A DNA stretch of 64,000 bases from Occultella gossypii (lineage in GTDB: Bacteria > Actinomycetota > Actinomycetes > Actinomycetales > Beutenbergiaceae): the NCBI RefSeq assembly GCF_019947135.1, contig NZ_JAGSHT010000002.1, positions 310,001 through 374,000 on the forward strand. The letters are read 5' to 3'. The translations under genes and the position numbers were made by a program. The notes beneath the pieces were generated by a model. It searched no databases and was not told where the DNA came from. It saw only the letters and a list, made by a program, of their open reading frames with translations. Numbering within the stretch: the stretch's first letter is position 1; every line of letters starts with the position of its first letter. Shown in pieces: positions 1-64,000 of this stretch.

Positions 1-186
1 CGCCTGGTCCTCGCGCGCGGCCAGGAGTTCACGCCAGACGCCCTGCCGGCGATCGAGCCGCTACCCGAGGACTTCCTCCCGACGTCCATGCGCAGCATGC
101 TCGAGCACGACCACGGCGGGACCGGCTCACCCTCGGACGCCGTTGCCACGGTGCCCGAGCCCGAGCCCGCGGCGTTGGTGCGCTGA
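1..186 (+). CDS. C-terminal end of an upstream operon gene, unrecognised
   Basis: Only the last 61 codons are inside the window, open from base 1 to a TGA at 184-186. The visible tail is acidic and proline-rich (it ends EPEPAALVR) and carries no motif I can assign. The TGA overlaps the ATG of the next permease gene (TGATG), so the two are translationally coupled and the gene belongs to the peptide-type ABC transport operon. By operon logic it could be the partner permease (DppB-like), but the visible tail does not look like a usual DppB C-terminus, so that is not claimed. Confidence 0.6.
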   Translation, partial: RLVLARGQEFTPDALPAIEPLPEDFLPTSMRSMLEHDHGGTGSPSDAVATVPEPEPAALVR

Positions 187-1058
187 TGGCGGCCGTCGAT
201 GCCGCGGCGTTCACCGAGGTCAGGGGCCTGCGGCGGCAGCTGCGCCGGACCGGCGTCTCGGTGAACTCGGCGCTGCTCTACGCCTCGTTGGCCTGGATGG
301 CCATAGTGGCCCTCGCCGCACTCATCCCCGGTGTCCTCGCCACCGACGACCCCACCGTCCTGGACCCCGCGCGGGCGTTGCAGCCGCCAGGAGCGGGAAC
401 CCTGCTCGGGACCGAGCAGTACGGCCGCTCGGTGGCCACCCTCCTGGTGCACGGCGCCCGCAGCGCCATGGTCATCGGACTGCTCGCCACCACGTTCGGG
501 ATGCTGGTCGGCAGTGTCCTCGGCCTGATCGCCGGATACCTGGGCGGCTGGGTGGACATGGTCATCGGCCGGTTCATCGACATGCTGATGTGCTTCCCCG
601 GAGTGCTGCTGGCACTGATCATCGCCGCCGCGCTCGGTTCCACGACCACGAACCTGATCCTCGCCGTCGGGATCGCCACGGTGCCCGGCTTCGCCAGGGT
701 GATGCGCGGACAGGTGCTGACCGTGCGTGGGCACCTGTACGTGGAGGCAGCCCGCTCGAACGGGTTCAGCCCGGCCCGCACCGTGTTCCGGCACATCCTG
801 CCGAACGCACTGGCGCCGTCCGTCGTGATGGCGACCGTCTCCATCGGGGTCGCGATCGTGGTGGCCGCCTCGCTGAGCTTCCTCGGCCTCGGTCCCCGCA
901 CCGAGGTGCCGGACTGGGGGCAGCTGCTCTCCCTCGGGCAGCCCTACCTGGCGAACTCCTGGTGGATCTCCACCTTCCCGGGTATCACCCTCACCCTGAC
1001 CGTCATCGCCGTCAGCCTCCTTGGGGACTGGCTGCGCGACCGTCTCGACGTCGAGTAG
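186..1058 (+). CDS. ABC transporter permease, DppC/OppC type
   Basis: A 290-residue inner-membrane permease of the peptide/opine/nickel ABC importer family. About six hydrophobic segments are visible, the first near residues 36-58 after a short cytoplasmic N-terminus. The cytoplasmic coupling (EAA) loop is clear around residues 187-209, EAARSNGFSPARTVF, followed by HILPNAL. The N-terminus with a GTEQYGRSV segment (usually GTDxxGRD) just before the transmembrane core is typical of DppC rather than DppB. It is followed at 1066 and 2091 by two ATPases, giving a classic Dpp/Opp half-operon. The substrate cannot be told from the permease. The start ATG overlaps the stop of the previous gene. Confidence 0.9.
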   Translation: MAAVDAAAFTEVRGLRRQLRRTGVSVNSALLYASLAWMAIVALAALIPGVLATDDPTVLDPARALQPPGAGTLLGTEQYGRSVATLLVHGARSAMVIGLLATTFGMLVGSVLGLIAGYLGGWVDMVIGRFIDMLMCFPGVLLALIIAAALGSTTTNLILAVGIATVPGFARVMRGQVLTVRGHLYVEAARSNGFSPARTVFRHILPNALAPSVVMATVSIGVAIVVAASLSFLGLGPRTEVPDWGQLLSLGQPYLANSWWISTFPGITLTLTVIAVSLLGDWLRDRLDVE

Positions 1059-1065
1059 GAGAACC

Positions 1066-2094
1066 ATGACCACCACCGCGCGAACGATGCTCGCCCTGAC
1101 CGGACTCCGGGTCGATGTCGACCGCCACGGCACCGCCATCCCGCTGGTCCGGGACGCGACCCTGCAGGTACGAGCCGGTGAGATCGTCTGCCTCGTCGGC
1201 GAGTCCGGCAGCGGCAAGTCCGTCACCGCCCGGACCATCATGGGCCTGACCCAGCTGAACCCGCGGATGAGCGTGGGCGGCAGCGCCGTCTTCGACGGCG
1301 ACGAGCTGTTCGACCTCAGCGCCGAGCGGATGCGAAGACTGCGTGGGCGCGAGCTCGCGATGGTGTTCCAGGAGCCGCTGAGTTCCCTGGACCCGGTGTG
1401 GAACATCGACTCCCAGCTGCGGGAGGGTCTGCGCCGGCGGGAGCGGGTGTCCCAGAAGGCGGAGACCGGACGGCTGCTCGAGGCGTTGGCGGAGGTCGGC
1501 ATCCACGACGGCTCCCGGGTGTTGCGCAGCTACCCGCACCAGCTCTCCGGGGGCATGTGCCAGCGCGTGATGATCGCGATGGCGCTGCTCGCCCGCCCGA
1601 AGCTGCTCATCGCCGACGAACCGACCACGGCCCTCGATGTCACGATCCAGGCGCAGATCCTCGAGCTGATCGACAAGTTGCGCCGGGACGAGGACATGTC
1701 CGTGCTCCTGGTCACCCATGACATGGGCGTGGCCGCGGACCTCGCCGACCGGGTGGTGGTGATGTACGCCGGCCGGGTCGTGGAGGACGCCTCGCCCCGC
1801 GATGCGTTCGCGCGCTCCGCGCACCCCTACACGAGGGGCCTGCTCGCGTGCATCCCACCGATGATCGGTGAGCGGCCCGAACAGCTGCCGGCGATCCCGG
1901 GCACCGTCCCGGACCCGTCGAACCTGCCGACGGGCTGCTCGTACCATCCGCGGTGCCCACGGGCCTCCGAGCGGTGCACGGTCGAGGACCCGCCCTTGAC
2001 GAACGTGGCCGGCACTGCCGTCGCGTGCTGGCGCCCGGGCGACGTGGTGATCGGCGAGGACGAGCTGGTCACCGTGAGAGGACAGGCATCATGA
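1066..2094 (+). CDS. Oligopeptide/dipeptide ABC transporter ATPase, DppD type
   Basis: A 342-residue cytoplasmic ATPase. Walker A GESGSGKS is at about 45-52, the signature LSGGMCQR near 160, and Walker B LLIADEPTTAL near 180, with the switch histidine in VTHDMG. The C-terminal oligo_HPY extension is present and contains the usual cluster TGCSYHPRCP with further cysteines downstream, a hallmark of DppD/DppF/OppD/OppF proteins. ATG 1066 is chosen because TAGGAGAACC stands just before it; an in-frame start 45 bases upstream would lie inside the permease gene. The gene is followed with an ATGA overlap by the second ATPase, with which it should form the motor heterodimer. Confidence 0.93.
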   Translation: MTTTARTMLALTGLRVDVDRHGTAIPLVRDATLQVRAGEIVCLVGESGSGKSVTARTIMGLTQLNPRMSVGGSAVFDGDELFDLSAERMRRLRGRELAMVFQEPLSSLDPVWNIDSQLREGLRRRERVSQKAETGRLLEALAEVGIHDGSRVLRSYPHQLSGGMCQRVMIAMALLARPKLLIADEPTTALDVTIQAQILELIDKLRRDEDMSVLLVTHDMGVAADLADRVVVMYAGRVVEDASPRDAFARSAHPYTRGLLACIPPMIGERPEQLPAIPGTVPDPSNLPTGCSYHPRCPRASERCTVEDPPLTNVAGTAVACWRPGDVVIGEDELVTVRGQAS

Positions 2095-3125
2095 GCGTCA
2101 CGCAGGCCCGCACCAGCGACCAGGAGGACGTCGGCGTCCCCGACCCGATCCTCACCCTTGACCACGTCTCGAAGCACTACGAGGTTCGCAGCAGCTCGAA
2201 CCCGTTCGTGCGCCCCGATCTCCTGCGCGCCGTCGACGACGTCTCCCTCGCCATCGGGCGTGGCGAGACGTTCGGGCTGGTGGGGGAGTCCGGGTCCGGG
2301 AAGTCGACCCTCGGCCGCGTCGCGGTGCGGCTCAGCACACCGACGTCCGGCAGGGTCGAGTTCGACGGCCTCGACATCTCCCACCTGGGCGGGACGAATC
2401 TGCGCCGGGTCCGACGGCATATGCAGGTGGTGTTCCAGGATCCACTCGGCTCCCTGAACCCGCGGATGGACGTCGGGGACATCATCGGTGAGCCGCTGCG
2501 GGTCTTCGACAAGGTGCGCGGCTCCGAGCTCGACGACCGGGTGGCGGACCTGATGCGCGCCGTCGGACTGGACCCGTCCCGGGCGAGCGCACGCCCGCGG
2601 GCCCTCTCCGGCGGGCAGCGCCAGCGCGTCGGGATCGCGCGGGCGATCTCGCTCAACCCCAAGCTGATCCTTGCCGACGAGGCGGTCTCCGCGCTCGACG
2701 TCTCGGTGCAGGCCCAGATCAGCAACCTGCTCGTTGACCTGCGCGAGCGACTCGGGCTGACGTACCTGTTCATCGCCCACGGACTACCGATCGTGCGCCA
2801 GGTGTGCCAGCGTGTCGGCGTGATGTACTTGGGCAGACTCATGGAGTACGGCACGATCGATGACGTGTTCGAGAACCCGCAGCACCCCTACACCCGCGCC
2901 CTGATGGCGGCGTCCCCGATCCCGGACCCCACCGTGCGGCGGGAGCGGATCGTGCTGCACGGTGAGCCGCCGAGCCCGTTGGACCTGCCGAGCGGCTGTC
3001 GGTTCCGCACTCGCTGCCCGATGGCTCAGGACGTGTGCGTCGACGTGGCCCCGCCACTGGTACAGCTCGGCAACGGGCATGCCGCGGAGTGCCACTTCGC
3101 CGGTCAGCTCGAGGCGGCCGCCTGA
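2091..3125 (+). CDS. Oligopeptide/dipeptide ABC transporter ATPase, DppF type
   Basis: A 344-residue ATPase, the second motor subunit. It has Walker A GESGSGKS (about 65-72), signature LSGGQRQRVGIARA (about 173) and the oligo_HPY C-terminus with CRFRTRCP. Two positions are unusual: Walker B reads LADEAVSALD where the family normally has DEPVSALD, and the H-loop reads IAHGLPIV where SHDLxVV is usual, so the residue after the switch histidine is Gly rather than Asp. The Walker A lysine, Walker B glutamate and switch histidine are intact, so it should still hydrolyse ATP. The start ATG overlaps the stop of the DppD gene (ATGA), and its stop overlaps the start of the following MFS gene. Confidence 0.92.
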   Translation: MSVTQARTSDQEDVGVPDPILTLDHVSKHYEVRSSSNPFVRPDLLRAVDDVSLAIGRGETFGLVGESGSGKSTLGRVAVRLSTPTSGRVEFDGLDISHLGGTNLRRVRRHMQVVFQDPLGSLNPRMDVGDIIGEPLRVFDKVRGSELDDRVADLMRAVGLDPSRASARPRALSGGQRQRVGIARAISLNPKLILADEAVSALDVSVQAQISNLLVDLRERLGLTYLFIAHGLPIVRQVCQRVGVMYLGRLMEYGTIDDVFENPQHPYTRALMAASPIPDPTVRRERIVLHGEPPSPLDLPSGCRFRTRCPMAQDVCVDVAPPLVQLGNGHAAECHFAGQLEAAA

Positions 3126-4495
3126 TGGCGCGCATCGACGGCCGCAGCATCGGGGTCCTGATCGTCTCCAACCTGCTCGGTGGCGTGGGCGTGGCCTCCG
3201 GCGTGGCCGTCGGCGGGCTCCTCGCGGAGCGCCTCGGCGGCACCTCGATGGCCGGGCTGGCCCAAGCCGCGAGCGTGCTCGGTGCCGCCGTCGCGGCGGT
3301 GCCGCTCGCGGCGATGGCCACCAGGCGCGGCCGGCGCTGGGCCCTCTCCCTCGGCTACGCGTTCGCCGTCGTCGGAGCACTGCTGATCATCGCCTCCGCG
3401 GTGCTCTCCCAGCTGATCATCATGCTGGTGGGCCTCGGCCTGTTCGGCGTGGCGCAGGCCGTGAACCTGCAGTCCCGGTATGCCGCCGCGGACAACGCTC
3501 CTCTTGCGAGCCGCGCCCGGACGATGTCGATCGTGATCTGGGCGACCACCGTCGGCTCCGTGGCCGGCCCGAACCTGACGGCGGTGGGGGACCGGCTCGG
3601 ACTCTCGCTGGGCCTGCCAGGACTCGTCGGCGCCTACCTGTTCTCGGTGGTCTCGTTCGCCTCCGCCGCGACGGTGCTCGCACTGTTCTTCCGGCCGGTG
3701 GCGGCTCCCGCCGTGCCGAGCCCGACGGCGGCCGTCGGCTCCGCGAGGACGCCTCGCCCGGTCGGGGCGATCGCGGCGCTGCGCTGGGCCGGACGCCACC
3801 CGGTGGCGCGGTTCGCGGTGGTGCTGATCGCGTGCGCGCACTCGGTGATGGTCATGGTGATGGTGATGACCCCGCTGCACATGCAGCACCACGGCATGTC
3901 CCTGGAGCTCGTCGGGATCGTGATCAGCCTGCACGTGCTGGGCATGTACGCGCTCAGTCCGGTGTTCGGGTGGCTGGCCGACCGGTGGGGTGCGGTGCAC
4001 ACCGCCATCGGTGGCATGGTGATCCTCGTCGTGGCGGTGGGACTCGGGTTCCTCGCTGCCGCGCTGGCCGCCGGGGGCGGAGAGCAGGCCGAGCACGGGG
4101 GCGGCAGCGCCCTCACCGCGGTCGCTCTGACAATCCTCGGGATCGGTTGGTCCGCCTGCATCATCTCGGCGTCGGCGCTGCTGGCCGGCGTCTCCTCCGA
4201 CGAGGTGCGGATCCCGCTCCAGGGTGCCACCGACGCCGGGATGAACTACGCCGGTGCGCTCGCCGCCGCCCTTGCGGGACCGATCCTCGCGTTCGGGGAC
4301 TTCCGGGGCGTGAACGTCGCCGCGGCGATCATCCTGGTTCCGGCCTTCGCGCTGGTGCTGCCGGCGTTGCGTCGGCACATCGCCGGGGACGCCGCGGACG
4401 CGGGCGATGCCCCCGGCGAGACCGGCGCGAAGGTGGCACCGCCGTCGGGCAGCACGGGCGACCAGCTCGCCGACAGTGCCCGCCCGCGACCCTGA
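3125..4495 (+). CDS. MFS transporter at the end of the peptide-ABC operon
   Basis: A 456-residue integral membrane protein with about twelve hydrophobic segments. It has the MFS-like loop after the second segment (MATRRGRRWALS) and an equivalent in the second half (GWLADRWGAVHTAIGG). A central loop (about residues 195-215) is Pro/Ala rich and a polar tail of about 40 residues follows the last segment. ATG 3125 overlaps the stop of the DppF gene (TGATG), so it is the last cistron of the operon. Its location suggests export or uptake of a related compound, but the substrate cannot be read from sequence. Confidence 0.82.
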   Translation: MARIDGRSIGVLIVSNLLGGVGVASGVAVGGLLAERLGGTSMAGLAQAASVLGAAVAAVPLAAMATRRGRRWALSLGYAFAVVGALLIIASAVLSQLIIMLVGLGLFGVAQAVNLQSRYAAADNAPLASRARTMSIVIWATTVGSVAGPNLTAVGDRLGLSLGLPGLVGAYLFSVVSFASAATVLALFFRPVAAPAVPSPTAAVGSARTPRPVGAIAALRWAGRHPVARFAVVLIACAHSVMVMVMVMTPLHMQHHGMSLELVGIVISLHVLGMYALSPVFGWLADRWGAVHTAIGGMVILVVAVGLGFLAAALAAGGGEQAEHGGGSALTAVALTILGIGWSACIISASALLAGVSSDEVRIPLQGATDAGMNYAGALAAALAGPILAFGDFRGVNVAAAIILVPAFALVLPALRRHIAGDAADAGDAPGETGAKVAPPSGSTGDQLADSARPRP

Positions 4496-4510
4496 CCGGC
4501 GACCGCGGGC
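4482..4510. terminator. Weak hairpin between convergent genes
   Basis: GCCCGCG at 4482-4488 can pair with CGCGGGC at 4504-4510 across a 15-base loop. It lies over the end of the MFS gene and before the end of the convergent DUF4127 gene at 4523. There is no T-run. It is a plausible but weak bidirectional terminator. Confidence 0.3.
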
Positions 4511-4522
4511 CCTCCCGTCAGC

Positions 4523-6943
4523 TCATCCGCAGGCGCCGACCGTGCGGCAGGTCGCCTCGAGCTCGTACAGGCGCACCTGTCCGTCCCGGGTGCCGGTGAC
4601 CTCGAGGCGGACGGCCATGGCCACGACGGTCCCGAAGTCGTGGACCGGGGTCACCTCCGTGTTGCCCGTGGCGGACGCGACCTCGACCCAGGCGCCGTCC
4701 ACCAGGGCGGAGATCGTGTAGTCGGAGAGCAGGTACCCGTTGTACTGGTGCAGGCCGACGGTGTCGACCGGCTCCGGCCCGGCGAAGGTCACCTCGAGCC
4801 ACTGCGGCAGGCCCGCCGGTGAGATCCACCGGCTCGCGGTGCTCGCGGTGTTGCCGTCGATCGCCCGATCCGCGGCGTACTGGTTCCACTGCCCGGAGGC
4901 CTGCGCGCTCGCGCCCGAGGAGGCGAGGGCGACATTGCGCCAGGCGGCGCCGACGGTGCTGGCTGCCGATGCGGCGGATCCCACCCGCGGGGTCAGGACC
5001 ACCTCGACCGCGGCGGAGGAGTCCGGGGCGAGCTCCGCCGTCGTCACCGGCACCGGCACGTCGAGGACCTGGAACGGCTGCAGCACCACCTGGCTCGGCC
5101 CCGGTACGGTCCAGCCGTCCGGTGCGGTCACGGTGACCGTGGCGTTCACCGGGCGCGCGGTGTCGTTGCGCAGCACCGCGGTCAGGTCGAGCGGGACACC
5201 CGCGCCCGGGAGCACCGACACGTGCGCCGGCAGCAGGGCCAGGTTGACCGGTTCGGCCGGTTGGGCGTCGGTCAGGGCGACCTCGGGCAACACGTCGAGC
5301 TCCTGGTAGCGCGGCCAGCCGAGCCGCAGCTCCAGCGACGTCAGCTCGGACACCGTCACGGTGTGCTCCCGGCGACCGTCGCTGCCGATCCGGACCGGCA
5401 CGCCGGCGAACTCCTCGGCGAAGAACGCCCGGGCCAGGGGGTCGGTGCGCTCCACGGCGAGTGCGTTCGCCTCGTCGAACACCAGGGTCATGTGCTGCGG
5501 GTCGTCCCCGTTGCTCACCGCGTACTGGCGCACCGAGTCCCGCACGTTGTTGCGGTACAGGCCGGTGTGGATCTGCTCCTCGAGGAGCAGGCGCAGGTGG
5601 GCGTTCGCGGCGTCGGTGAGCACTTGCTGCCGCTGGCGTGGCACGAGTGCGTCCCGGGGGCCGTCACCGGCGGCGAGGGTTCCACCGGCCTGCAGCAGGG
5701 CGGCGCGGACCACGGACTGCGACAGGGCGATCCCCACGTTCCAGCCGGACCACCCGCCGAGTTCGGCGACGTCGATCCGGGGTGTCAGCAGCGAGTAGAG
5801 CTCAGGGTCGACGACCCCGGCGACCGCGTCGTCACCGACCGCGACGAGCCGGCCACGGGCCACCTCGGCGGCGATCCGGTCCACGAACGGGTCGAGGGAT
5901 CCCGCCCCGGAGGTGTTCGCCATCAGCAGGACGTCCGCGTCGGGGGCGGCGCTGCGGTGCGCGCCGAGGGTGGTGATGTACTCGTCCACGAGGTCGTTGT
6001 ACGGGATGTCCTGGTACGGCGCGGTCCACTCGGTGCCGGGCGTGCGGGACCACTCGACCGCCACCGACGGGTCCACGCCGAGCCGCTCCACCACCAGCTT
6101 CGCGGTGAGCAGTGCGCCGAGCACGTCCGCGCCGGGGTAGATCTTGACCCGGTCGCCGACGCCGAGCTCGGCGATCAGGGCGGCGAGTTGTTCCTTCTCC
6201 GCACGGTGCGGGCCGAACTCGCTCGCGTCGTCCTGCCCGAGGACCAGGAAGTCGATCGTGCCGGCCGCGGCGGCCTGGATCATCTCCCGGTTGATCTCGT
6301 GGTTGCGGGCCCGGGCGCACAGGTAGTCGGCCCGGATGTCCTCGGGGATCGACGCGGCCACCTCCTCGTACTCCGCGCGCAGGTCCTCCATGCCGAGGTT
6401 CTCGACCTGGTCCATCAGTTCGGCCCACCGGCGGACCGGGCCGGAGTACCTGCCGGGGTAGCCACTGGTGGGCTCGATCGTGAGCCGCTGGATCACGTCG
6501 AAGGCGTAGATCGGCTGGTCCGGGTCCTCGTCCTTGACCTCCTCGAGCACGCCGAGCCGGTCCTGCGCCGTGGCGAGGTCGGTGGCGCAGGTCCGGGACG
6601 CGACCAGCCCGCCGTAGGCGAGCATCGGCAGGGCGACCACGGAGGCGTCCGCCCTGCCGGCGCGCTCGCGCCACCACTGCCCGACGGCGTCCGCGTCGCC
6701 GTGGGTGAGGAACTCACCCAGGTACTCCGTGGGTGGGGCGATCGCGGTGTGGCCACCTGCCGCGGCGATCTCCAACGGGGTCACGGCGGGGAAGGGCCGG
6801 TCATCCAGCGGCACCACGGCGATCTCGCCGAGGGATACCGGCGCGCCCGCCGGTCCCGGTGGTGCCGCGTGTGCGGCGGGTGCCGCGATGAACGACGTGG
6901 CCAGGAGGGCCGTGGCCCCGAGGACAGCAGTGAGCAAGCGCAT
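4523..6943 (-). CDS. Secreted DUF4127 protein with NEW3-like and discoidin (CBM32-like) domains
   Basis: An 806-residue secreted protein. Residues 1-26 form a Sec signal peptide ending AAHA. About residues 40-530 match DUF4127: the family-typical opening VPLDDRPFP, a PMLAYGGLVASR segment, the central GQDDASEFGPHR motif and a GWSGWNVG segment. A beta-sandwich module (about 550-650) resembles the NPCBM-associated NEW3 domain, and residues about 665-800 read as an F5/8 type C (discoidin) module with the pattern AADRAIDGNTAST...WLEV and a final LYELEA strand. DUF4127 has no established biochemical function that I know of. A sugar-binding tail, secretion and position as last gene of a LacI/sugar-ABC operon suggest action on an extracellular carbohydrate (inference). 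Confidence 0.85.
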   Translation of the reverse strand: MRLLTAVLGATALLATSFIAAPAAHAAPPGPAGAPVSLGEIAVVPLDDRPFPAVTPLEIAAAGGHTAIAPPTEYLGEFLTHGDADAVGQWWRERAGRADASVVALPMLAYGGLVASRTCATDLATAQDRLGVLEEVKDEDPDQPIYAFDVIQRLTIEPTSGYPGRYSGPVRRWAELMDQVENLGMEDLRAEYEEVAASIPEDIRADYLCARARNHEINREMIQAAAAGTIDFLVLGQDDASEFGPHRAEKEQLAALIAELGVGDRVKIYPGADVLGALLTAKLVVERLGVDPSVAVEWSRTPGTEWTAPYQDIPYNDLVDEYITTLGAHRSAAPDADVLLMANTSGAGSLDPFVDRIAAEVARGRLVAVGDDAVAGVVDPELYSLLTPRIDVAELGGWSGWNVGIALSQSVVRAALLQAGGTLAAGDGPRDALVPRQRQQVLTDAANAHLRLLLEEQIHTGLYRNNVRDSVRQYAVSNGDDPQHMTLVFDEANALAVERTDPLARAFFAEEFAGVPVRIGSDGRREHTVTVSELTSLELRLGWPRYQELDVLPEVALTDAQPAEPVNLALLPAHVSVLPGAGVPLDLTAVLRNDTARPVNATVTVTAPDGWTVPGPSQVVLQPFQVLDVPVPVTTAELAPDSSAAVEVVLTPRVGSAASAASTVGAAWRNVALASSGASAQASGQWNQYAADRAIDGNTASTASRWISPAGLPQWLEVTFAGPEPVDTVGLHQYNGYLLSDYTISALVDGAWVEVASATGNTEVTPVHDFGTVVAMAVRLEVTGTRDGQVRLYELEATCRTVGACG

Positions 6944-6969
6944 CTGAACCTTCTTCGGTCGTGTGCTTC

Positions 6970-6990
6970 GCCGGGCGCGAGGCGCCCGGC
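6970..6990 (-). terminator. Hairpin between sugar permease and DUF4127 genes
   Basis: A perfect 8-bp stem (GCCGGGCG / CGCCCGGC) with a 5-base loop lies in the 50-base gap between the permease stop (6994) and the DUF4127 start (6943). With no T-run it may act as a partial terminator or as an mRNA-stabilising structure that sets DUF4127 expression apart from the transporter. Confidence 0.45.
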
Positions 6991-6993
6991 CGG

Positions 6994-7938
6994 TCAGCCC
7001 TTCAGGCCGGAGTTGGCCAGTCCTTCGATGAACTGTCGCTGAGCGGCGATGAACACGATCAGGACCGGGATCACGGTGAGGGTGGTGGCCGCGAGCTGGA
7101 CGTTCCAGATCGGGCCGCCGTAGGCGTCCACGTACTGCGTGAGCGCCTGCGGGAGGGTGAAGTTGGACTTCGTGGACAGGTACACGAGGGGCTCGAGGTA
7201 CAGGTTCCAGGACTTCAGGAACGTGAAGATCGCGACCGCCGCGAGGGCCGAGCGGGAAAGCGGCAGCGCGATCCGGGCGAAGATGCCGAACCGGCTCAGG
7301 CCGTCCATCCGGCCGGCCTCCTCGAGCTCACCCGGGAGGGTGACGAAGAACTGGCGCATGATGAACGTGGCCAGCACGCTCGGCGCCCCGAGGATCGGGA
7401 TCACGATCAGTGGCCAGTGGGTGTCGATCAGCCCGGCCGAGTTCACCATCCGGAAGAGCGGCACGATCGTGACCTCGGACGGCACCAGCAGCCCCACCAG
7501 CACGAGCACGAACAGGGCGTTGGAGCCGCGGAACCGGATCCGCGCGAACGCGTATCCGGCGAAGGCTGCCACGGCCATCGTGCCCACGGTGACCAGCACG
7601 GCGATGTACAGGCTGTTCAGGTACTGCTCGGCGAACGGCTGCAGCTCGAAGACCTGGCGGTAGGACTCGATCGAGGGGGACTCGGGCCAGAGGCTGGGCG
7701 GAAGGCTCAGGATCTCGCTCGTGCTCTTCATGCTCGACGTGATCATCCACCAGATCGGGAACACGAACGGCACCGCGACCACGATCATCAGGAACACCAG
7801 CGCCGCGCGACCGAGCTGCTGGCTGCCGAACGGGCGCCGCGTGCGGCGCGCCGGCGACGAGCCGCGAGCATCGGCGACGGGCGCGGCCGAGGCGGGCGCC
7901 GCCGTCGGGCGCTCGGGCGTGAGTTGATCAGGACTCAT
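6994..7938 (-). CDS. Sugar ABC transporter permease, CUT1 family (MalG/UgpE type)
   Basis: A 314-residue permease with a 45-residue Pro/Ala-rich cytoplasmic N-terminus and about six transmembrane segments. The coupling loop is EEAGRMDGLSRFGIFARIALPLSRSAL in outline (about residues 205-230), the hallmark EAAxxDGxxxxxxxxxIxLP of carbohydrate (CUT1) permeases. The C-terminal QRQFIEGLANSGLKG ending is typical of MalG-type subunits. Its start overlaps the end of the upstream permease by 11 bases, so the two are coupled and form the membrane heterodimer. Confidence 0.92.
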   Translation of the reverse strand: MSPDQLTPERPTAAPASAAPVADARGSSPARRTRRPFGSQQLGRAALVFLMIVVAVPFVFPIWWMITSSMKSTSEILSLPPSLWPESPSIESYRQVFELQPFAEQYLNSLYIAVLVTVGTMAVAAFAGYAFARIRFRGSNALFVLVLVGLLVPSEVTIVPLFRMVNSAGLIDTHWPLIVIPILGAPSVLATFIMRQFFVTLPGELEEAGRMDGLSRFGIFARIALPLSRSALAAVAIFTFLKSWNLYLEPLVYLSTKSNFTLPQALTQYVDAYGGPIWNVQLAATTLTVIPVLIVFIAAQRQFIEGLANSGLKG

Positions 7939-8854
7939 GGAACACCCACCGCTTCCGGGTCTGCCACTGGAGCAGGGTCAGGGCCAGCACGATCACGAAC
8001 AGCAGCACGGAGATGGCACTGGCGTACCCGAATTGGTTGAACTCGAAGGCCTGCCGGTACAGGTAGAACACGAGGACGGTCGTCGAGGTGCCGGGGCCGC
8101 CGTCGGTGAGGACGTCGATGAGGGCGAACGTCTCGAGCGAGCCGACCACCGTGAGGATCGCGACGAGCAGCATGGTCGGGCTGATCATCGGCAGGGTGAT
8201 GGAGAAGAACCTGCGCCATGCGCCGGCGCCGTCGAGACGGGCGGCCTCCTGGATCTCCTCGGGCACGGACTGCAGCGCGGACAGGAACAGCACCATGTTC
8301 AGGCCGACGTTCTTGAAGACCTGCACCACGATGACCGAGATCATGGCCGTCACGTTGTTGCGCAGCCAGTTCGGCCCGGTGATGCCGAACTCCGCCAGGA
8401 ACCCGTTGATGCCGTTGTCGGCCTGCAGCAGGAACCCCCAGACGATCGTCCACGCCACCAGCGAGACGACGACCGGCGTGAAGAACAGGACCCGGAACAG
8501 CGTGGTGCCGGGCAGATGCTGGTTGAGGAGCACCGCGAGGAACAGCGAGAGGGTGATGTTCAGCACCACGACGCCGAGCGAGAACCACAGGCTCGCGATC
8601 AGCGAGTCGTGCAGGGCACCGTCGCTGAGCATGTCCTGGTAGTTCTGCGGGCCGACGAACGTGAACGTGTTCGCCAGCACGTTCCACTCGTGCAGGGAGT
8701 ACCAGATGACGGCGCCGAGGGGCACGATCACGAAGGCGAGCGCGCCGATGACGGCGGGCGCCACGAAGGCATATCCGGTGGCGGCGTCGCGCCGCCGCCA
8801 GGCGGACCGGCGCTGCGGCCGGCCCGCCTGACCAGTGCTGGTGATCGAGGTCAT
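7928..8854 (-). CDS. Sugar ABC transporter permease, CUT1 family (MalF/UgpA type)
   Basis: A 308-residue permease with six predicted transmembrane segments beginning with GYAFVAPAVIGALAF. The coupling loop reads EAARLDGAGAWRRFFSITLP, the CUT1 signature. ATG 8854 is preceded by ACAGGAGCGAG, a good ribosome site; an in-frame start 84 bases further upstream would run into the binding-protein gene and has no such site. It sits 25 bases after the binding-protein gene. Confidence 0.92.
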   Translation of the reverse strand: MTSITSTGQAGRPQRRSAWRRRDAATGYAFVAPAVIGALAFVIVPLGAVIWYSLHEWNVLANTFTFVGPQNYQDMLSDGALHDSLIASLWFSLGVVVLNITLSLFLAVLLNQHLPGTTLFRVLFFTPVVVSLVAWTIVWGFLLQADNGINGFLAEFGITGPNWLRNNVTAMISVIVVQVFKNVGLNMVLFLSALQSVPEEIQEAARLDGAGAWRRFFSITLPMISPTMLLVAILTVVGSLETFALIDVLTDGGPGTSTTVLVFYLYRQAFEFNQFGYASAISVLLFVIVLALTLLQWQTRKRWVFHES

Positions 8855-8879
8855 CTCGCTCCTGTGTTCCGTTCCCGCC

Positions 8880-10178
8880 TCAGCCCTCGAGGAGGGGCTG
8901 GATCGCCTCGCACACGTCGGCCGCCACGGCGGCGACATCCGCGTCCGCGCTCCACATGGCGTCCAGCGCGCCGCGCGCGGTGGTGTCCACCTGGGCGAAG
9001 TTCGCGTGCGAGGGCTTCGTGGTGGCGCCGCTGATCGAGTCCACGACGATGTCGAGCTGGGCCTCGCTGAACAGCGGGTTGCCGGCCGCGAGGGTCTCCG
9101 GGTTCAGCAGCGACTCCCGCGGCGGCGGGAAGTACAGGGACAGCGACGCGGAGTTCTCCGGGTTGGTGAAGAACGCCAGGAAGTTCGCCGCCGCCTGTGG
9201 GTTCTGGCCGGCGGCCAGCACGCCGACGCCTGCCTGGCCGACGATGTTCTCCTGCTGGGTGGGGCCGGCCGGCAGCGGGACGATGTCCCAGTTGAAGGAG
9301 CCGTCGAGGGAGGACGCCCGGGAGATCTGCGTGATCGTCATCGTCGTGTCACCGGCGAAGAAATCCGCGCTCGTGCCGGGGCCAGGGATGGCGTTCTTGG
9401 CGAACACCGCATCCTGGTACCACTCCAGTGCTGCGACCATCTCGGGGGAGTCGAACTCGCAGGTGCTGCCGTCCGCGCTCCAGGGCTGCGCGTCCCAGCC
9501 GCCCCAGACGGTGGCGAGGTTGGTCCAGTTCATGTAGTCGAAGTCGCGCACCACGAGGCCGGCGCCGCCGAGCGCGGCCACGGATGCCGCGGAGATGTCG
9601 CGTGCGGCGTCGTAGGTCCACCCGCCGGAGGCGATCAGGTCGGCCGGGTTCGGCTGGCTCGCGGCCGCGAGCCGGTCCGTGTTCACGAACATCACGAACG
9701 GCGAGTTGGAGAACGGGTAGGCGTACAGGGCGTCGCCGTCCTCCCAGAGCTCGAGGGCGCTCTCGCCGACGTCCTCGAAGTCGTAGCCGTCGGTGCCCGA
9801 GAGGGTCTCGCGCACGTCCACGAGCGCGCCGGAGGAGACGAACTCGGGGGCGTTGGACTCGAAGATCCAGGCGAGGTCGGGCGGGTTCCCACCGGCGAGC
9901 TGGGTGGTCAGGCTGGTGGTGTAGCTCTCGAACGGGATGGTCTCGAACGTCACCGAGGAGACCTCGTCCGGGTGGTCGGCGACGTAGGCGTCGGCGATCT
10001 CCTGGAACAGGCCGAGGTGGTCCTCGGATGCGGTCCAGACGGTCATGCGCAGGTCGACGGGACCGGCGGCGGGCTCGTCACCGTCGTCACCACCGGAGCA
10101 GGCGGCGAGCGCGGTGGTGCCGAGGGCGCCGATGCCCACCATGGACAGGAAGTGACGGCGGCGGATCTGGGGACTCAT
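8880..10178 (-). CDS. Extracellular sugar-binding lipoprotein of the CUT1 importer
   Basis: A 432-residue family-1 extracellular solute-binding protein. The N-terminus RRRHFLSMVG with a following hydrophobic stretch and lipobox LAAC (Cys27) indicates a lipoprotein, probably exported by the twin-arginine route. The body has the expected elements: DLRMTVWTASEDH near the start, QLAGGNPPDLAWIF (the AGxxPDV region) and GWTYDAARDISAA. A Gly/Asp-rich linker follows the lipid-modified Cys. Together with the two downstream permeases it makes a complete importer; the ATPase is not encoded here, which is normal for CUT1 systems sharing an MsiK-type ATPase. The substrate is unknown. Confidence 0.92.
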   Translation of the reverse strand: MSPQIRRRHFLSMVGIGALGTTALAACSGGDDGDEPAAGPVDLRMTVWTASEDHLGLFQEIADAYVADHPDEVSSVTFETIPFESYTTSLTTQLAGGNPPDLAWIFESNAPEFVSSGALVDVRETLSGTDGYDFEDVGESALELWEDGDALYAYPFSNSPFVMFVNTDRLAAASQPNPADLIASGGWTYDAARDISAASVAALGGAGLVVRDFDYMNWTNLATVWGGWDAQPWSADGSTCEFDSPEMVAALEWYQDAVFAKNAIPGPGTSADFFAGDTTMTITQISRASSLDGSFNWDIVPLPAGPTQQENIVGQAGVGVLAAGQNPQAAANFLAFFTNPENSASLSLYFPPPRESLLNPETLAAGNPLFSEAQLDIVVDSISGATTKPSHANFAQVDTTARGALDAMWSADADVAAVAADVCEAIQPLLEG

Positions 10179-10242
10179 GGGTTGCTACTCCTTGGGGGTG
10201 GGGGACTTCGTTGTCAGGACTCTCAGTGGTTCTCGGTGGCGT

Positions 10243-11871
10243 TCAGTAGGCGTAGACGCCGTCGGGCCAGCTCAGCTCGAAGCCGTCGGCCTCGAGGAGG
10301 TGCTGGAAGGCCGCGACGGCGTCAGGGTCGGTGTGCACGTCGGCGGGGGTCAGGCCCTGGCTGAGGCAGTGCGCGGCGAGCATTCCGGCGGCCTCGCCGA
10401 CGTTCCACTCCACGGGATGCAGCCGGTAGCAGCCGTTGGTGATGTGGGTGACGCCGAGGTTCTTCGCGCCGGCGAGCAGGTTTCCGCCGGCGCGGGGGAT
10501 CAGCGCGCCGAGCGGGATCTGGAAGGGCGCCGCGGGCACGTCGATGTAGTTGTCACCGCCGGTGGAGGGGTGCAGGTCGATCCGGTACATGCCGACGCCG
10601 ACGCTGTCGGCGTAGCTGCGGGCGGTGTCCTCGCCGCGGGCGGCGGGGGAGATGTCCTGCTCGGTGACCGTGGTCAGGGCGCGGATGCGACGGCTCTCCC
10701 GGTGGTACGGGGCCATCGCGAGGCCGTCCTCGGTGCCCATGACGTCCGGGCGCAGGCGCAGGCCCGGCCAGCCGGCGCCGCCATCGGGCCGCGGTGCCTC
10801 GGTCTGCATCCAGTACAGCATCGAGAGGCTGAGCTGGCGGGCGTCTTCCAGCCGGGCGGCGGCGACGTCCTCGGGCACGTCGATCACGGGTGCCTCGAAG
10901 TAGTCGATGGACGGCCAGTTCACCAGGGTGATGTCGCTGTCGAACGCGCCCTTGGCGAACATGTCCGCGGCGATGATGCGGCGGAAGGTCCACAGGTTCG
11001 TGTCCCCGGGGTTCGTGCTCTGATCGGCGACCACCGCGAGCACGTCGTCGCCGGTGTTGGGCTCGAAGTGCCGGGACGTGATCTCCAGGGTGCGCGGGTG
11101 CGGCGCAGTCCAGCTGACCAGCGGTGCGCCCCAGAAGTCCGGCTGCACCGCGCGCCACTTGTCGTACTGCTCGGGCTTGGGGATGGTGTGGTCGGCCCCG
11201 GCCTCGTGCTCCACGGCGAAGCAGATGCTCAGTGCCTGGATGTTGTCCGGCTGCGCCTGCTCGGGGGCGCTCGGCTCGCCGGTCTCGGCGCGGGACTCGA
11301 ACCCGGTCACGTAGTCGATGCCGGCCAGGGGCAGCAGGTCGCCGAGCTCGGTGGCGTCGATGACGTAGTCCGCGCTGACGCGCAGCTGCCGACCGCCGTC
11401 GACGGGGGCAAGGGTGACCGTGGAGACGACGCCGTCGACGGCGTCCGCGGCGACCGGGCGGTAGCCGGTGAACAGGCGCAGCTGCCGGCTGGACCGGTAC
11501 GGGGCGAGCATCTCCTCCAGCACCGCGACGGCGACGCGGGGCTCGTGGCACAGCTTGCTGACCCAGCCTGCGCCGGGGTTGAGGTCGATCCGGGCCGCTG
11601 CCTCGTCCGTCAGCGGGTAGGCGCGCCGGTAGTAGTCGCGGATCCCGTCGCGGTACCGGCGGTAGGAGCGGGTGCAGCCGAAGTCCTCGATCCAGGGGTG
11701 CTCGTCGAGCGGCACTGCCTGGGACGTGGACTGTCCGCCGATCCAGTCGAACTCCTCGGTGAGGACGACGGTGGCACCGGACCGCGCCGCGGCGAGGGCG
11801 GCGGCGACGCCGCCGAGCCCGCCACCGACCACGAGGACCTGGGTGTGTTCGTCCGCAATGTTGCCGCTCAT
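10243..11871 (-). CDS. FAD-dependent oxidoreductase, FAD_oxidored family
   Basis: A 542-residue flavoprotein. The dinucleotide-binding motif VVGGGLGG is at residues 14-21, followed by TEEFDWIGGQSTSQ, which is typical of the FAD_oxidored (PF12831-like) group. Later elements DYVIDATELGDLLPLAG and GNLLAGAKNLGVTHITNG, near the C-terminus, fit the same group. No signal peptide is seen, so it is probably cytoplasmic. ATG 11871 overlaps the stop of the LacI-type regulator (ATGA), so it is coupled to the regulator; an upstream in-frame extension has no ribosome site. In this operon it probably oxidises an imported sugar or derivative, but the substrate is not known. Confidence 0.85.
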   Translation of the reverse strand: MSGNIADEHTQVLVVGGGLGGVAAALAAARSGATVVLTEEFDWIGGQSTSQAVPLDEHPWIEDFGCTRSYRRYRDGIRDYYRRAYPLTDEAAARIDLNPGAGWVSKLCHEPRVAVAVLEEMLAPYRSSRQLRLFTGYRPVAADAVDGVVSTVTLAPVDGGRQLRVSADYVIDATELGDLLPLAGIDYVTGFESRAETGEPSAPEQAQPDNIQALSICFAVEHEAGADHTIPKPEQYDKWRAVQPDFWGAPLVSWTAPHPRTLEITSRHFEPNTGDDVLAVVADQSTNPGDTNLWTFRRIIAADMFAKGAFDSDITLVNWPSIDYFEAPVIDVPEDVAAARLEDARQLSLSMLYWMQTEAPRPDGGAGWPGLRLRPDVMGTEDGLAMAPYHRESRRIRALTTVTEQDISPAARGEDTARSYADSVGVGMYRIDLHPSTGGDNYIDVPAAPFQIPLGALIPRAGGNLLAGAKNLGVTHITNGCYRLHPVEWNVGEAAGMLAAHCLSQGLTPADVHTDPDAVAAFQHLLEADGFELSWPDGVYAY

Positions 11872-12971
11872 GTGTGGGAGTTCTCCTTGGTGGTGCTTGA
11901 CGTGGTTGTGGGTGTCGGTGGGGCAGCGATGGTCGAACCGGTGAAGGTCTCGCACGGGATGAAGGCCTGGAGGCCCTGGTCCGGCTCGTCCTCGAGGGGG
12001 TCGGGTGGAGTGAGCTGTCGGAGCACGATCCGCAGCGCCTCCGCGCCCATCTCGATACGGGGGATGGTGAAGCCGGCCCAGTCGACGACGCTCGGCTCAC
12101 GCTCCTCGGGGTCGCCGAGGCGGGCGATGGACAGGTCATCCGGCACCCGTAGGCCATGAGCGAGGGCGGCGCTGTAGACGTGGTGGGCCAGGTCCGAGAC
12201 CGTGAGCACCGCGGTGATCCCGTGTTCGGCGAGGGTCTCGAAGAACTCCCCGGAGGTCAGGTCCGGGTCCTCGAACGTCACCGGCAGCTGCCCGGCGGCA
12301 CGCATCGCGCGCCGGTAGCCACGCACCCGGTCCTCGATGGACTCGTGCGGCGGGGTCACGGTGACCATGCCGATCCGCCGGTGCCCGAGCTCCAGGAGCT
12401 GGCGGGTGACGATGGCGGTCGCCTCGTCGTAGTCGGCGCCCGCGAACGGGACGGTGACACCGGGGGCGGCGCGGCGGCCGACGAACGCGTACGGGAAGTC
12501 CTGGCTGGCCAGGGCGACGAGGTCCTGCGCGTGGGAGTGGCGTCCGAGCAGGACGCAGCCGTCGGCGACCCGAAGCCGGTGGAGCGCGCCGCCGTCGACC
12601 AGTGGTCCGCCGTGGTGGGCCGACATGGACGTGAACAGCACCAGGTCGACGCCCCGTTGCTGGGCCTCGCGTTCGACACCCTCGAGGAACGGCTGGTAGA
12701 AGTCGCCGGCGCTGCTCGGGAAGACCGGCTCGTACGTGTACACGCCGACGAGTGCGCTCTTGCCACCGGCCAGCCGCTGGGCGATGGGGTTGGCGACGTA
12801 ACCGGTGCGCTCGATGGCGTCGAGCACCCGGCGGCGGGTGTCGTCGCCGACGCGGTGCTGCGTGATCCCGGTGCCGTTGAGGACCATCGAGACCACGGTC
12901 TGGCTCACGCCCGCGAGGCGGGCGACGTCGGCCTGGGTGACGCGGCCACCACCGGAGCGTCGTCGCGCCAT
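11868..12971 (-). CDS. LacI-family transcriptional regulator of the sugar operon
   Basis: A 367-residue regulator. Residues about 11-60 are the LacI helix-turn-helix and hinge: VTQADVARLAGVSQTVVSMVLNG then DDTRRRVLDAIERTGY. The rest is the periplasmic-binding-like effector domain. ATG 12971 is preceded by AAGGAGGTGCAGGC, a near-perfect ribosome site; the in-frame extension upstream overlaps the operator and has none. It is the first gene of the operon, so it is likely autoregulated through the palindrome at 13028-13041. The effector should be a sugar taken up by the linked importer (inference). Confidence 0.93.
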   Translation of the reverse strand: MARRRSGGGRVTQADVARLAGVSQTVVSMVLNGTGITQHRVGDDTRRRVLDAIERTGYVANPIAQRLAGGKSALVGVYTYEPVFPSSAGDFYQPFLEGVEREAQQRGVDLVLFTSMSAHHGGPLVDGGALHRLRVADGCVLLGRHSHAQDLVALASQDFPYAFVGRRAAPGVTVPFAGADYDEATAIVTRQLLELGHRRIGMVTVTPPHESIEDRVRGYRRAMRAAGQLPVTFEDPDLTSGEFFETLAEHGITAVLTVSDLAHHVYSAALAHGLRVPDDLSIARLGDPEEREPSVVDWAGFTIPRIEMGAEALRIVLRQLTPPDPLEDEPDQGLQAFIPCETFTGSTIAAPPTPTTTSSTTKENSHT

Positions 12972-13027
12972 GCCTGCACCTCCTTGGACTGGCGCCGCGG
13001 GTGCGGCGCTGCCCGAGAGGCAATCCC

Positions 13028-13041
13028 GTTTTGCGCAAAAC
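13028..13041. promoter_or_regulatory. LacI-type operator, perfect 14-bp palindrome
   Basis: GTTTTGCGCAAAAC is a perfect inverted repeat with the central CG typical of LacI-family operators. It lies 57 bases upstream of the LacI-type regulator start and 150 bases upstream of the divergent gene at 13193. A related half-site, TTTTGCG, occurs at 13117-13123. It probably controls the operon 12971-4523. Confidence 0.75.
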
Positions 13042-13192
13042 TGCAACCACGTGATGTCAGAAGGACGGGTCCGCGCGCAATTGTGACCGTTCTGAGACCA
13101 TCCGGACTCGGACGACTTTTGCGTATTGCCGCCGGTGACCGGGTGCCTGGACGAACTCGATAGAGTGTCGTCGACGGGGGGAGTCCGGATCG

Positions 13193-13654
13193 ATGACAGA
13201 GCACGACGCCACCACGACGCCGCGTCGTCGACGGAAGCTGCGGGTGTTCCTCGGCGTGCTCGTGGTCGCCGCGTTGGTCTGCGCGGCGGTCGGGGTCATC
13301 TACGTGAACTGGTCGGGTCCGACTCGCGAGCCCCGCGCGGTGGCCGAGCCCATCAGCGTGACACAGGGTGACCCCTTCGCGTTCGGGGGCTTCCTGTACG
13401 AGGCCGACTGGGAGCTCCGGGGAGCGGGCGGGACCCTCACGATCTCCGGCCTGGTGGCGACGAACACCGGGGAGAGCCTCTACTTCCCCGATATCACCGT
13501 CACGCTCGAGCAGGGGTCGGGCGCGGTTGCGATGATCACCTGCTCGGGTTCGACCATCAAACCGGGCGAGTCGACGTTCCTCCAGTGCCGCTCCGACGAC
13601 GATGTGCCTTCCGAGTACGACCGGCTCGTCGTCACCGACGATCACTCCTCCTGA
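13193..13654 (+). CDS. Single-pass membrane-anchored protein of unknown function
   Basis: A 153-residue protein. It has a short Lys/Arg-rich cytoplasmic start (PRRRRKLR), one transmembrane segment at about 18-38, and an exported domain of about 110 residues that looks beta-rich (GGTLTISGLVATNTGE, then a CSGS...FLQC pair of cysteines). The exported part is reminiscent of small Ig-like/FxLYD folds, but I do not assign a family. A ribosome site GGGGGGAG precedes ATG 13193, and a TAGAGT -10-like element is at 13161-13166. It is divergent from the LacI operon and convergent with the serine hydrolase. Confidence 0.75.
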   Translation: MTEHDATTTPRRRRKLRVFLGVLVVAALVCAAVGVIYVNWSGPTREPRAVAEPISVTQGDPFAFGGFLYEADWELRGAGGTLTISGLVATNTGESLYFPDITVTLEQGSGAVAMITCSGSTIKPGESTFLQCRSDDDVPSEYDRLVVTDDHSS

Positions 13655-13677
13655 CCGCCTCGCCGGCAGCGGTCAGG
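13650..13677. terminator. Bidirectional terminator hairpin
   Basis: CCTGACCGC and GCGGTCAGG pair perfectly over 9 bp with a 10-base loop. The hairpin overlaps the stop codon of the + strand gene (13654) and lies just before the end of the convergent serine hydrolase gene (13693). Confidence 0.6.
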
Positions 13678-13692
13678 GGAATTGCGGCGGCC

Positions 13693-14601
13693 TCACCCCA
13701 GCCGCGGCAGCACCTCGTCCCACACCGCTCGGAGCAGGTCGAGCGGAACCTTCTCGTTGTGTGCGGTGATCGTGACCACGGCGCGTTGCGCGGGGAACAC
13801 GATCGAGAACTGGCCGTACCGGCCGTCGACCCGCCAGACGCCGTCGACCGTGCTCTTCCAGACCTGGTAGCCGTACCCCGCCGTCGCCTCCGGGTCGTCG
13901 CCGTGGTGGGAGGTGTCGACGACGTCGGTGTGCATGGCATCGACGTAGTCGGCGGGCACCAGGGCGGTGCCCGCCCACTCGCCGCCCTGGAGCAGCAGCC
14001 GGCCGAGGCGGGCGAGTTCGCTCGTGGTCAGATGCAGTCCCTTGGCCGCCTGCGGGAAGCCCAGCGGGCAGCGGAACCACTGCGGCGTGGCGATGTGCAG
14101 CGGATCGAAGAGCCGGGGCACCAGGTACTCGCAGAGGTCCTGGCCGCTGACCGCGTGGATGATCCGGCCGAGCATGTACGTGGAGGCGTTCGAGTACTCG
14201 AACAGTTCGCCGGGCGCCCGCACCGGCTCTGTGGCGAGCCATGTCGCGGCGACGTCGGTCGGTGAGTCGTCCGGCAACTCGAACCAGTTGAACGGGTTGC
14301 CCGAGGACATCTGAAGCAGGTCCCGCACCGTGATCGACTCGTTGCCGGCGGCGGTCGGGACACCGCCGAAGTAGCCGGCGACGGCGTCGTCGAGTTCCAG
14401 CAGCCCCTCGCCCCGGGCGATCCCGATCGCGAGCGCGGTGAACGTCTTGGATCCGGAATAGATGTTCACCCGGTCATCGGCGCGGAACCGGTGCTCGACC
14501 GGCTCGTGGCCCTCCCGGTGGACATGGATGCCGTACGCGCCGAGGTGCTGCTCGGCGTTGCGGAGGCGGAAGCCGGTCAGGAGGTTCGCGTCAGCGGTCA
14601 C
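13693..14601 (-). CDS. Beta-lactamase-family serine hydrolase
   Basis: About 302 residues with the class C beta-lactamase/DD-peptidase fold. The catalytic SxxK is SGSK in NIYSGSKTF (residues about 49-52), the second motif YSN is in FEYSNAS (about 136-138), and the C-terminal segment DGRYGQF takes the place of the KTG/HxG motif. No signal peptide is present, so it is probably cytoplasmic and more likely an esterase or peptidase-like hydrolase than a drug-resistance enzyme. GTG 14601 is chosen because a CACAAT hexamer sits seven bases upstream, as at other leaderless starts here; ATG 14610 is the alternative. Neither has a ribosome site. Confidence 0.85.
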   Translation of the reverse strand: MTADANLLTGFRLRNAEQHLGAYGIHVHREGHEPVEHRFRADDRVNIYSGSKTFTALAIGIARGEGLLELDDAVAGYFGGVPTAAGNESITVRDLLQMSSGNPFNWFELPDDSPTDVAATWLATEPVRAPGELFEYSNASTYMLGRIIHAVSGQDLCEYLVPRLFDPLHIATPQWFRCPLGFPQAAKGLHLTTSELARLGRLLLQGGEWAGTALVPADYVDAMHTDVVDTSHHGDDPEATAGYGYQVWKSTVDGVWRVDGRYGQFSIVFPAQRAVVTITAHNEKVPLDLLRAVWDEVLPRLG

Positions 14602-14629
14602 GGCGACCATTGTGGCGGAGGAGCCTCGC

Positions 14630-14974
14630 TCAGCCCAAGCGGCGGACCTCCGCCTGATACTCCTCCTCGGTGAGCAGACCGTCCTTGCGCATCTGCGCCA
14701 GCTCCCGCAGAGCGACGAGGCGCTTCTCCGGATCGATCGCGCCCGGCGACGAGGCCGATCCGGCGGCGCCGGCCGCACCCGGCCCGGCCGGGCGGTCGCC
14801 ATAGGTCCCGGAATACGGGTGCGGCCCGGTGCCGGGGTACTGCGGTCCGGGTCCGACGGTCGGCGGGTTTCCGCGCTGGGACGAGCGGGCCGACGCGATG
14901 ACGACCACGGCCAGGCCGACGGCCATGGCGAGGATGATCACGATGAAGAGCACGTGCCACAGTTGGGGGCGCAT
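14630..14974 (-). CDS. Small membrane protein with C-terminal SHOCT domain
   Basis: A 114-residue protein with one transmembrane segment at about 6-28, a Gly/Pro/Ala-rich linker, and a C-terminal SHOCT domain (about 86-114: LRELAQMRKDGLLTEEEY followed by EVRRLG). SHOCT is a short oligomerisation-type helix pair found at the ends of many actinobacterial membrane proteins; its precise role is unknown. It lies 28 bases upstream of the serine hydrolase start on the same strand. Confidence 0.85.
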   Translation of the reverse strand: MRPQLWHVLFIVIILAMAVGLAVVVIASARSSQRGNPPTVGPGPQYPGTGPHPYSGTYGDRPAGPGAAGAAGSASSPGAIDPEKRLVALRELAQMRKDGLLTEEEYQAEVRRLG

Positions 14975-15110
14975 CTGCTCACCGTAGAGCCACTGTGCGT
15001 GGTTCGGGCGCCACCGTGCCGTTCATCGTGCCGGATGTTTGACTGGCAGGTGACTGGCAGCTGAGAGGCACTGCCGGGGCCGACGACCGCCCGCATTCCG
15101 AGGAGTCCAC

Positions 15111-16388
15111 ATGAGCACACCGGCAGGCACGGCGACCGTGCTCGCCGCCCAGCCCGGCCTACGCGAGTGGCAGGAGGACCTGTACCGGGACCTGCACGCG
15201 CATCCGGAGCTGAGCCACTTCGAGGTCAGGACCGCGCAGAAGGCGGCGGCGCTGCTGCGCGCGGACGGCTTCGAGGTGCACGACGGCGTGGGTGGCACGG
15301 GCGTCGTCGGCGTCCTTCGCAACGGGGACGGCCCCGTGGTCCTGGTGCGTGCGGACATGGACGGCCTGCCGATCGCCGAGGCGACCGGCCTCGACTACGC
15401 GAGCACCGCCGTCGTCACGGACGCCGACGGCCACGCGGTCCCGGTGATGCACGGCTGCGGTCACGACGTGCACGTCGCCTGCCTCGCGGGCGCGGCGCGG
15501 CTGCTCGCCGGCGCGCGGGAGGCGTGGCGGGGCACGCTCGTGGCGCTCTACCAGCCGGCCGAGGAGCTGGGCGAGGGCGCGCAGGCCATGGTCGACGACG
15601 GACTCGCCGCGTTGATCCCGACGCCCGACGTCGCGCTGGGCCAGCATGTGCTCGCCTACCCGGCCGGGACGATCGGGCCACACGCCGGGCCGTTCCTCTC
15701 GCTCGCACAGAGCATCCGGATCACCGTGTACGGGCGGGGGGCGCACGGGTCGATGCCGCACCTGTCCGTCGACCCCGCCGTGCTGGTCGCCGCGATCGTG
15801 CTGCGGCTGCAGGGCGTGGTCGCTCGCGAGGTGACGCCGGGGGAGTTCGCGGTGCTCACGGTCGGACGGATGAGCGTCGGCTCGAAGAGCAACATCATCG
15901 ACGACCGCGGCGTCCTCGACCTGAACCTGCGCGCCTACGACGGGGCCGTTCGGGACCAGCTCGTGAGTGCGATCGAGCGGATCGTGCGCGCCGAGTGCGC
16001 GGCGTCCGGCTCGCCCCGCGAGCCGGAGTTCGAGGCCCACGCGGGCTACCCACTCACCGACAACGACGCGGAGGCGACCACCCGCGTGACCGAGGCGTTC
16101 CGCGCCCACTTCGCGGACGCCGTCGGCGACTACGGCAGGCAGACCGCCAGTGAGGACTTCTCGAACGTGCCGCGCGCACTGGGCGTGCCGTACACGTTCT
16201 GGGGGTTCGGTGGCGTCGATCCGGGGGTCGCGCGCACGGCCGCCGAACGGGGCGAGCCGGTGCCGAGCAACCACTCGCCGATGTTCGCACCGGCGATCCG
16301 GCCCACGCTCGAGACCGGGACCGCCGCGGTGGTGGTCGCGGCCCTGGCGTGGTTGGGCGTGGACGGTGGGTTCGGGAGCGTGGTCTGA
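15111..16388 (+). CDS. M20-family metal-dependent amidohydrolase
   Basis: A 425-residue zinc-type hydrolase of the hippurate hydrolase / N-acyl-amino-acid amidohydrolase (peptidase M20D) group. Visible motifs: LHAHPELSHFE at the N-terminus, ADMDGLP (about 81-87), the metal-binding HGCGHDVH (114-121; Cys116 is the usual metal thiolate), PAEELGEGA with the catalytic/metal Glu pair at 151-152, and the dimerisation-domain GRGAHGSMPH. It removes the acyl group from an N-acyl amino acid or similar amide in the cytoplasm. ATG 15111 is preceded by CGAGGAGTCCAC. The gene stands alone. Confidence 0.92.
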   Translation: MSTPAGTATVLAAQPGLREWQEDLYRDLHAHPELSHFEVRTAQKAAALLRADGFEVHDGVGGTGVVGVLRNGDGPVVLVRADMDGLPIAEATGLDYASTAVVTDADGHAVPVMHGCGHDVHVACLAGAARLLAGAREAWRGTLVALYQPAEELGEGAQAMVDDGLAALIPTPDVALGQHVLAYPAGTIGPHAGPFLSLAQSIRITVYGRGAHGSMPHLSVDPAVLVAAIVLRLQGVVAREVTPGEFAVLTVGRMSVGSKSNIIDDRGVLDLNLRAYDGAVRDQLVSAIERIVRAECAASGSPREPEFEAHAGYPLTDNDAEATTRVTEAFRAHFADAVGDYGRQTASEDFSNVPRALGVPYTFWGFGGVDPGVARTAAERGEPVPSNHSPMFAPAIRPTLETGTAAVVVAALAWLGVDGGFGSVV

Positions 16389-16404
16389 TCAGTATCATGC
16401 CGCG

Positions 16405-17496
16405 GTGACCACGAACGAGCAGAGCCCGACCGCCGCGGACGCGGGGCAGCCCGAACGCCCCAAGGACCCGTTGGCCGTCTTCCGCAGATTTCCGACCGGC
16501 CTGGTGGTCTTCCTCGGCCTGATCGGCGCGGGTGGCGTGGCGCTGTTCCTCGCCAACAACGCCAAGGAGGTCGTGGCTCGGTGCGGCAACGAGGTGATGG
16601 TCGCCGGTGACATCTGCGAGACCAGGTCGCGTCGGAGTTTCAACACCACCACCTGGACCTATGAGGAGCGGCTGGCCTTCGCCGAGGCCCAGAACCAGGG
16701 GGCGATCGTCGCCGGCCTGGTGGTTGTCCTGATCGCCGTGATCGCGATCGCTGCGGTGGTCACCAGGTGGCGCCGCGACGTCGCGGTGGCCAACCAGCTC
16801 GCGAGCCAGGAGGCGCCGCTGACCGCCTTCGCCGACTCGACTGGGGTCGGGACGGGCTTCCTCACGCTGGTGGCCGGGCTACTCGGCGGTTTCGGTGCGT
16901 TCCTGGCCGTCGGTGCCTCCGGCAGCAAGGGCAGCCCCGTGGTCGGCCTCGTACTCGGTGGGCTCATGCTGGTCGCCGCGCTCGGGGTCCTCTGGGTCGG
17001 CCGGCCGAAGGGCTGCACCCTCGTCTGGGCCTACCCATCGGCGGTGCGCGTGGTGACCGAGAGCCGGGTCCACGACGTGCCCTGGCAGGACATGCAGTAT
17101 TTGGCCACGCTCGGCAAGGACCGCAGCGAGTGGCTGTCCTGGGCCGGCCGCAAGAGCAGCCTGGGCATTCAGGACAAGGAGTTCTTCGCCGTCATGCAAC
17201 GCACCATCAATGGTGCGGCCGCCGCCAGCGTGCGGCAGCGCTTCGAGGCGGGCGAGACGATCGACTTCGGCGACGTCAAGGTCAGCAGCAGCGCCATCGT
17301 CCTCAAGAAGAAGCAGTTCCCCGTGTCGGACATCCGCGGCATCACCGTGATGCGGGACAAGAACGGCACCTACTACGAGTTCCGTGACCAGCAGATCAAG
17401 GTGGCGGGGTCCGTGGGTGTGCAGACGGTGGCCAACTCGGACGTGCTGTTCGATCTCCTCGCCAAGCGCCTGAACATCACCTTCCTGAACAACTGA
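16405..17496 (+). CDS. Membrane protein with PH-like C-terminal domain (DUF6585-like)
   Basis: About 363 residues. Four hydrophobic stretches lie near residues 30-50, 98-120, 153-173 and 180-200. They are followed by a soluble beta-rich C-terminal half (YPSAVRVVTESRVHDVPWQDMQYLA... and the last 100 residues) that looks like one or two PH-like domains as in DUF6585/bacterial-PH proteins. A cysteine-containing loop (ARCGNEVMVAGDICETR) between the first two segments is probably outside the cell. The start is GTG 16405 with TATCAT six bases upstream and no ribosome site, pointing to a leaderless mRNA. Function unknown. Confidence 0.75.
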   Translation: MTTNEQSPTAADAGQPERPKDPLAVFRRFPTGLVVFLGLIGAGGVALFLANNAKEVVARCGNEVMVAGDICETRSRRSFNTTTWTYEERLAFAEAQNQGAIVAGLVVVLIAVIAIAAVVTRWRRDVAVANQLASQEAPLTAFADSTGVGTGFLTLVAGLLGGFGAFLAVGASGSKGSPVVGLVLGGLMLVAALGVLWVGRPKGCTLVWAYPSAVRVVTESRVHDVPWQDMQYLATLGKDRSEWLSWAGRKSSLGIQDKEFFAVMQRTINGAAAASVRQRFEAGETIDFGDVKVSSSAIVLKKKQFPVSDIRGITVMRDKNGTYYEFRDQQIKVAGSVGVQTVANSDVLFDLLAKRLNITFLNN

Positions 17497-17590
17497 CGGG
17501 CACAGTGGGGTCGGCGGAGTTGGGTCCAGCCTGCCTCGCGACCGTCCCGGAGTGAATTAGCCAACATGGACGGCACGTATCTCGCGGTGC

Positions 17591-17609
17591 TTTACTTAGG
17601 CAATGCTCA
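17591..17609 (+). promoter_or_regulatory. Possible degenerate iron box over the siderophore-operon start
   Basis: The 19 bases from 17591 agree at 12 positions with the much better iron box at 21682 and share its core TAGGCAA. The hexamer TTTACT (17591-17596) is six bases before ATG 17603, so the site would overlap both the -10 element and the start of a leaderless transcript. Weak alone; supported by context. Confidence 0.4.
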
Positions 17610-18610
17610 CCTCTCCTACCGATGTCGACGCGCGCCCGGACGTCGTCAAGGATGACCGCCCCGCCTACCGTCCGTTCGCGGTGCGGGTGGCGAACATCCG
17701 CCAGTTGAGCCCGCACTTCCTCCGGTTGACCTTCACCGGCCCGGACGCGGAGTGGTTCGGCACCGATCGCCAGGACCAGCGGATCAAGGTCCTGATCCCG
17801 GACGAGAACGGTCACATCAGCGAGGTCGGCGCCGAGGATCCCGAGGTCATCCTCGGCGGCACTTGGTACGAGATGTGGCGCGCCCTGCCCGAGGAGGGCA
17901 GGTCTCCGTTCCGTACCTACACCGTCCGCGACGTCCGCCCGGAGCAGGGCGAGTTCGACGTGGACATGGTCGCCCACGGCGATGCCGGACCTGCCTCGCG
18001 CTGGCTCGGCCGCGTGCAGATCGGGGACCGGCTCGTGATCGTCGGACCGGATTCCCGGTCGAAGGACTCCGCGGTCGGCGCCGACTGGGCCCCGGGCACC
18101 GCCTCCGAACTCCTGCTCGCCGGAGACGAGACCGCCGCACCCGCGATCTGCTCCATCCTGGAGACCCTCCCGGCCGGACGGACCGCGCGCGCCTTCATCG
18201 AGGTGCCGACGCAAGGCGACGCGCTGGACGTCGACCTGCCCGAGGGGGCCACGATCACCTGGCTCGCACGGGAGCAGCACGATCACGGTCACCTGCTCGT
18301 GCCCGCCGTGAGCGCCTGGGTGCAGGCGAACGCCGCGGTCACCGGCGACTCGCTCGCCGTGGTCCCGCAGGCGCTGGACGACGTGGACGTCGACTCCGAG
18401 CTGCTCTGGGACTCGCCGGTGCTCCAGGTCCAGGCCATCGACGCGTGCGGCCGGGGCGAGCGGTGCGGTTCGGACTTCTACGCGTGGTTCGCGGGTGAGG
18501 CATCCGTGATCAAGAACCTGCGGCGGATCCTGGTCTCCGACGTCGGCGTCTGCCGTCGGCGGGTGGCCTTCATGGGGTACTGGCGTCAGGGCCGCGCAGA
18601 GGGCCAGTGA
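17603..18610 (+). CDS. Siderophore-interacting protein (FAD-binding ferric-siderophore reductase)
   Basis: A 335-residue cytoplasmic flavoprotein of the SIP/ViuB family. It strips iron from imported ferric siderophores by reduction with NAD(P)H or a reduced partner. Visible: the N-terminal barrel LSPHFLRLTFTGPDAEWF, the FAD-binding RTYTVRDVRP (the family RxYTxR motif) and AHGDAGPASRWLGRVQIGD, and a C-terminal half with LLLAGDETAAPAI where the nucleotide is held. It is the first gene of the uptake operon; its stop overlaps the GTG start of the first permease. No ribosome site is visible before ATG 17603. Confidence 0.93.
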   Translation: MLTSPTDVDARPDVVKDDRPAYRPFAVRVANIRQLSPHFLRLTFTGPDAEWFGTDRQDQRIKVLIPDENGHISEVGAEDPEVILGGTWYEMWRALPEEGRSPFRTYTVRDVRPEQGEFDVDMVAHGDAGPASRWLGRVQIGDRLVIVGPDSRSKDSAVGADWAPGTASELLLAGDETAAPAICSILETLPAGRTARAFIEVPTQGDALDVDLPEGATITWLAREQHDHGHLLVPAVSAWVQANAAVTGDSLAVVPQALDDVDVDSELLWDSPVLQVQAIDACGRGERCGSDFYAWFAGEASVIKNLRRILVSDVGVCRRRVAFMGYWRQGRAEGQ

Positions 18611-19704
18611 GTACGACCCACGCCAAGCCCACCGCTCGACCGGACACCCCGGACGTCGCCGAGGCGACGCCGGCTCCGCCGAGCGCGATGAGCCGCACCC
18701 GCGGGACCCGCCTGCTCGGCCTGGCGGCCGCCGTCGGGCTCCTCGCGCTGACCGTCGCGGCCAGCCTCGCGTTCGGCAACCGGGACATCCCGCTCGACGT
18801 GGTGTACGCCGCGCTCACGGACCGGGCGCCCGGGGACGTGCTGCACAACATCGTCTGGGACCAGCGGCTGCCGCGGACCTTCGTCGGGCTCCTGGTCGGC
18901 GCGGCGCTCGGTGTCGCAGGCACGCTGATGCAGGGCATCACCCGCAACCCCCTCGCCGACCCCGGCCTGCTCGGCGTGAACGCCGGGGCATCGCTGTTCG
19001 TCGCGCTGGCGATCAGTGTCCTCGGCATCACCAGCCCGTCCGGGTACGTCTGGTTCGCGTTCGCCGGGGCGGCCGCGGCGGCCGCGGTGGTCTACGCGAT
19101 CGGGGCGATCGGACGGGAGGGTGCGACGCCGGTCAAGCTTGCCCTCGCCGGTACCGCGCTGACGGCTGGGATCACCTCGATCATCACCCTGATCCTGATC
19201 TCCAGCACGGAGACCACGAACGCGTTCCGGTTCTGGCAGGTGGGTTCGCTCGCCTCCCGGGGGACCGGGACCTGGGGCCTGTCCTGGATGTTGCTCGTGC
19301 TGCTCGCCATCGGCCTCGCCCTGGCGCTGCTGTCCGGACGCGCCCTGAACCTGCTGGCGATGGGTGACGACCTCGCCCGCGGGCTGGGCGCGAACCTCGG
19401 CCTCGCCCGCGGTGTCGCGGCCGTCTCGATCGTGCTGCTCGCGGGGACTGCGACGGCGTTGGCCGGGCCGATCGTGTTCGTCGGGCTGGTGGTGCCGCAC
19501 ATGATCCGCCCGCTCATCGGTGGGGACTACCGCTGGATCCTCGTGTACTCGCTGTTCGTCGGGCCGGCGCTGCTGCTAGCCGCGGACGTGGTCGGCCGCG
19601 TCATCGCCCGCCCGGGCGAACTCGAGGCGGGCCTGGTCGTCGCGCTGGTCGGCGCCCCGGTAATGATCGCGATCGTGCGCCGAGTGAAACTGGCCGGGCT
19701 ATGA
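18607..19704 (+). CDS. Iron-siderophore ABC transporter permease, FecCD family
   Basis: A 365-residue permease with about nine or ten transmembrane segments. FecCD motifs are clear: DQRLPRTFVGLLVGAALGVAGTLMQGITRNPLADPGLLGVNAGA near the first third (reported in parts: RLPRT, GxxMQG, RNPLADP) and the late GPIVFVGLVVPHMIRP. GTG 18607 overlaps the previous stop (GTGA). A roughly 35-residue Thr/Pro-rich cytoplasmic N-terminus precedes the first membrane segment. It pairs with the next gene to form the membrane channel. Confidence 0.94.
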   Translation: MSTTHAKPTARPDTPDVAEATPAPPSAMSRTRGTRLLGLAAAVGLLALTVAASLAFGNRDIPLDVVYAALTDRAPGDVLHNIVWDQRLPRTFVGLLVGAALGVAGTLMQGITRNPLADPGLLGVNAGASLFVALAISVLGITSPSGYVWFAFAGAAAAAAVVYAIGAIGREGATPVKLALAGTALTAGITSIITLILISSTETTNAFRFWQVGSLASRGTGTWGLSWMLLVLLAIGLALALLSGRALNLLAMGDDLARGLGANLGLARGVAAVSIVLLAGTATALAGPIVFVGLVVPHMIRPLIGGDYRWILVYSLFVGPALLLAADVVGRVIARPGELEAGLVVALVGAPVMIAIVRRVKLAGL

Positions 19705-20758
19705 GCCGCGTCGAGCAGGTCACCAGGATCCCCGCACCGCCGGGCGTGCTGCGCGCAGCCCGTGCGCAGGCCGCCACGCGGGTGCGCACCGTCACGGTGG
19801 TCCTGATCGGCCTGGCCGTGGCGATCGCTCTGCTGACCCTCGTCTGGGACGGCCACGCCTCAGATCTGTGGAACCAGTTCCTCGGGATCTTCGGCGCCGG
19901 CAACGGCGACGGCGCTTTCACGATCACCAAGCTGCGCCTGCCTCGGGTGGTCCTGTCCATCTTGGTGGGCGTGGCGTTCGGCCTCTCCGGCGCGCTGTTC
20001 CAGTCCGTGCTGCGCAACCCGCTGGCCAGCCCGGACATCATCGGCATCAGCGGGGGAGCGAGCCTCGCGGCCGCGTTCGGGCTGCTCGTGCTCGGGGCCG
20101 GCGGCATCGCGTTGTCGGCGTTCGCGTTCATGGGCGCCATCGTGGTGGCGGCCGCGATCTACCTGCTCGCCTGGCGGGACGGGGTGTCCGGATACCGGTT
20201 CGTCCTCATCGGGGTCGGCATCGCGTTCGCCGTGAACGCCGGGATCGGCTACCTACTCACCCGGTCCGAGGTCAACGACGTGCGCTCGGCGCTGGTGTGG
20301 ATGGTCGGCAGCATCGGGACACCGCCCTGGCGGGACATCGCGGTCCTGGCCGTCGGGATGCTCGTACTCGTGCCGCTGGTGGCCGTGACCGTCGGGCGGC
20401 TGCGGATCCTGCAGCTCGGCGACGAGACCGCCGGCGGGCTCGGCGTCTCGCCGGAGCGGGCCAGGCTCGCGGTGCTCGCCGTGGCCGTCGGCCTGGCTGC
20501 CGTCGCGACGGCGTTCGCCGGTCCGGTCGCGTTCGTCGCCTTCGTCTCCGCGCCGATCGCCCGTCGACTGCTGCCGACGGCGGGGCTCGCCCTGGTCCCG
20601 TCGGCGCTGGTCGGGACGGTGGTCGTGCTGGCAGCCGAGTTCACCGCGCAGAACGTGCTCGGCGCGCTCGAGGTGCCCGTCGGCATCGTCACCGGCGTCA
20701 TCGGCGCGCCCTACCTGCTGTGGCTGCTGGCCACCTCGAACCGTGGAGGACGCGGAGC

Positions 20759-20762
<4 letters not shown>
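19701..20762 (+). CDS. Iron-siderophore ABC transporter permease, FecCD family, second subunit
   Basis: A 353-residue FecCD permease. Visible motifs: KLRLPRVVLSILVGVAFGLSG, QSVLRNPLASPDIIGISGGA, and the C-terminal AGPVAFVAFVSAPIARRL, where the usual PH of the VPHxxR motif is replaced by AP. ATG 19701 overlaps the previous stop (ATGA), and its own stop overlaps the GTG of the ATPase gene. This is the second half of the channel heterodimer. Confidence 0.93.
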
Positions 20763-21681
<919 letters not shown>

Positions 21682-21685
<4 letters not shown>

Positions 21686-21700
21686 GATAGGCAAGCCTAA
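21682..21700 (+). promoter_or_regulatory. Iron box (IdeR/DtxR-type operator) over a promoter
   Basis: TTAGGATAGGCAAGCCTAA matches the known DtxR/IdeR consensus (TTAGGTTAGSCTAACCTAA) at 16 of 19 positions. TTGCCA at 21659-21664 and TAGGAT at 21683-21688, 18 bases apart, form a plausible promoter whose -10 is covered by the box, so iron-loaded IdeR would block it. It controls the binding-lipoprotein gene at 21771. Confidence 0.88.
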
Positions 21701-21770
21701 GCGATTTGATCTCGATATGGTGCCCCTCCGGACGCCATCGCCCCCACACCCAATCTTTCTGAGGAGTCCC

Positions 21771-22796
21771 GTGTCTCGACGCCCGATCTACCTGGTGGCC
21801 GCCGCCACCCTGACCACCCTCGCGCTCGCCGCGTGCTCCGGCGGCGACGGGGGCGGCGACGACCCGACCGACGGCGGCAGCGCAGCCGGCGGGGACTGGG
21901 AGAACGTCACCATCGAGCACGCACTCGGCACCACGGAGATCACCGAGGCACCCGAGAACGTCGTGACGCTCGGCTGGGGCTCCACCGAGGCCGCGCTGGC
22001 ACTCGGCGTGGTCCCCGCGGGCATCGAGGCGCAGACCTACGCCGTCAACGACGAGGGCCTGCTGCCCTGGGTCGCGGAGACGCTGGACGAGCAGGGCGCC
22101 TCGCCGACGATCATCCCGGCGACGGTGGAGGAGCCGGCGTACGAGGACATCGACGACCTGAACCCGGACCTGATCCTCGCGCCGTACTCGGGGATCACGC
22201 AGGAGCAGTACGACCTGCTCAGCGAGATCGCGCCGACGGTGGCCTACCCGGACGCGCCGTGGACGACCCCCTGGCGCGAGCTGATCACGATCGTCGGCCA
22301 GTCCCTCGGTCTCGACGAGGAGGCCGCGACGGTCATCTCGGACCTGGACGCCGAGGTCGCCGCGGTGGCGCAGGCGCATCCGGAGCTCGAGGGGATCACG
22401 GTTGCGGCGGTCTGGGACATCGGTGGCACGTTCTACGTCTACAAGCCGGCGGACTCGCGCGTGGACTTCCTGCTCGACCTCGGCCTGGTCAGTGCGCCGT
22501 CCGTCGAGGCACTGGACTCCGGCGGTGAGACGTTCGTGTACTCCCTGTCCTACGAGCAGACCGACCAGCTCGACGCCCAGCTCATCGTGAACTACGCGTC
22601 GACCGAGACCGAGGTCGAGACGTTCCTGGCCCAGTCCTATGCCCAGGCGATCCCGGCCGTGCAGGCCGGCGCGATCGCGAACATCACCGGCGACGCTCTC
22701 ATCGCGGCGATGTCCCCGCCGACCGCACTGTCCCTGACCTGGGGCCTCGAGGACTACGCAACGACCATCAGTGAGGCCGCCGCGAACGTGCAGTAG
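21771..22796 (+). CDS. Iron-siderophore-binding lipoprotein
   Basis: A 341-residue class III (FhuD/FepB-like) solute-binding lipoprotein. The signal peptide ends in lipobox LAACSG, followed by an Asp/Gly/Ser-rich linker. The body shows the helical-backbone binding-protein pattern: VTIEHALGTTEITEAPENVVTLG, then NPDLILAPYSGIT, and PWRELITIVGQSLG before the connecting helix. GTG 21771 has TGAGGAGTCCC just upstream; an in-frame ATG 129 bases earlier lies inside the ATPase gene and before the promoter, so it is rejected. The gene has its own iron-regulated promoter in addition to possible read-through from the operon. Confidence 0.94.
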   Translation: MSRRPIYLVAAATLTTLALAACSGGDGGGDDPTDGGSAAGGDWENVTIEHALGTTEITEAPENVVTLGWGSTEAALALGVVPAGIEAQTYAVNDEGLLPWVAETLDEQGASPTIIPATVEEPAYEDIDDLNPDLILAPYSGITQEQYDLLSEIAPTVAYPDAPWTTPWRELITIVGQSLGLDEEAATVISDLDAEVAAVAQAHPELEGITVAAVWDIGGTFYVYKPADSRVDFLLDLGLVSAPSVEALDSGGETFVYSLSYEQTDQLDAQLIVNYASTETEVETFLAQSYAQAIPAVQAGAIANITGDALIAAMSPPTALSLTWGLEDYATTISEAAANVQ

Positions 22797-22813
22797 CACC
22801 GCAACGGTGGTAG

Positions 22814-22849
22814 CGGGTCTCGGCTGTTCGGGGGAACGGCCGGGGCCCG
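22814..22849. terminator. Strong bidirectional terminator hairpin
   Basis: A 16-bp stem (22814-22829 with 22834-22849, three G:U pairs, no mismatch) with a GGGG loop lies between the convergent binding-lipoprotein and kinase genes. No T-run follows, as is common in high-GC actinomycetes. Confidence 0.8.
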
Positions 22850-22877
22850 CTTCCGCGTTCCCGTGGGCTGTCGCGGG

Positions 22878-23588
22878 TCAGGACAGGTCGAAGAATGCCG
22901 ACGGCGGTGGTGGGGTCGACGGGTCTTGTCCGGTCCGTGCGTGCGCGGTCCGAAGGTGCGCCTCGATCCGCTCGGCGCACTCCTGTGGAGTGAGTCGGGA
23001 GGTGTCCACCTCGAGGTCGTAACGTCCGGGGGAGTGGACCGCGCGCTCCCAGCGCGTCACCGGGTCGTCGGCGCAGGTGCCCTTCGTGCCGGCGGTCACA
23101 TTGGCTGCAGCGGGCGAGCCGGCGGCACCGCTCTCACCGCGGCCGCTGGCCACGCCGGCCACGCCGACGACACCGGTGCCGCCCCACGTGTCCCGACGAC
23201 GCTGGCGCACGACGTCCACCGGGCAGCGCACGCCCACGTAGAGCACAGGCAGGCCCTGCAGGATTTCGGCCGCCTCGTGTTGGACCCCGAGGGGCGCGGA
23301 GTAGTCGTCGTGAAGGCCCACGTCGGTGACCACGTTCAGGCCCTGCTGGAGGTGCGCCGCGATCGACGCGAACATCGCGCGATAGGCGGCCACGACGTAG
23401 GGCTCCAGATCCGGCCGCTCACCTCCGGGCCGCAACCCGATGCCGGGCTGGCGACTCGCGGGCGTGGCGGTCTGAAACACGTCGACGCCGAGATTGAGCC
23501 ACTCGCCATCGCAGCTCTCCTGGATCGCGCGCGCGATCGATGACTTTCCGGACCTGGGAACGCCATTGAGGATGACGACCGTGCTCAT
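22878..23588 (-). CDS. P-loop kinase resembling chloramphenicol 3-O-phosphotransferase
   Basis: A 236-residue CPT-like P-loop protein. Walker A is GVPRSGKSS (9-17), followed by LGVDVF with Asp36 at the position of the catalytic Asp of CPT, then GLNVVTDVGLHD and PVLYVGVRCPVDVVRQRRRD (the lid region). Family members phosphorylate small hydroxyl compounds, but a drug target is not implied here. Unusually, about 40 residues rich in Gly, Ala and Val (about 135-175) are inserted between the lid arginines and the conserved RWERAVH. ATG 23588 starts the gene. It is convergent with the siderophore operon and stands alone. Confidence 0.78.
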   Translation of the reverse strand: MSTVVILNGVPRSGKSSIARAIQESCDGEWLNLGVDVFQTATPASRQPGIGLRPGGERPDLEPYVVAAYRAMFASIAAHLQQGLNVVTDVGLHDDYSAPLGVQHEAAEILQGLPVLYVGVRCPVDVVRQRRRDTWGGTGVVGVAGVASGRGESGAAGSPAAANVTAGTKGTCADDPVTRWERAVHSPGRYDLEVDTSRLTPQECAERIEAHLRTAHARTGQDPSTPPPPSAFFDLS

Positions 23589-23748
23589 CGGAACCTTGCC
23601 GCATTGCGGGCCATAGCCCCAAGGTACGACATCCGCGCAGGCTCCCGTTCAGCGCTGTGGATCGACTGGCATCGGGGTGTCCCGGAGTTTGGTTTTGGAT
23701 GGTTGGGACTGGCTGATGTCCCTGTATCCACAACGGAAATCGGGGTTC

Positions 23749-23776
23749 TTGCGCTGTCGGTGGAGCGTCCTAGAGT
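23749..23776 (+). promoter_or_regulatory. Probable promoter of the 13E12-type gene
   Basis: TTGCGC (23749-23754) and TAGAGT (23771-23776) are 16 bases apart in the 265-base gap 23589-23853 and point at the gene at 23854. A leader of about 70 bases would follow. Confidence 0.5.
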
Positions 23777-23815
23777 GGAGGTCAAGCAGTCAAACATACG
23801 TACGGAACGGTAGGC

Positions 23816-23831
23816 GTTTCGGACCCGAAAC
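23816..23831. promoter_or_regulatory. Inverted repeat in the leader of the 13E12-type gene
   Basis: GTTTCGG and CCGAAAC are perfect 7-base inverted repeats separated by two bases. They lie about 40 bases after the predicted -10 and 22 bases before ATG 23854, so the repeat may be a repressor site. Confidence 0.4.
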
Positions 23832-23853
23832 TTCGATGGGGAGGTGAGCACAC

Positions 23854-26148
23854 ATGGACGACACCACAACCACCACCGGTGGCCCCGGTACCCCTGGCAG
23901 CAGCGGCGGTGGCGCGGGCACCGGCGGTGGCCCGTCGGGGGCGGATGTGGCGCTCGCGTCCCGGATGCACCTGTCCCTGGCGGAGTTGATGGCCGGGTCG
24001 TTGGATGACCAGCTCATCGCGATCGAGGCCATCACCCAGTCCATCGCTACCGCTGATCCTGTTGCCGAGTCCGACCGGTACGGGTCCCGGTTCCTGGGCC
24101 ACGCAGCACTACGGACCCACCTGATCACGCAGGCGTTGACCGGTGCCCAACTGGACTGGATGGGCGCCGAGGCCGAGGCCGGGACCTGGGACACCAGCAA
24201 GGGGTTTCGTACCTACCCGCACTACGTGGCCAAGACCTACGGCATCAGCGGTGCCAACGCCCGCCGCATGTCCACCCTGGCCACCGGTCTACGCAACAGC
24301 CTGCCCGCGACCCGCACGTGGCTGCGGACCGGGCAGATCGGCCTCGACCAGGCCCAGATCCTGCTCAAGGCCACCACCACCCAAGCCGCGGTCGACGGCC
24401 TCCAGTACCCCGCCACCCCCACCGACCCCGGCGCGCGCGACACCGGCACGACAGCCACCGATGCCACCGACGGCACCGCGGGCAGCGACGGGACGGACCT
24501 CACCGCGGCGAGTGGGGACGCCGGGAACACCGAGGGACCCGGTGCCGGTGAGGGTGGTGCCGGTTCGGCCGACGGCACCGTCCCGGTCGACGAGAGCGCC
24601 ACCGACACTGCCGACGCCAGCGACGGGACCGACCCCACCGATACCTCCTCCGACGCCGTGGGTGGCACCGACACCACCGGCGCTGCTGGCGCGGGTGGTG
24701 GTCGGGTGCAGACGGTGGAGGAGTTCCTGCTGAGTAATGCCGCCACCCGGTCTCCGGAGGACCTGCGCAGGCTGGTCGATCACTTCGTCGCGATCGCCGA
24801 CCCGGACGCCACCGACAAGGCGCACCGGGCTGCGGCCGACCGTGAGTTCTTGAATATCGACCGGACCATGGACGGCTATCACGTGGCCGGGTTCATGACC
24901 ATCGAACACGGCCAGTACGTCCGCACGGCTCTGGAGGCGATCATGGGCAAGCCCGCCGCAGGTGAGACCCGCACCTCCGGCCAGCGCCGCGCCCAAGCGC
25001 TCAGCGACCTCGCCCACATGATGTTGGACCAGGGCAAGGTCGGCACCTCCGGATCCGTGCGCCCCCACCTCGGCGTCCTGATCAGCTACCCCGAATTCCT
25101 CGACGCCATCAACACCACCGACACCACCGACACCGCCAACGCAGCCGAAGCCGCGGAAGCAGCCGAGGAAGCAGTAGTTGACGAGGTACCCGGCGGAGCG
25201 GATGTGACCAGCCCGACGGCACCCCCGCGGCCGATCACCGACCCCCTGCCCGGCCTGGACACCACCGACCCGACCGACCCCAGCCCCCGCAGCGACGCCG
25301 GCCCGGCCGGCCCGGCCGCGACTGGCAAGGCGGCCACCCCGGCCCCGGCGAACGAGCCCGGCTCTCCCACGCAAGCACCCACCACGCCGACCGGGCCCAA
25401 CACAGCAGATGCCACCGGGCCGACGAGCGACACGAGCACACCTGCGGAAGTACCCACCCTGCCGCGCCCAGGAGCGCCTGTAGACCTGGCAGGCGAGCCG
25501 GACGCTTCCGCGCAAGCCCCATCAAGCACGTCGGACAGGACCGGTGTGCCCGACTGCCAGTCGCCGCCCGTCGGGCCACTGGGCCAACCCACCACCGGCA
25601 CCGGCACCGATAGCACCGCTGTGCCCCGCACCGACAGCACCGCCCTGCCCGGTGCGACCGGCACCGCTGCGCCCGGTGTCAACGGCACCGCTCTGCCCGG
25701 CACCGGGCGGGACTGGGCCGCCCTGCTCGCCGCGGGACCGGCGACGTTCATCGACAACACCGGCCCCGTCCCTCGCGACCTGCTCGACCGGATCATCGGC
25801 TGCGCCGGCGAGATCTACCGCATCATCTTCGGACCCGACAACGAAATCCTCAACCACGGCCGCGCCCACCGCCTCTTCACCGCCGCCCAACGCCGAGCCC
25901 ACGTCGCCCGCGACCGCCACTGCGTCCACCCCGACTGCACCGTCCCACCCGAACGCTGCGAATCACACCACAGCACCCACTGGGCCAACGGCGGCAACAC
26001 CGACCTCCACGACGGCGCCCTGCTCTGCTACTACCACCACGACTGGATCCACACCCACAACATCACCATGACCAGACGCCACGGGAAGTGGCACTTCTAC
26101 AAGCCCGACGGCACCGAGATCCTCCCCACCCGAAACCCCTGGAACTGA
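23854..26148 (+). CDS. DUF222 / HNH nuclease-domain protein (13E12 repeat family) with low-complexity inserts
   Basis: 764 residues, well above the 400-550 common for this family. The N-terminal two thirds are DUF222-like (LSLAELMAGSLDDQLIAIEAI; FRTYPHYVAKTYGISGANARRM; LPATRTWLRTGQIGLDQAQIL; LRRLVDHFVAIADPDATDKA; NIDRTMDGYHVAGFM). The C-terminal HNH domain (about 688-738) has CVHPDC, CESHHSTHWANGGNTDLHDGALLCYYHH in parts: Cys pair, HH/HW core and final CxxHH zinc or metal ligands. Two inserts rich in Thr, Asp, Gly, Ala and Pro (about 189-285 and 419-622) account for the extra length. ATG 23854 follows GGGGAGGTGAGCACAC. These proteins are multicopy in many actinomycetes and of unknown role, often discussed as selfish or mobile elements. 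Confidence 0.9.
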   Translation: MDDTTTTTGGPGTPGSSGGGAGTGGGPSGADVALASRMHLSLAELMAGSLDDQLIAIEAITQSIATADPVAESDRYGSRFLGHAALRTHLITQALTGAQLDWMGAEAEAGTWDTSKGFRTYPHYVAKTYGISGANARRMSTLATGLRNSLPATRTWLRTGQIGLDQAQILLKATTTQAAVDGLQYPATPTDPGARDTGTTATDATDGTAGSDGTDLTAASGDAGNTEGPGAGEGGAGSADGTVPVDESATDTADASDGTDPTDTSSDAVGGTDTTGAAGAGGGRVQTVEEFLLSNAATRSPEDLRRLVDHFVAIADPDATDKAHRAAADREFLNIDRTMDGYHVAGFMTIEHGQYVRTALEAIMGKPAAGETRTSGQRRAQALSDLAHMMLDQGKVGTSGSVRPHLGVLISYPEFLDAINTTDTTDTANAAEAAEAAEEAVVDEVPGGADVTSPTAPPRPITDPLPGLDTTDPTDPSPRSDAGPAGPAATGKAATPAPANEPGSPTQAPTTPTGPNTADATGPTSDTSTPAEVPTLPRPGAPVDLAGEPDASAQAPSSTSDRTGVPDCQSPPVGPLGQPTTGTGTDSTAVPRTDSTALPGATGTAAPGVNGTALPGTGRDWAALLAAGPATFIDNTGPVPRDLLDRIIGCAGEIYRIIFGPDNEILNHGRAHRLFTAAQRRAHVARDRHCVHPDCTVPPERCESHHSTHWANGGNTDLHDGALLCYYHHDWIHTHNITMTRRHGKWHFYKPDGTEILPTRNPWN
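24420..24711 (+). repeat. Low-complexity coding insert 1 (Thr/Asp/Gly/Ala)
   Basis: About 97 codons built from short recurring triplets (ACC, GAC, GGC, GCC) interrupt the DUF222 region of the 13E12-type protein. No exact long repeat unit is seen, but Asp-Gly-Thr and Thr-Asp pairs recur throughout. Confidence 0.7.
25110..25720 (+). repeat. Low-complexity coding insert 2 (Thr/Pro/Ala/Asp) with short tandem repeats
   Basis: About 200 codons between the DUF222 part and the HNH domain. ACCACCGAC-type 9-base units are repeated near 25110-25135, and GGCACCG-containing units recur near 25590-25710 (for example the repeated Cys-free Ala-Leu-Pro-Gly-Thr segments). Confidence 0.7.
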
Positions 26149-26236
26149 GTATGAGCGGGCGTCAGAGGTTGTCGGCAAGCCGCAAGGCCGCTCGTCGATC
26201 AACGGCGCATCCACGCGACGGGGCATGATCGTGGCC

Positions 26237-26881
26237 ATGGAGTTCTCAGAGGTGGTTCGCCGCCGCAGGATGGTGCGGTCCTTCACGGACGAGGCGATAC
26301 CGGCCGAGGCGATCGAGACGATGCTGTCGAACGCGGTCCGGGCTCCGAGCGCCGGTTTCAGCCAGGGATGGGCGTTCCTCGTGCTCGACAGCCCGGACGA
26401 AATCGCAAGCTTCTGGCGCGTGACCACCCCGCCGGAGCGTGCGGTTGACTCAAGCGCCTGGCTGAGGGGCATGCGGACGGCGCCGGTGATCATCGTGCCG
26501 ATGAGCTCGGAGTCGATCTACCGGGATCGGTACGAGGAGCGGAACAAGGGCGCCACGCCCCGGGACGAGCAACAATGGGCGGCACCGTACTGGCACATCG
26601 ACACCGGCATGGCGTCGCTGCTGATCCTGCAGACCGCGGTCGACCTCGGTCTCGGAGCGTGCTTCTTCGGGATCCCGAAGACCCAGCACCAGGCTTTCCA
26701 GAACGCTTTCGGCGCACCGGCGACGTTCGAACCGATCGGAGCTATCGCCGTCGGCCATCCCGCCCCTGACGACCGACTCGGACTGTCGGCCCGAACTCGA
26801 AGGCGCCATCCACTCGCCGACGTCGTACACCGCGGCCGTTGGCAGTCGTCAGCGGACTTCAGCGCGGACTCTCGCAGCTAG
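26237..26881 (+). CDS. Nitroreductase-family FMN oxidoreductase
   Basis: About 214 residues. The start MEFSEVVRRRRMVRSFTDE with the FMN-phosphate-binding arginines is characteristic, followed by NAVRAPSAGFSQGWAFLVL and, in the second half, TGMASLLILQTAVDLGLGACFFGI and PIGAIAVGHPAPDD. Such enzymes reduce nitro compounds, quinones or enones with NAD(P)H; the natural substrate is unknown. ATG 26237 is preferred because the family normally begins here and CATGAT lies seven bases upstream (leaderless pattern); ATG 26225 is in frame too. It is a single gene after the 13E12 locus. Confidence 0.88.
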   Translation: MEFSEVVRRRRMVRSFTDEAIPAEAIETMLSNAVRAPSAGFSQGWAFLVLDSPDEIASFWRVTTPPERAVDSSAWLRGMRTAPVIIVPMSSESIYRDRYEERNKGATPRDEQQWAAPYWHIDTGMASLLILQTAVDLGLGACFFGIPKTQHQAFQNAFGAPATFEPIGAIAVGHPAPDDRLGLSARTRRRHPLADVVHRGRWQSSADFSADSRS

Positions 26882-27024
26882 GACTGGGGACCGTCGGTGC
26901 TGTGGTGCCGTCGATCCGGGCGCGTCGAGTCCGCATCGTTGCGTCATCGCCGTAGCGTCAGATCCGAGAAGTGATCGCACCGGACCTGCCCGGTCCGAGC
27001 GATCCCGCCTGCGAACGGAGCGTC

Positions 27025-27474
27025 ATGGCGCTATCAGATGCCGAGGGTCTCAGCCTCGCGCTCGGGGAGGCACGAGCCGGACGCGCCGAGGGTGGCATCC
27101 CGATCGGCGCGACGCTCATCGCCGACGGCAAGGTCCTCGCCGTCGGCCGCAACCGGCGCGTCCAGCTCGGCAGCTCCATTCGGCATGGCGAGACCGACTG
27201 TCTGGAGAACGCCGGCCGGTTGCCGGCGACCGTCTACCAGCGAGCGACCATGGTGACCACGCTGTCGCCATGCGACATGTGCACCGGAGCAATCCTGCTC
27301 TACGGCATCCCACGGGTGGTCATCGGGGAGAACCGCACGTTCCTGGGGGGCGAGGATCTCCTGCGCGCCCGTGGCGTGGAGGTGGTGATTCTCGACGACC
27401 CGTCCTGCGTCGCGATGATGACGGATTTCATCGCCGCCGAGCCCGCGCTGTGGAACGAGGACATCGGCGAATGA
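27025..27474 (+). CDS. Cytosine deaminase-like nucleoside deaminase (yeast Fcy1 type)
   Basis: A 149-residue zinc deaminase. The zinc/catalytic motif HGETDCLENAGRLP is at 54-67 (His54, Glu56) and SPCDMCTGAI at 81-90 (Cys83, Cys86). The late VVIGENRTFLGGEDLL and C-terminal WNEDIGE follow yeast cytosine deaminase closely, including its final Asp loop. Predicted reaction: cytosine (or a related amine-bearing pyrimidine) to uracil plus ammonia, in the cytoplasm. ATG 27025 has CGGAG seven bases upstream; an in-frame GTG at 26971 lacks a site. It differs in fold from CodA-type (amidohydrolase) bacterial cytosine deaminases. Confidence 0.88.
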   Translation: MALSDAEGLSLALGEARAGRAEGGIPIGATLIADGKVLAVGRNRRVQLGSSIRHGETDCLENAGRLPATVYQRATMVTTLSPCDMCTGAILLYGIPRVVIGENRTFLGGEDLLRARGVEVVILDDPSCVAMMTDFIAAEPALWNEDIGE

Positions 27475-27514
27475 TGCCTCCGTCACTGGCCCGGCTGCGG
27501 AGCCCGGTGATGGT

Positions 27515-28117
27515 TCAGCGCAGGCCGGTCGTGGGCACGTCGACCGAGCCGTCGCTCGCCGTCGAGATGGCCTCGACGATGGTGTGCACCGGGGTGTCCA
27601 GGGCACCGGCGTCGATGACGACGCCACGTTCCTGCCAGCGTCGCCACCGCGCACGTTCGCGGAAGGATCGAGCGGAGCCTGGAGTTCTTGCCGTGACGCC
27701 GTCGGACAGCTGCAGCACCATCGCCGGAGTGCGCAGCCAACCCCGACCCGACTGGACCTCGACCGCTTCGATCGTGTGCCACGAAACGTGGAGCGGCGGA
27801 TTGCTCAGCTCGATGCCGGTCCCGCGGATCACGAGGACGGGGCGTCCCCGGTTCCGGGACAGCCAGGCCTTGAGGGTAGTCACGAGCATCACGAAGACGG
27901 CCAGGCTCAGGACGAGCACGCCGACTCCGAGCGGTTGGTGTCCCCGGATAACCAGACCGACTCCAACGCCGACCCAGGCCACCAGGACGACGCCCAGGAG
28001 GCTTACCCGTGGACGGTAGGTCGCGATGACTGCCGCTGGCACGTTGTGCACGACGAGGTCCGTCCACGGCCCGGGATGGGACTGCCGGTCGGACGGCGAC
28101 GGCGACGGCTGGTTCAC
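27515..28117 (-). CDS. Membrane protein with two TM segments and PH-like domain
   Basis: About 200 residues. A Ser/Pro-rich N-terminus is followed by two adjacent hydrophobic segments (about 40-60 and 65-88) and then a soluble domain starting RGRPVLVIRGTGIELSNPPLHVSWHTIEAVEV, which has the look of a bacterial PH-type domain. GTG 28117 is chosen because GGAGGACACGTC precedes it; a longer reading from 28186 would run through the divergent ArsR promoter. Function unknown. Confidence 0.7.
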   Translation of the reverse strand: MNQPSPSPSDRQSHPGPWTDLVVHNVPAAVIATYRPRVSLLGVVLVAWVGVGVGLVIRGHQPLGVGVLVLSLAVFVMLVTTLKAWLSRNRGRPVLVIRGTGIELSNPPLHVSWHTIEAVEVQSGRGWLRTPAMVLQLSDGVTARTPGSARSFRERARWRRWQERGVVIDAGALDTPVHTIVEAISTASDGSVDVPTTGLR

Positions 28118-28151
28118 GACGTGTCCTCCGAAGGTCGGCGACGGAGCGAGA

Positions 28152-28180
28152 TTGACCACACCTCCGAGAAAGCGTATCGT
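28152..28180 (+). promoter_or_regulatory. Promoter of the ArsR/AHSA1 operon
   Basis: TTGACC (28152-28157) and TATCGT (28175-28180) with a 17-base spacer are the clearest housekeeping-type promoter in the window. Just downstream, TCAACGA occurs twice (28183-28189 and 28199-28205) around AATCGATT, a possible ArsR operator at the transcription start. Confidence 0.7.
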
Positions 28181-28216
28181 AGTCAACGAATCGATTGATC
28201 AACGAGAGATTTGACG

Positions 28217-28606
28217 ATGAGTGCTCGCGAGGACCGCCTGAACCGAGGCTTCATGGCCCTGGCCGATCCGGTCCGTCGTCAGATCATCGCTCGACTGAGT
28301 ACCGGCCCGGCCACGGTGAACGATCTGGCCGCACCGTTCGAGATCAGCAAGCAGGCGATCTCCAAGCACATCCAGGTGCTGGAGCAGGCGGGTCTCGTGA
28401 CCCGCACCCGGGACGCCCAGCGTCGTCCCGTGCACCTGGACGCCGCGGCGCTGGAGCAGCTCACGGCGTGGATCGACCGCTACCGCCTGCTCCACGAGCA
28501 GCAGTTCCGGGCACTCGACGCGGTGCTCGCCGCCAGCGAACGGACCACAGGCGCCGCCGCAGGACGCACGACCGCACAGCCCACATCCGAATTGGAGGAA
28601 TCATGA
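28217..28606 (+). CDS. ArsR-family transcriptional regulator
   Basis: A 129-residue winged-helix regulator: GFMALADPVRRQIIARLSTGPATVNDLAAPFEISKQAISKHIQVLEQAGLV is the typical ArsR core (residues about 12-62), without the metal-binding cysteines of metal sensors. The C-terminal 30 residues are Ala/Thr-rich and variable. ATG 28217 lies in a short leader with GAGAG upstream. It is coupled (ATGA) to an AHSA1/SRPBCC gene, the common ArsR-SRPBCC pair in which the regulator represses its own operon and the partner may bind a hydrophobic ligand. Confidence 0.92.
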   Translation: MSAREDRLNRGFMALADPVRRQIIARLSTGPATVNDLAAPFEISKQAISKHIQVLEQAGLVTRTRDAQRRPVHLDAAALEQLTAWIDRYRLLHEQQFRALDAVLAASERTTGAAAGRTTAQPTSELEES

Positions 28607-29073
28607 GCAATGCAACCACCATCAGCGCACCCGCCGGCGTTCCCTTCATCGAGATCACTAGGGAGTTCGACGCACCCGTCGAGGCCGTCTATCGCGCCCA
28701 CGCCGAACCGGATCTCGTCAAACAGTGGCTCGGGCCCCGCGGGTACGAGATGACGATCGACCGGTTCGACCTGAGCTCCGGTGGCGGGTACGCCTACACC
28801 CACGTCAACGGCGCCGAGGAGTACCGCTTCCGTGGCGTCTTCCACACCGCGCGCGAGAACGAACTCATCATCCAGACGTTCGAGTACGAGGGGTTCCCGG
28901 ACACGGTCAGTATCGAATCGATGACCTTTGAGGCGCTCGAGGGTGGTCGCACCCGGCTCACCGGCCGCAGCGTCTATCCGACCCAGGAGGCCCGCGACGG
29001 CATGGTCGAGTCGGGGATGGAGTCCGGGGTCAACGACGGCTATGAACGACTCGACGAGCTTCTGGCCGGCTGA
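28603..29073 (+). CDS. SRPBCC-domain protein, AHSA1 family
   Basis: A 156-residue START-like fold protein. FIEITREFDAPVEAVYRAHAEPDLVKQWLGPRGYEM is the standard AHSA1 opening, ending with MESGMESGVNDGYERLDELL in outline. ATG 28603 follows TTGGAGGAATC and overlaps the ArsR stop. Such proteins have a large hydrophobic pocket; the ligand is not known. Confidence 0.92.
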   Translation: MSNATTISAPAGVPFIEITREFDAPVEAVYRAHAEPDLVKQWLGPRGYEMTIDRFDLSSGGGYAYTHVNGAEEYRFRGVFHTARENELIIQTFEYEGFPDTVSIESMTFEALEGGRTRLTGRSVYPTQEARDGMVESGMESGVNDGYERLDELLAG

Positions 29074-29123
29074 CGGACGAGGGCTTGGCATCTAGTCGGA
29101 GTTGACCAGGGGTGCGGACAAGG

Positions 29124-29197
29124 GCCGGCGGCTCCGATGGCGAATCAGCCCGGCTGCGCCGTCGCGGATCGCGAATCAGCCCGGCGCCGGCGGCTCC
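29124..29197. repeat. Short duplicated segments in the gap after AHSA1
   Basis: CGAATCAGCCCGGC occurs at 29141-29154 and 29172-29185, and GCCGGCGGCTCC at 29124-29135 and 29186-29197. These direct repeats fill the middle of the 291-base non-coding gap 29074-29364; their role is unknown. Confidence 0.6.
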
Positions 29198-29307
29198 ACC
29201 GCCGCTGATGCGGGCGGCGAGATGAGACCACCCGCAACCGGCTGACGACACCCAGGAGGTCGGTTCGCGGGCAGCCGAACCTCCCGGATCGCTTACGCTG
29301 ACAGGGC

Positions 29308-29331
29308 GCCCCAGCCACGAACGGCTGGGGC
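29308..29331. terminator. Perfect hairpin before the DUF2993 gene
   Basis: GCCCCAGCC and GGCTGGGGC form a 9-bp stem with a 6-base loop, 34 bases before ATG 29365. It may terminate read-through from the ArsR operon or be a leader structure of the next gene. Confidence 0.5.
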
Positions 29332-29364
29332 CTTCGCACCCGCCCTCCCAACCCTGGAGATCAG

Positions 29365-30192
29365 ATGTTCCTGCTCGGCCCCGGTCCCATCCCAGCCACG
29401 TCGGAGGAGCTCAGCCAGCGCCTGACGGCGGGCCTGAGCGAGCTCATGGGCCTGGGCGAGGATGCCCCGATCAGGGTTGCGGCAACGCTCGCAGACGATG
29501 GGTCAGTGCCCAGCGTGCGGATCGACCTCAGCGGCGCCCGGATCCGCACCAGGGGCTCCGACCGTGGCGAGCCGACGTTCACCGACCGCCAGGCCACGGT
29601 CCTCGGTGACCTGCAGATCCAAGGGTCACCGATCACCGCCGAGGGGGTCCCGTTGACCGCCTCCGCACAGGTCCGCGACCTCCCGGTGGCGTGGCGCCAC
29701 ACGACCGAGGGCATCCTGTGGCTCTGGCCGGACGAGGACGCCGAGCGGGAGATCGCCCCGGAGGGTCATGCCGAGGCCACCGCGGTCATCGCGGACGTGA
29801 CGGCGGCCCTGAAGGCGCGTGGGGCCGATGCCCTCGCACGCCGAGGTTTCACACTCAAGGACCTGACCCTGGACGTCCAGGCGACCTCCCCGAAGTCCGC
29901 GACCCTGCGCGCCGAGGCCACCGTCGGAAAGTCGATCCTGTCTGCCAAGGCGGTCCTGACCGGCGAGGCGGCGTTCGACGGCACGTCCCGGATGACGGTG
30001 CGGAACCTGAAGCTGACCAGTGGGAACCCCTTGGTCGCAGCGCTGCTGTCGGTCGCGAAGCGCTACACCGACGAATGGGACGGACGCACGGTCGACCTGT
30101 CCCAGTACGCCTTCGCGGGGGCCCGGGTGCGTGACGTGTCGATCAGCACCGAGGGTGGCGTCGTGCGCCTGAACGCGACCGCGGGAGCCTGA
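29365..30192 (+). CDS. LmeA-like phospholipid-binding protein (DUF2993)
   Basis: A 275-residue beta-rich protein. The order and style of segments fit DUF2993: an N-terminal PATSEELSQRLTAGLSELMG, repeated beta pairs such as LSGARIRTRG and LTLDVQATSPKSATLRAEATVGKS in outline, and the C-terminal ARVRDVSISTEGGVVRLNATA. Mycobacterial LmeA acts in cell-envelope lipomannan maturation; unlike it this protein has no signal peptide or lipobox, so it probably acts inside the cell. ATG 29365 follows GGAGATC. Convergent with the DHA2 exporter. Confidence 0.7.
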   Translation: MFLLGPGPIPATSEELSQRLTAGLSELMGLGEDAPIRVAATLADDGSVPSVRIDLSGARIRTRGSDRGEPTFTDRQATVLGDLQIQGSPITAEGVPLTASAQVRDLPVAWRHTTEGILWLWPDEDAEREIAPEGHAEATAVIADVTAALKARGADALARRGFTLKDLTLDVQATSPKSATLRAEATVGKSILSAKAVLTGEAAFDGTSRMTVRNLKLTSGNPLVAALLSVAKRYTDEWDGRTVDLSQYAFAGARVRDVSISTEGGVVRLNATAGA

Positions 30193-30217
30193 CCGCGAAC
30201 TGCTTCACTCTGGAACA

Positions 30218-30258
30218 CCGACGGCGAGCGGAGGCGCGAAGCCACCACTCGCCGTCGG
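30218..30258. terminator. Bidirectional terminator hairpin
   Basis: CCGACGGCGAG (30218-30228) and CTCGCCGTCGG (30248-30258) are perfect 11-base inverted repeats with a 19-base loop, between the convergent DUF2993 and DHA2 genes. Confidence 0.7.
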
Positions 30259-30272
30259 CTCCAGAGACGCCG

Positions 30273-31823
30273 TCAGTGGACGGCGACCGGTGCTTCGTGC
30301 GCCTCGTCCGACGCCTTCTCGGGCTCGTCCGGTCGACGGACGAACAGTGCGGCGACGATCACGACCAGCGAGAGCACGGCGCCGCACGTGAACGCGGTCT
30401 GGGTCCCGACGGCGGTCGCGTGCACCTCGCTGGCTCCGCCGTCCAGTGCGTTCACCTGAGCGACCGTCATCAGCACCACGAACAGGGCGGTGCCGGCCGC
30501 GCCGGCGAACTGCTGCAGCGTGCCGAGCACGGCGCTGCCGTGTGAGTACAGGCTCGGACGGAGCGAACCGAGGGCCGTGGTGAACAGCGGCGTGAACATG
30601 AGCCCCAGCCCGAGACTGAGCACGACGTGCGCCGCGAGCACCATGCCCAGAGGGGAGTGCTCGGTGAGCAGGGTCATCGACCACAGCGCTCCTGAGACGA
30701 CCACTGCACCCGGCACCACCAGCGGCCGGGGGCCGTACCGGTCGTACAGTCGGCCGACGACCGGCCCGAGCAGGCCCATCGCGAGACCGCCCGGCAGGAG
30801 CATCAGGCCGACGGTGACGGTCTCGAGGCTGAGTACGTTCTGCAGGTACAGCGGCAGCAGGATGATCGTGCCGAACAGGGACATCATGAGCAGCGCCATC
30901 ATGGTCAGGGAGACCGCGTAGCTGCGGGACTTGAACACACGCAGATCGAGCAGGGCTCGGTCATCACGTTGTAGGTACAACTGACGCAGGACGAAGAACA
31001 CCAACGCCACGGCGCCACCACCGATGGGGATCGCGAGCGGGATCGGCGGCGCGTGCCGGGCGGCCTCACCAAGTCCGCTGAGGCCGAAGATCAGGCCACC
31101 GAAGGCGAACGCCGCCAGGACCACGGAAAGGATGTCGAGCGGCACGGGCTTCGGGGTGGAGACGTTCGGCACCCGCAGGGCACCGAGCACGAGCGCTGCG
31201 ACGGCGATCGGCAGCACCAGCCAGAACAGCCACTTCCAGGGCAGGACTGACAGCACCAGGCCGGAGATCGCGGGGCCGACCGCCGGGGCGACGGCCATGA
31301 CGATCGAGACGTTCCCCATGGTGCGCCCGCGTAGCGCCGGCGGCACCACGGTCATCAGCGTGGTCATCAGGAGCGGCATCATCATCGCGGTACCGCTGGC
31401 CTGGACGACGCGGCCCATGATCAGAAGCCCGAAGGTCGGCGAGATGGCAGCGATCAGGGTGCCCGCACTGAACAGAGTCATCGCGGCCAGGAAGATCGGG
31501 CGCGTGTTGAACCGCTGCATCAGATAGCCGGTGATCGGGATGACGACGGCCATGGTGAGCAGGAACGAGGTCGACAGCCACTGGCCGGTCGAGGCCTCGA
31601 TGTGCAGATCCTCCATGATGTTCGGGATCGCCACCGACATGATCGTCTCGTTCAGGATGACGACGAACGAGGAGACGAGCAGCAGCGTGATCACCAGGCG
31701 GGTGGATGGTGCGAGCCGTTCCGGTGCCCCGGGCGGAGCGTGCAGTGGGGGAGTCTGGGCAGTTTCAGGCATGGCGAATCCAGTCGATCGACGTGTCCGG
31801 GGCGGGAGTTGAGTCTGCGTCAT
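30273..31823 (-). CDS. DHA2-family (EmrB/QacA-like) MFS drug exporter
   Basis: About 516 residues with 14 predicted membrane segments. Typical elements: NETIMSVAIPNIMEDLHIEASTGQW in TM1 and the loop, STSFLLTMAVVIPITGYLMQRFNTRPIFL in outline, GRVVQASGTAMMMPLLMTTL and VAPAVGPAISGLVL (motif C, the antiporter signature). It should be a proton-coupled multidrug exporter. ATG 31823 (MTQTQL) is taken as start; ATG 31772 (MPETAQ) is possible. It is divergent from the gene at 32131, with a 307-base region between them. Confidence 0.92.
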   Translation of the reverse strand: MTQTQLPPRTRRSTGFAMPETAQTPPLHAPPGAPERLAPSTRLVITLLLVSSFVVILNETIMSVAIPNIMEDLHIEASTGQWLSTSFLLTMAVVIPITGYLMQRFNTRPIFLAAMTLFSAGTLIAAISPTFGLLIMGRVVQASGTAMMMPLLMTTLMTVVPPALRGRTMGNVSIVMAVAPAVGPAISGLVLSVLPWKWLFWLVLPIAVAALVLGALRVPNVSTPKPVPLDILSVVLAAFAFGGLIFGLSGLGEAARHAPPIPLAIPIGGGAVALVFFVLRQLYLQRDDRALLDLRVFKSRSYAVSLTMMALLMMSLFGTIILLPLYLQNVLSLETVTVGLMLLPGGLAMGLLGPVVGRLYDRYGPRPLVVPGAVVVSGALWSMTLLTEHSPLGMVLAAHVVLSLGLGLMFTPLFTTALGSLRPSLYSHGSAVLGTLQQFAGAAGTALFVVLMTVAQVNALDGGASEVHATAVGTQTAFTCGAVLSLVVIVAALFVRRPDEPEKASDEAHEAPVAVH

Positions 31824-32130
31824 CAACACCGCTCAATCCAAGAACATTTCCGGACCGATGAACTTTATTTTCGGACCTCGACCGCTCCCGCCGGACGCCG
31901 ACACCCGACCTTCGGACGGTGACTTTGGTCCGGTACGAACAACAGACGCAACCGTGCCCGGGCTGCAGTCAACGAAGGTGCTCGTCGGGTCTTCCGTCGG
32001 GACCGACGGCGAAGGTCAGCGACACCGTGGCCGGGCGCAACCATGGGTCATTGGTTCCGGCGGACTCGCGCGCGCCACGGACATTCTCGGCGCGATGGTG
32101 CAACAATCCGGACACCGGAGGGAGGACCGG
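31824..32130. other. Non-coding divergent regulatory region with CGGACC repeats
   Basis: The 307 bases between the DHA2 exporter and the coiled-coil gene hold no convincing gene. The exporter-proximal part (31840-31935) is relatively AT-rich and repeats the hexamer CGGACC at 31851 and 31872, shorter CGGAC at 31892 and 31914, and its complement GGTCCG at 31927, a likely cluster of half-sites for an exporter regulator. No regulator gene is adjacent. Confidence 0.45.
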
Positions 32131-33063
32131 ATGCCGGAGGCACGCGACAGGGCCCAGGAGCCGTTGCAGGCGGATGCGTACGAGCTGTACGGCCTCCTGC
32201 CGGGCGAGTTCACGGCAGCGCGCAACACGCTCGCGGCCACGCTCAAGGCAGACGGCGACACGGCTCGCGCGGCTGCGGTCAAGGCGCTCCGTAAACCCGG
32301 GATGGCGGCGTGGGTCGTGAACACCATGGTGCGGAGCATGGACGAACGGCTCGGGCAGCTCTTCGACCTCGGCGCGCAGTTGCGGGAGGCCCAGGACGAG
32401 CTGGACGGCGCTCAGCTGCGAGCCTTGGCGACGAGTCGCCGCCGCCTCGTCGGGGCCGTGGTCCAGGAGGGCCGGTCGCTGTGCCGCTCGCTCGGTCAGC
32501 CGGTCAGCGAGGCGGTGGCCACCCAGGTCGAGAGCACGTTGCAGGCGGCCATGGCGGACGCGGACGCGGAGGCCGCCGTGCTCGGCGGGCTGCTCGTGGA
32601 GCCGCTGCTGGTGATCGGGATGGGCCCGGTGGACCTGTCCGGTGCCGTCGCCATCGAGGGCGCCGTGGGGACCCGGCGCGGCACGAAGCATCGCGCCGCG
32701 CCGCTGTCGGCCGTCGTCGAGCCCACGGGGTCAGCCGAGCAGGTCTCCGCCCGTCTGCTCGCCGAGGCACGGGAGGAGGCGGCCGAGGCCGAACGGAAAC
32801 TGCGCCGGGCCACCGAGGCACACGCCAAGGCGAGCAAGCGCGCCGGCACGTTGCAGGCACAGGCCCTGCGGGTGCGCTCCCAGGTGGAGGAGCTCCGCCG
32901 GCAGGCGTTCGAGCTCGAGCACGACCTCGAACAGGTGGAGCGGGCGCTGGTCACCGCCGAGTCGGAGCAGGACGACGCGGAGGCCGAGCGGGAGCGGGCC
33001 GATGAGGAGGCGACAACGGCGCGCGCCGAAGTGGAGCGGTTGCGGCGTCAACGTCGGAACTGA
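32131..33063 (+). CDS. Coiled-coil protein of unknown function
   Basis: About 310 residues, soluble. The first half (YELYGLLPGEFTAARNTLAATLKADGDTARAAAVKALRKPGMAAWVVN) matches a type of uncharacterised actinobacterial protein that starts with this YxLxPxEFxxxR...LRKPxxxAWxxN pattern. The second half (about 195-305) is a long, highly charged coiled coil rich in Glu, Ala and Arg. ATG 32131 follows GGAGGGAGGACCGG, a very strong ribosome site; the in-frame extension upstream is non-coding in character. Function unknown. Confidence 0.85.
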   Translation: MPEARDRAQEPLQADAYELYGLLPGEFTAARNTLAATLKADGDTARAAAVKALRKPGMAAWVVNTMVRSMDERLGQLFDLGAQLREAQDELDGAQLRALATSRRRLVGAVVQEGRSLCRSLGQPVSEAVATQVESTLQAAMADADAEAAVLGGLLVEPLLVIGMGPVDLSGAVAIEGAVGTRRGTKHRAAPLSAVVEPTGSAEQVSARLLAEAREEAAEAERKLRRATEAHAKASKRAGTLQAQALRVRSQVEELRRQAFELEHDLEQVERALVTAESEQDDAEAERERADEEATTARAEVERLRRQRRN

Positions 33064-33313
33064 CGGCCCGACGATGCCGCCGGTGTGACCTGCGCGGCGG
33101 GGCACCGACTCGGTGCTGGTGACCTCCCGGACGGACACCGCCCACCAGGTTGCTCCCGCCTCGACGAGGGCTGAGTGCCGCCGTCCCCGCGAGCGGGCGA
33201 GAGAACGGCGGCGTCGCGCGGGGCAGATGTCCCCTGGGAGCACCCAGGCTCGCCCATTACCGTGGGGACAGCCGCCGGCGGCCGCGGCGGCAGCGGAGCG
33301 GACGGAGTGCAGC

Positions 33314-34174
33314 ATGGGGATCCTCGACCGGTTGTTCGGGCGCGACGAGAACCCGCCCAGCCCGCCAACGCAGCCCGGCCCCATGGCGGCCGGCGGTCGC
33401 CAGTGGACCGTCCCTGTGTTCCGCAGTTCCAAGAACCCGGACAGCCGCCTCACCGATCCGCAGTACCAGCAGCCGGGCACCGGACAGCACAGCACCACCG
33501 GCAGCGCCGAGGACCGGCGCGCCATCGAGCGGTACGAGTACCTGCTCCGGACCGCGCCGCCCGGTCAGATCGAGCAGGCACACGCCGAGGCGTTCGCTTC
33601 GCTGACGCACTCGCAGCGGGAGGAGATCCAGGCGCGCCTGTTCGACGTGGCACCGGCCGCGGACCGGCCGGAGGACGGTTCGCCGGAGACGCTGGCGCGC
33701 TCGGCCACCCGCACGGAACTACGCCGGCCGGGTGCGCTGAGGCGCGCGTTCGACGACCGCGGCCAGGGCCACGGGTCATCGTTGCTGAGTTCGATCGCCG
33801 GTGCGTACGTCGGCACGGCGCTGGCGCAGGCCATGTTCGGTGTGGTGCTCGACGGCGGAACACCGGTAGGCGGTGACGGTCCGGGGGCGCATGGGCATGG
33901 CCCAGTGGGCGCGCATGAGCCCGATGGTGCCGACGACGGGTTCGAGGCCGGTCTGGTGAACACGGGTCCCGGTGGGGGCGAGGTCGGTGGCGAGGGCGCG
34001 AATCGCAATCCGGGCGTTGTGGACGACGAAGGCGCTGTCGGCGGCACACTCGACGACCAGGGCGTGGTCGGTCACGAGGGCGCGGTCGACGAAGCGACGC
34101 AGGAAGCCTTGGACACCGAGCCCGGGCCGGACCTCGGTCTTGGCGGCGGGTTGGACTTCGGGAGCGGCTCCTGA
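33314..34174 (+). CDS. Uncharacterised actinobacterial protein with glycine-rich acidic tail
   Basis: A 286-residue protein. It begins MGILDRLFGRDENP and has a conserved segment AIERYEYLLRTAPPGQIEQAHAEAFASLTHSQREEI in outline (about 75-115). It belongs to a family often labelled cation-transporting ATPase in databases, but no P-type ATPase motif (DKTGT, TGES) is present, so that label looks wrong. One hydrophobic, Gly/Ala-rich segment lies near 155-180, followed by a Gly/Asp/Val-rich tail with repeated DEGAV/DDQGVV/HEGAV units. ATG 33314 has GGAG nine bases upstream. Confidence 0.72.
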   Translation: MGILDRLFGRDENPPSPPTQPGPMAAGGRQWTVPVFRSSKNPDSRLTDPQYQQPGTGQHSTTGSAEDRRAIERYEYLLRTAPPGQIEQAHAEAFASLTHSQREEIQARLFDVAPAADRPEDGSPETLARSATRTELRRPGALRRAFDDRGQGHGSSLLSSIAGAYVGTALAQAMFGVVLDGGTPVGGDGPGAHGHGPVGAHEPDGADDGFEAGLVNTGPGGGEVGGEGANRNPGVVDDEGAVGGTLDDQGVVGHEGAVDEATQEALDTEPGPDLGLGGGLDFGSGS

Positions 34175-34259
34175 GGGGGGCGCCGACGCGCATTCCGATG
34201 CTGATCCGGGACTGATCGGCACTCCCGCTGCCCGGTCGCCGCGGCCTATGATCGCTGAC

Positions 34260-35162
34260 GTGTCCACCGACGCTGCTGAGGCGGCACCCTCCGATCCACT
34301 GAACGATGCGCTCGACGTCTTCATGGCCGTCCGGCCACGGCTCTTCGGCATCGCCTACCGGATGCTCGGTAGCGCGAGCGAGGCCGAGGACATCGTCCAG
34401 GAGGCCTGGGTGCGCTGGCAGCGCTATGACCGGGACTCGGTGGAGAACCCGGCAGCGTTCCTCGCCACCACGACGACGCGCCTCGCGATCAACTCGGCCA
34501 CCTCGGCCCACGCGCGCCGCGAGTCCTACATCGGACCGTGGCTGCCGGAGCCCGTGGACACCAGCGCGGACCCGGCCCTCGGTGCTGAGAAGGGGGAGGC
34601 ACTGGAGTTCGCGATCCTGATGCTGATGGAGCGCCTGACTCCGATGGAGCGCGCCGCCTACGTGCTCCGGCAGGCGTTCGACTACCCGTACGAGACCATC
34701 GGAGGAATCCTCGAGCAGTCCCAGGCGAACGTCCGCCAACACGTCAGCCGGGCCCGCAAGCATCTCGCCGGCGAGCGGCGCGAGCGGGTCGACGCCGACG
34801 AGCAACGGCGACTCCTGGCGGCGTTCCTCGCCGCTGCACAGGCGGGGGAGATGACCGCGCTGGAGGAACTCTTCGCCGGAGAGGTGGTCAGCACCACCGA
34901 CGGCAACGGCGTGAAGAACGCGGCGCGCAAGCTGGTGGCCGGACGCGAGTGGGTGGCGAAGTTCATCGCCGCGTTCGCGCATCACTTCTGGGTGGACACC
35001 GAGCAGGAGTGGGTCGAGGCCAACGGTGAGCCGGCGATCCTGGTCCGGCGCGACGGTGAGCCGTTGGTGCTCGTGTCGCTGAGCACCGGACCGGACGGCA
35101 TCGAGCAGATCCGCTGGATGATGGCGCCCGCGAAGCTCGAGCGGATCGCCCAGGCAGGCTGA
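34260..35162 (+). CDS. ECF41-group RNA polymerase sigma factor with fused SnoaL-like domain
   Basis: About 300 residues. Region 2 is PRLFGIAYRMLGSASEAEDIVQEAWVRWQ in outline (about 26-54) and region 4 is LTPMERAAYVLRQAFDYPYETIGGILEQSQANVRQHVSRARKHL in outline. Between them is the WLPEPV motif (94-99) that marks ECF41, and after region 4 a SnoaL/NTF2-like domain (about 180-300) contains DGNG (214-217), corresponding to the DGGGK motif through which this group regulates itself. There is no adjacent anti-sigma gene, as expected. The likely start is GTG 34260 with TATGAT seven bases upstream; ATG 34248 is an alternative. ECF41 factors usually control nearby oxidoreductase or epimerase genes. Confidence 0.92.
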   Translation: MSTDAAEAAPSDPLNDALDVFMAVRPRLFGIAYRMLGSASEAEDIVQEAWVRWQRYDRDSVENPAAFLATTTTRLAINSATSAHARRESYIGPWLPEPVDTSADPALGAEKGEALEFAILMLMERLTPMERAAYVLRQAFDYPYETIGGILEQSQANVRQHVSRARKHLAGERRERVDADEQRRLLAAFLAAAQAGEMTALEELFAGEVVSTTDGNGVKNAARKLVAGREWVAKFIAAFAHHFWVDTEQEWVEANGEPAILVRRDGEPLVLVSLSTGPDGIEQIRWMMAPAKLERIAQAG

Positions 35163-35232
35163 ACTCGCTCCACCCACTGCCCGGTCTTCCGCTGCACTGT
35201 GCGCGACGTCACACCGCCGCGCACCTGAAACC

Positions 35233-35259
35233 CGTCACGCCAGGCAACGCTGCCCGGTC
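35233..35259 (+). promoter_or_regulatory. Candidate ECF41 promoter before the NADH dehydrogenase gene
   Basis: CGTCACG (35233-35239) and GGTC (35256-35259) with a 16-base spacer resemble the ECF41 motif TGTCACA-N16-CGTC known from the literature. The same arrangement with identical spacing precedes the SDR gene at 38926. A leader of about 65 bases would precede ATG 35333. Confidence 0.6.
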
Positions 35260-35332
35260 ATAACTAGTGACACCCCGGGAGCGGCGGGCGATCGGCGTCC
35301 ACCGGCGAGGGTGTGGGAGGCGCGAGAGACAG

Positions 35333-36721
35333 ATGCGCAGAATCGTGATCGTCGGCGGCGGATACGCGGGCTTCTACACCGCGTGGACCTTGGAGCGCAC
35401 GCTCCGCCCGGGCGAGGCCGAACTGACCGTGATCGACCCCCGGCCGTACATGACCTACCAACCGTTCCTGCCAGAGGTGGCGGCCGGCTCGATCGAGCCT
35501 CGGCACGCGGTGATCTCCGTCCGCAAGCGACTCCACCGCACGCGGGTGGTGGCCGGCAGCGTGACCCGGGTCGATCACGCGACCAGGACGGTGCAGGTGC
35601 ACCCCGCCGCCGGTCCCGACCTGGAGCTCGGCTACGACGTCATCGCCATCACGGCCGGCGCCGTGACCCGGACGTTCCCGATCCCGGGCCTGGCCGAGCA
35701 CGCCATCGGGCTCAAGCACGTCGAGGAGGCCATCGCCATCCGCGACCGACTGCTCGTCGCGTTCGACCAGGCGTCCGTGCTGCCACCGGGACCGGAACGC
35801 CGCGCCCTGCTCACCGTCGTATTCGTCGGCGCCGGCCTCGCCGGGGTGGAGGGCTTCGGCGAACTGCTCTCCCTGTCGACGGCGTTGCTCGCCGACTATC
35901 CCGAACTCACCGTCGCGGACCTGGACTTCCGCCTCGTCGAGGCGCAGGGCCGGATCCTGCCCGAGTTCACGGCCACGACCGCCGAGAAGGTGGCGCAGAG
36001 CCTGCGCGACCGCGGCGCGACGCTGCACCTGAACGCCCAGCTGACCTCCGCCGTCGACTCCCGTGTGGAACTGTCCGACGGCACGACCTTCGACGCGAAC
36101 CTGATCGTATGGACCGCCGGCAACGGCGCGAACCCGGTCGTCGCGAACCACACCGACCTGCCCGTGGACGCCCGCGGCCGCCTCGTCGTCGGTGCCGATC
36201 TGCGCGTGGCAACGCCGGACGGCCCGGTCCCGGACGCCTGGGCGGCAGGTGACGCCGCGGCCGTGCCGGACCTCGCGGTCGACCGGCCGGACACCTACAC
36301 CGTGCCGAACGCCCAGCACGCGGTCCGGCAGGGCCGGCGCCTCGGCCGCAACATCGCAGCGGTGCTGCGCGGACGAGCCCCCAAGGACTACGAACACCGC
36401 AGCCTCGGCGTGATCGCCACCCTCGGGATCGGGCGCGGGGTGTTCCAGTCCGGGCCGATCACGCTCACCGGATGGCCGGCCTGGCTCATCCACCGCGGCT
36501 ACCACGTGCTCGCCGTGCCCACCTGGCACCGCAAGTTCCAGGTGCTCGCGATCTGGACCAGCGCGCACCTGTTCGGCCGGGACATCGTGTCCCTGCAGTC
36601 CGCCATGGATCCGCGGGCGGCGTTCGTCGGCGCGAGCGGTGGCTCCGGGAAGCGTACGGAGGGCGCCACCGTCGCCAGGATCGACCCGGAGGGCAAACCA
36701 AGGCAAGGAATGGCCGCCTGA
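35333..36721 (+). CDS. ndh: Type II NADH dehydrogenase (NDH-2)
   Basis: A 462-residue membrane-associated flavoprotein. The FAD motif VGGGYAG is at about 7-13, the second nucleotide-binding motif VFVGAGLAGVEGFGEL near 165, and the FAD-contacting WAAGDAAAVPD near 303. NQxxVRQG-like NAQHAVRQGRRLGRNIAAVLRG and a C-terminal amphipathic region ending LFGRDIVSLQ fit actinobacterial Ndh. It passes electrons from NADH to menaquinone without pumping protons. ATG 35333 is chosen over the upstream in-frame ATG 35267 because GGGAGGCGCGAGAGACAG precedes it and 35267 lies directly after the predicted promoter. Likely controlled by the adjacent ECF41 factor. Confidence 0.9.
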   Translation: MRRIVIVGGGYAGFYTAWTLERTLRPGEAELTVIDPRPYMTYQPFLPEVAAGSIEPRHAVISVRKRLHRTRVVAGSVTRVDHATRTVQVHPAAGPDLELGYDVIAITAGAVTRTFPIPGLAEHAIGLKHVEEAIAIRDRLLVAFDQASVLPPGPERRALLTVVFVGAGLAGVEGFGELLSLSTALLADYPELTVADLDFRLVEAQGRILPEFTATTAEKVAQSLRDRGATLHLNAQLTSAVDSRVELSDGTTFDANLIVWTAGNGANPVVANHTDLPVDARGRLVVGADLRVATPDGPVPDAWAAGDAAAVPDLAVDRPDTYTVPNAQHAVRQGRRLGRNIAAVLRGRAPKDYEHRSLGVIATLGIGRGVFQSGPITLTGWPAWLIHRGYHVLAVPTWHRKFQVLAIWTSAHLFGRDIVSLQSAMDPRAAFVGASGGSGKRTEGATVARIDPEGKPRQGMAA

Positions 36722-36731
36722 GACCACCGAG

Positions 36732-36774
36732 GCGAGACTGACGGGACGGACGGATCCATCCCGTCAGTCCTCGC
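36732..36774 (+). terminator. Terminator hairpin after ndh
   Basis: GACTGACGGGA (36736-36746) and TCCCGTCAGTC (36759-36769) form a perfect 11-bp stem with a 12-base loop, extended at the base by four more pairs past a bulged C. It starts 11 bases after the ndh stop and ends 21 bases before the GH3 gene. Confidence 0.75.
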
Positions 36775-36794
36775 TTCGGAAAGGGCCAGCCGCC

Positions 36795-38825
36795 ATGTCA
36801 GCTCCTCATCCCCAGCCCGCCCTCGGTTCTCGGTCGGCCCGGATCCTCGACGTCGACGGCCTCGAGTTCAAGGACTTGAACGGCAACGGCCGCCTCGACC
36901 CGTACGAGGACTGGCGCCTTCCCGTCGCGGACCGGATCGCGGATCTGATCGATCGGATGTCCACCGAGGACAAGGTCGCTCTGATGCTGATCACGTCCCA
37001 CTACATGGGTGCCTCGAGGATCATCGCGGACCCGGAGCAGGGCCTGCTGAACACCCATGAGAAGTGGTCCGACACCAACTTCTGGGCGGCGGAGAGCTCC
37101 TCCACCTACCGCTTCGACCCGCCGGTCCTGGACTATGTGGGCTCGGCCAAGGCGATCACCGAGCTCGGGTTGCGGTACCTGATCATCCGGGACAACCCCA
37201 CCTCCTACGACCTCGCCACCTGGGTGAACGCCCTCCAGGAACTCGCCGAGGGCACACCGCTCGGGATTCCCGTGGTCATGGTCTCCAACCCGCGCAACCA
37301 CGTCTCGGACACCAAGCTGTTCGGGATCGTCGAGGCCAGTGACCAGATGTCGCAGTGGCCCGGGGAGCTGGGCCTGGCGGCCATCGGGGACCCGGACCTC
37401 GTCGAGGAGTTCGGGCGGCTCGCCGGCCGGCAGTGGCGTGCCGCGGGTATCACCAAGGGATACCAGTACATGGCCGACATCGTCACCGAGCCCCGCTGGT
37501 CCCGCGCCAGCGGCACGTTCGGGGAGAACCCGGAGCTGGCCGCGAAGCTGATCGCCGCCGTCACCCGCGGGTTCCAGGGCGCCGGCCTCGGTCCCGACTC
37601 GGTGTCGATGACCACGAAGCACTTCCCGGGCGGTGGCCCTCGCGACAAGGGCCACGACCCGCACTTCGAGCACGGGAGGTTCCAGCCGTACCCGACCGAG
37701 GGCAGTCTGTACCGCTATCACCTGCCGGTGTTCCGGGCCGCCATCGAGGCCGGGACCACGTCGATCATGCCGTACTACGCCAAGACCACGAACGCGATGT
37801 CCGCCCCGCAACTGCACGACGGCCGCTCGTTCGAGGAGGTCGGCTTCGCCTACGACAAGTACCTCATCACCGACGTGCTGCGCGGCGAGCTGGGCTTCAC
37901 CGGGTACGTGAACTCCGACACCGGCATCTCCACGGGCATGCCCTGGGGGGTGGAGTCGCTGAGCCGCCCTGAGCGGTTCGCCAAGGCGATCGACGCGGGC
38001 GTCAACACATTCGCGGGTGACGGGAACCCGCAGCCGCTCCTGGACGCCGTCGCCCAGGGCCTGGTGACCACAGAGCAGCTGGACCACAACGTCGCGTATC
38101 TGCTCGACGAGATGTTCCGCCTCGGCCTGTTCGAGAACCCGTACGTGGACCCGGACGCGGCCCAGGCGATCGCCGAGGACCGGGAGATCCAGGCCCTCGC
38201 GGACTCCGCGCAGCGACGCTCCCTGGTGTTGCTGCGCAACGAGCAGGGCATGCTGCCCCTCACGCCCGACGGCGGCGCACCGGTCCGCCTCTACGTCGAG
38301 GTGTTCACCGGAACCGATCGCGCGGCCGAGCAGTCGCGCATCGCCGCCGAGGTGGCCGCCGCGGTGGGCGACGGCATCGAGGTGGTCGGTTCCCTCGAGG
38401 ACGCCACGCATGCCCTCGCCTGGATCCGACCGGCGATGTCGCTGCTCAGCGACAAGCCGGACACCGAGCTCTCGATCGCGCTGGACGCCGAGACCGGCGT
38501 CGACGCCGACCGGGTTCTCGAGGTCGAGGCGACCGTGCCGACCATCCTGGCCGTCTCCTTCGCCAGCCCGTGGCTGCTCGACACGCTCGCCCCGGGCGCT
38601 GCCGCCGTCGTCGGGACGTTCGGCGTGCTCACCGACGCCCTGACCGACCTGCTCACCGGCGCCGTGACGCCGTCCGGGAGGCTTCCCTACACGATCCCGG
38701 CGAGCCGGGAGAAGGTCCTCGGCAAGGCCTCCGACATCCCCGGGGCGGACGAGCCGAACGGCTACGCCTATGTGGACGGAACCGGCGCGGAGTACGTGTT
38801 CGGATACGGGCGCACGTCCTTCTGA
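36795..38825 (+). CDS. Glycoside hydrolase family 3 (beta-glucosidase-type)
   Basis: A 676-residue GH3 enzyme with N-terminal barrel and alpha/beta sandwich. After a short DLNGNGRLDPYEDW segment come ADRIADLIDRMSTEDKVALML, the TKHFPGGGPRDKGHDPH segment (KHF and family-typical substrate-binding region) and GELGFTGYVNSDTG with the expected nucleophile Asp (normally SDW). The second domain has SLVLLRNEQGMLPL and the C-terminal PSGRLPYTIP. No signal peptide is seen, so it is predicted to be cytoplasmic, hydrolysing imported beta-linked oligosaccharides. ATG 36795 is the first sensible start after the ndh terminator, with AAAGG upstream. Confidence 0.9.
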   Translation: MSAPHPQPALGSRSARILDVDGLEFKDLNGNGRLDPYEDWRLPVADRIADLIDRMSTEDKVALMLITSHYMGASRIIADPEQGLLNTHEKWSDTNFWAAESSSTYRFDPPVLDYVGSAKAITELGLRYLIIRDNPTSYDLATWVNALQELAEGTPLGIPVVMVSNPRNHVSDTKLFGIVEASDQMSQWPGELGLAAIGDPDLVEEFGRLAGRQWRAAGITKGYQYMADIVTEPRWSRASGTFGENPELAAKLIAAVTRGFQGAGLGPDSVSMTTKHFPGGGPRDKGHDPHFEHGRFQPYPTEGSLYRYHLPVFRAAIEAGTTSIMPYYAKTTNAMSAPQLHDGRSFEEVGFAYDKYLITDVLRGELGFTGYVNSDTGISTGMPWGVESLSRPERFAKAIDAGVNTFAGDGNPQPLLDAVAQGLVTTEQLDHNVAYLLDEMFRLGLFENPYVDPDAAQAIAEDREIQALADSAQRRSLVLLRNEQGMLPLTPDGGAPVRLYVEVFTGTDRAAEQSRIAAEVAAAVGDGIEVVGSLEDATHALAWIRPAMSLLSDKPDTELSIALDAETGVDADRVLEVEATVPTILAVSFASPWLLDTLAPGAAAVVGTFGVLTDALTDLLTGAVTPSGRLPYTIPASREKVLGKASDIPGADEPNGYAYVDGTGAEYVFGYGRTSF

Positions 38826-38844
38826 CGGCGAATCGTCCCGGGCT

Positions 38845-38871
38845 GTCACACCGCGGGGCGCCGCTCGGTCC
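38845..38871 (+). promoter_or_regulatory. Candidate ECF41 promoter before the SDR gene
   Basis: TGTCACA (38845-38851) is identical to the reported ECF41 -35 motif. GGTC (38868-38871) follows after exactly 16 bases at the -10 position (reported CGTC). Start of transcription would be near 38878, about 48 bases before ATG 38926. Confidence 0.7.
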
Positions 38872-38881
38872 TAGTTGTCGA

Positions 38882-38903
38882 CCGGGCGGGACGGCCCGCC
38901 CGG
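38882..38903 (+). terminator. Hairpin just after the predicted SDR transcription start
   Basis: CCGGGCGGG and CCCGCCCGG form a perfect 9-bp GC stem with an ACGG loop, ending seven bases before the AGGAAGG ribosome site. It could end GH3 transcription or be a 5' stabilising hairpin of the SDR mRNA. Confidence 0.5.
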
Positions 38904-38925
38904 CGGACCCAGGAAGGCCTTCATC

Positions 38926-39696
38926 ATGAAGATCGTCGTCATCGGCGGGACCGGACTCATCGGCTCCCAGGTGGTCACGCGCCTCACCGAGCACGGCCAC
39001 GAGGCGGTGCCGGCAGCGCCGAACACGGGCGTCAACAGCATCACCGGCGAAGGCGTCAAGGAGGCCCTGGCGGGTGCGGACGTGGTGGTTGACGTGTCGA
39101 ACTCGCCGTCGTTCGCCGACCAGGACGTGCTCGACTTCTTCACCACCTCGACCAACACCCTCATCGCCGCCGCCAAGGAGGCCGGGGTGGGCCACTACGT
39201 CGCGCTCTCGGTCGTGGGTGCCGACGAGCTGCCGGACAGCGGCTACCTGCGTGCGAAGGTGGCCCAGGAGTCACTCATCGAGAACTCCGGGCTGCCCTAC
39301 TCGATCGTGCGGGCGACCCAGTTCTTCGAGTTCCTCGCGCGGATCACCGATGAGGCGACCGAGGGCAACCAGGTTCACCTGCCGACCGCCTACTTCCAGC
39401 CGATGGCGGCCGCGGACGTCGCCGCAGTCGTGGGCCGGACCGCGGCCGGCGCGCCGCTGAACGGGCGGCACGAGGTCGGTGGCCCGGAGCGGTTCCGGAT
39501 GGCGGACCTGGTCCGCGGCGCCCTGGCCGCGAAGGACGACCCGCGCGAGGTGATCTCGGACCCGGAGGCGCAGTACTTCGGCACCGTGCTCGGCGAGAGC
39601 TCCCTGGCCGCGACCGCCGAGGACGCCGAGATCGCACCTACCCACCTGGCGGACTGGTCCGCGGCCCGAGCATCAGCGGGCGCCACGCCGCGCTGA
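38926..39696 (+). CDS. SDR-family NAD(P)-binding protein (NmrA-like)
   Basis: A 256-residue atypical short-chain dehydrogenase. The nucleotide motif IGGTGLIGS is at 6-14; ALAGADVVVDVSNSPSF, then GVGHYVALSVVGAD and SGYLRAKVAQESLIENSGLPYSIVRATQFFEF in outline follow the usual order of NmrA-like NAD(P)H-binding proteins. These are often redox sensors or quinone/flavin reductases. ATG 38926 with AGGAAGG upstream is preferred over an in-frame ATG 38875 that would lie at the promoter. An ECF41-type promoter and the nearby sigma gene suggest co-regulation with ndh. Confidence 0.9.
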   Translation: MKIVVIGGTGLIGSQVVTRLTEHGHEAVPAAPNTGVNSITGEGVKEALAGADVVVDVSNSPSFADQDVLDFFTTSTNTLIAAAKEAGVGHYVALSVVGADELPDSGYLRAKVAQESLIENSGLPYSIVRATQFFEFLARITDEATEGNQVHLPTAYFQPMAAADVAAVVGRTAAGAPLNGRHEVGGPERFRMADLVRGALAAKDDPREVISDPEAQYFGTVLGESSLAATAEDAEIAPTHLADWSAARASAGATPR

Positions 39697-39828
39697 CGCC
39701 CTGCTCGCCAAGGCTGCCGGCACCGGAGCACGAGTGTTTCGGGGCCGACTCGCCCGTCCCGGCCGAGCACAGGCGATCGGAGGGGGTCGCCGACGTGGCA
39801 GGGCCTGGGGGTAGTGGCAGGTTCCGGG

Positions 39829-40221
39829 TCAGGTAGCGACGTCGGCCGTCCCGCTCGCTTCGCCGAGCCGGACGCGGGTGCCGAAGGGATCCGCAACGAG
39901 CGAGACCCGCTCGCCCCATGGTTGGTCCGCCGGAGGTTCCAGTACCGGGGCACCGCGGGCCGCCAGGGCCCCGGTCACTGCGTCGACATCGTCGACGTAG
40001 AACCAGAGCGCGAACGGTGCCTGCGCGGCGTGGCCGCGCGGACCGTCGGCGAGGCCGATCCCGAGTTCGGAGCGGCCGACCTGGAGGGACACATACACCG
40101 GCTCGCCCTGCCCCTCCGGCGGGAACCGGTAGGTGAGCCGGCCACCGAGCCCGTCGCGGTAGAAACCGAGCGCAACACCGATGTCCTCGACCTCGAGGAT
40201 CGCGAACGCGGACTCGATCAT
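39829..40221 (-). CDS. VOC (glyoxalase/bleomycin-resistance fold) protein
   Basis: A 130-residue protein with two beta-alpha-beta-beta-beta modules: VEDIGVALGFYRDGLGGRL, PVYVSLQVGRSELGIG, FALWFYVDDVDAVTGALAARGAPVLEPPADQPWGERVSLVADPFGTRVRL in outline. The closing WGER...DPFGT segment is diagnostic of VOC. The function (dioxygenase, isomerase or drug binding) cannot be specified. ATG 40221 has CGGAG upstream. It follows the SDR gene in convergent orientation; 39697-39828 between them holds nothing I can identify. Confidence 0.9.
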   Translation of the reverse strand: MIESAFAILEVEDIGVALGFYRDGLGGRLTYRFPPEGQGEPVYVSLQVGRSELGIGLADGPRGHAAQAPFALWFYVDDVDAVTGALAARGAPVLEPPADQPWGERVSLVADPFGTRVRLGEASGTADVAT

Positions 40222-40303
40222 GCGCGGGCTCCGATCGGTGAGAGGGCCGCCTCCGTCACGAGGTTACCGCCGTGAGCCGCACCCGGCGAGGGTGGCCGGC
40301 CCG

Positions 40304-41449
40304 TCACGGCCGGGTCGCAACTGTCCCGAGCGCCGGACCCGCCGGCCGTGCAGACGCGTCGACGATGCGGATGAACACCATGATCCAGCCGAAGATGATC
40401 ACGAACGCGGTCAGCTCGAAGGCCGTGAACACGATGGTGCCGAGGAAGAAGGCCACCGCCGTCCCGGCGAGCACCGCGACCATCACGGCGGTCACGAGGA
40501 AGAACTGGGTCGGCAGCCCGCGAAGCAGGATCGGGGACCCGAGCAGCAGCACCCCGAACGCGAGCACCAGGCCCCAGGCGAAGACGTCGTGCAGGTCCTG
40601 GCTCACCGGGATCGACACGATCCCGACGCAGGACAGCATCAAGCCCATCACGACGAAGGCCGCCGCGATCACCCGTGGCGCGAACGCGTAGACGAGCACC
40701 CCCGCGCGGCACAGCGCCCGCAGGTTCCGGTGCAGCGACAGCGCGAAGCTCGTGACCAGCAGCCCGGCGATCGCCAGGGTCATGTTGAACAGCCCGCTGG
40801 AACCGTCGCCGAAGCTGCCGAGCTGACTGAAGTGGTACTCCCACCAGCGCGGATCCTGCGCGGTCGCCATCGAGGTGAAGGTCCCGATCGTCAGGAACAT
40901 CACGAGCAGGCTCGCCAGGCGCACGGTCGAGGTGGACAGCACCGACAGGTACACCCAGTACGCGACCAGCCCGGCCGCCAGCGCGAGCGCGCCGGCCGCA
41001 AGGACGGAACCGAGCGCGAGCCCGCGGAAGCTCTGCTGCAGCAGTGCGAACGCGCCGATGGTGAGCAGGCCGGCGATCGCCGTGTGCACCAGCACCACGC
41101 CGAGCACGTCGAGGACCTTCAACCACGGCCGCAGGGTGTGCCGCCACTGCCGCCCGGGTAGGTTCCAGGAGCGCAGGTACCCGGTGACACCCGCGGCGGC
41201 GGCCACGAATGCGCACACCGCCAGCGCGACGATGCCGATCGAGAACTCGCCCCAGAGCGGCGTCGCCCTGCCGTGGAAGACGATCAGCCCGGCTATCGCC
41301 GCGACCGCAGCGGCGACGACCGCCGCGATCAGGGCCTCGGTCTCGCCCCGTACGTACCGGACGTGGTCGGGGTCGATGCCCGACGGCGTCGGCTCGCTCG
41401 CCGGGGTCGACTCGTCGTGCGACGGCCGTCCGGGCGCGGAGGTGCTCAC
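40304..41449 (-). CDS. DUF998-type integral membrane protein
   Basis: A 381-residue protein with about ten transmembrane segments after a 38-residue polar N-terminus. The middle segment WWEYHFSQLGSFGDGSSGLFNMTLAIAGLL in outline is the typical DUF998 signature. Function unknown. The start GTG 41449 has CATGAT six bases upstream on the minus strand and no ribosome site. Confidence 0.8.
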   Translation of the reverse strand: MSTSAPGRPSHDESTPASEPTPSGIDPDHVRYVRGETEALIAAVVAAAVAAIAGLIVFHGRATPLWGEFSIGIVALAVCAFVAAAAGVTGYLRSWNLPGRQWRHTLRPWLKVLDVLGVVLVHTAIAGLLTIGAFALLQQSFRGLALGSVLAAGALALAAGLVAYWVYLSVLSTSTVRLASLLVMFLTIGTFTSMATAQDPRWWEYHFSQLGSFGDGSSGLFNMTLAIAGLLVTSFALSLHRNLRALCRAGVLVYAFAPRVIAAAFVVMGLMLSCVGIVSIPVSQDLHDVFAWGLVLAFGVLLLGSPILLRGLPTQFFLVTAVMVAVLAGTAVAFFLGTIVFTAFELTAFVIIFGWIMVFIRIVDASARPAGPALGTVATRP

Positions 41450-41491
41450 CCGAGCATCATGTCAAACGCCTCCGACGGGACGCGGACCCGG

Positions 41492-42631
41492 TCAGTCCCG
41501 GCGGAGCTCGACCAGGACCTCGTAGTGGTCGGTCTGCGGGAACATGTCGAGCAGTCGCGCACGCCGCGGGCGAAGCGAGGGCATCGCGGCGAGGTCACGG
41601 GCGAGGGACTCGGCACGACAGCTCGAATAGAGCACGCTCCGGACTCCTGACGACTCGAGCCAGCCGGCAAGCTCGGGTCCGATCCCGCGGCGGGGCGGGT
41701 TCACCACGACCAGATCGGGGACCCCACGAGTGGAGTCGGCGGACCCTTGCCCGAACGCGAACTCGCCGGCGTCCCCGACGACGAACTCCACGCCGGTCAG
41801 ACCCGCCTCGGCCGCGCTACGCCGGGCGCTGGCGACGGCCTCCGCGGAGGTCTCCACCCCGATCACGGACCGACCGGGACCGGCGGCGTGCAGGGCGAAG
41901 CCACCGACGCCGCAGTACAGGTCCCACACCGACTCCGGCGCGATCTGCTCCAGCCACTGCGTGGCCTGGCGATACAGCGCGGCGGCCACATCGGTGTTCG
42001 TCTGGAAGAAGCTGCGCGGGCGCAGGTGCAGCCCGAACCCGTTGACGACCATCGGCAGGGACTCCTGCTCGGTCAGGATGATCTCCTCGGCGCCCTCGAG
42101 CACGGCCTTGTGCTCGGGGTGGATGTTCGCCGACACCACCGCCAGTGTCGGCAGCTGCTCCTGCAACCAAGGCAGTTGGGCGCGGATGCGCCGAAGTACC
42201 TCAGCGGTGCGGACCACGAAGCGGACCATGAGTTCGCCGTCGGGCGAGGCGGTGACGATCACGTACTTGAGCTGGCCGCGCCGGTGCGGCACGTCGTACG
42301 GCTCCAGCGCGGCCCGGGTGATGAACCCCGCGAGCGGCGCGAACGTGGCGGCCAGGTTAGCCGGATAGAGGCCGCAGTCCGAGAGGTCAACGCCGTGCCC
42401 GGCGCGGTCCAGGATGCCCAGCGTCGGCGCCGCGACGGTGCCGCCGACCACCATCTTCGCCTTGTTCCGGAAGCCCGACTCGGCGCTTCGCACAGGATCG
42501 GTCCAGGCCATCGGGAAGTCCGCGAGCACGTCCCGGCAGTGGGCCTGCTTGTCCGCGAGCTGGGTGCCGTAGTCCTGGCCCATGAGGGTGCAGGAGCGGC
42601 ACCGGCCGGCGTCGAAGTAGGAGCACTGCAT
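41492..42631 (-). CDS. rlmC: 23S rRNA (uracil(747)-C5)-methyltransferase RlmC
   Basis: A 379-residue RNA m5U methyltransferase (E. coli RlmC has 375). The N-terminal iron-sulfur ligands are Cys3, Cys11, Cys14 and Cys86, the spacing of RlmC, and the TRAM domain of RlmD is missing. SAM-binding and catalytic motifs are WDLYCGVGGFALHAA, NPPRRGIG and LYSSCRAES with the nucleophile Cys at about 338; the general-base Glu is in TDHYEVL at the C-terminus. It methylates U747-type positions of 23S rRNA using SAM. ATG 42631 gives exactly the family N-terminus MQCSYF; the longer upstream reading is antisense to nothing conserved and is rejected. Confidence 0.95.
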   Translation of the reverse strand: MQCSYFDAGRCRSCTLMGQDYGTQLADKQAHCRDVLADFPMAWTDPVRSAESGFRNKAKMVVGGTVAAPTLGILDRAGHGVDLSDCGLYPANLAATFAPLAGFITRAALEPYDVPHRRGQLKYVIVTASPDGELMVRFVVRTAEVLRRIRAQLPWLQEQLPTLAVVSANIHPEHKAVLEGAEEIILTEQESLPMVVNGFGLHLRPRSFFQTNTDVAAALYRQATQWLEQIAPESVWDLYCGVGGFALHAAGPGRSVIGVETSAEAVASARRSAAEAGLTGVEFVVGDAGEFAFGQGSADSTRGVPDLVVVNPPRRGIGPELAGWLESSGVRSVLYSSCRAESLARDLAAMPSLRPRRARLLDMFPQTDHYEVLVELRRD

Positions 42632-42684
42632 CAGGTGGTCAAGCGTACGGCCGCGCGGACCTGTGCCGCGCAATGCCGCCGGAA

Positions 42685-44358
42685 CTAGGCGAGCCCGCCC
42701 ACGTACACCCCGGCGGCGCGCAGCTCGGCGATCCCGGGCAGGCTCGGCCCCGCGCCCGTCACGTCGACGCCGGTCAGCACCGGGAGGGTGGTCAGCGGCC
42801 CGACGTCCGTGAGCGGGTTCTCGCCCAGCCACAGCTCGGTCAGGGTCGGGAACACGGGGATCGACGTCAGGTCCGCGATCTGGTTCCCGGAAACGTCCAG
42901 CGTCCACAGCTGGGGGAGCGGTCCCAACGCTCCGAGGTCCGTGACCGCGTTCCCGGACAGGTCGACGTTGGTGAGGTGATCGTGACCCGCGAGCGGGCCG
43001 ACGTCGGTGATCGCGTTGTCGCCGAGGTCCACCTCGTTCAGGTTGCCCATCGACGCGAGCGGCCCGATGTCGTTGATGCCGGTGCCGCGCAGGCCGAGGT
43101 AGGCGAGCGTGTTCTGCCCCGCCAGCGGTGAGAGGTCGACCACTCGGGTCCCGGAGGCGCCGAGGTTCGTCAAAGTCGCAAGTGCCGCCAGCGGCGAGAG
43201 GTCACTGACCGGGTTGTCGGTGATCACGACGCCCCAGAGGTCCAGACCCGCCAGCGGGGTCAGGTCCGTGACGGCGTTGCCGGTGACGTCCAGGCTGGAC
43301 AGCTCGGTCAGCCTGTCGAGCCCGGACAGGTCGCTGATCGCGGCCGGGGCCGAGGTCGCGTCCGGCGTCGCGGTGTCTGGCGCGGTGGGATCTGCCGTCG
43401 TGGTGTCTGGCCCGGCGGAACCGGGGAGCCCGGGTCCGGGGCATTCCAGCGAGAGGACGTCGGCCAGGTCCGCGGCACTGACTTTGGCGCCGGTGTCGCT
43501 CACTCCCATGGTCTGCGCCACGCATCCCGCCAGCGCCGGGTCGGGGAACACCTCGGCGACGACGAGCCGGTCCCCGCGGTCGGTCCAGAGCGCGACGGCG
43601 CCCCCGACGACGAGCACGACGGCCACCCCGGCGGCGACGATCCGCGCGCGCGGATGCGGCTGCGTATCGACCCAGCCGGACTCCGCGACAGGTTCGACAG
43701 GTCCCGGTTCGTCGACGTCGGCACCGGTGACCGGTGCCTGGGCACCACTGGTCCCTGTGACCCCCGCCACCCAGGGCACGCCGAGCGCGAGCAACCCGGC
43801 GACGGCGATCACGACCGCCGTGACCAGGCCGGTGGCGTCCGTGAGCCATGCGGTGCCGGCCCTGACCCGCCAGATCGATGCCGCGGCGAAGGAGGCGGCG
43901 AACCACAGCGTGGTCAGCGCCAGCACCCCGGTGGACGAGCGCACCCAGACCCGTTCCCGGCGGGCCACACCAACCGCCGTGACCGCCCACGCCGCGGCCA
44001 CCCCGACCAGGCCGAGGGGCGCCGTCGCCGTCGTGGCCCGGGCCAACTGCCGCCAGTCCCCGGATGCGAGCCGGAGCCCGAGGAATCCGTCCGTCGCCGC
44101 GAACAGCAGCCCGGTCCCGGCCAGCACGATGCCGGCCGCGAGAAGCAGCGACGTCGAAGCGCCCGGCGCCCGCCCGCGTGACACGGTGCGTGCCGCGATC
44201 GCCAGGACGAGCGGGGACAGGCCGACCGCGGCGATCAGGAGCAACTCGGGGAGGCCGGCGGCGATCGGCGCGATGGCGGCGAGGCGGAGCACGGACAGGA
44301 TCACGGCGAGAGCGGCCACCAGGCCGGCTGCCACCCACCAGATGGTCTTCAGGGGCAC
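42685..44358 (-). CDS. Membrane protein with internalin-like leucine-rich repeats
   Basis: A 557-residue protein. The first 200 residues contain about six hydrophobic segments, and one more lies near 243-262. A Thr/Pro/Asp-rich linker (about 315-345) then leads to eight or so 22-residue leucine-rich repeats of the form L..L..L.+...NPVSDLSPLA, LGDNAITDVGPLA, LSGNAVTDLGALG (about 345-545). This repeat type is that of internalins and other protein-binding LRRs. With seven predicted segments the LRR would be outside the cell. Downstream RlmC is on the same strand 53 bases away, but the functions look unrelated. Confidence 0.85.
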   Translation of the reverse strand: MPLKTIWWVAAGLVAALAVILSVLRLAAIAPIAAGLPELLLIAAVGLSPLVLAIAARTVSRGRAPGASTSLLLAAGIVLAGTGLLFAATDGFLGLRLASGDWRQLARATTATAPLGLVGVAAAWAVTAVGVARRERVWVRSSTGVLALTTLWFAASFAAASIWRVRAGTAWLTDATGLVTAVVIAVAGLLALGVPWVAGVTGTSGAQAPVTGADVDEPGPVEPVAESGWVDTQPHPRARIVAAGVAVVLVVGGAVALWTDRGDRLVVAEVFPDPALAGCVAQTMGVSDTGAKVSAADLADVLSLECPGPGLPGSAGPDTTTADPTAPDTATPDATSAPAAISDLSGLDRLTELSSLDVTGNAVTDLTPLAGLDLWGVVITDNPVSDLSPLAALATLTNLGASGTRVVDLSPLAGQNTLAYLGLRGTGINDIGPLASMGNLNEVDLGDNAITDVGPLAGHDHLTNVDLSGNAVTDLGALGPLPQLWTLDVSGNQIADLTSIPVFPTLTELWLGENPLTDVGPLTTLPVLTGVDVTGAGPSLPGIAELRAAGVYVGGLA

Positions 44359-44525
44359 GCCGACACGCTAGCCGTTGGATGTGGTGGTCCGGTGTGCGGC
44401 CGGGCACGGACCCGGGAGTGTTCCGGAGCATTCAGGAAGGGTTCGGACGATGGTCCTATGGCGTTCCGGGTGCAGCCTGGGAAACTGGCCCAGGAACGGT
44501 TGCGGCCCGAGCGAGGGGAAACACC

Positions 44526-47375
44526 ATGCAGGCGGAGCGTCCGAGCCAGGCCGACGCGGGGCGAGCGACTGGTCCGGGGCAGCGGGTTCCCGGCCCGGAT
44601 CCGACGGTCACCGATGCGGTCGCGGTCGCTGCGACGCTGGACGTGGACCCCGCCCTCGGGCTCACCAGCGCCGAAGCCGCACGCCGGCTCGCGGCGGACG
44701 GGCCGAACGAACTGCGATCGGCGCCGGCTGTCCCGTTGTGGCGGAAGATCCTGGCCCAGTTCCAGGACCCGCTGATCTACCTGCTGCTCGTCGCGGTCGT
44801 CATCTCGCTGGTGGCGTGGCTGGTGGAGGGCGCTCACGGCCTGCCGATCGACTCGATCGTGATCACCGCCGTCGTGGCCCTGAACGCGGTCCTCGGCTTC
44901 GTCCAGGAGAACAAGGCCGAGAACGCCGTCGCCGCCCTGGCGCAGATGACCGCGGTGGCCTCGACCGTGCTCCGGGACGGGGAGCTCAAGTCCGTGCCGT
45001 CCGCCGATCTGGTCCGCGGGGACGTGCTTGTGCTCGGCGAGGGCGACGCCGTCGGCGCCGACGCCAGACTGCTCCGGGCCAGCGCGCTGCGGATCGCGGA
45101 GGCGTCGCTGACCGGGGAGAGCGAGGCGGTCCTGAAGGATCCGGCCGTGCTCGCGGAGCCCGCGCCGCTCGGGGACCGGCTGAACATGGTGTTCAAGGGC
45201 ACGGCCGTCGCTCAGGGGACCGGCCGTGCCATCGTGACCGGAACCGCGATGGACACCGAGATGGGCTCCATCGCGGACATGCTCGACGCGACGGTCGAGG
45301 AGGACAGCCCGCTCGAGAAGGACCTGGACGGGGTGTCCCGGCTGCTCGGTCTCACGGTGATCATCATCGCGATCGTGGTCATGGTGGTCACGGCCCTCGT
45401 GAACCAGGTCAGCACCCCCAGCGAGTTCGTGACCGTGCTGCTGCTCGGTGTCTCGCTGGCAGTGGCCGCCGTTCCCGAAGGACTACCGGCGATCCTGTCC
45501 GTGGTGCTCGCCATCGGCGTGCAGCGGATGGCGCGAGAGAACGCCGTCGTGAAGCGGCTGCACTCGGTGGAGACCCTGGGATCCGCCTCCGTGATCGCCT
45601 CGGACAAGACCGGCACGCTCACGAAGAACGAGATGACGGTCGAGCGGGTGGTCACCGCCTCGGGTCGGGTCGAACTGACCGGCGTGGGCTACGCGCCCGA
45701 CGGCGAGGCCCTCACCGAGGGCCTGCCGGTCACCGACACCGCGCTGCTGCACGAGGCGCGCATGGTGCTGGGCGGCGGGTCGCTGTCGAACGACGCGCAG
45801 CTGACCGAGACCGGTGGCACCTGGCAGATCCAGGGCGATCCGACCGAGGCCGCGTTCCTCGTGGCCGCCTACAAGCTCGAGGGCACCAGGGACGCCGTCG
45901 CCGAGTTCCAGCGCGAGGCCGAGGTGCCGTTCACCTCCGAGCGCAAGCGGATGACCACCCAACAGTTCCGTGCCTCGGAGGACGCGCACGGCATCGTCAC
46001 CAAGGGAGCCCCGGACGTGCTCCTGGGCCTGTGCAACCGGGTCCAGGTGGGCGAGGAGGTCGTCGAACTGACGGCGCAGCGCCGGGCCCAGGCCCTTGCC
46101 GACGTCGAGGACCTCTCCGCCGCGGCCCTGCGCACCCTGGGTGTCGCCTACCGGCGGCTCGACGAGAAGGACGACGACGTCCTCGACGAGAGCGACGAGC
46201 GGGACCTGATCTACCTCGGCGTGGTCGGCATCATCGACCCACCGCGACCGGAGGCCGCGGTGGCGGTGCGCGAGGCGCAGCGCGCCGGGATCCGGACGAT
46301 CATGATCACCGGGGACCACCCGAGCACCGCGGCCCGGATCGCCGCGGACCTCGGCATCGTGGAGAGCGGTGCGCGCGCCGTCACCGGGGCCGAGCTGGAC
46401 GAGCTCGACGGCGAAGGACTGCGGGACGTCACCCGCGAGGTCAGCGTGTACGCGCGGGTCGCGCCGAAGAACAAGAACGACATCGTCGACGCGCTCCAGG
46501 CCGACGGCCAGGTGGTCGCCATGACCGGCGACGGGGTCAACGACGCGCCCGCTCTGAAGTCCGCGGACATCGGCGTCGCCATGGGGATCACCGGGACGGA
46601 GGTCACCAAGGAGGCGAGCAAGATGATCCTCGGCGACGACAACTTCGCCACGATCGTCTCCGCGGTGCGCCAGGGCCGGGTCATCTTCGAGAACATCAAG
46701 AAGTTCCTGCGCTACCTGCTCTCGTCCAACATGGGGGAGGTCTTCACCGTCTTCCTCGGCGTGGTGTTCGCCGGTGCCATCGGTCTGACGGACGCCTCCA
46801 CCGACGCCGTCGTGGTGCCGCTGCTCGCCACCCAGATCCTTTGGATCAACCTGGTCACCGACTCCGGGCCGGCGCTGGCGATGGGGGTGGATCCCGAGGT
46901 GGACGACGTGATGGCGCGGCGGCCCCGGCCGCTCACCGAGAAGATCATCGACTCGCGGATGTGGATCGGCATCCTCAGCGTCGGGCTCGTGATGGGTCTG
47001 ATCACGCTGCTCACGATCGACATCTTCCTGCCCGGGGGTTTGATCGCGGGCGGCGACGATACGCTCGACGTGGCCAGGACCGCCGGGTTCACCACGCTGG
47101 TGCTCGCCCAGTTGTTCAACGCGTTCAACTCCCGGTCGGAGACCACGAGCGCGTTCTCCCACGCGTTCACGAACAAGTGGCTGTGGGGGGCGGTCGCGTT
47201 GGCGTTCGTGCTGCAGCTGGCGATCGTGGAGATCCCGTTCCTGCAGGTGGCCTTCGGGACCGCGTCGCTCGACCTCGCGCACTGGTTGGTCTGCCTCGCG
47301 ATGGCCTCGTCGGTGCTCTGGTTCGACGAGATCCGCAAGGTGGTGCTGCGGGCGAAGGACGCACGCAAGGGCTGA
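44526..47375 (+). CDS. P-type cation ATPase (calcium-transporting, P2 type)
   Basis: A 949-residue ion pump. Actuator motif LTGES near 195, phosphorylation motif DKTGTLTKNE with Asp360, nucleotide-binding KGAPDVLLGLC, and hinge MTGDGVNDAPALKSADIGVAMGITGTEVTKEAS in outline near 666. Membrane helix 4 has VPEGLPAI (the PEGLP motif of Ca2+ pumps) and helix 6 has ILWINLVTDSGPALAMG, with Asn and Asp at Ca2+-site positions. Ten membrane segments are likely. It probably exports Ca2+ (or Mn2+) using ATP. ATG 44526 follows GAGGGGAAACACC; it is divergent from the LRR gene. Confidence 0.93.
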   Translation: MQAERPSQADAGRATGPGQRVPGPDPTVTDAVAVAATLDVDPALGLTSAEAARRLAADGPNELRSAPAVPLWRKILAQFQDPLIYLLLVAVVISLVAWLVEGAHGLPIDSIVITAVVALNAVLGFVQENKAENAVAALAQMTAVASTVLRDGELKSVPSADLVRGDVLVLGEGDAVGADARLLRASALRIAEASLTGESEAVLKDPAVLAEPAPLGDRLNMVFKGTAVAQGTGRAIVTGTAMDTEMGSIADMLDATVEEDSPLEKDLDGVSRLLGLTVIIIAIVVMVVTALVNQVSTPSEFVTVLLLGVSLAVAAVPEGLPAILSVVLAIGVQRMARENAVVKRLHSVETLGSASVIASDKTGTLTKNEMTVERVVTASGRVELTGVGYAPDGEALTEGLPVTDTALLHEARMVLGGGSLSNDAQLTETGGTWQIQGDPTEAAFLVAAYKLEGTRDAVAEFQREAEVPFTSERKRMTTQQFRASEDAHGIVTKGAPDVLLGLCNRVQVGEEVVELTAQRRAQALADVEDLSAAALRTLGVAYRRLDEKDDDVLDESDERDLIYLGVVGIIDPPRPEAAVAVREAQRAGIRTIMITGDHPSTAARIAADLGIVESGARAVTGAELDELDGEGLRDVTREVSVYARVAPKNKNDIVDALQADGQVVAMTGDGVNDAPALKSADIGVAMGITGTEVTKEASKMILGDDNFATIVSAVRQGRVIFENIKKFLRYLLSSNMGEVFTVFLGVVFAGAIGLTDASTDAVVVPLLATQILWINLVTDSGPALAMGVDPEVDDVMARRPRPLTEKIIDSRMWIGILSVGLVMGLITLLTIDIFLPGGLIAGGDDTLDVARTAGFTTLVLAQLFNAFNSRSETTSAFSHAFTNKWLWGAVALAFVLQLAIVEIPFLQVAFGTASLDLAHWLVCLAMASSVLWFDEIRKVVLRAKDARKG

Positions 47376-47459
47376 CGCGGTCGACGGCGGACGGCTGGGT
47401 ACCGCGGACGGCGGTGGGCGGTCGTGGGTTGCGCGGTCCCGGCTGGCAGACTGCGGGAC

Positions 47460-50225
47460 GTGCCCCCCGAACCGATCGCCCGGCTGCTGGCCACGCCACC
47501 GGACTACCCGGTCGTGGCCGGGCTGCCCGACGTCGTCGCTGCCGCCCGCCACCGAGGCGTCGCCGTCGTGCAGGCGCCGCCCGGGACGGGCAAGACCACG
47601 CTCGTGCCGCCCGCGTTGGCGGCAGCCGTCCCGGGCCGGATCGTGGTCACCCAGCCCCGTCGGATCGCGGCGCGGGCGGCGGCGCGACGGTTGGCCGGGC
47701 TGCTCGGCGAGGGTCTCGGCCAGACCGTCGGGTACAGCGTGCGGGGCGATCGGCACGTCGGCCCAGGCACCCGGATCGAGTTCGTCACCACCGGTCTGCT
47801 GTTGCGCCGCCTGCAGGCCGACCCCGACCTACCAGGCGTCGGCGCCGTCATCCTCGACGAGGTTCACGAACGGCAGCTCGACGCGGACCTGACCCTGGCC
47901 CTGTGCGTGGACGTGCGCACGAACCTGCGCGAGGACCTGCCCGTGATCGCCATGTCCGCCACGGTGGCCGCCGAACTGACGGCGCAAGCCCTCGGCGGGA
48001 CCGACCCCGCCGGCCCGGCGCCCGTGATCACCGTGCCCGGCATCCTGCACCCGGTCAGGGAGCACTGGAAGCCGCCACCCACCCGGGTGGCCCGCACGGA
48101 CGAGCGGGGCATCACCAGGCCCTTCCTCGAGCATGTGGCCGCCACCGCCCGCATGGCACTGGCGGACACCGACGGCGACATCCTGGTGTTCGTCCCCGGC
48201 GCCTACGAAGTGGACACGGTCTGCCGGTCGCTCGCCGGTGCCGGCGGCGTCGGAGCCGACGTGCGGCCGCTGCACGGCCGCCTCTCGGGCGAGCAGCAGG
48301 ACCTCGCCCTCAACCCGGGTCCGCGGCGGCGGGTCGTCGTGTCGACGGCGGTGGCCGAGTCCTCGTTGACCGTGCCCGGGGTGCGGGTGGTCGTCGACGC
48401 GGGCTTCGCCCGCCGGCCGCGCACCGATCACCGGCGCGGCCTGGCTGGGCTGGTCACCACCTGGGCGAGCCGTGCGGAGACCGAGCAGCGCGCCGGCCGC
48501 GCCGGGCGGGAGGGACCGGGGGCGGTCTACCGGTGCTGGTCCCAGGGCGATCACGCCCGGCTGGATGCGCACCCGGTGCCGGAGATCCAGACCGCCGACC
48601 TGACCGCGTTCGCCCTGGAGCTCGCCTGCTGGGGCAGCCCCGACGGCGCGGGCCTGGCCCTCCTCGACGAACCACCGCCGACGGCGCTGGCGGCCGCCCG
48701 CGAGACGCTCACCGGACTCGGCGCGCTCGACACCGACGGGCGGCTCACCGAGCGCGGGCGGGCCATCTCGGCGGTCGGCACCGATCCACGGCTGGCGCGG
48801 GCGCTCCTCGATGCGAGTGCCGCTGTCGGCGCTCGGCGCGCTGCGGAGGTGGTGGCCATGCTGGCCGAGGACACCCGCGCCCCCGGCGGTGACCTCGTCG
48901 CCGCGCTACGTGCCCTTCGGCGCGGCGGTCCCGCCACGCGTGCCTGGCGGGACCAGGCAGACCGGTTGGCGCGGCGGGTCGGAAGGCGGCCGGGCAAGCC
49001 AGCCCTGCGGTCGACCGCGGCCGGCGAGACGCATGAGCCCACTGCCCGCGAGGCGCGTGAGCCCGCTGCGGCCGGCGAGACGCATGAGCCCGCCGCGGCC
49101 GGCGAGACCTCCAAGGCGGCTGGCCGCGGCTCCCCGGGTGCACGCGCAACCACGACCGGGGCCGCGCAGTCGGCCGGCCTCGGTGGCACGGGTGCGGGCG
49201 ACAGGCGAGGTAGCGGCGTCGAGCCGCCCGGGCTCGCCTTCGGTGGTGACCTCGCCCTCGGTGACGACCTCGCCGTCGGGCTCGTGGTCGCCTTGGCCCA
49301 CCCCGACCGGATCGCCCGACGTCGCCCGAACTCGACCGCCTACCTGATGGCGTCCGGCACCGGCGCGAGCCTCCCGGACGGTGCCCTGGCCGGCCTCGAG
49401 TGGCTGGCGGTGGCCGACGCGGACCGGACACCCGGGCGACGGGACGCGACCATCCGATCCGCAGCGCCGCTGGACGCGGACCTGGCTCGCCTGGCGGCGC
49501 CGGCGCTGCTCCGGTCGCAGACGCGGGTGACCTGGGAGCGCGGCCGCGTCGTCGCCCGGCGCGGTGAGTGGCTCGGCGCCATCGAGCTCTCCTCGGCCCC
49601 GGTGCCCGACCCTGCCCCCGAGCTCGTACGCGCCGCCGTGCGGGAGGGCATCGCGGCCGAAGGGCTCGGCGTGCTGCGCTGGACGGACGCGGGCCGCGCC
49701 CTGCGGGCAAGACTCCGGTTCCTCCGTGCCGCGATGGGGGAGCCGTGGCCGGACGTCTCCGACGAGGCACTGCTGCGTGGCCTGGACTCCTGGCTGGGCC
49801 CCGACCTGGCCCGGGTCCGTGGCACCGGTGCACTGGCCCGGATCGACACCCTCGCCGCGCTGCGGCGGCTGCTCCCGTGGCCGGAGGCGACGCACCTTGA
49901 GGAGTGGGCGCCCGAGCGGGTCAAGGTACCGAGCGGCTCATCGATCCGGGTCGACTACTCGGCCGATCAACCGGTCGTCGCGGTGAAGCTGCAGGAGGCC
50001 TTCGGCTGGCACCCGCCGCTGCTCGCCCGCGGACGGGTCGGACTCCTGGTGCACCTGCTTTCGCCGGCCGGCCGGCCGGCCGCCATCACCGGGGACCTGG
50101 ACTCGTTCTGGGACACGGGGTACCCGCAGGTGCGCGCGGACCTGCGCGGCCGCTACCCCAAGCACGCGTGGCCCGAGGACCCGCGTACGGCAACGGCACA
50201 CCGGGGCACCTCCCGGCGGTCCTAG
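47460..50225 (+). CDS. hrpB: ATP-dependent helicase HrpB
   Basis: A 921-residue DEAH-type helicase. Motif I APPGTGKTT is at 39-47, motif II DEVH at 133-136 (the HrpB variant), motif III MSATV, and motif VI TEQRAGRAGR with the Arg finger. Helicase C-terminal, HA2-like and the HrpB-specific C-terminal domain (SSIRVDYSADQPVVAVKLQEAFGW in outline) follow. Between HA2 and the C-terminal part a repetitive Ala/Glu/Gly/Pro stretch (about 518-570) is inserted. The start is GTG 47460, with CAGACT seven bases upstream and no ribosome site. Substrate and role of HrpB are not well defined. Confidence 0.93.
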   Translation: MPPEPIARLLATPPDYPVVAGLPDVVAAARHRGVAVVQAPPGTGKTTLVPPALAAAVPGRIVVTQPRRIAARAAARRLAGLLGEGLGQTVGYSVRGDRHVGPGTRIEFVTTGLLLRRLQADPDLPGVGAVILDEVHERQLDADLTLALCVDVRTNLREDLPVIAMSATVAAELTAQALGGTDPAGPAPVITVPGILHPVREHWKPPPTRVARTDERGITRPFLEHVAATARMALADTDGDILVFVPGAYEVDTVCRSLAGAGGVGADVRPLHGRLSGEQQDLALNPGPRRRVVVSTAVAESSLTVPGVRVVVDAGFARRPRTDHRRGLAGLVTTWASRAETEQRAGRAGREGPGAVYRCWSQGDHARLDAHPVPEIQTADLTAFALELACWGSPDGAGLALLDEPPPTALAAARETLTGLGALDTDGRLTERGRAISAVGTDPRLARALLDASAAVGARRAAEVVAMLAEDTRAPGGDLVAALRALRRGGPATRAWRDQADRLARRVGRRPGKPALRSTAAGETHEPTAREAREPAAAGETHEPAAAGETSKAAGRGSPGARATTTGAAQSAGLGGTGAGDRRGSGVEPPGLAFGGDLALGDDLAVGLVVALAHPDRIARRRPNSTAYLMASGTGASLPDGALAGLEWLAVADADRTPGRRDATIRSAAPLDADLARLAAPALLRSQTRVTWERGRVVARRGEWLGAIELSSAPVPDPAPELVRAAVREGIAAEGLGVLRWTDAGRALRARLRFLRAAMGEPWPDVSDEALLRGLDSWLGPDLARVRGTGALARIDTLAALRRLLPWPEATHLEEWAPERVKVPSGSSIRVDYSADQPVVAVKLQEAFGWHPPLLARGRVGLLVHLLSPAGRPAAITGDLDSFWDTGYPQVRADLRGRYPKHAWPEDPRTATAHRGTSRRS
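49017..49108 (+). repeat. In-frame repeats inside hrpB
   Basis: GCGGCCGGCGAGAC starts at 49017, 49068 and 49095; the first two copies extend to 24 identical bases. They encode AAGETHEP-type octads. Spacings are 51 and 27 bases, multiples of three, so copy-number change would keep the frame. Confidence 0.8.
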
Positions 50226-50428
50226 CGGCGCGGATGCCGGCACCGGCACCGGCAGCGGCAGCGGCGCCGGCATCCGTCCGGGCGGCCCAGTGGACGATCG
50301 GTACGGCAGTCGTCATCCGGAGGATGAACGGACGGCGTCGGCGGCCCCTGGCCCGGGGTCCTGTCCACGATCCGGACGAAATGGTCGCGCGCGCTCGTGC
50401 GCCGGCGCGCCGTCCTACGCTCGACGGC

Positions 50429-51007
50429 GTGAGTGAGGACCTGCTGCTACGTGCCGCCGCCATCGTGGTGCTTCTGGCGGTCGCGAGCGTCGGCTGGCGG
50501 CTCGCGACCCGCAGGCGCGGCGAGCTGCGCCCGACTCACGCGAACCGTACCGCCACGCGCGGCAGGAGAGACCGGCGCAGCCGCGGCACGACCGAGGGAT
50601 CGCAGACGCTGGAGCGGGTACGCGAGGTCGTCGCTGTGACGCCTGGCACCGGTGCCACGGTGGTGCAGGTCTCCTCCGAGTACTGCAGCCCGTGCCGTCG
50701 CAGCGCCGGGCTGTGGTCCGAGCTGGCCGCCTCGGAGCCCGCGCTGTCCTTCGTCGAGGTCGACGGCGGCGCGCACCTCGACCTGACCCGGCGGTTCGCG
50801 GTCCTGAGCACGCCGACGTCGCTGCTGTTCGACTCGACCGGCGCGTTCGTCGGCCGGATCGGTGGCGCGCCCACTCGCGCTCAGGCGGCCCGCGCACTCC
50901 AGAGCCTCATCGAGGGCAACCCTGGCGCCGGCGCACTCATCGACGCCCGTCCGAGACCAGGCACCGCATCCCGCACCGCCACTGATCAGATCGGAGCACC
51001 TCGATGA
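50429..51007 (+). CDS. Membrane-anchored thioredoxin-like protein
   Basis: About 192 residues. An N-terminal membrane segment (about 6-22) is followed by a basic linker and a thioredoxin domain (about 65-175) with the redox motif CSPC at 86-89 (VQVSSEYCSPCRRS) and the cis-Pro in STPTSLLFD. The N-terminal anchor places the domain probably outside the cytoplasmic membrane, but the basic linker could mean the reverse. The start is GTG 50429, with TACGCT seven bases upstream, pointing to a leaderless transcript. It overlaps the DUF4395 gene (ATGA). The preceding 203-base gap (50226-50428) holds no other gene. Confidence 0.88.
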   Translation: MSEDLLLRAAAIVVLLAVASVGWRLATRRRGELRPTHANRTATRGRRDRRSRGTTEGSQTLERVREVVAVTPGTGATVVQVSSEYCSPCRRSAGLWSELAASEPALSFVEVDGGAHLDLTRRFAVLSTPTSLLFDSTGAFVGRIGGAPTRAQAARALQSLIEGNPGAGALIDARPRPGTASRTATDQIGAPR

Positions 51008-51468
51008 CGACTGCCCCCGACGACACCGAACGAGCCGCGGGTATCGACCCACGCGGACCCAGGTTCGGCGCCGCCCTCACGGCCATCCTGCTGATCGCCA
51101 CGATCCTGGCCGGCGACTCGCAGGCGGGACTGATCCTGCTCGCCGTCGTGGTCGCATCGTTCGCGCTCGGCGTCGCCCGGGGGATCCAGGGCACGTGGCA
51201 GGGCCTGCTGTACGCGTCGCTGCTACGTCCCCGCTTGGCCCCGCCGACCGAGCGTGAGGACCCCGCGCCACCACGCTTCGCCCAGCTCGTCGGCCTCATC
51301 ATCACCGGTGTCGGCCTCGTCCTCGGGCTGCTCGGCGTCGGGTGGGCGGTGACCGTGTTCGCGGCCGTGGCGCTCGTCGCAGCGTTCCTGAACGCGGCCT
51401 TCGGGCTGTGCCTCGGATGCGAGATGTACCTCCTCGGGCGGCGACTGCGCCCGAGCCGGGTGGCCTGA
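51004..51468 (+). CDS. DUF4395 membrane protein
   Basis: A 154-residue protein with four membrane segments. GIDPRGPRFGAALTAILL near the N-terminus and FGLCLGCEMYLLGRRL at the C-terminus are the DUF4395 hallmarks; the CLGC pair in the last helix is a candidate redox-active disulfide. Coupled by ATGA to the thioredoxin gene, an arrangement common in actinomycetes, suggesting a membrane electron-transfer partner for the thioredoxin (inference). Confidence 0.9.
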   Translation: MTTAPDDTERAAGIDPRGPRFGAALTAILLIATILAGDSQAGLILLAVVVASFALGVARGIQGTWQGLLYASLLRPRLAPPTEREDPAPPRFAQLVGLIITGVGLVLGLLGVGWAVTVFAAVALVAAFLNAAFGLCLGCEMYLLGRRLRPSRVA

Positions 51469-51556
51469 GTCATGCCTCACGGCTCACGGTGCCGCGCGGC
51501 GACCCGGCCGCACCACCACGGGCGCCGGTTGCGCACCCAGCGGGTCCGCTCGGGGC

Positions 51557-52633
51557 TCAGGACCCCTGCAACACCCCCTCCAGCGTGCGCCATGCGCGCA
51601 CGTCGAGTTCCTCGAACGCACCGTTGACCATCTTGCGCATGTTGGACTGCAGCCGATCCGCCCCGGGTGCGAGTGCGCGCACATGGTGCTCGTGGGTGTT
51701 CACCGCCGCAACCACGGCGTGCGCCGTGCCTCGCCACGGCGCGGCACGTTCGTCGGTTCGGTACAGGTCCTCCAGCTCGCTGCGGCGCCGGTCGACGACG
51801 GCCTTGCGTGGCCCGGTCAGCTTGTCGCCGCTCTGCGGGTCGGTGGCGGGCACCCACACGTCCAGGAAGCCGGACCACTGCGCCTCGGACACGGGCACCG
51901 CGCACAGGCGAGCGACCTCGGCGGCGAACGCATCCGCCGTCGTGTAGACCACCTCGAGCGCCTGCCGGGCGCTCAACAGGCCGAGCTTCTCGTGGCGGGA
52001 GTGCCGGAACTTCGCCTGCGGTCCGCGCTCGGCCAGCGCGACGTTGCGGGTGTTGTCGCAGACCACGTCGGTGACCGTGCGCTTGTAGGTGGTGGCGAGC
52101 GTCCCGTCGAGGGTGGTGGTGGCGAGCAGGTTCGGCCGGAACTGCACGCCCTCCGGTGTCCGTAGGGCATCCGGCACGGAGACCTCCACCCACGCGACGG
52201 CGCCCTCCCGCAGGACACCCGCGGACGCGATCGAGAGGTCGTCGTCGAGGATGTGCTCGACGTTCTCGAGCAGCCACTCCCCGTACTGGTGGGGGACGTA
52301 GTCGGCGGAGAACACCCCGAACACGGTGCCCTCGTGGTCCTCCTCGCGGACGATCGCGCGCCGCCGCGGGTCGACGACCCACCGGACCGGGTTGCCGGCC
52401 GCGTCCAGGTGGGTGGCTTCCGCCTCGGTCGCCGGGCGTTCCACCGCGACCGGCCGGGCCGCGGCACGCCAGTTGAACAAGCGCTCACGGACGTCGGCGA
52501 CCGGGATCGCGCCGGGATAGTGGTTCGGACGCTCGCCCTGAAACTCGGACTTGTAGTGCCACGCTCGACCGCGTCGATCGGTGTGACCGATCAGGGTGTT
52601 CGTGTTGAGGGTGGCCAGGGACTCCTTGGACAT
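51557..52633 (-). CDS. DUF932 (phage/plasmid-like, TIGR03299-type) protein
   Basis: A 358-residue protein with the DUF932 pattern: WHYKSEFQGERPNHYPGAIPVADVRERLF, then EYVPHQYGEWL-like DYVPHQYGEWLLENVEHIL and LLATTTLDGTLATTYKRTVTDVVCDNTRNVAL in outline, and a late GTAHAVVAAVNTHEHH. Family members are common on plasmids and phages and of unknown function. ATG 52633 has GAAGGAGGCACATC, a strong ribosome site. No other phage gene is near. Confidence 0.88.
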   Translation of the reverse strand: MSKESLATLNTNTLIGHTDRRGRAWHYKSEFQGERPNHYPGAIPVADVRERLFNWRAAARPVAVERPATEAEATHLDAAGNPVRWVVDPRRRAIVREEDHEGTVFGVFSADYVPHQYGEWLLENVEHILDDDLSIASAGVLREGAVAWVEVSVPDALRTPEGVQFRPNLLATTTLDGTLATTYKRTVTDVVCDNTRNVALAERGPQAKFRHSRHEKLGLLSARQALEVVYTTADAFAAEVARLCAVPVSEAQWSGFLDVWVPATDPQSGDKLTGPRKAVVDRRRSELEDLYRTDERAAPWRGTAHAVVAAVNTHEHHVRALAPGADRLQSNMRKMVNGAFEELDVRAWRTLEGVLQGS

Positions 52634-52689
52634 GATGTGCCTCCTTCGGGCTGTGGAGTCCTAGATAACCCCGGACCTCGGACACCCCG

Positions 52690-53229
52690 TCAGGACCCTG
52701 TGGACAACGCCTGCGGCCCCGTCAGGAGGCGCTCGAACCGGCGCACCGGTGCCCAGCCACTGGACGCCCCGAAGTCGGTGATGCCCCGTTCGGTGAAGCC
52801 GTGCTCGCGGTAGTAGCGGCGCAGTCGGGGATTGGTGGCCACACAGTCCAGACGGGCCGCCGGCAACCCGTGCGACGCGCTCATCCGGCAGAACCAGTCG
52901 AGGATCTGCCCGCCGAGGCCATCACCCGCTGCGGTGCGCGCGACCATCAGCCCGTGCAGGTACCCCGCGGATCCCTCGCCACCGAGCTCGGGTCCCCAGG
53001 TGTGCTCGTCGCGGGTCAGCAGCCGCGCGGTCGCGACGAGGCTCCCACCGCGGCGCAGCAGGTACCACTCTCCGCCCGCGACCTGGCGCCCCACCACGAG
53101 CGGGCTGACCTCGCCGACGCGCCACTGGGTCACCCCGATGGACTCCTGCCAGGCGGCGAGCTCGTCACGCAGCGCGACGATGTCGGAGGCGTCGGTGGAG
53201 TCCCGGGCGAGCGTCATCTCCTCAAGCAC
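52690..53229 (-). CDS. GNAT-family N-acetyltransferase
   Basis: About 179 residues. The central strand-helix with the acetyl-CoA pocket is YLHGLMVARTAAGDGLGGQILDW, where V-x-R-x2-A-G-x-G-L-G is the variant of motif A, followed by RLDCVATNPRLRRYYREHGFTERG, a standard GNAT ending. The substrate is unknown. GTG 53229 has TAATCT seven bases upstream on the minus strand and no ribosome site; ATG 53217 is the alternative. Confidence 0.88.
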   Translation of the reverse strand: MLEEMTLARDSTDASDIVALRDELAAWQESIGVTQWRVGEVSPLVVGRQVAGGEWYLLRRGGSLVATARLLTRDEHTWGPELGGEGSAGYLHGLMVARTAAGDGLGGQILDWFCRMSASHGLPAARLDCVATNPRLRRYYREHGFTERGITDFGASSGWAPVRRFERLLTGPQALSTGS

Positions 53230-53303
53230 GCCGCTGAGATTAGCGGCATCGAAGGGGCAGGCGCCGGACGGACCGATGAGGTGCGCTCGGCCGGAGACCC
53301 CGC

Positions 53304-53783
53304 TCAGGAGGCGCCGGTCCCGCCGTCCGACTCGCGTCGGGACGGCTCGTCAGCCTCGCGCGCGCCCTCCACCTCCGCGTCCGAAGCAGGCTCGGGTGCG
53401 GCCGGCTCGGCCCGGGACGAGTACCACGACGTTCCCGGCGCGGGGGAGGGTGGGTAGTGGGCACCCACACCGTGGGCCGGGGTCGGCTCGCGTGCGTAGT
53501 CCGGTGGCCGGTAGGCGGGGTCGGCCAGGGTGTGGTCGGGCGCGTCGGCCTCCGGATTGACGGGGTAGGGGCTGGTCGCGTAGTCCGTCCAGGGCGACGA
53601 TCCCGATGCGGGCCGGCCCTCCCGCTCCGGCGCGTCGCTGTGTTCGGCCGGGGCCGGGTGCACGCCCGACGGCGGCGGGCTGGCCGGGTAGGCGGTGCCG
53701 ACCTCGCCGTCGGTGGCGTCGTGCCCTTCGGCCGAGTCGTCCGGTCGGCCGTCGGGGCGGTGGCGGCGATCGCGATCGGTCAC
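53304..53783 (-). CDS. Disordered Pro/Asp/Ser-rich protein of unknown function
   Basis: A 159-residue hydrophilic protein with no membrane segment or recognisable fold. It is rich in Pro, Asp, Glu, Ala and Ser and repeats Tyr-containing pieces (ATSPYPVNP, DPAYRPPDYARE, GAHYPPSPAP, SWYSS). GTG 53783 with CGGAGGTAACCC just before it is convincing. It is downstream of two other small genes on the same strand and may be an envelope-associated or scaffold-like protein (inference only). Confidence 0.65.
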   Translation of the reverse strand: MTDRDRRHRPDGRPDDSAEGHDATDGEVGTAYPASPPPSGVHPAPAEHSDAPEREGRPASGSSPWTDYATSPYPVNPEADAPDHTLADPAYRPPDYAREPTPAHGVGAHYPPSPAPGTSWYSSRAEPAAPEPASDAEVEGAREADEPSRRESDGGTGAS

Positions 53784-53875
53784 GGGTTACCTCCGAGGTG
53801 GGACGGCTACGGCCTGTCCAGCGTGGGACGTCGCCGCCGGTGAGTCAAGCACCGGCGGACGACGACCGCGCAACC

Positions 53876-54112
53876 TCACTTCCGCCGTCGACCGTTCCAC
53901 CAGGCGGCCACGAACGGCCAGGAGAACGCGATCGCCGCGCACATCGCGATGCTGCCGCCCCAGCCGAGGCCGAGCCGGCGAGCCACCACGTTCAGCACGA
54001 TGATGATGACCACCGTGACGATCATCTGCTGCATGCCCAGGTGCCAGAGTTTGCGCGAGCGCGCCATCCGTGGCGGCGCGACGGTGGGGCGGGGGGGACC
54101 GGGTGTGCTCAC
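53876..54112 (-). CDS. Small two-helix membrane protein
   Basis: A 78-residue protein. A basic, Pro-rich start (PPRMARSRKLWH) is followed by two hydrophobic helices (about 29-46 and 52-70) and a basic tail WWNGRRRK. GTG 54112 overlaps the stop of the 44-residue gene upstream (GTGA), so the two are coupled. Function unknown. Confidence 0.75.
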   Translation of the reverse strand: MSTPGPPRPTVAPPRMARSRKLWHLGMQQMIVTVVIIIVLNVVARRLGLGWGGSIAMCAAIAFSWPFVAAWWNGRRRK

Positions 54113-54243
54113 GCGTCGTCGCTCCTGGCGGCGTCGGCCACTTCTTCCTCGGGGCGAGGCGGGATGGTCTCGTCCTCCTCGAGAAGGTGGATCTCGTGGG
54201 CGCCGACCGGGGCGTCGTCACCCTCGGCTGGTGTGACAGACAT
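54109..54243 (-). CDS. 44-residue acidic protein, too short for usual ORF calls
   Basis: A complete 45-codon gene from ATG 54243 to TGA 54109. AAGGAGGACACC stands directly before the ATG, a near-ideal ribosome site, and the stop overlaps the GTG of the next gene (GTGA). The product is soluble and strongly acidic (about 14 Asp/Glu of 44, for example HLLEEDETIP and RPEEEVADAA) with no known motif. It follows the LLM oxidoreductase gene by 33 bases. Being acidic beside a basic two-helix membrane protein, it could be its partner (inference). Confidence 0.75.
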   Translation of the reverse strand: MSVTPAEGDDAPVGAHEIHLLEEDETIPPRPEEEVADAARSDDA

Positions 54244-54276
54244 GGTGTCCTCCTTCGGATCACGCTTCTGACAGGG

Positions 54277-55269
54277 TCAGGACAGGTGCGGAATGACTTC
54301 GCGCTCGAACAGCTCGATACCGGAACGATCGTATGCCGCCTCCGGGAAGTAGAAGATCGCATACGTGAGCCCGGCGGCCTTCATGGCCGTGAGCCGCTCG
54401 ACGATCTGCTCCGGTGTGCCCACCGCGAGCGAGGCATCGTTGCGGTAGCCGCCGACCATGTTCTCGGTGCGCTCGGCGCCCAGATGGGGAAGGGATCGCT
54501 CGGCCAGGATCCGCAGACGCTCGTCCACCTCGGCCTGCGTGCTCCCGATCGCGACGTTGTAGTCGGCGGAGCGGGTGATCGCACCGAAGTCGGTGCCGAC
54601 GTCGGCGCAGTGCTCGGCCAGCACCCGGCTCTTGTGCGCGAAACCGTCCGGGCTGCCGTCGAAGTTCGTGTGCGTGGCGTACTTCGCGGCGATCCGCAGG
54701 GTGACCTTCTCCCCGCCGCCTGCGATCCAGAGCGGCAGGCCACCCGCCTGCAGTGGCAGCGGACGCACGATCGCGCCGTCCACCTGGTAGTGCTTGCCGT
54801 CGAGGGTCGCGACGCCCTCGGTCCAGGCCTGCCGCATGATCTGGACACCCTCGTCCAGCATTCCCAGGCGCACCCCCGGGCGCGGGAATCCGTGCCCGTA
54901 GGCGCGCCACTCGTGCTCGTACCAGCCGCCGCCGATGCCCATCTGAGCGCGACCACCGGAGATGACGTCCACGGTCGCCGCCACCTTGGCCAGGTGCGCG
55001 GGGTTGCGGTAGGCCATGCAGGTGCACATCTGACCAAGCTTCACGCGGGACGTGCTCGCCGCGAACGCCGCCATCAGCGTCCAGGCCTCATGGGTGGCCT
55101 CAGTGCTCGGGACCGGGGTGGTGTGGTAGTGGTCGTAGACCCACAGGGAGTCCCAGGCGCCGGCGTCCGCGTGCTGCGCGAGACCGTTCATGACTGCCCA
55201 GTGTTCGCTCGGTTCGATGTCGGTGAGGTCGAAGCGCCAGCCCTGCGGGATGAAGAGTCCGAATTTCAT
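54277..55269 (-). CDS. LLM-class flavin-dependent (probably F420) oxidoreductase
   Basis: A 330-residue luciferase-like TIM-barrel protein. MKFGLFIPQGW at the start, GAWDSLWVYDHYH (the typical DH flavin/F420 region), VKLGQMCTCMAYRNPAHLAKVAATVDVISGGRAQMGIGGGWYEHEWRAYG in outline and VGTPEQIVERLTAMKAAGLTYAIFYFPE near the end are all characteristic. F420 is the likely cofactor in an actinomycete, FMN the alternative. ATG 55269 overlaps the stop of the DUF4126 gene. Confidence 0.9.
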   Translation of the reverse strand: MKFGLFIPQGWRFDLTDIEPSEHWAVMNGLAQHADAGAWDSLWVYDHYHTTPVPSTEATHEAWTLMAAFAASTSRVKLGQMCTCMAYRNPAHLAKVAATVDVISGGRAQMGIGGGWYEHEWRAYGHGFPRPGVRLGMLDEGVQIMRQAWTEGVATLDGKHYQVDGAIVRPLPLQAGGLPLWIAGGGEKVTLRIAAKYATHTNFDGSPDGFAHKSRVLAEHCADVGTDFGAITRSADYNVAIGSTQAEVDERLRILAERSLPHLGAERTENMVGGYRNDASLAVGTPEQIVERLTAMKAAGLTYAIFYFPEAAYDRSGIELFEREVIPHLS

Positions 55270-55856
55270 GTGCTCAAACTACGGCGTCGGCGGCGTTGCG
55301 AACGCATCCGCATCACCACGACCACCAGCACCGCGATGAAGACGAGCACGAGTACCGGGACCAGGATGGCCAGAATGGTCAGCGTCACCGACGAGACGTC
55401 CTCCACGGTGGACGCGACCGGGGCTCCGACGCCGGCCGTGGACAGGTTGACCACCGACCGGGCACCGGCCTTCGCGACGTGCGTGGTGAGCGCGAGGAAC
55501 AAGCCGATGATGAAGGCGATCCCTGCCTCGCTCGTGAAGAACGAGCCCGGGTCGGTGACCGCGGGAGTGACGGAACCGGTGCCGGCTGCGAAGACGATGC
55601 CACCCGCCGTCGGGCGGACGAAGGTCTGCAGCACGTCGTTGACATGATCGACGGCGGGGATCTTGTCCGCGACCACCTCGATGGCCAGGAGGACACCGAG
55701 GATGATCAGGACCCAGTCGCTGCCCAGCCACGCCCAGGTCGCGGGCAGTTCGAGGATGCTCGTGAACCGGGCCAGCAGGCCCATCACGAGGAGCGGGATG
55801 TAGGCGTTCAGGCCGGCGGCGAACGCCAGCCCGCTCCCCGTGAGGACCTCGAGCAC
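55266..55856 (-). CDS. DUF4126 membrane protein
   Basis: A 196-residue protein with about five membrane segments. GSGLAFAAGLNAYIPLLVMGLLARF and WVLIILGVLLAIEVVADKIPAVDHVNDVLQTFVRPTAGGI in outline are DUF4126 hallmarks; the glycine-rich first segment and the DKIP motif are conserved in the family. The C-terminus is strongly basic. Function unknown. It lies five bases after the thiamine-binding-type gene and overlaps the LLM gene, so the three form an operon. Confidence 0.9.
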   Translation of the reverse strand: MLEVLTGSGLAFAAGLNAYIPLLVMGLLARFTSILELPATWAWLGSDWVLIILGVLLAIEVVADKIPAVDHVNDVLQTFVRPTAGGIVFAAGTGSVTPAVTDPGSFFTSEAGIAFIIGLFLALTTHVAKAGARSVVNLSTAGVGAPVASTVEDVSSVTLTILAILVPVLVLVFIAVLVVVVMRMRSQRRRRRSLST

Positions 55857-55860
55857 GGCG

Positions 55861-56172
55861 TCAGGCCTCGGGCTCGGACCGGCGCCGCAGGTGCTCGTCG
55901 ACCCGGTCCACCTTCCCGGTGAGCTCGCCGGTGTGGCCCGGGCGGATGTCCGCCTTCATGACCAGCGAGATCCGGTTGCCGTGGGCAGCGACGGCCTCGG
56001 TGGCGCGCCTGACGACGTCGAACACCTCGTCCCAGTCGCCCTCGATCGTGGTGAACATCGCGTCGGTCCGGTGGGGCAGCCCGGAGGCGCGGACCACGGC
56101 AACCGCGTCGGCGACGGCGGCCGTGACGGACTCCCCGGAACCGAGCGGAGCAACAGAGAAGGCGAGCAGCAT
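55861..56172 (-). CDS. MTH1187/YkoF-type thiamine-binding protein
   Basis: A 103-residue ferredoxin-like protein: LLAFSVAPLGSGESVTAAVADAVAVVRASGLPHRTDAMFTTIEGDWDEVFDVV in outline is the standard pattern of the MTH1187/DUF77 family, whose members bind thiamine or related compounds as tetramers. Cytoplasmic. It starts the minus-strand operon with DUF4126 and the LLM oxidoreductase. A weak GACACT element lies six bases before ATG 56172. Confidence 0.88.
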   Translation of the reverse strand: MLLAFSVAPLGSGESVTAAVADAVAVVRASGLPHRTDAMFTTIEGDWDEVFDVVRRATEAVAAHGNRISLVMKADIRPGHTGELTGKVDRVDEHLRRRSEPEA

Positions 56173-56240
56173 GGCTGAAGTGTCCCACCAGGGAAGACCT
56201 GGACGGCAGCGACCGGCCGCGGATCGTCTAACCTCGGATC

Positions 56241-56879
56241 GTGAGCACAGGCCCCGAGCACACCGGCGAGACGGACACCGATCGGGTCCTCACCGTGCCG
56301 AACATCATCTCGATGATCCGGCTTCTCCTCGTGCCCGTGGTCGGCTACCTGATCCTGTCCGGACACTTCGTCGCGGCGTTCGTGGTGCTGGTCGTCGCGG
56401 GGTTCAGCGACTGGCTCGATGGCGTCATCGCGCGCCGGTTCCACCAGACCTCCAAACTCGGCAGGGCGCTGGATCCGGCGGCGGACCGGCTGTTCATCTT
56501 CGTCACCCTGGTCGGCCTGTGCGTGCAGGGGATCGTGCCGTGGTGGCTCCTGATCGCGATCGCCGCCAAGGACCTGCTCGTCACCGCGTGCCTGCCGTTC
56601 ATGTTCCGGCGCGGCTACCCCGGCTTTCCCGTGCACGTCGTGGGCAAGTCCGGCACCTTCGCCCTGATGTACGCGTTCCCGCTGCTACTCCTCGCCCAGA
56701 TCCCCGGCGCCCCCGGCGAGATCGCCTACGTACTCGGCTGGTCGGCGGCGTTGTGGGGCGTGTTCCTGTACTGGTGCGCGGGCGCCATCTACCTGCTCCA
56801 GTTCCGTCAGGTGATCACCGGCGCCGCCGGCACGGACCGCACCGGCACCGCACCGCCGAACCCACCGGTTGCGGCATGA
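56241..56879 (+). CDS. CDP-alcohol phosphatidyltransferase
   Basis: A 212-residue membrane enzyme with about five or six helices. The full signature D-G-x2-A-R-x8-G-x3-D-x3-D is present at residues 60-82 (Asp60, Gly61, Ala64, Arg65, Gly74, Asp78, Asp82). It transfers a phosphatidyl group from CDP-diacylglycerol to an alcohol, probably glycerol phosphate or inositol phosphate; position matches Rv1822 (PgsA2) of M. tuberculosis. GTG 56241 has TAACCT six bases upstream and no ribosome site. It overlaps the DUF881 gene (ATGA). Confidence 0.93.
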   Translation: MSTGPEHTGETDTDRVLTVPNIISMIRLLLVPVVGYLILSGHFVAAFVVLVVAGFSDWLDGVIARRFHQTSKLGRALDPAADRLFIFVTLVGLCVQGIVPWWLLIAIAAKDLLVTACLPFMFRRGYPGFPVHVVGKSGTFALMYAFPLLLLAQIPGAPGEIAYVLGWSAALWGVFLYWCAGAIYLLQFRQVITGAAGTDRTGTAPPNPPVAA

Positions 56880-57733
56880 GCACGCCCCGCCCCGGTGGCA
56901 GCAGGATCCCGGTCGGGCGTCGGCCCGACGCCTCGATGACGCTCCTGAACGAGGTCACCGAGCGCCCGCTGGACCCCGGCTACGCAGCCGCGGCGCAGGC
57001 CCGGGCGGCGGGTACCGCGCCCCGGTACGGCCCCGTGTCCCGCGCCCTGGTCCTGCTCGCGGCGGCGGCCCTCGGCCTCGGTGGGGTCTGGGCGGCGAAG
57101 GCGCTGCGCGCCCCGCTGCCGTCGGGCGAGAGCGCCCGCGCGGTGCTGATCGAGCAGATCCGGGAGCGGATCGCCACTTCCGAGGAACTGACCGCACAGA
57201 ACGACGGCGTCCGTACCGAGATCAACGACCTTCAGATCACCGCGCTCGGCTCGGGCGACGCACAGGTTCTCGACGAGTCGTCCGATCTCGCGGTGTGGGC
57301 CGGGAGCACGGCGGTGCACGGCCCCGGCGTGGTGGTCACCTTGGAGGACTCCCAGCGTGCCCAGAACAACGAACCGGGTACCCAGGAGCAGCGGGTCCAG
57401 GACTTCGACCTGCAGGTCGTGGTGAACGGGCTCTGGGCGAGCGGGGCCGAGGCGATAGCGATCAACGGGCACCGGCTGACCGCGGCCACCGCGATCCGGA
57501 CCGCGGGGGAGGCAGTCCTCGTGGACCTGCAGCCGCTCGTGACCCCATACGTGGTCGAGGCGATCGGGGACCCGCTCCAGATGCGGACATCGTTCGCGCG
57601 TACGAGTGCGGCGACCCACCTGAACACCCTTTCCTCGCAGTTCTCGATCCCTTCGTCGGTCTCGCCGGCGGATGACCTGGTGCTGCCGGCCGGGACCACC
57701 TCGGGTCTGGTGAATGTGACGGAATCGTCATAG
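56876..57733 (+). CDS. DUF881 protein, first copy
   Basis: A 285-residue membrane-anchored protein. After a 50-residue cytoplasmic region a membrane segment lies at about 54-74, then a coiled-coil stretch (LIEQIRERIATSEELTAQNDGVRTEINDL) and the DUF881 domain with PGVVVTLEDS, DFDLQVVVNGLWASGAEAIAINGHRLTAATAIRT in outline and the final YVVEAIGDP. DUF881 proteins (YlxW/YlxX-like) are envelope proteins linked to division genes. ATG 56876 overlaps the previous stop. Counterpart of Rv1823. Confidence 0.9.
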   Translation: MSTPRPGGSRIPVGRRPDASMTLLNEVTERPLDPGYAAAAQARAAGTAPRYGPVSRALVLLAAAALGLGGVWAAKALRAPLPSGESARAVLIEQIRERIATSEELTAQNDGVRTEINDLQITALGSGDAQVLDESSDLAVWAGSTAVHGPGVVVTLEDSQRAQNNEPGTQEQRVQDFDLQVVVNGLWASGAEAIAINGHRLTAATAIRTAGEAVLVDLQPLVTPYVVEAIGDPLQMRTSFARTSAATHLNTLSSQFSIPSSVSPADDLVLPAGTTSGLVNVTESS

Positions 57734-57797
57734 ACACGTTCTGCCGCGACGGCGCGGTGCATGTCAGACTGACTCGACCCGGGGAGGGGAGGAACGC

Positions 57798-58130
57798 GTG
57801 ATCGCTGTGGTGGGCCTGGTCATCGGCGTGGTCATCGGCCTCATCGTCCAGCCGAGTGTCCCCGTGGAGTTGCAGCCCTACCTGCCGATCGCGGTGGTGG
57901 CCGCCCTGGACGCGCTGTTCGGCGCCGTGCGTGCTCGCCTGGAGCACGTGTTCGACGAGCGCGTGTTCGTGACGTCGTTCCTGTTCAATGTGCTGATCGC
58001 GGCCTTCCTGGTGTTCCTCGGCGATCAGCTCGGTGTCGGTTCGCAGCTGAGCACTGCCGTCGTGGTGGTGCTCGGGATCCGGATCTTCTCCAATGCCGCC
58101 TCGATCCGACGCCACATCTTCAAGGCCTAG
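57798..58130 (+). CDS. Small basic protein Sbp (DUF1290)
   Basis: A 110-residue membrane protein with three hydrophobic segments: AVVGLVIGVVIGLIVQPSVP, LPIAVVAALDALFGAVRARLE (the conserved ALDxxFGxxRxxLE motif) and a third ending RIFSNAASIRRHIF. It is conserved between the two DUF881 genes in many actinomycetes and firmicutes; function unknown. GTG 57798 follows GGGGAGGGGAGGAACGC. Counterpart of Rv1824. Confidence 0.93.
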   Translation: MIAVVGLVIGVVIGLIVQPSVPVELQPYLPIAVVAALDALFGAVRARLEHVFDERVFVTSFLFNVLIAAFLVFLGDQLGVGSQLSTAVVVVLGIRIFSNAASIRRHIFKA

Positions 58131-58133
58131 CCG

Positions 58134-58886
58134 ATGGCGACCGACGAGGAGAAGCCGACGGCCGATGTCGACGCGGCCTCCGGCGACACGGCCACGACGC
58201 CGAAGGACGGCCGTGGGCAGAGCCTGCGCGCCCGGGTCCTGATCGCCGTCATGTGCGTGCTGCTCGGTATCGCGATCGTCGCCCAGGTCCGCCAGACCCA
58301 GGGCGACGAGTTCAGCTCGCTCCGACAGGACGACCTGGTCCGCCTCCTCGACGAGGTCACCCAGCGCAACGAGCAGCTGACCGCCGAGGGCGAGGAGCTG
58401 CGGACCCAGCGGTCGTCGCTGCAGTCGGGCTCGAACGCGCGCCAGTTCGCCGAGGACTACCTGACCCTGCAGTCCATCCTCGCCGGCACGGTCCCGGTCG
58501 AGGGTCCCGGCGTCGTGGTCGAGGTCGATGACCCCGACGGCGAGGTCTCGGCGCAGACGATGGTGCACATGCTCGAGGAGCTCCGTAACGCCGGTGCGGA
58601 GGCCGTGGAGGTCTCGGGTGTGCGCCTGACCGCGACGGCCTCGTTCACGGACGGGCCCGACGGCGTGATCGCCAACGGCGAGCCACTGACGTCACCGTAC
58701 GAGTGGCGCGCGATCGGCAATCCGCAGACCATCTCCGTGGCACTCGACATCCCGGGCGGTGCACTCGCGGGGTTCCGTAACGCCGACGCCACGGTGGACA
58801 TGGTCGAGCGGGACCTGGTGCAGATCACCGCCGTCGTGCAGGTCGTCGAGCCCGAGTACGCGGTGCCGGTCGAGGACGAGGACTGA
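58134..58886 (+). CDS. DUF881 protein, second copy
   Basis: A 250-residue membrane-anchored protein: membrane segment at about 30-50, coiled coil (DLVRLLDEVTQRNEQLTAEGEELRTQRSSL in outline) and DUF881 domain with GPGVVVEVDDP, ELRNAGAEAVEVSGVRLTATASF and YEWRAIGNPQTI. ATG 58134 is four bases after the Sbp stop, so DUF881-Sbp-DUF881 form one operon. Counterpart of Rv1825. Confidence 0.93.
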   Translation: MATDEEKPTADVDAASGDTATTPKDGRGQSLRARVLIAVMCVLLGIAIVAQVRQTQGDEFSSLRQDDLVRLLDEVTQRNEQLTAEGEELRTQRSSLQSGSNARQFAEDYLTLQSILAGTVPVEGPGVVVEVDDPDGEVSAQTMVHMLEELRNAGAEAVEVSGVRLTATASFTDGPDGVIANGEPLTSPYEWRAIGNPQTISVALDIPGGALAGFRNADATVDMVERDLVQITAVVQVVEPEYAVPVEDED

Positions 58887-58928
58887 CCTTCCCGAATCGA
58901 TCGGCGGTACCCCTGTCCACAGGGCGCG

Positions 58929-58949
58929 CCCTCGACCTAAGGTTGAGGG
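58929..58949. promoter_or_regulatory. MerR-type palindrome before the FHA/FtsR operon
   Basis: Arms CCCTCGACCT and AGGTTGAGGG flank a single A; one mismatch in 10 pairs. It is followed by TAAAGTTCACGG. The right half and following bases closely match those of the palindrome at 61024. It lies 83 bases before the FHA-gene start. Confidence 0.7.
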
Positions 58950-59032
58950 TAAAGTTCACGGTCTAGGTTCAATCACGAGAACGAGCCGTGAGCGGTTCCA
59001 CGAAGTCAGCCGGCCAGGGAGGCAACGCATCA

Positions 59033-59569
59033 ATGGCACCCGAGAACGAGGGCGCGGGCAGCGAGTCCGGTCCACCGCCGGTCCACACCACAGCGGCCCT
59101 CGGCCGCGTCGTACCAACCGACTATGAGGAGTTCGCGCCGGGCGCGATCGACGCCAGTGACCGAGAGGCCGTGGAGGCGCTGCCCCCGCGTTCGGCGCTG
59201 CTGATCGTGCAGCACGGCCCGAACGCCGGAGCGCGGTTCCTGCTCGACGACGATCGGGTCAGCGCTGGTCGGGACACGGCCGCGGACATCTTCCTCGACG
59301 ATGTGACGGTCTCTCGTCGGCACGCGGAGTTCCTCGCCACCGAGGACGGCTTCGCGGTCCGTGACGTCGGCAGCCTGAACGGCACGTACGTCAACCGCAC
59401 CCGGATCGACCAGAGCGAGCTCCAGGCTGGCGATGAGGTGCAGATCGGCAAGTACCGCCTCACGTTCCACCCGAGCCCGCGCCGCGCGAAGACCACCGAG
59501 GACGTCGTCGACGGCGGGACCGGCGGCGACGGCGACGGCGAGCCGCGTTCGGACGCGCCGGGGCAGTGA
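59033..59569 (+). CDS. garA: GarA/OdhI-like FHA-domain protein
   Basis: About 178 residues. A disordered N-terminus (with HTT at 18-20 where GarA has its phosphorylated ETT/ETTS segment; identity of the phospho-Thr is uncertain) is followed by an FHA domain at about 55-135: VSAGRDTAADIFLDD, VSRRHAEF with the phosphothreonine-binding Ser/Arg/His and LNGTYVNR. GarA/OdhI bind and inhibit 2-oxoglutarate dehydrogenase and related enzymes, under control of PknB-type kinases. ATG 59033 with AGGGAGG upstream is chosen; GTG 58988 is in frame. Coupled (GTGA) to the MerR gene. Counterpart of Rv1827. Confidence 0.88.
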   Translation: MAPENEGAGSESGPPPVHTTAALGRVVPTDYEEFAPGAIDASDREAVEALPPRSALLIVQHGPNAGARFLLDDDRVSAGRDTAADIFLDDVTVSRRHAEFLATEDGFAVRDVGSLNGTYVNRTRIDQSELQAGDEVQIGKYRLTFHPSPRRAKTTEDVVDGGTGGDGDGEPRSDAPGQ

Positions 59570-60330
59570 GCACGTCCTCGGCGTCGGCCCGACCCTCCGA
59601 CGAGCCCGAGCGCTGGCCGGCCGGCGTGTCCCGGACCCCGACGATGAACATCGGGGCGGCGCTGTCGATCCTGCAGCGCGAGTTCCCGGCCGTGAGCGTC
59701 TCGAAGATCCGGTTCCTCGAGGACCAGGGTCTGGTGACGCCGCACCGGACCCCGGCCGGGTACCGGACCTACAGCCAGGCAGACGTCGAACGCCTACGGT
59801 TCGCGCTGACCGCACAGCGGGACTCGTTCCTGCCGCTGAAGGTGATCCGCGAACGCCTCGCGGACCTCGATGCCGGTGCCGGATCCGCTCAGGCACCCGC
59901 CCCGGGCGCCCGGGTGGTGACCGAGGACGGCGAGCTGGTCGGAGCTCAGGGCCGGACCCGGATGACGGCTGCCCAGCTCGCCGAGGCGGCGGACTGCCCG
60001 ACGGAACAGGTCGAGGTGCTCGCCGCTGCCGGCCTGATCACCGCCGACGCAGGATCGAAGTACCCGGCCGGTGCCATCGAGATCGTGCGTCTGGCCGGGC
60101 AGCTCGCCGAGCACGGGATCGAGGCACGGCACCTGCGCTCGGTCCGCACGGCCGCCGAGCGCGAGCTCGACCTGATCGACCAGCTTGTGGCGCCGGCCCG
60201 ATCGGTCCGTAGCGGCCCGTCGTCCGCGGCCTCCCGGGCCAAGGCACACTCGCTGGCCTCCGACCTCGCCGAGACGTTCAACGCGCTTCACACGGCGTTG
60301 ATCCGGGCCGGTATCGACCGGCTCCAGTAG
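59566..60330 (+). CDS. ftsR: MerR-family regulator, FtsR-like
   Basis: A 254-residue regulator. The MerR winged helix is at about 28-85 (MNIGAALSILQREFPAVSVSKIRFLEDQGLVTPHRTPAGYRTYSQADVERL in outline), with a longer C-terminal part containing a second helical domain (MTAAQLAEAADCPTEQVEVLAAAGLI). Length, position after the FHA gene and before DUF151 match Rv1828 / corynebacterial FtsR, an activator linked to ftsZ expression. GTG 59566 overlaps the previous stop. The palindromes at 58929 and 61024 are candidate targets. Confidence 0.9.
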   Translation: MSTSSASARPSDEPERWPAGVSRTPTMNIGAALSILQREFPAVSVSKIRFLEDQGLVTPHRTPAGYRTYSQADVERLRFALTAQRDSFLPLKVIRERLADLDAGAGSAQAPAPGARVVTEDGELVGAQGRTRMTAAQLAEAADCPTEQVEVLAAAGLITADAGSKYPAGAIEIVRLAGQLAEHGIEARHLRSVRTAAERELDLIDQLVAPARSVRSGPSSAASRAKAHSLASDLAETFNALHTALIRAGIDRLQ

Positions 60331-60336
60331 CGCCAT

Positions 60337-60357
60337 CGGACCCCGATCGGGTGTCCG
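60337..60357 (+). terminator. Terminator hairpin after ftsR
   Basis: CGGACCCC and GGGTGTCCG pair over 8 bp with one bulged T and a GATC loop, starting seven bases after the ftsR stop and followed by TGAAAAATC. Confidence 0.55.
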
Positions 60358-60416
60358 TGAAAAATCACCCGGGTTGATTGCGCGCGCTCATGGGCAGCGC
60401 GGCGTAGCGTGTAGGG

Positions 60417-60947
60417 GTGCGAAAGATGGGTGTCCTCGGTGTCCGCGTTCGGGTCCACGCCCCCGAACACGACGTGCTGGTCGTGTTGTCCGAGGCGGAG
60501 GGGCCGTTGTCGTTGCCGATCGTGATCGGTCCGCACGAGGGTGTGGCGATCGCGACGGCGCAGGCTGGAATGCAATCCCCGCGCCCCGGCCCGCATGACC
60601 TGTTGCTCAGCGTGCTCGAGGCGTCCGAGGTCGGTCTCGACCGGGTGAACATCATCGAGGTGCGTGACGGCACCTTCATCGCCGAACTGGTCCTGACCAA
60701 CGGGCGACGGGTCGATTCGCGAGCGTCCGACGCGATCGCGCTCGCGCTCCGGGCCCACGTGGAGGTCTGGTGTGCCGAGGCCGTCCTTGACGTCGCTGCC
60801 GTCGTCCTGGACGTGGACGAGGACGAGCACGAGCACGTCCATCTGGGGGCGCCGCTGCAGGGCCAGGAGGCCGACGAGGAGGTCGCCGAGTTCCGGGAGT
60901 TCCTCGACTCCGTGGCACCGGAGGACTTCGACGACACGGACGCTTGA
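60417..60947 (+). CDS. DUF151 bifunctional nuclease-family protein
   Basis: A 176-residue protein. VLGVRVRVHAPEHDVLVVLSEAEGPLSLPIVIGPHEGVAIATAQAGMQSPRPGPHDLLLSVLEASEVGLDRVNI in outline is the DUF151 (BFN) core, with RVDSRASDAIALALRAHVEVW following; the acidic C-terminus (last 45 residues) is extra. Plant BFN members have RNase/DNase activity, while the bacterial role is unclear. GTG 60417 has TAGCGT six bases upstream and no ribosome site, so it appears leaderless. Counterpart of Rv1829. Confidence 0.92.
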   Translation: MRKMGVLGVRVRVHAPEHDVLVVLSEAEGPLSLPIVIGPHEGVAIATAQAGMQSPRPGPHDLLLSVLEASEVGLDRVNIIEVRDGTFIAELVLTNGRRVDSRASDAIALALRAHVEVWCAEAVLDVAAVVLDVDEDEHEHVHLGAPLQGQEADEEVAEFREFLDSVAPEDFDDTDA

Positions 60948-61023
60948 GCCGGGAGTGTCGGGCTTTCACGACTGTGATGCCCACCACTGTCGAGTCCGCG
61001 ATCGGCGCGATTCCGGGCGAACC

Positions 61024-61040
61024 CTCAACTTCAGGTTGAG
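61024..61040. promoter_or_regulatory. MerR-type palindrome before the second MerR gene
   Basis: Arms CTCAACTT and AGGTTGAG flank a C, with one G-T mismatch in eight pairs, followed by AGTAAGACTCACCGG. It closely resembles the site at 58929: both read AGGTTGAG, a purine, GTAA, a purine and, a little later, TCAC. It lies 163 bases before GTG 61203. Confidence 0.65.
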
Positions 61041-61202
61041 AGTAAGACTCACCGGACGCGACACGCCGAGAGCCGTTCGCGGCCCGCCTCGTTGATCCGG
61101 ACCCCACGTGCCTCTAGTTTGGGAACATCACGGGCGCCGGACGGGGCTCGCAGCACACCACGCGATAGAGTGGTGAAGATCAGTGCGATGAATGGAGTAG
61201 GC

Positions 61203-61787
61203 GTGAGCGGCATCGATGCGACAGCAGGCGCCCCCGGCTCGACCCCGCAGCGAGCTCAGGGCATGCTCTTCGGTGACACGCTGCCGGATCTGGACACCGC
61301 CACCGGCTACCGCGGGCCGACCGCCTGCCGTGCTGCCGGCATCACCTACCGGCAACTCGACTACTGGGCGCGGACCGGGCTCGTCGAGCCGAGCATCCGA
61401 CCCGCCACCGGCTCGGGCACCCAGCGTCTCTACAGCTTCCGGGACGTACTCGTCCTCAAGGTCGTCAAGCGACTGCTCGACACCGGCGTCTCGCTCCAGC
61501 AGATTCGGACCGCCGTCGACCACCTGCGCGAGCGCGGCGTGGACGACCTCGCGCAGATCACACTGATGAGCGATGGCGCCAGCGTCTACGAGTGCACGTC
61601 CGCCGACGAGGTCTTCGACCTCGTCCAGGGTGGACAGGGGGTGTTCGGCATCGCCGTCGGCCGCGTCTGGCGCGAGGTCGAAGGCAGCCTGGCCGAGTTC
61701 CCGACGGAGCGCGCAGAGGATGAGTCCCCGGCCGTCACCAAGGGTGATGAGCTCGCCAGCCGCCGCGCGGCTCGCAAGGGCGCCTGA
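61203..61787 (+). CDS. MerR-family regulator, second copy (Rv1830-like)
   Basis: About 194 residues. The DNA-binding part (about 34-100) contains YRGPTACRAAGITYRQLDYWARTGLVEPSIRPATGSGTQRLYSFRDVLVLKVVKRLLDTGVSLQQIRTAVDHL in outline, a MerR core with no cysteine cluster for metal sensing. The N-terminus has the GMLFGDTLPDLD motif and the C-terminus is charged. GTG 61203 has GGAGTAGGC before it; ATG 61188 is possible. A TAGAGT -10-like element is at 61166. Counterpart of Rv1830, known for roles in growth and resuscitation in mycobacteria. Confidence 0.9.
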   Translation: MSGIDATAGAPGSTPQRAQGMLFGDTLPDLDTATGYRGPTACRAAGITYRQLDYWARTGLVEPSIRPATGSGTQRLYSFRDVLVLKVVKRLLDTGVSLQQIRTAVDHLRERGVDDLAQITLMSDGASVYECTSADEVFDLVQGGQGVFGIAVGRVWREVEGSLAEFPTERAEDESPAVTKGDELASRRAARKGA

Positions 61788-61978
61788 GCACACAGCTCGC
61801 GTCCCATCCCCAGGAGTGACCCGGATCGGGCGCCCGCTCTCGCCCGCGTCGTGAGTTCTGAACGGGACCGGACGCTTTCGGCTGCCGGCTCGGTCCTGCT
61901 GCTGGACAGCGTCCGGCCGGCTGGGCCGATCGCGGTAGCGTGCTGGTGCGCACACCCCGCACACCCCTGGGAGCCTGC

Positions 61979-64000
61979 ATGTTCTCGACCGTCCTCGTTG
62001 CCAACCGAGCCGAGATCGCCGTCCGTGCCTTCCGCGCCGCATACGAGCTCGGCGCCCGCACGGTGGCCGTCTTTCCCTACGAGGACCGGGCCTCCGAGCA
62101 CCGGCTGAAGGCAGACGAGGCCTACCTCATCGGCGAGGAGGACCACCCGGTCCGGGCCTACCTCGACATCGACGAGATCATCCGGGTCGCGAAGGAGTCC
62201 AAGGCGGACGCCATCTACCCCGGGTACGGGTTCCTCTCCGAGAACCCCGAGCTGGCGCGCGCTGCCGCGGCGGCCGGGATCAGCTTTGTGGGGCCACCGG
62301 CCGAGGTCCTCGAGATGGCAGGGAACAAGGTGACGGCGCTGCGCGCAGCGCGTGCGGCCGGGATCCCCGTGCTGCCCTCGAGTGAGCCCTCGGCGGATGC
62401 CGACGCACTGCTCGCCGCGGCGGACGAGGTCGGTTTCCCGGTGTTCGTCAAGGCGGTCGCGGGAGGCGGCGGCCGGGGGATGCGCCGGGTCGAGACCTCC
62501 GCCGACCTGCCGGAGGCGCTCGCTGCGGCGATGCGCGAGGCGGACGCCGCCTTCGGGGACCCCACCGTCTTCCTCGAGCGCGCGGTCCTGCGACCCCGGC
62601 ACATCGAGGTGCAGATCCTCGCGGACGGAACCGGGGAGGTGGTGCACCTCTTCGAGCGGGACTGCTCGGTGCAGCGCCGCCACCAGAAGGTCATCGAGAT
62701 GGCCCCCGCCCCGAACCTCGACCCCGAGATCCGCGCACGGCTGTGCGCGGACGCCGTGGCGTTCGCGAAGGCGATCGGGTACGTCAACGCCGGCACCGTC
62801 GAGTTCCTGCTGGACACCGAGGGGGAGCGGGCCGGGGAGCACGTGTTCATCGAGATGAACCCGCGGATCCAGGTCGAGCACACCGTGACCGAGGAGGTCA
62901 CGGACATCGACCTGGTGTCCGCGCAGATGCGGATCGCGGCGGGGGAGACGCTCGCCGACCTGGGCATCACCCAGGACGAGGTCCGCGTGAACGGCTTCGC
63001 CCTGCAGTGCCGGATCACCACCGAGGATCCGGGCAACGGGTTCCGCCCGGACACCGGCCGGATGACCGCGTACCGGTCGCCCGGTGGCGCGGGGGTCCGG
63101 CTGGACGGGGCGACGGCGCACGCAGGCGCGGAGATCACCGGCCACTTCGACTCGATGCTGGTGAAGCTGACCTGTCGTGGCGCGAGCTTCGCGGTCGCCA
63201 CCCGCCGGGCCCGTCGGGCGCTGGCCGAGTTCCGCATCCGGGGTGTCCGCACGAACATCCCGTTCCTGCAGGCCGTCCTCAACGACCCGGACTTCATCGA
63301 GGGACGCGTGGACACCTCGTTCATCGGGGAGCGACCAGAGCTGCTGACCCCGCGCGTCAGCGGTGACCGCGGGTCCAAGCTGCTCACCTTCCTGGCCCAC
63401 GTGACCGTGAACCGGCCCTACGGCCCCAGGCCGGAGGCACTTGGTGAACCGGCTGCGAAACTCCCGCACACCGACCTCGGCGAGGCGCCGCCGTCGGGCT
63501 CTCGTCAACAGCTCACCGAACTCGGACCCGACGCCTTCGCCCGTGCCCTACGGGCGCAGACCGCGGTCGCGGTCACGGACACCACGTTCCGGGACGCGCA
63601 CCAGTCACTGCTGGCGACGCGGGTGCGCACCATCGACCTGCTCGCGGTCGCACCGCACGTGGCCAGGACCACCCCCGGTCTGCTCTCGATCGAGGCGTGG
63701 GGCGGCGCCACCTACGACGTCGCCCTCCGGTTCCTCGGTGAGGACCCGTGGGAGCGGCTCGCCGCGCTGAGCGAGGCCGCGCCGAACATCAACCTGCAGA
63801 TGCTCCTGCGGGGACGCAACACGGTCGGCTACACCCCATACCCGACCGAGGTCACCGACGCGTTCGTGCGGGAGGCGGCCGACACCGGCATCTCGATCTT
63901 CCGGATCTTCGACGCGCTCAACGACGTGACGCAGATGACGCCCGCGATCGCTGCGGTGCGCCAGACCCCGGCGATCGCCGAGGTGGCCCTCTGCTACACG
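61979..64000 (+). CDS. pyc: Pyruvate carboxylase, 3' end outside the window
   Basis: Open from ATG 61979 to the last base (674 codons; full proteins have about 1130). The biotin carboxylase domain covers residues 1-450: VANRAEIAVRAFRAAYELG, YPGYGFLSENPELA, KAVAGGGGRGMRRV (ATP-binding glycine loop), FERDCSVQRRHQKVIE and FIEMNPRIQVEHTVTE. The carboxyltransferase domain begins near 525 with TDTTFRDAHQSLLATRVRT, and SIEAWGGATYDVALRFLGEDPWERL follows in outline, with the metal ligand Asp of the TDTTFRDAHQS motif. It makes oxaloacetate from pyruvate, bicarbonate and ATP. No ribosome site stands before the ATG; the 191-base gap 61788-61978 shows no other gene. Confidence 0.95.
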   Translation, partial: MFSTVLVANRAEIAVRAFRAAYELGARTVAVFPYEDRASEHRLKADEAYLIGEEDHPVRAYLDIDEIIRVAKESKADAIYPGYGFLSENPELARAAAAAGISFVGPPAEVLEMAGNKVTALRAARAAGIPVLPSSEPSADADALLAAADEVGFPVFVKAVAGGGGRGMRRVETSADLPEALAAAMREADAAFGDPTVFLERAVLRPRHIEVQILADGTGEVVHLFERDCSVQRRHQKVIEMAPAPNLDPEIRARLCADAVAFAKAIGYVNAGTVEFLLDTEGERAGEHVFIEMNPRIQVEHTVTEEVTDIDLVSAQMRIAAGETLADLGITQDEVRVNGFALQCRITTEDPGNGFRPDTGRMTAYRSPGGAGVRLDGATAHAGAEITGHFDSMLVKLTCRGASFAVATRRARRALAEFRIRGVRTNIPFLQAVLNDPDFIEGRVDTSFIGERPELLTPRVSGDRGSKLLTFLAHVTVNRPYGPRPEALGEPAAKLPHTDLGEAPPSGSRQQLTELGPDAFARALRAQTAVAVTDTTFRDAHQSLLATRVRTIDLLAVAPHVARTTPGLLSIEAWGGATYDVALRFLGEDPWERLAALSEAAPNINLQMLLRGRNTVGYTPYPTEVTDAFVREAADTGISIFRIFDALNDVTQMTPAIAAVRQTPAIAEVALCYT

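Follow-up and report, generated by a model that had tools for sequence, protein, structure and literature searches.

The 64-kb Occultella window, meaning the whole stretch of DNA analyzed, contains the home locus of a sigma factor of the ECF41 type, which very likely directs promoters of the form TGTCACR-N16-GGTC, placed before ndh and an SDR gene of the locus and before respiratory genes unlinked to it. The locus consists of four genes in the order sigma, ndh, GH3 glycosidase and SDR, all on the + strand. The first-pass annotation wrongly had oxidoreductase and epimerase genes flanking the sigma gene; ndh, GH3 and SDR all lie 3' of it. The following features were distinguished:

34248..35162, + strand: ECF41-type sigma factor gene (304 aa; sigma2, sigma4 and a C-terminal extension of ~120 residues)
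35196..35213, + strand: conserved block ACTGTG-N4-ACGTCACA, 5' of the predicted ndh promoter
35233..35259, + strand: predicted ECF41-type promoter of ndh; -35 CGTCACG (35233-35239), N16, -10 GGTC (35256-35259)
35333..36721, + strand: ndh, type II NADH dehydrogenase family (462 aa; Pyr_redox_2 in Pfam)
36795..38825, + strand: GH3 glycosidase gene (Glyco_hydro_3), between ndh and SDR
38844..38870, + strand: predicted ECF41-type promoter of the SDR gene; -35 TGTCACA (38844-38850), N16, -10 GGTC (38867-38870)
38926..39696, + strand: SDR gene, NmrA-like/NAD(P)H-binding (256 aa; NAD_binding_10, NmrA, Epimerase)

Assignment of the sigma factor to the ECF41 type, already made in the first-pass annotation, is supported by its signature motifs and by the SigJ and SigX4 models. 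The protein contains Sigma70_r2 (residues 25-86) and Sigma70_r4_2 (residues 122-173) Pfam domains, scores just under the curated cut-offs of the TIGR02957 SigX4 model (E 1e-96; 323.1 vs. 323.25 bits) and of the SigJ model (E 7e-79; 265 vs. 271 bits), and matches SigJ of Mycobacterium tuberculosis (PDB 5xe7; E 5e-39), a member of the same group, across sigma2 and sigma4 and into the beginning of the extension. The linker joining these two domains carries YIGPWLPEP, conforming to the ECF41 feature (Y)(V)GPWLPEP, and the DGNG motif is also present. Near the C-terminus, the place of the NPDKL motif, to which contact with the linker is attributed in ECF41 factors, is kept in the genus with two residues changed (APAKL), while close relatives of the protein have SPDKL, NPDKL or NPxKL; this replacement may alter self-inhibition. 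No anti-sigma factor gene was found adjoining the sigma gene, for which GTG 34260 is an alternative possible start.

The ndh product belongs to the NDH-2 family by fold and by sequence relation to proven NDH-2 enzymes (Pyr_redox_2, E 7e-37; top PDB matches are NADH:quinone reductases/NDH-2, E 6e-33 to 1e-27), and its quinone reductase activity is predicted. An N-terminal extension of this protein from GTG 35267, which would be a leaderless start, was considered since the leader is conserved, but the differences in genome G002 fall at amino-acid-changing positions and ATG 35333 was preferred. The Pyr_redox_2 protein encoded by ndh and the NmrA/Epimerase protein encoded by the SDR gene, both downstream of the sigma gene, represent the kinds of partner genomically linked to ECF41 factors. 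The GH3 gene is probably outside the system; in a related locus (L059) it is absent, the SDR gene directly follows ndh, and the site is kept.

Upstream of ndh and of the SDR gene, two promoter-like sites were identified, namely CGTCACGCCAGGCAACGCTGCCCGGTC, 100 bp 5' of the ndh ATG (35333), and TGTCACACCGCGGGGCGCCGCTCGGTC, 82 bp 5' of the SDR ATG (38926). As noted in the first pass, they share an identical 16-bp spacing, and the -35 of the SDR site is the exact TGTCACA of the reported ECF41 motif; the position given for the ndh site also stands, while the SDR site begins at 38844 and not at 38845. They are the only matches to YGTCACR-N16-GGTC on both strands of the window, in which 0.53 sites are expected after dinucleotide shuffling, and the probability of at least one site in the respective intergenic stretch is 0.0008 for ndh and 0.0004 for SDR. 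The -35 and spacer match the published form; the -10 (GGTC) is one letter off the published CGTC and is the usual form within the clade of this sigma factor. The sigma gene itself is without such a site within 210 bp in the genus Occultella. The ndh site is weak in the source genome (CGTCACG, 14 bits). Farther upstream, the ACTGTG and ACGTCAC parts of the block at 35196-35213 are conserved in 4/4 genus members, with diverging flanks, and the block is a possible candidate for an activator or co-activator site. Its letters, ACTGTGcgcgACGTCACA, include a dyad, TGTG-N8-CACA, centered at about -61 from the transcription start predicted at ~35266, which is a CRP-like spacing.

Both sites are conserved at fixed positions, at -100 relative to the ndh start codon and -82 relative to the SDR start codon in 4/4 genus members, where ndh and SDR also adjoin the sigma gene; in the alignment of these genomes the motif columns are retained and much of the upstream and spacer sequence is variable. 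In two other members of the family, an SDR gene with the site comes directly after the sigma gene, which carries one of its own as well. At a further family locus (L063) a related sigma gene precedes an SdhA-like gene and ndh, both of which have a site.

A search with the ndh product brought 80 loci across the phylum Actinomycetota. In a quick tree of 88 NDH-2 sequences, all motif-bearing members fall into one clade of 45 (SH-aLRT 98), 38 of which have the motif upstream, vs. none of the 41 members of a sister clade composed mostly of Microbacteriaceae; with the strict pattern the counts are 29/40 and 0/40 (shuffled expectations 0.075 and 0.045), a comparison that is confounded with taxonomy except in Leifsonia. 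This genus carries ndh of both clades, with the motif only at members of the motif-bearing one, which removes part of the confounding. The motif also precedes the SDR gene in 27/32, the SdhA-like gene in 10/14 and the sigma gene in 12/46 related loci (with overlap between a few of these loci). Since the sites were gathered by pattern, their fixed letters are given by construction; at the first position of the -10, where the pattern allowed C, G or T, 74% of them have G, and the spacer end CTGCCC, unconstrained by the search pattern, recurs. The extended -10 reads CTGCCCGGTC, and in many genera the sites lie at promoter distance with the 16-bp spacing fixed. Among the genomes whose motif-bearing ndh is without a close ECF41 neighbor, 13 of 16 contain a close relative of the sigma factor (E at most 1e-70), vs. 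4 of 15 sister-clade genomes.

To rank sites in whole genomes, a sequence-only model (R1) was trained on 63 sites from other genera and applied as a first-look filter, with 150 candidates scored per genome. The SDR site ranked first in the source genome (22.0 bits) and the ndh site second in the window (14.2 bits), where the next-best match reached 8 bits. Other top matches in the genus precede (i) an HTH/NB-ARC regulator gene, (ii) an SDR gene beside an ECF41 paralog, (iii) a gene for a second QcrB-like cytochrome b, and (iv) an SdhA-like flavoprotein gene. The site of the regulator gene (HTH_31 + NB-ARC; L165 / L262:3940-6258) is present in 4/4 genus genomes, as are, by direct inspection, those of the cytochrome b (with a -10 of CGTC, not GGTC) and SdhA/FrdA-like genes, while the housekeeping QcrB gene, inspected in the genus genomes, has no site. 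The SdhA-like and cytochrome b sites are unlinked to the sigma locus, and both genes are solitary in the source genome, with neither Fe-S nor Rieske/c1 partners, which leaves no evident complete respiratory complex. In 12 distant genomes, ~21 of 30 R1 matches are followed by an ndh, SDR, SdhA-like, cytochrome b or sigma gene; part of these are training sites of the model, and those outside the training set include SDR genes in Actinoplanes, Amycolatopsis and Kribbella and an SdhA-like gene in Kibdelosporangium. The redox regulon including NDH-2 that the first-pass annotation had suggested is supported and is larger than proposed.

The genome-wide motif count that had been put forward as a check came out no higher than chance (28 sites vs. 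~48 expected, the latter being the window shuffle scaled up), which would favor regarding the sites as random hits that a pattern both short and degenerate yields in GC-rich DNA. Because the raw count does not exceed shuffling, it is uninformative, and location and conservation decide. Twenty-two of the 28 sites lie inside probable coding sequence, according to a crude coding score, and the four without coding signal are those of ndh, SDR, the SdhA-like gene and one unassigned; the published consensus with variable spacing, TGTCACA-N15-17-CGTC, occurs only twice in the genome and not in the window, one copy (C15:54395) being located 5' of another SDR gene. The fixed positions in the genus and the motif in 38/45 clade members, against a shuffled expectation of 0.075 of 40, already refute chance, the probability of which we consider negligible. 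An operator bound by a conventional transcription factor recognizing GTCAC half-sites would account for the second conserved GTCAC upstream in the ndh leader, but it is very improbable in view of the fixed spacing, the extended -10 and the promoter-distance position in many genera, and of a -35 identical to the experimentally tested ECF41 -35 (PMC3426412). The same properties, together with lineage-wide conservation and recurrence before other ECF41-linked genes, argue for promoters, as originally supposed.

A weightier alternative accepts the sites as real ECF41 promoters but has some or all of them read by paralogs, the regulon then being shared or belonging to another sigma factor. About seven further ECF41-like sigma genes are encoded in the source genome, and similar sites are found at paralog loci: an SDR gene with CGTCACA-N16-CGTC, a divergent sigma/SDR pair, and an ndh paralog with CATCACA-N16-TGTC; the CGTC of the cytochrome b site points the same way. 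Against this stand the adjacency of ndh and SDR to the window sigma gene throughout the genus, the orthologous sigma genes of family members directly preceding an SDR gene with the site, and the prevalence of GGTC or TGTC at loci with the clade of the window sigma factor, and we judge reading by paralogs to be unlikely. The ndh paralog is of the same clade as the window gene (C25:91100-92440; L066) and is convergent with an ECF41 paralog gene, the two possibly forming a paralogous sigma/promoter pair with a shifted -35.

Direction of the promoters by the window sigma factor itself, which we prefer, would operate as follows. The C-terminal extension would restrain the factor until a small-molecule signal arrives; once active, it would direct RNA polymerase to TGTCACR-N16-GGTC promoters, here before ndh and SDR, and to the unlinked sites of the SdhA/FrdA-like flavoprotein, the second QcrB-like cytochrome b and the HTH/NB-ARC regulator. 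The outcome would be changed electron entry into the quinone pool via the non-proton-pumping NDH-2 and partner redox enzymes. Self-inhibition followed by transcription of the target set upon a signal is probable by analogy with described ECF41 factors, which are kept inactive by their C-terminal domain until a conformational change is triggered by a signal (PMC3426412; PMC8999054). From the targets, namely NDH-2, the SdhA/FrdA-like flavoprotein, cytochrome b and the NAD(P)-binding SDR, which touch the quinone pool, we infer a respiratory or quinone stress response; sigma dependence and the transcription starts are likewise predictions.

The ECF41 group, its -35 and its link to oxidoreductases and epimerases are already known. 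For the factors of Bacillus licheniformis and Rhodobacter sphaeroides, the promoter TGTCACA-N16-CGTC and the neighbor-gene targets have been established experimentally (Wecke et al., 2012; PMC3426412). The Occultella system resembles them in domain composition (sigma2-sigma4 plus C-terminal extension), the WLPEP linker motif, the absence of a noticed adjoining anti-sigma gene, the promoter form TGTCACA-N16-xGTC, and a target gene adjoining the sigma gene. It differs in the -10, which is CGTC or TGTT in those bacteria and mostly GGTC in the Occultella sigma clade, and in its targets: theirs is one gene or operon, for carboxymuconolactone decarboxylase, whereas the Occultella locus comprises at least two transcription units, with unlinked respiratory genes in addition. 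As far as the literature searched shows, with partial coverage, the novelty of the predicted regulon lies in its extension over several loci, its respiratory character, its occurrence in many families and its GGTC -10. The first-pass claim that ndh is an undescribed target holds insofar as no paper naming both NADH dehydrogenase and ECF41 was found in that partly covered literature; Pyr_redox/Pyr_redox_2 proteins were already counted among ECF41-linked oxidoreductases, as was NmrA among epimerases (Wecke et al., 2012; PMC3426412). Actinobacterial genes of aerobic metabolism are also under redox control in the Rex regulon of Streptomyces (PMC5355995), but Rex is a repressor that responds to NADH and has an operator of its own, whereas control in Occultella would be positive and exerted by an alternative sigma factor.

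A multi-locus regulon would contradict the published view that ECF41 factors in general serve a single gene or operon. For the ECF41 group, whose sigma factors are very common among actinobacteria, the recurring quinone-linked target set turns the search for a signal and a purpose into a concrete hypothesis, i.e., the quinone pool or respiratory stress, and the promoter form is testable in cultivable Streptomyces or Cellulomonas. A broader proposal, quite conceivable if somewhat short of probable, is that an ECF41 clade of Actinomycetota governs a dispersed alternative respiratory module composed of NDH-2, an SdhA/FrdA-like protein, a second QcrB-like cytochrome b and an NmrA-type SDR (plus WhiB in some Streptomyces), switched on when the C-terminal domain of the sigma factor binds a small molecule, which may be quinone-like.

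Several further occurrences of the motif were recorded. The TGTCACA-N16-GGTC site at C25:128000 (L172; also L167, L170 and L171), found in 4/4 genus members, precedes ~150 conserved bases with no clear ORF, for which an Rfam search gave no match of its own, only tRNAs nearby; this region is a possible small RNA candidate, with covariation support nearly absent (one compensatory pair). Divergent alpha/beta hydrolase genes are located at L262:2005-3728, and their relatives elsewhere bear the motif. In two Streptomyces loci (L072:10887 and L079:7851), TGTCACA-N16-GGTC is present upstream of a WhiB-family gene.
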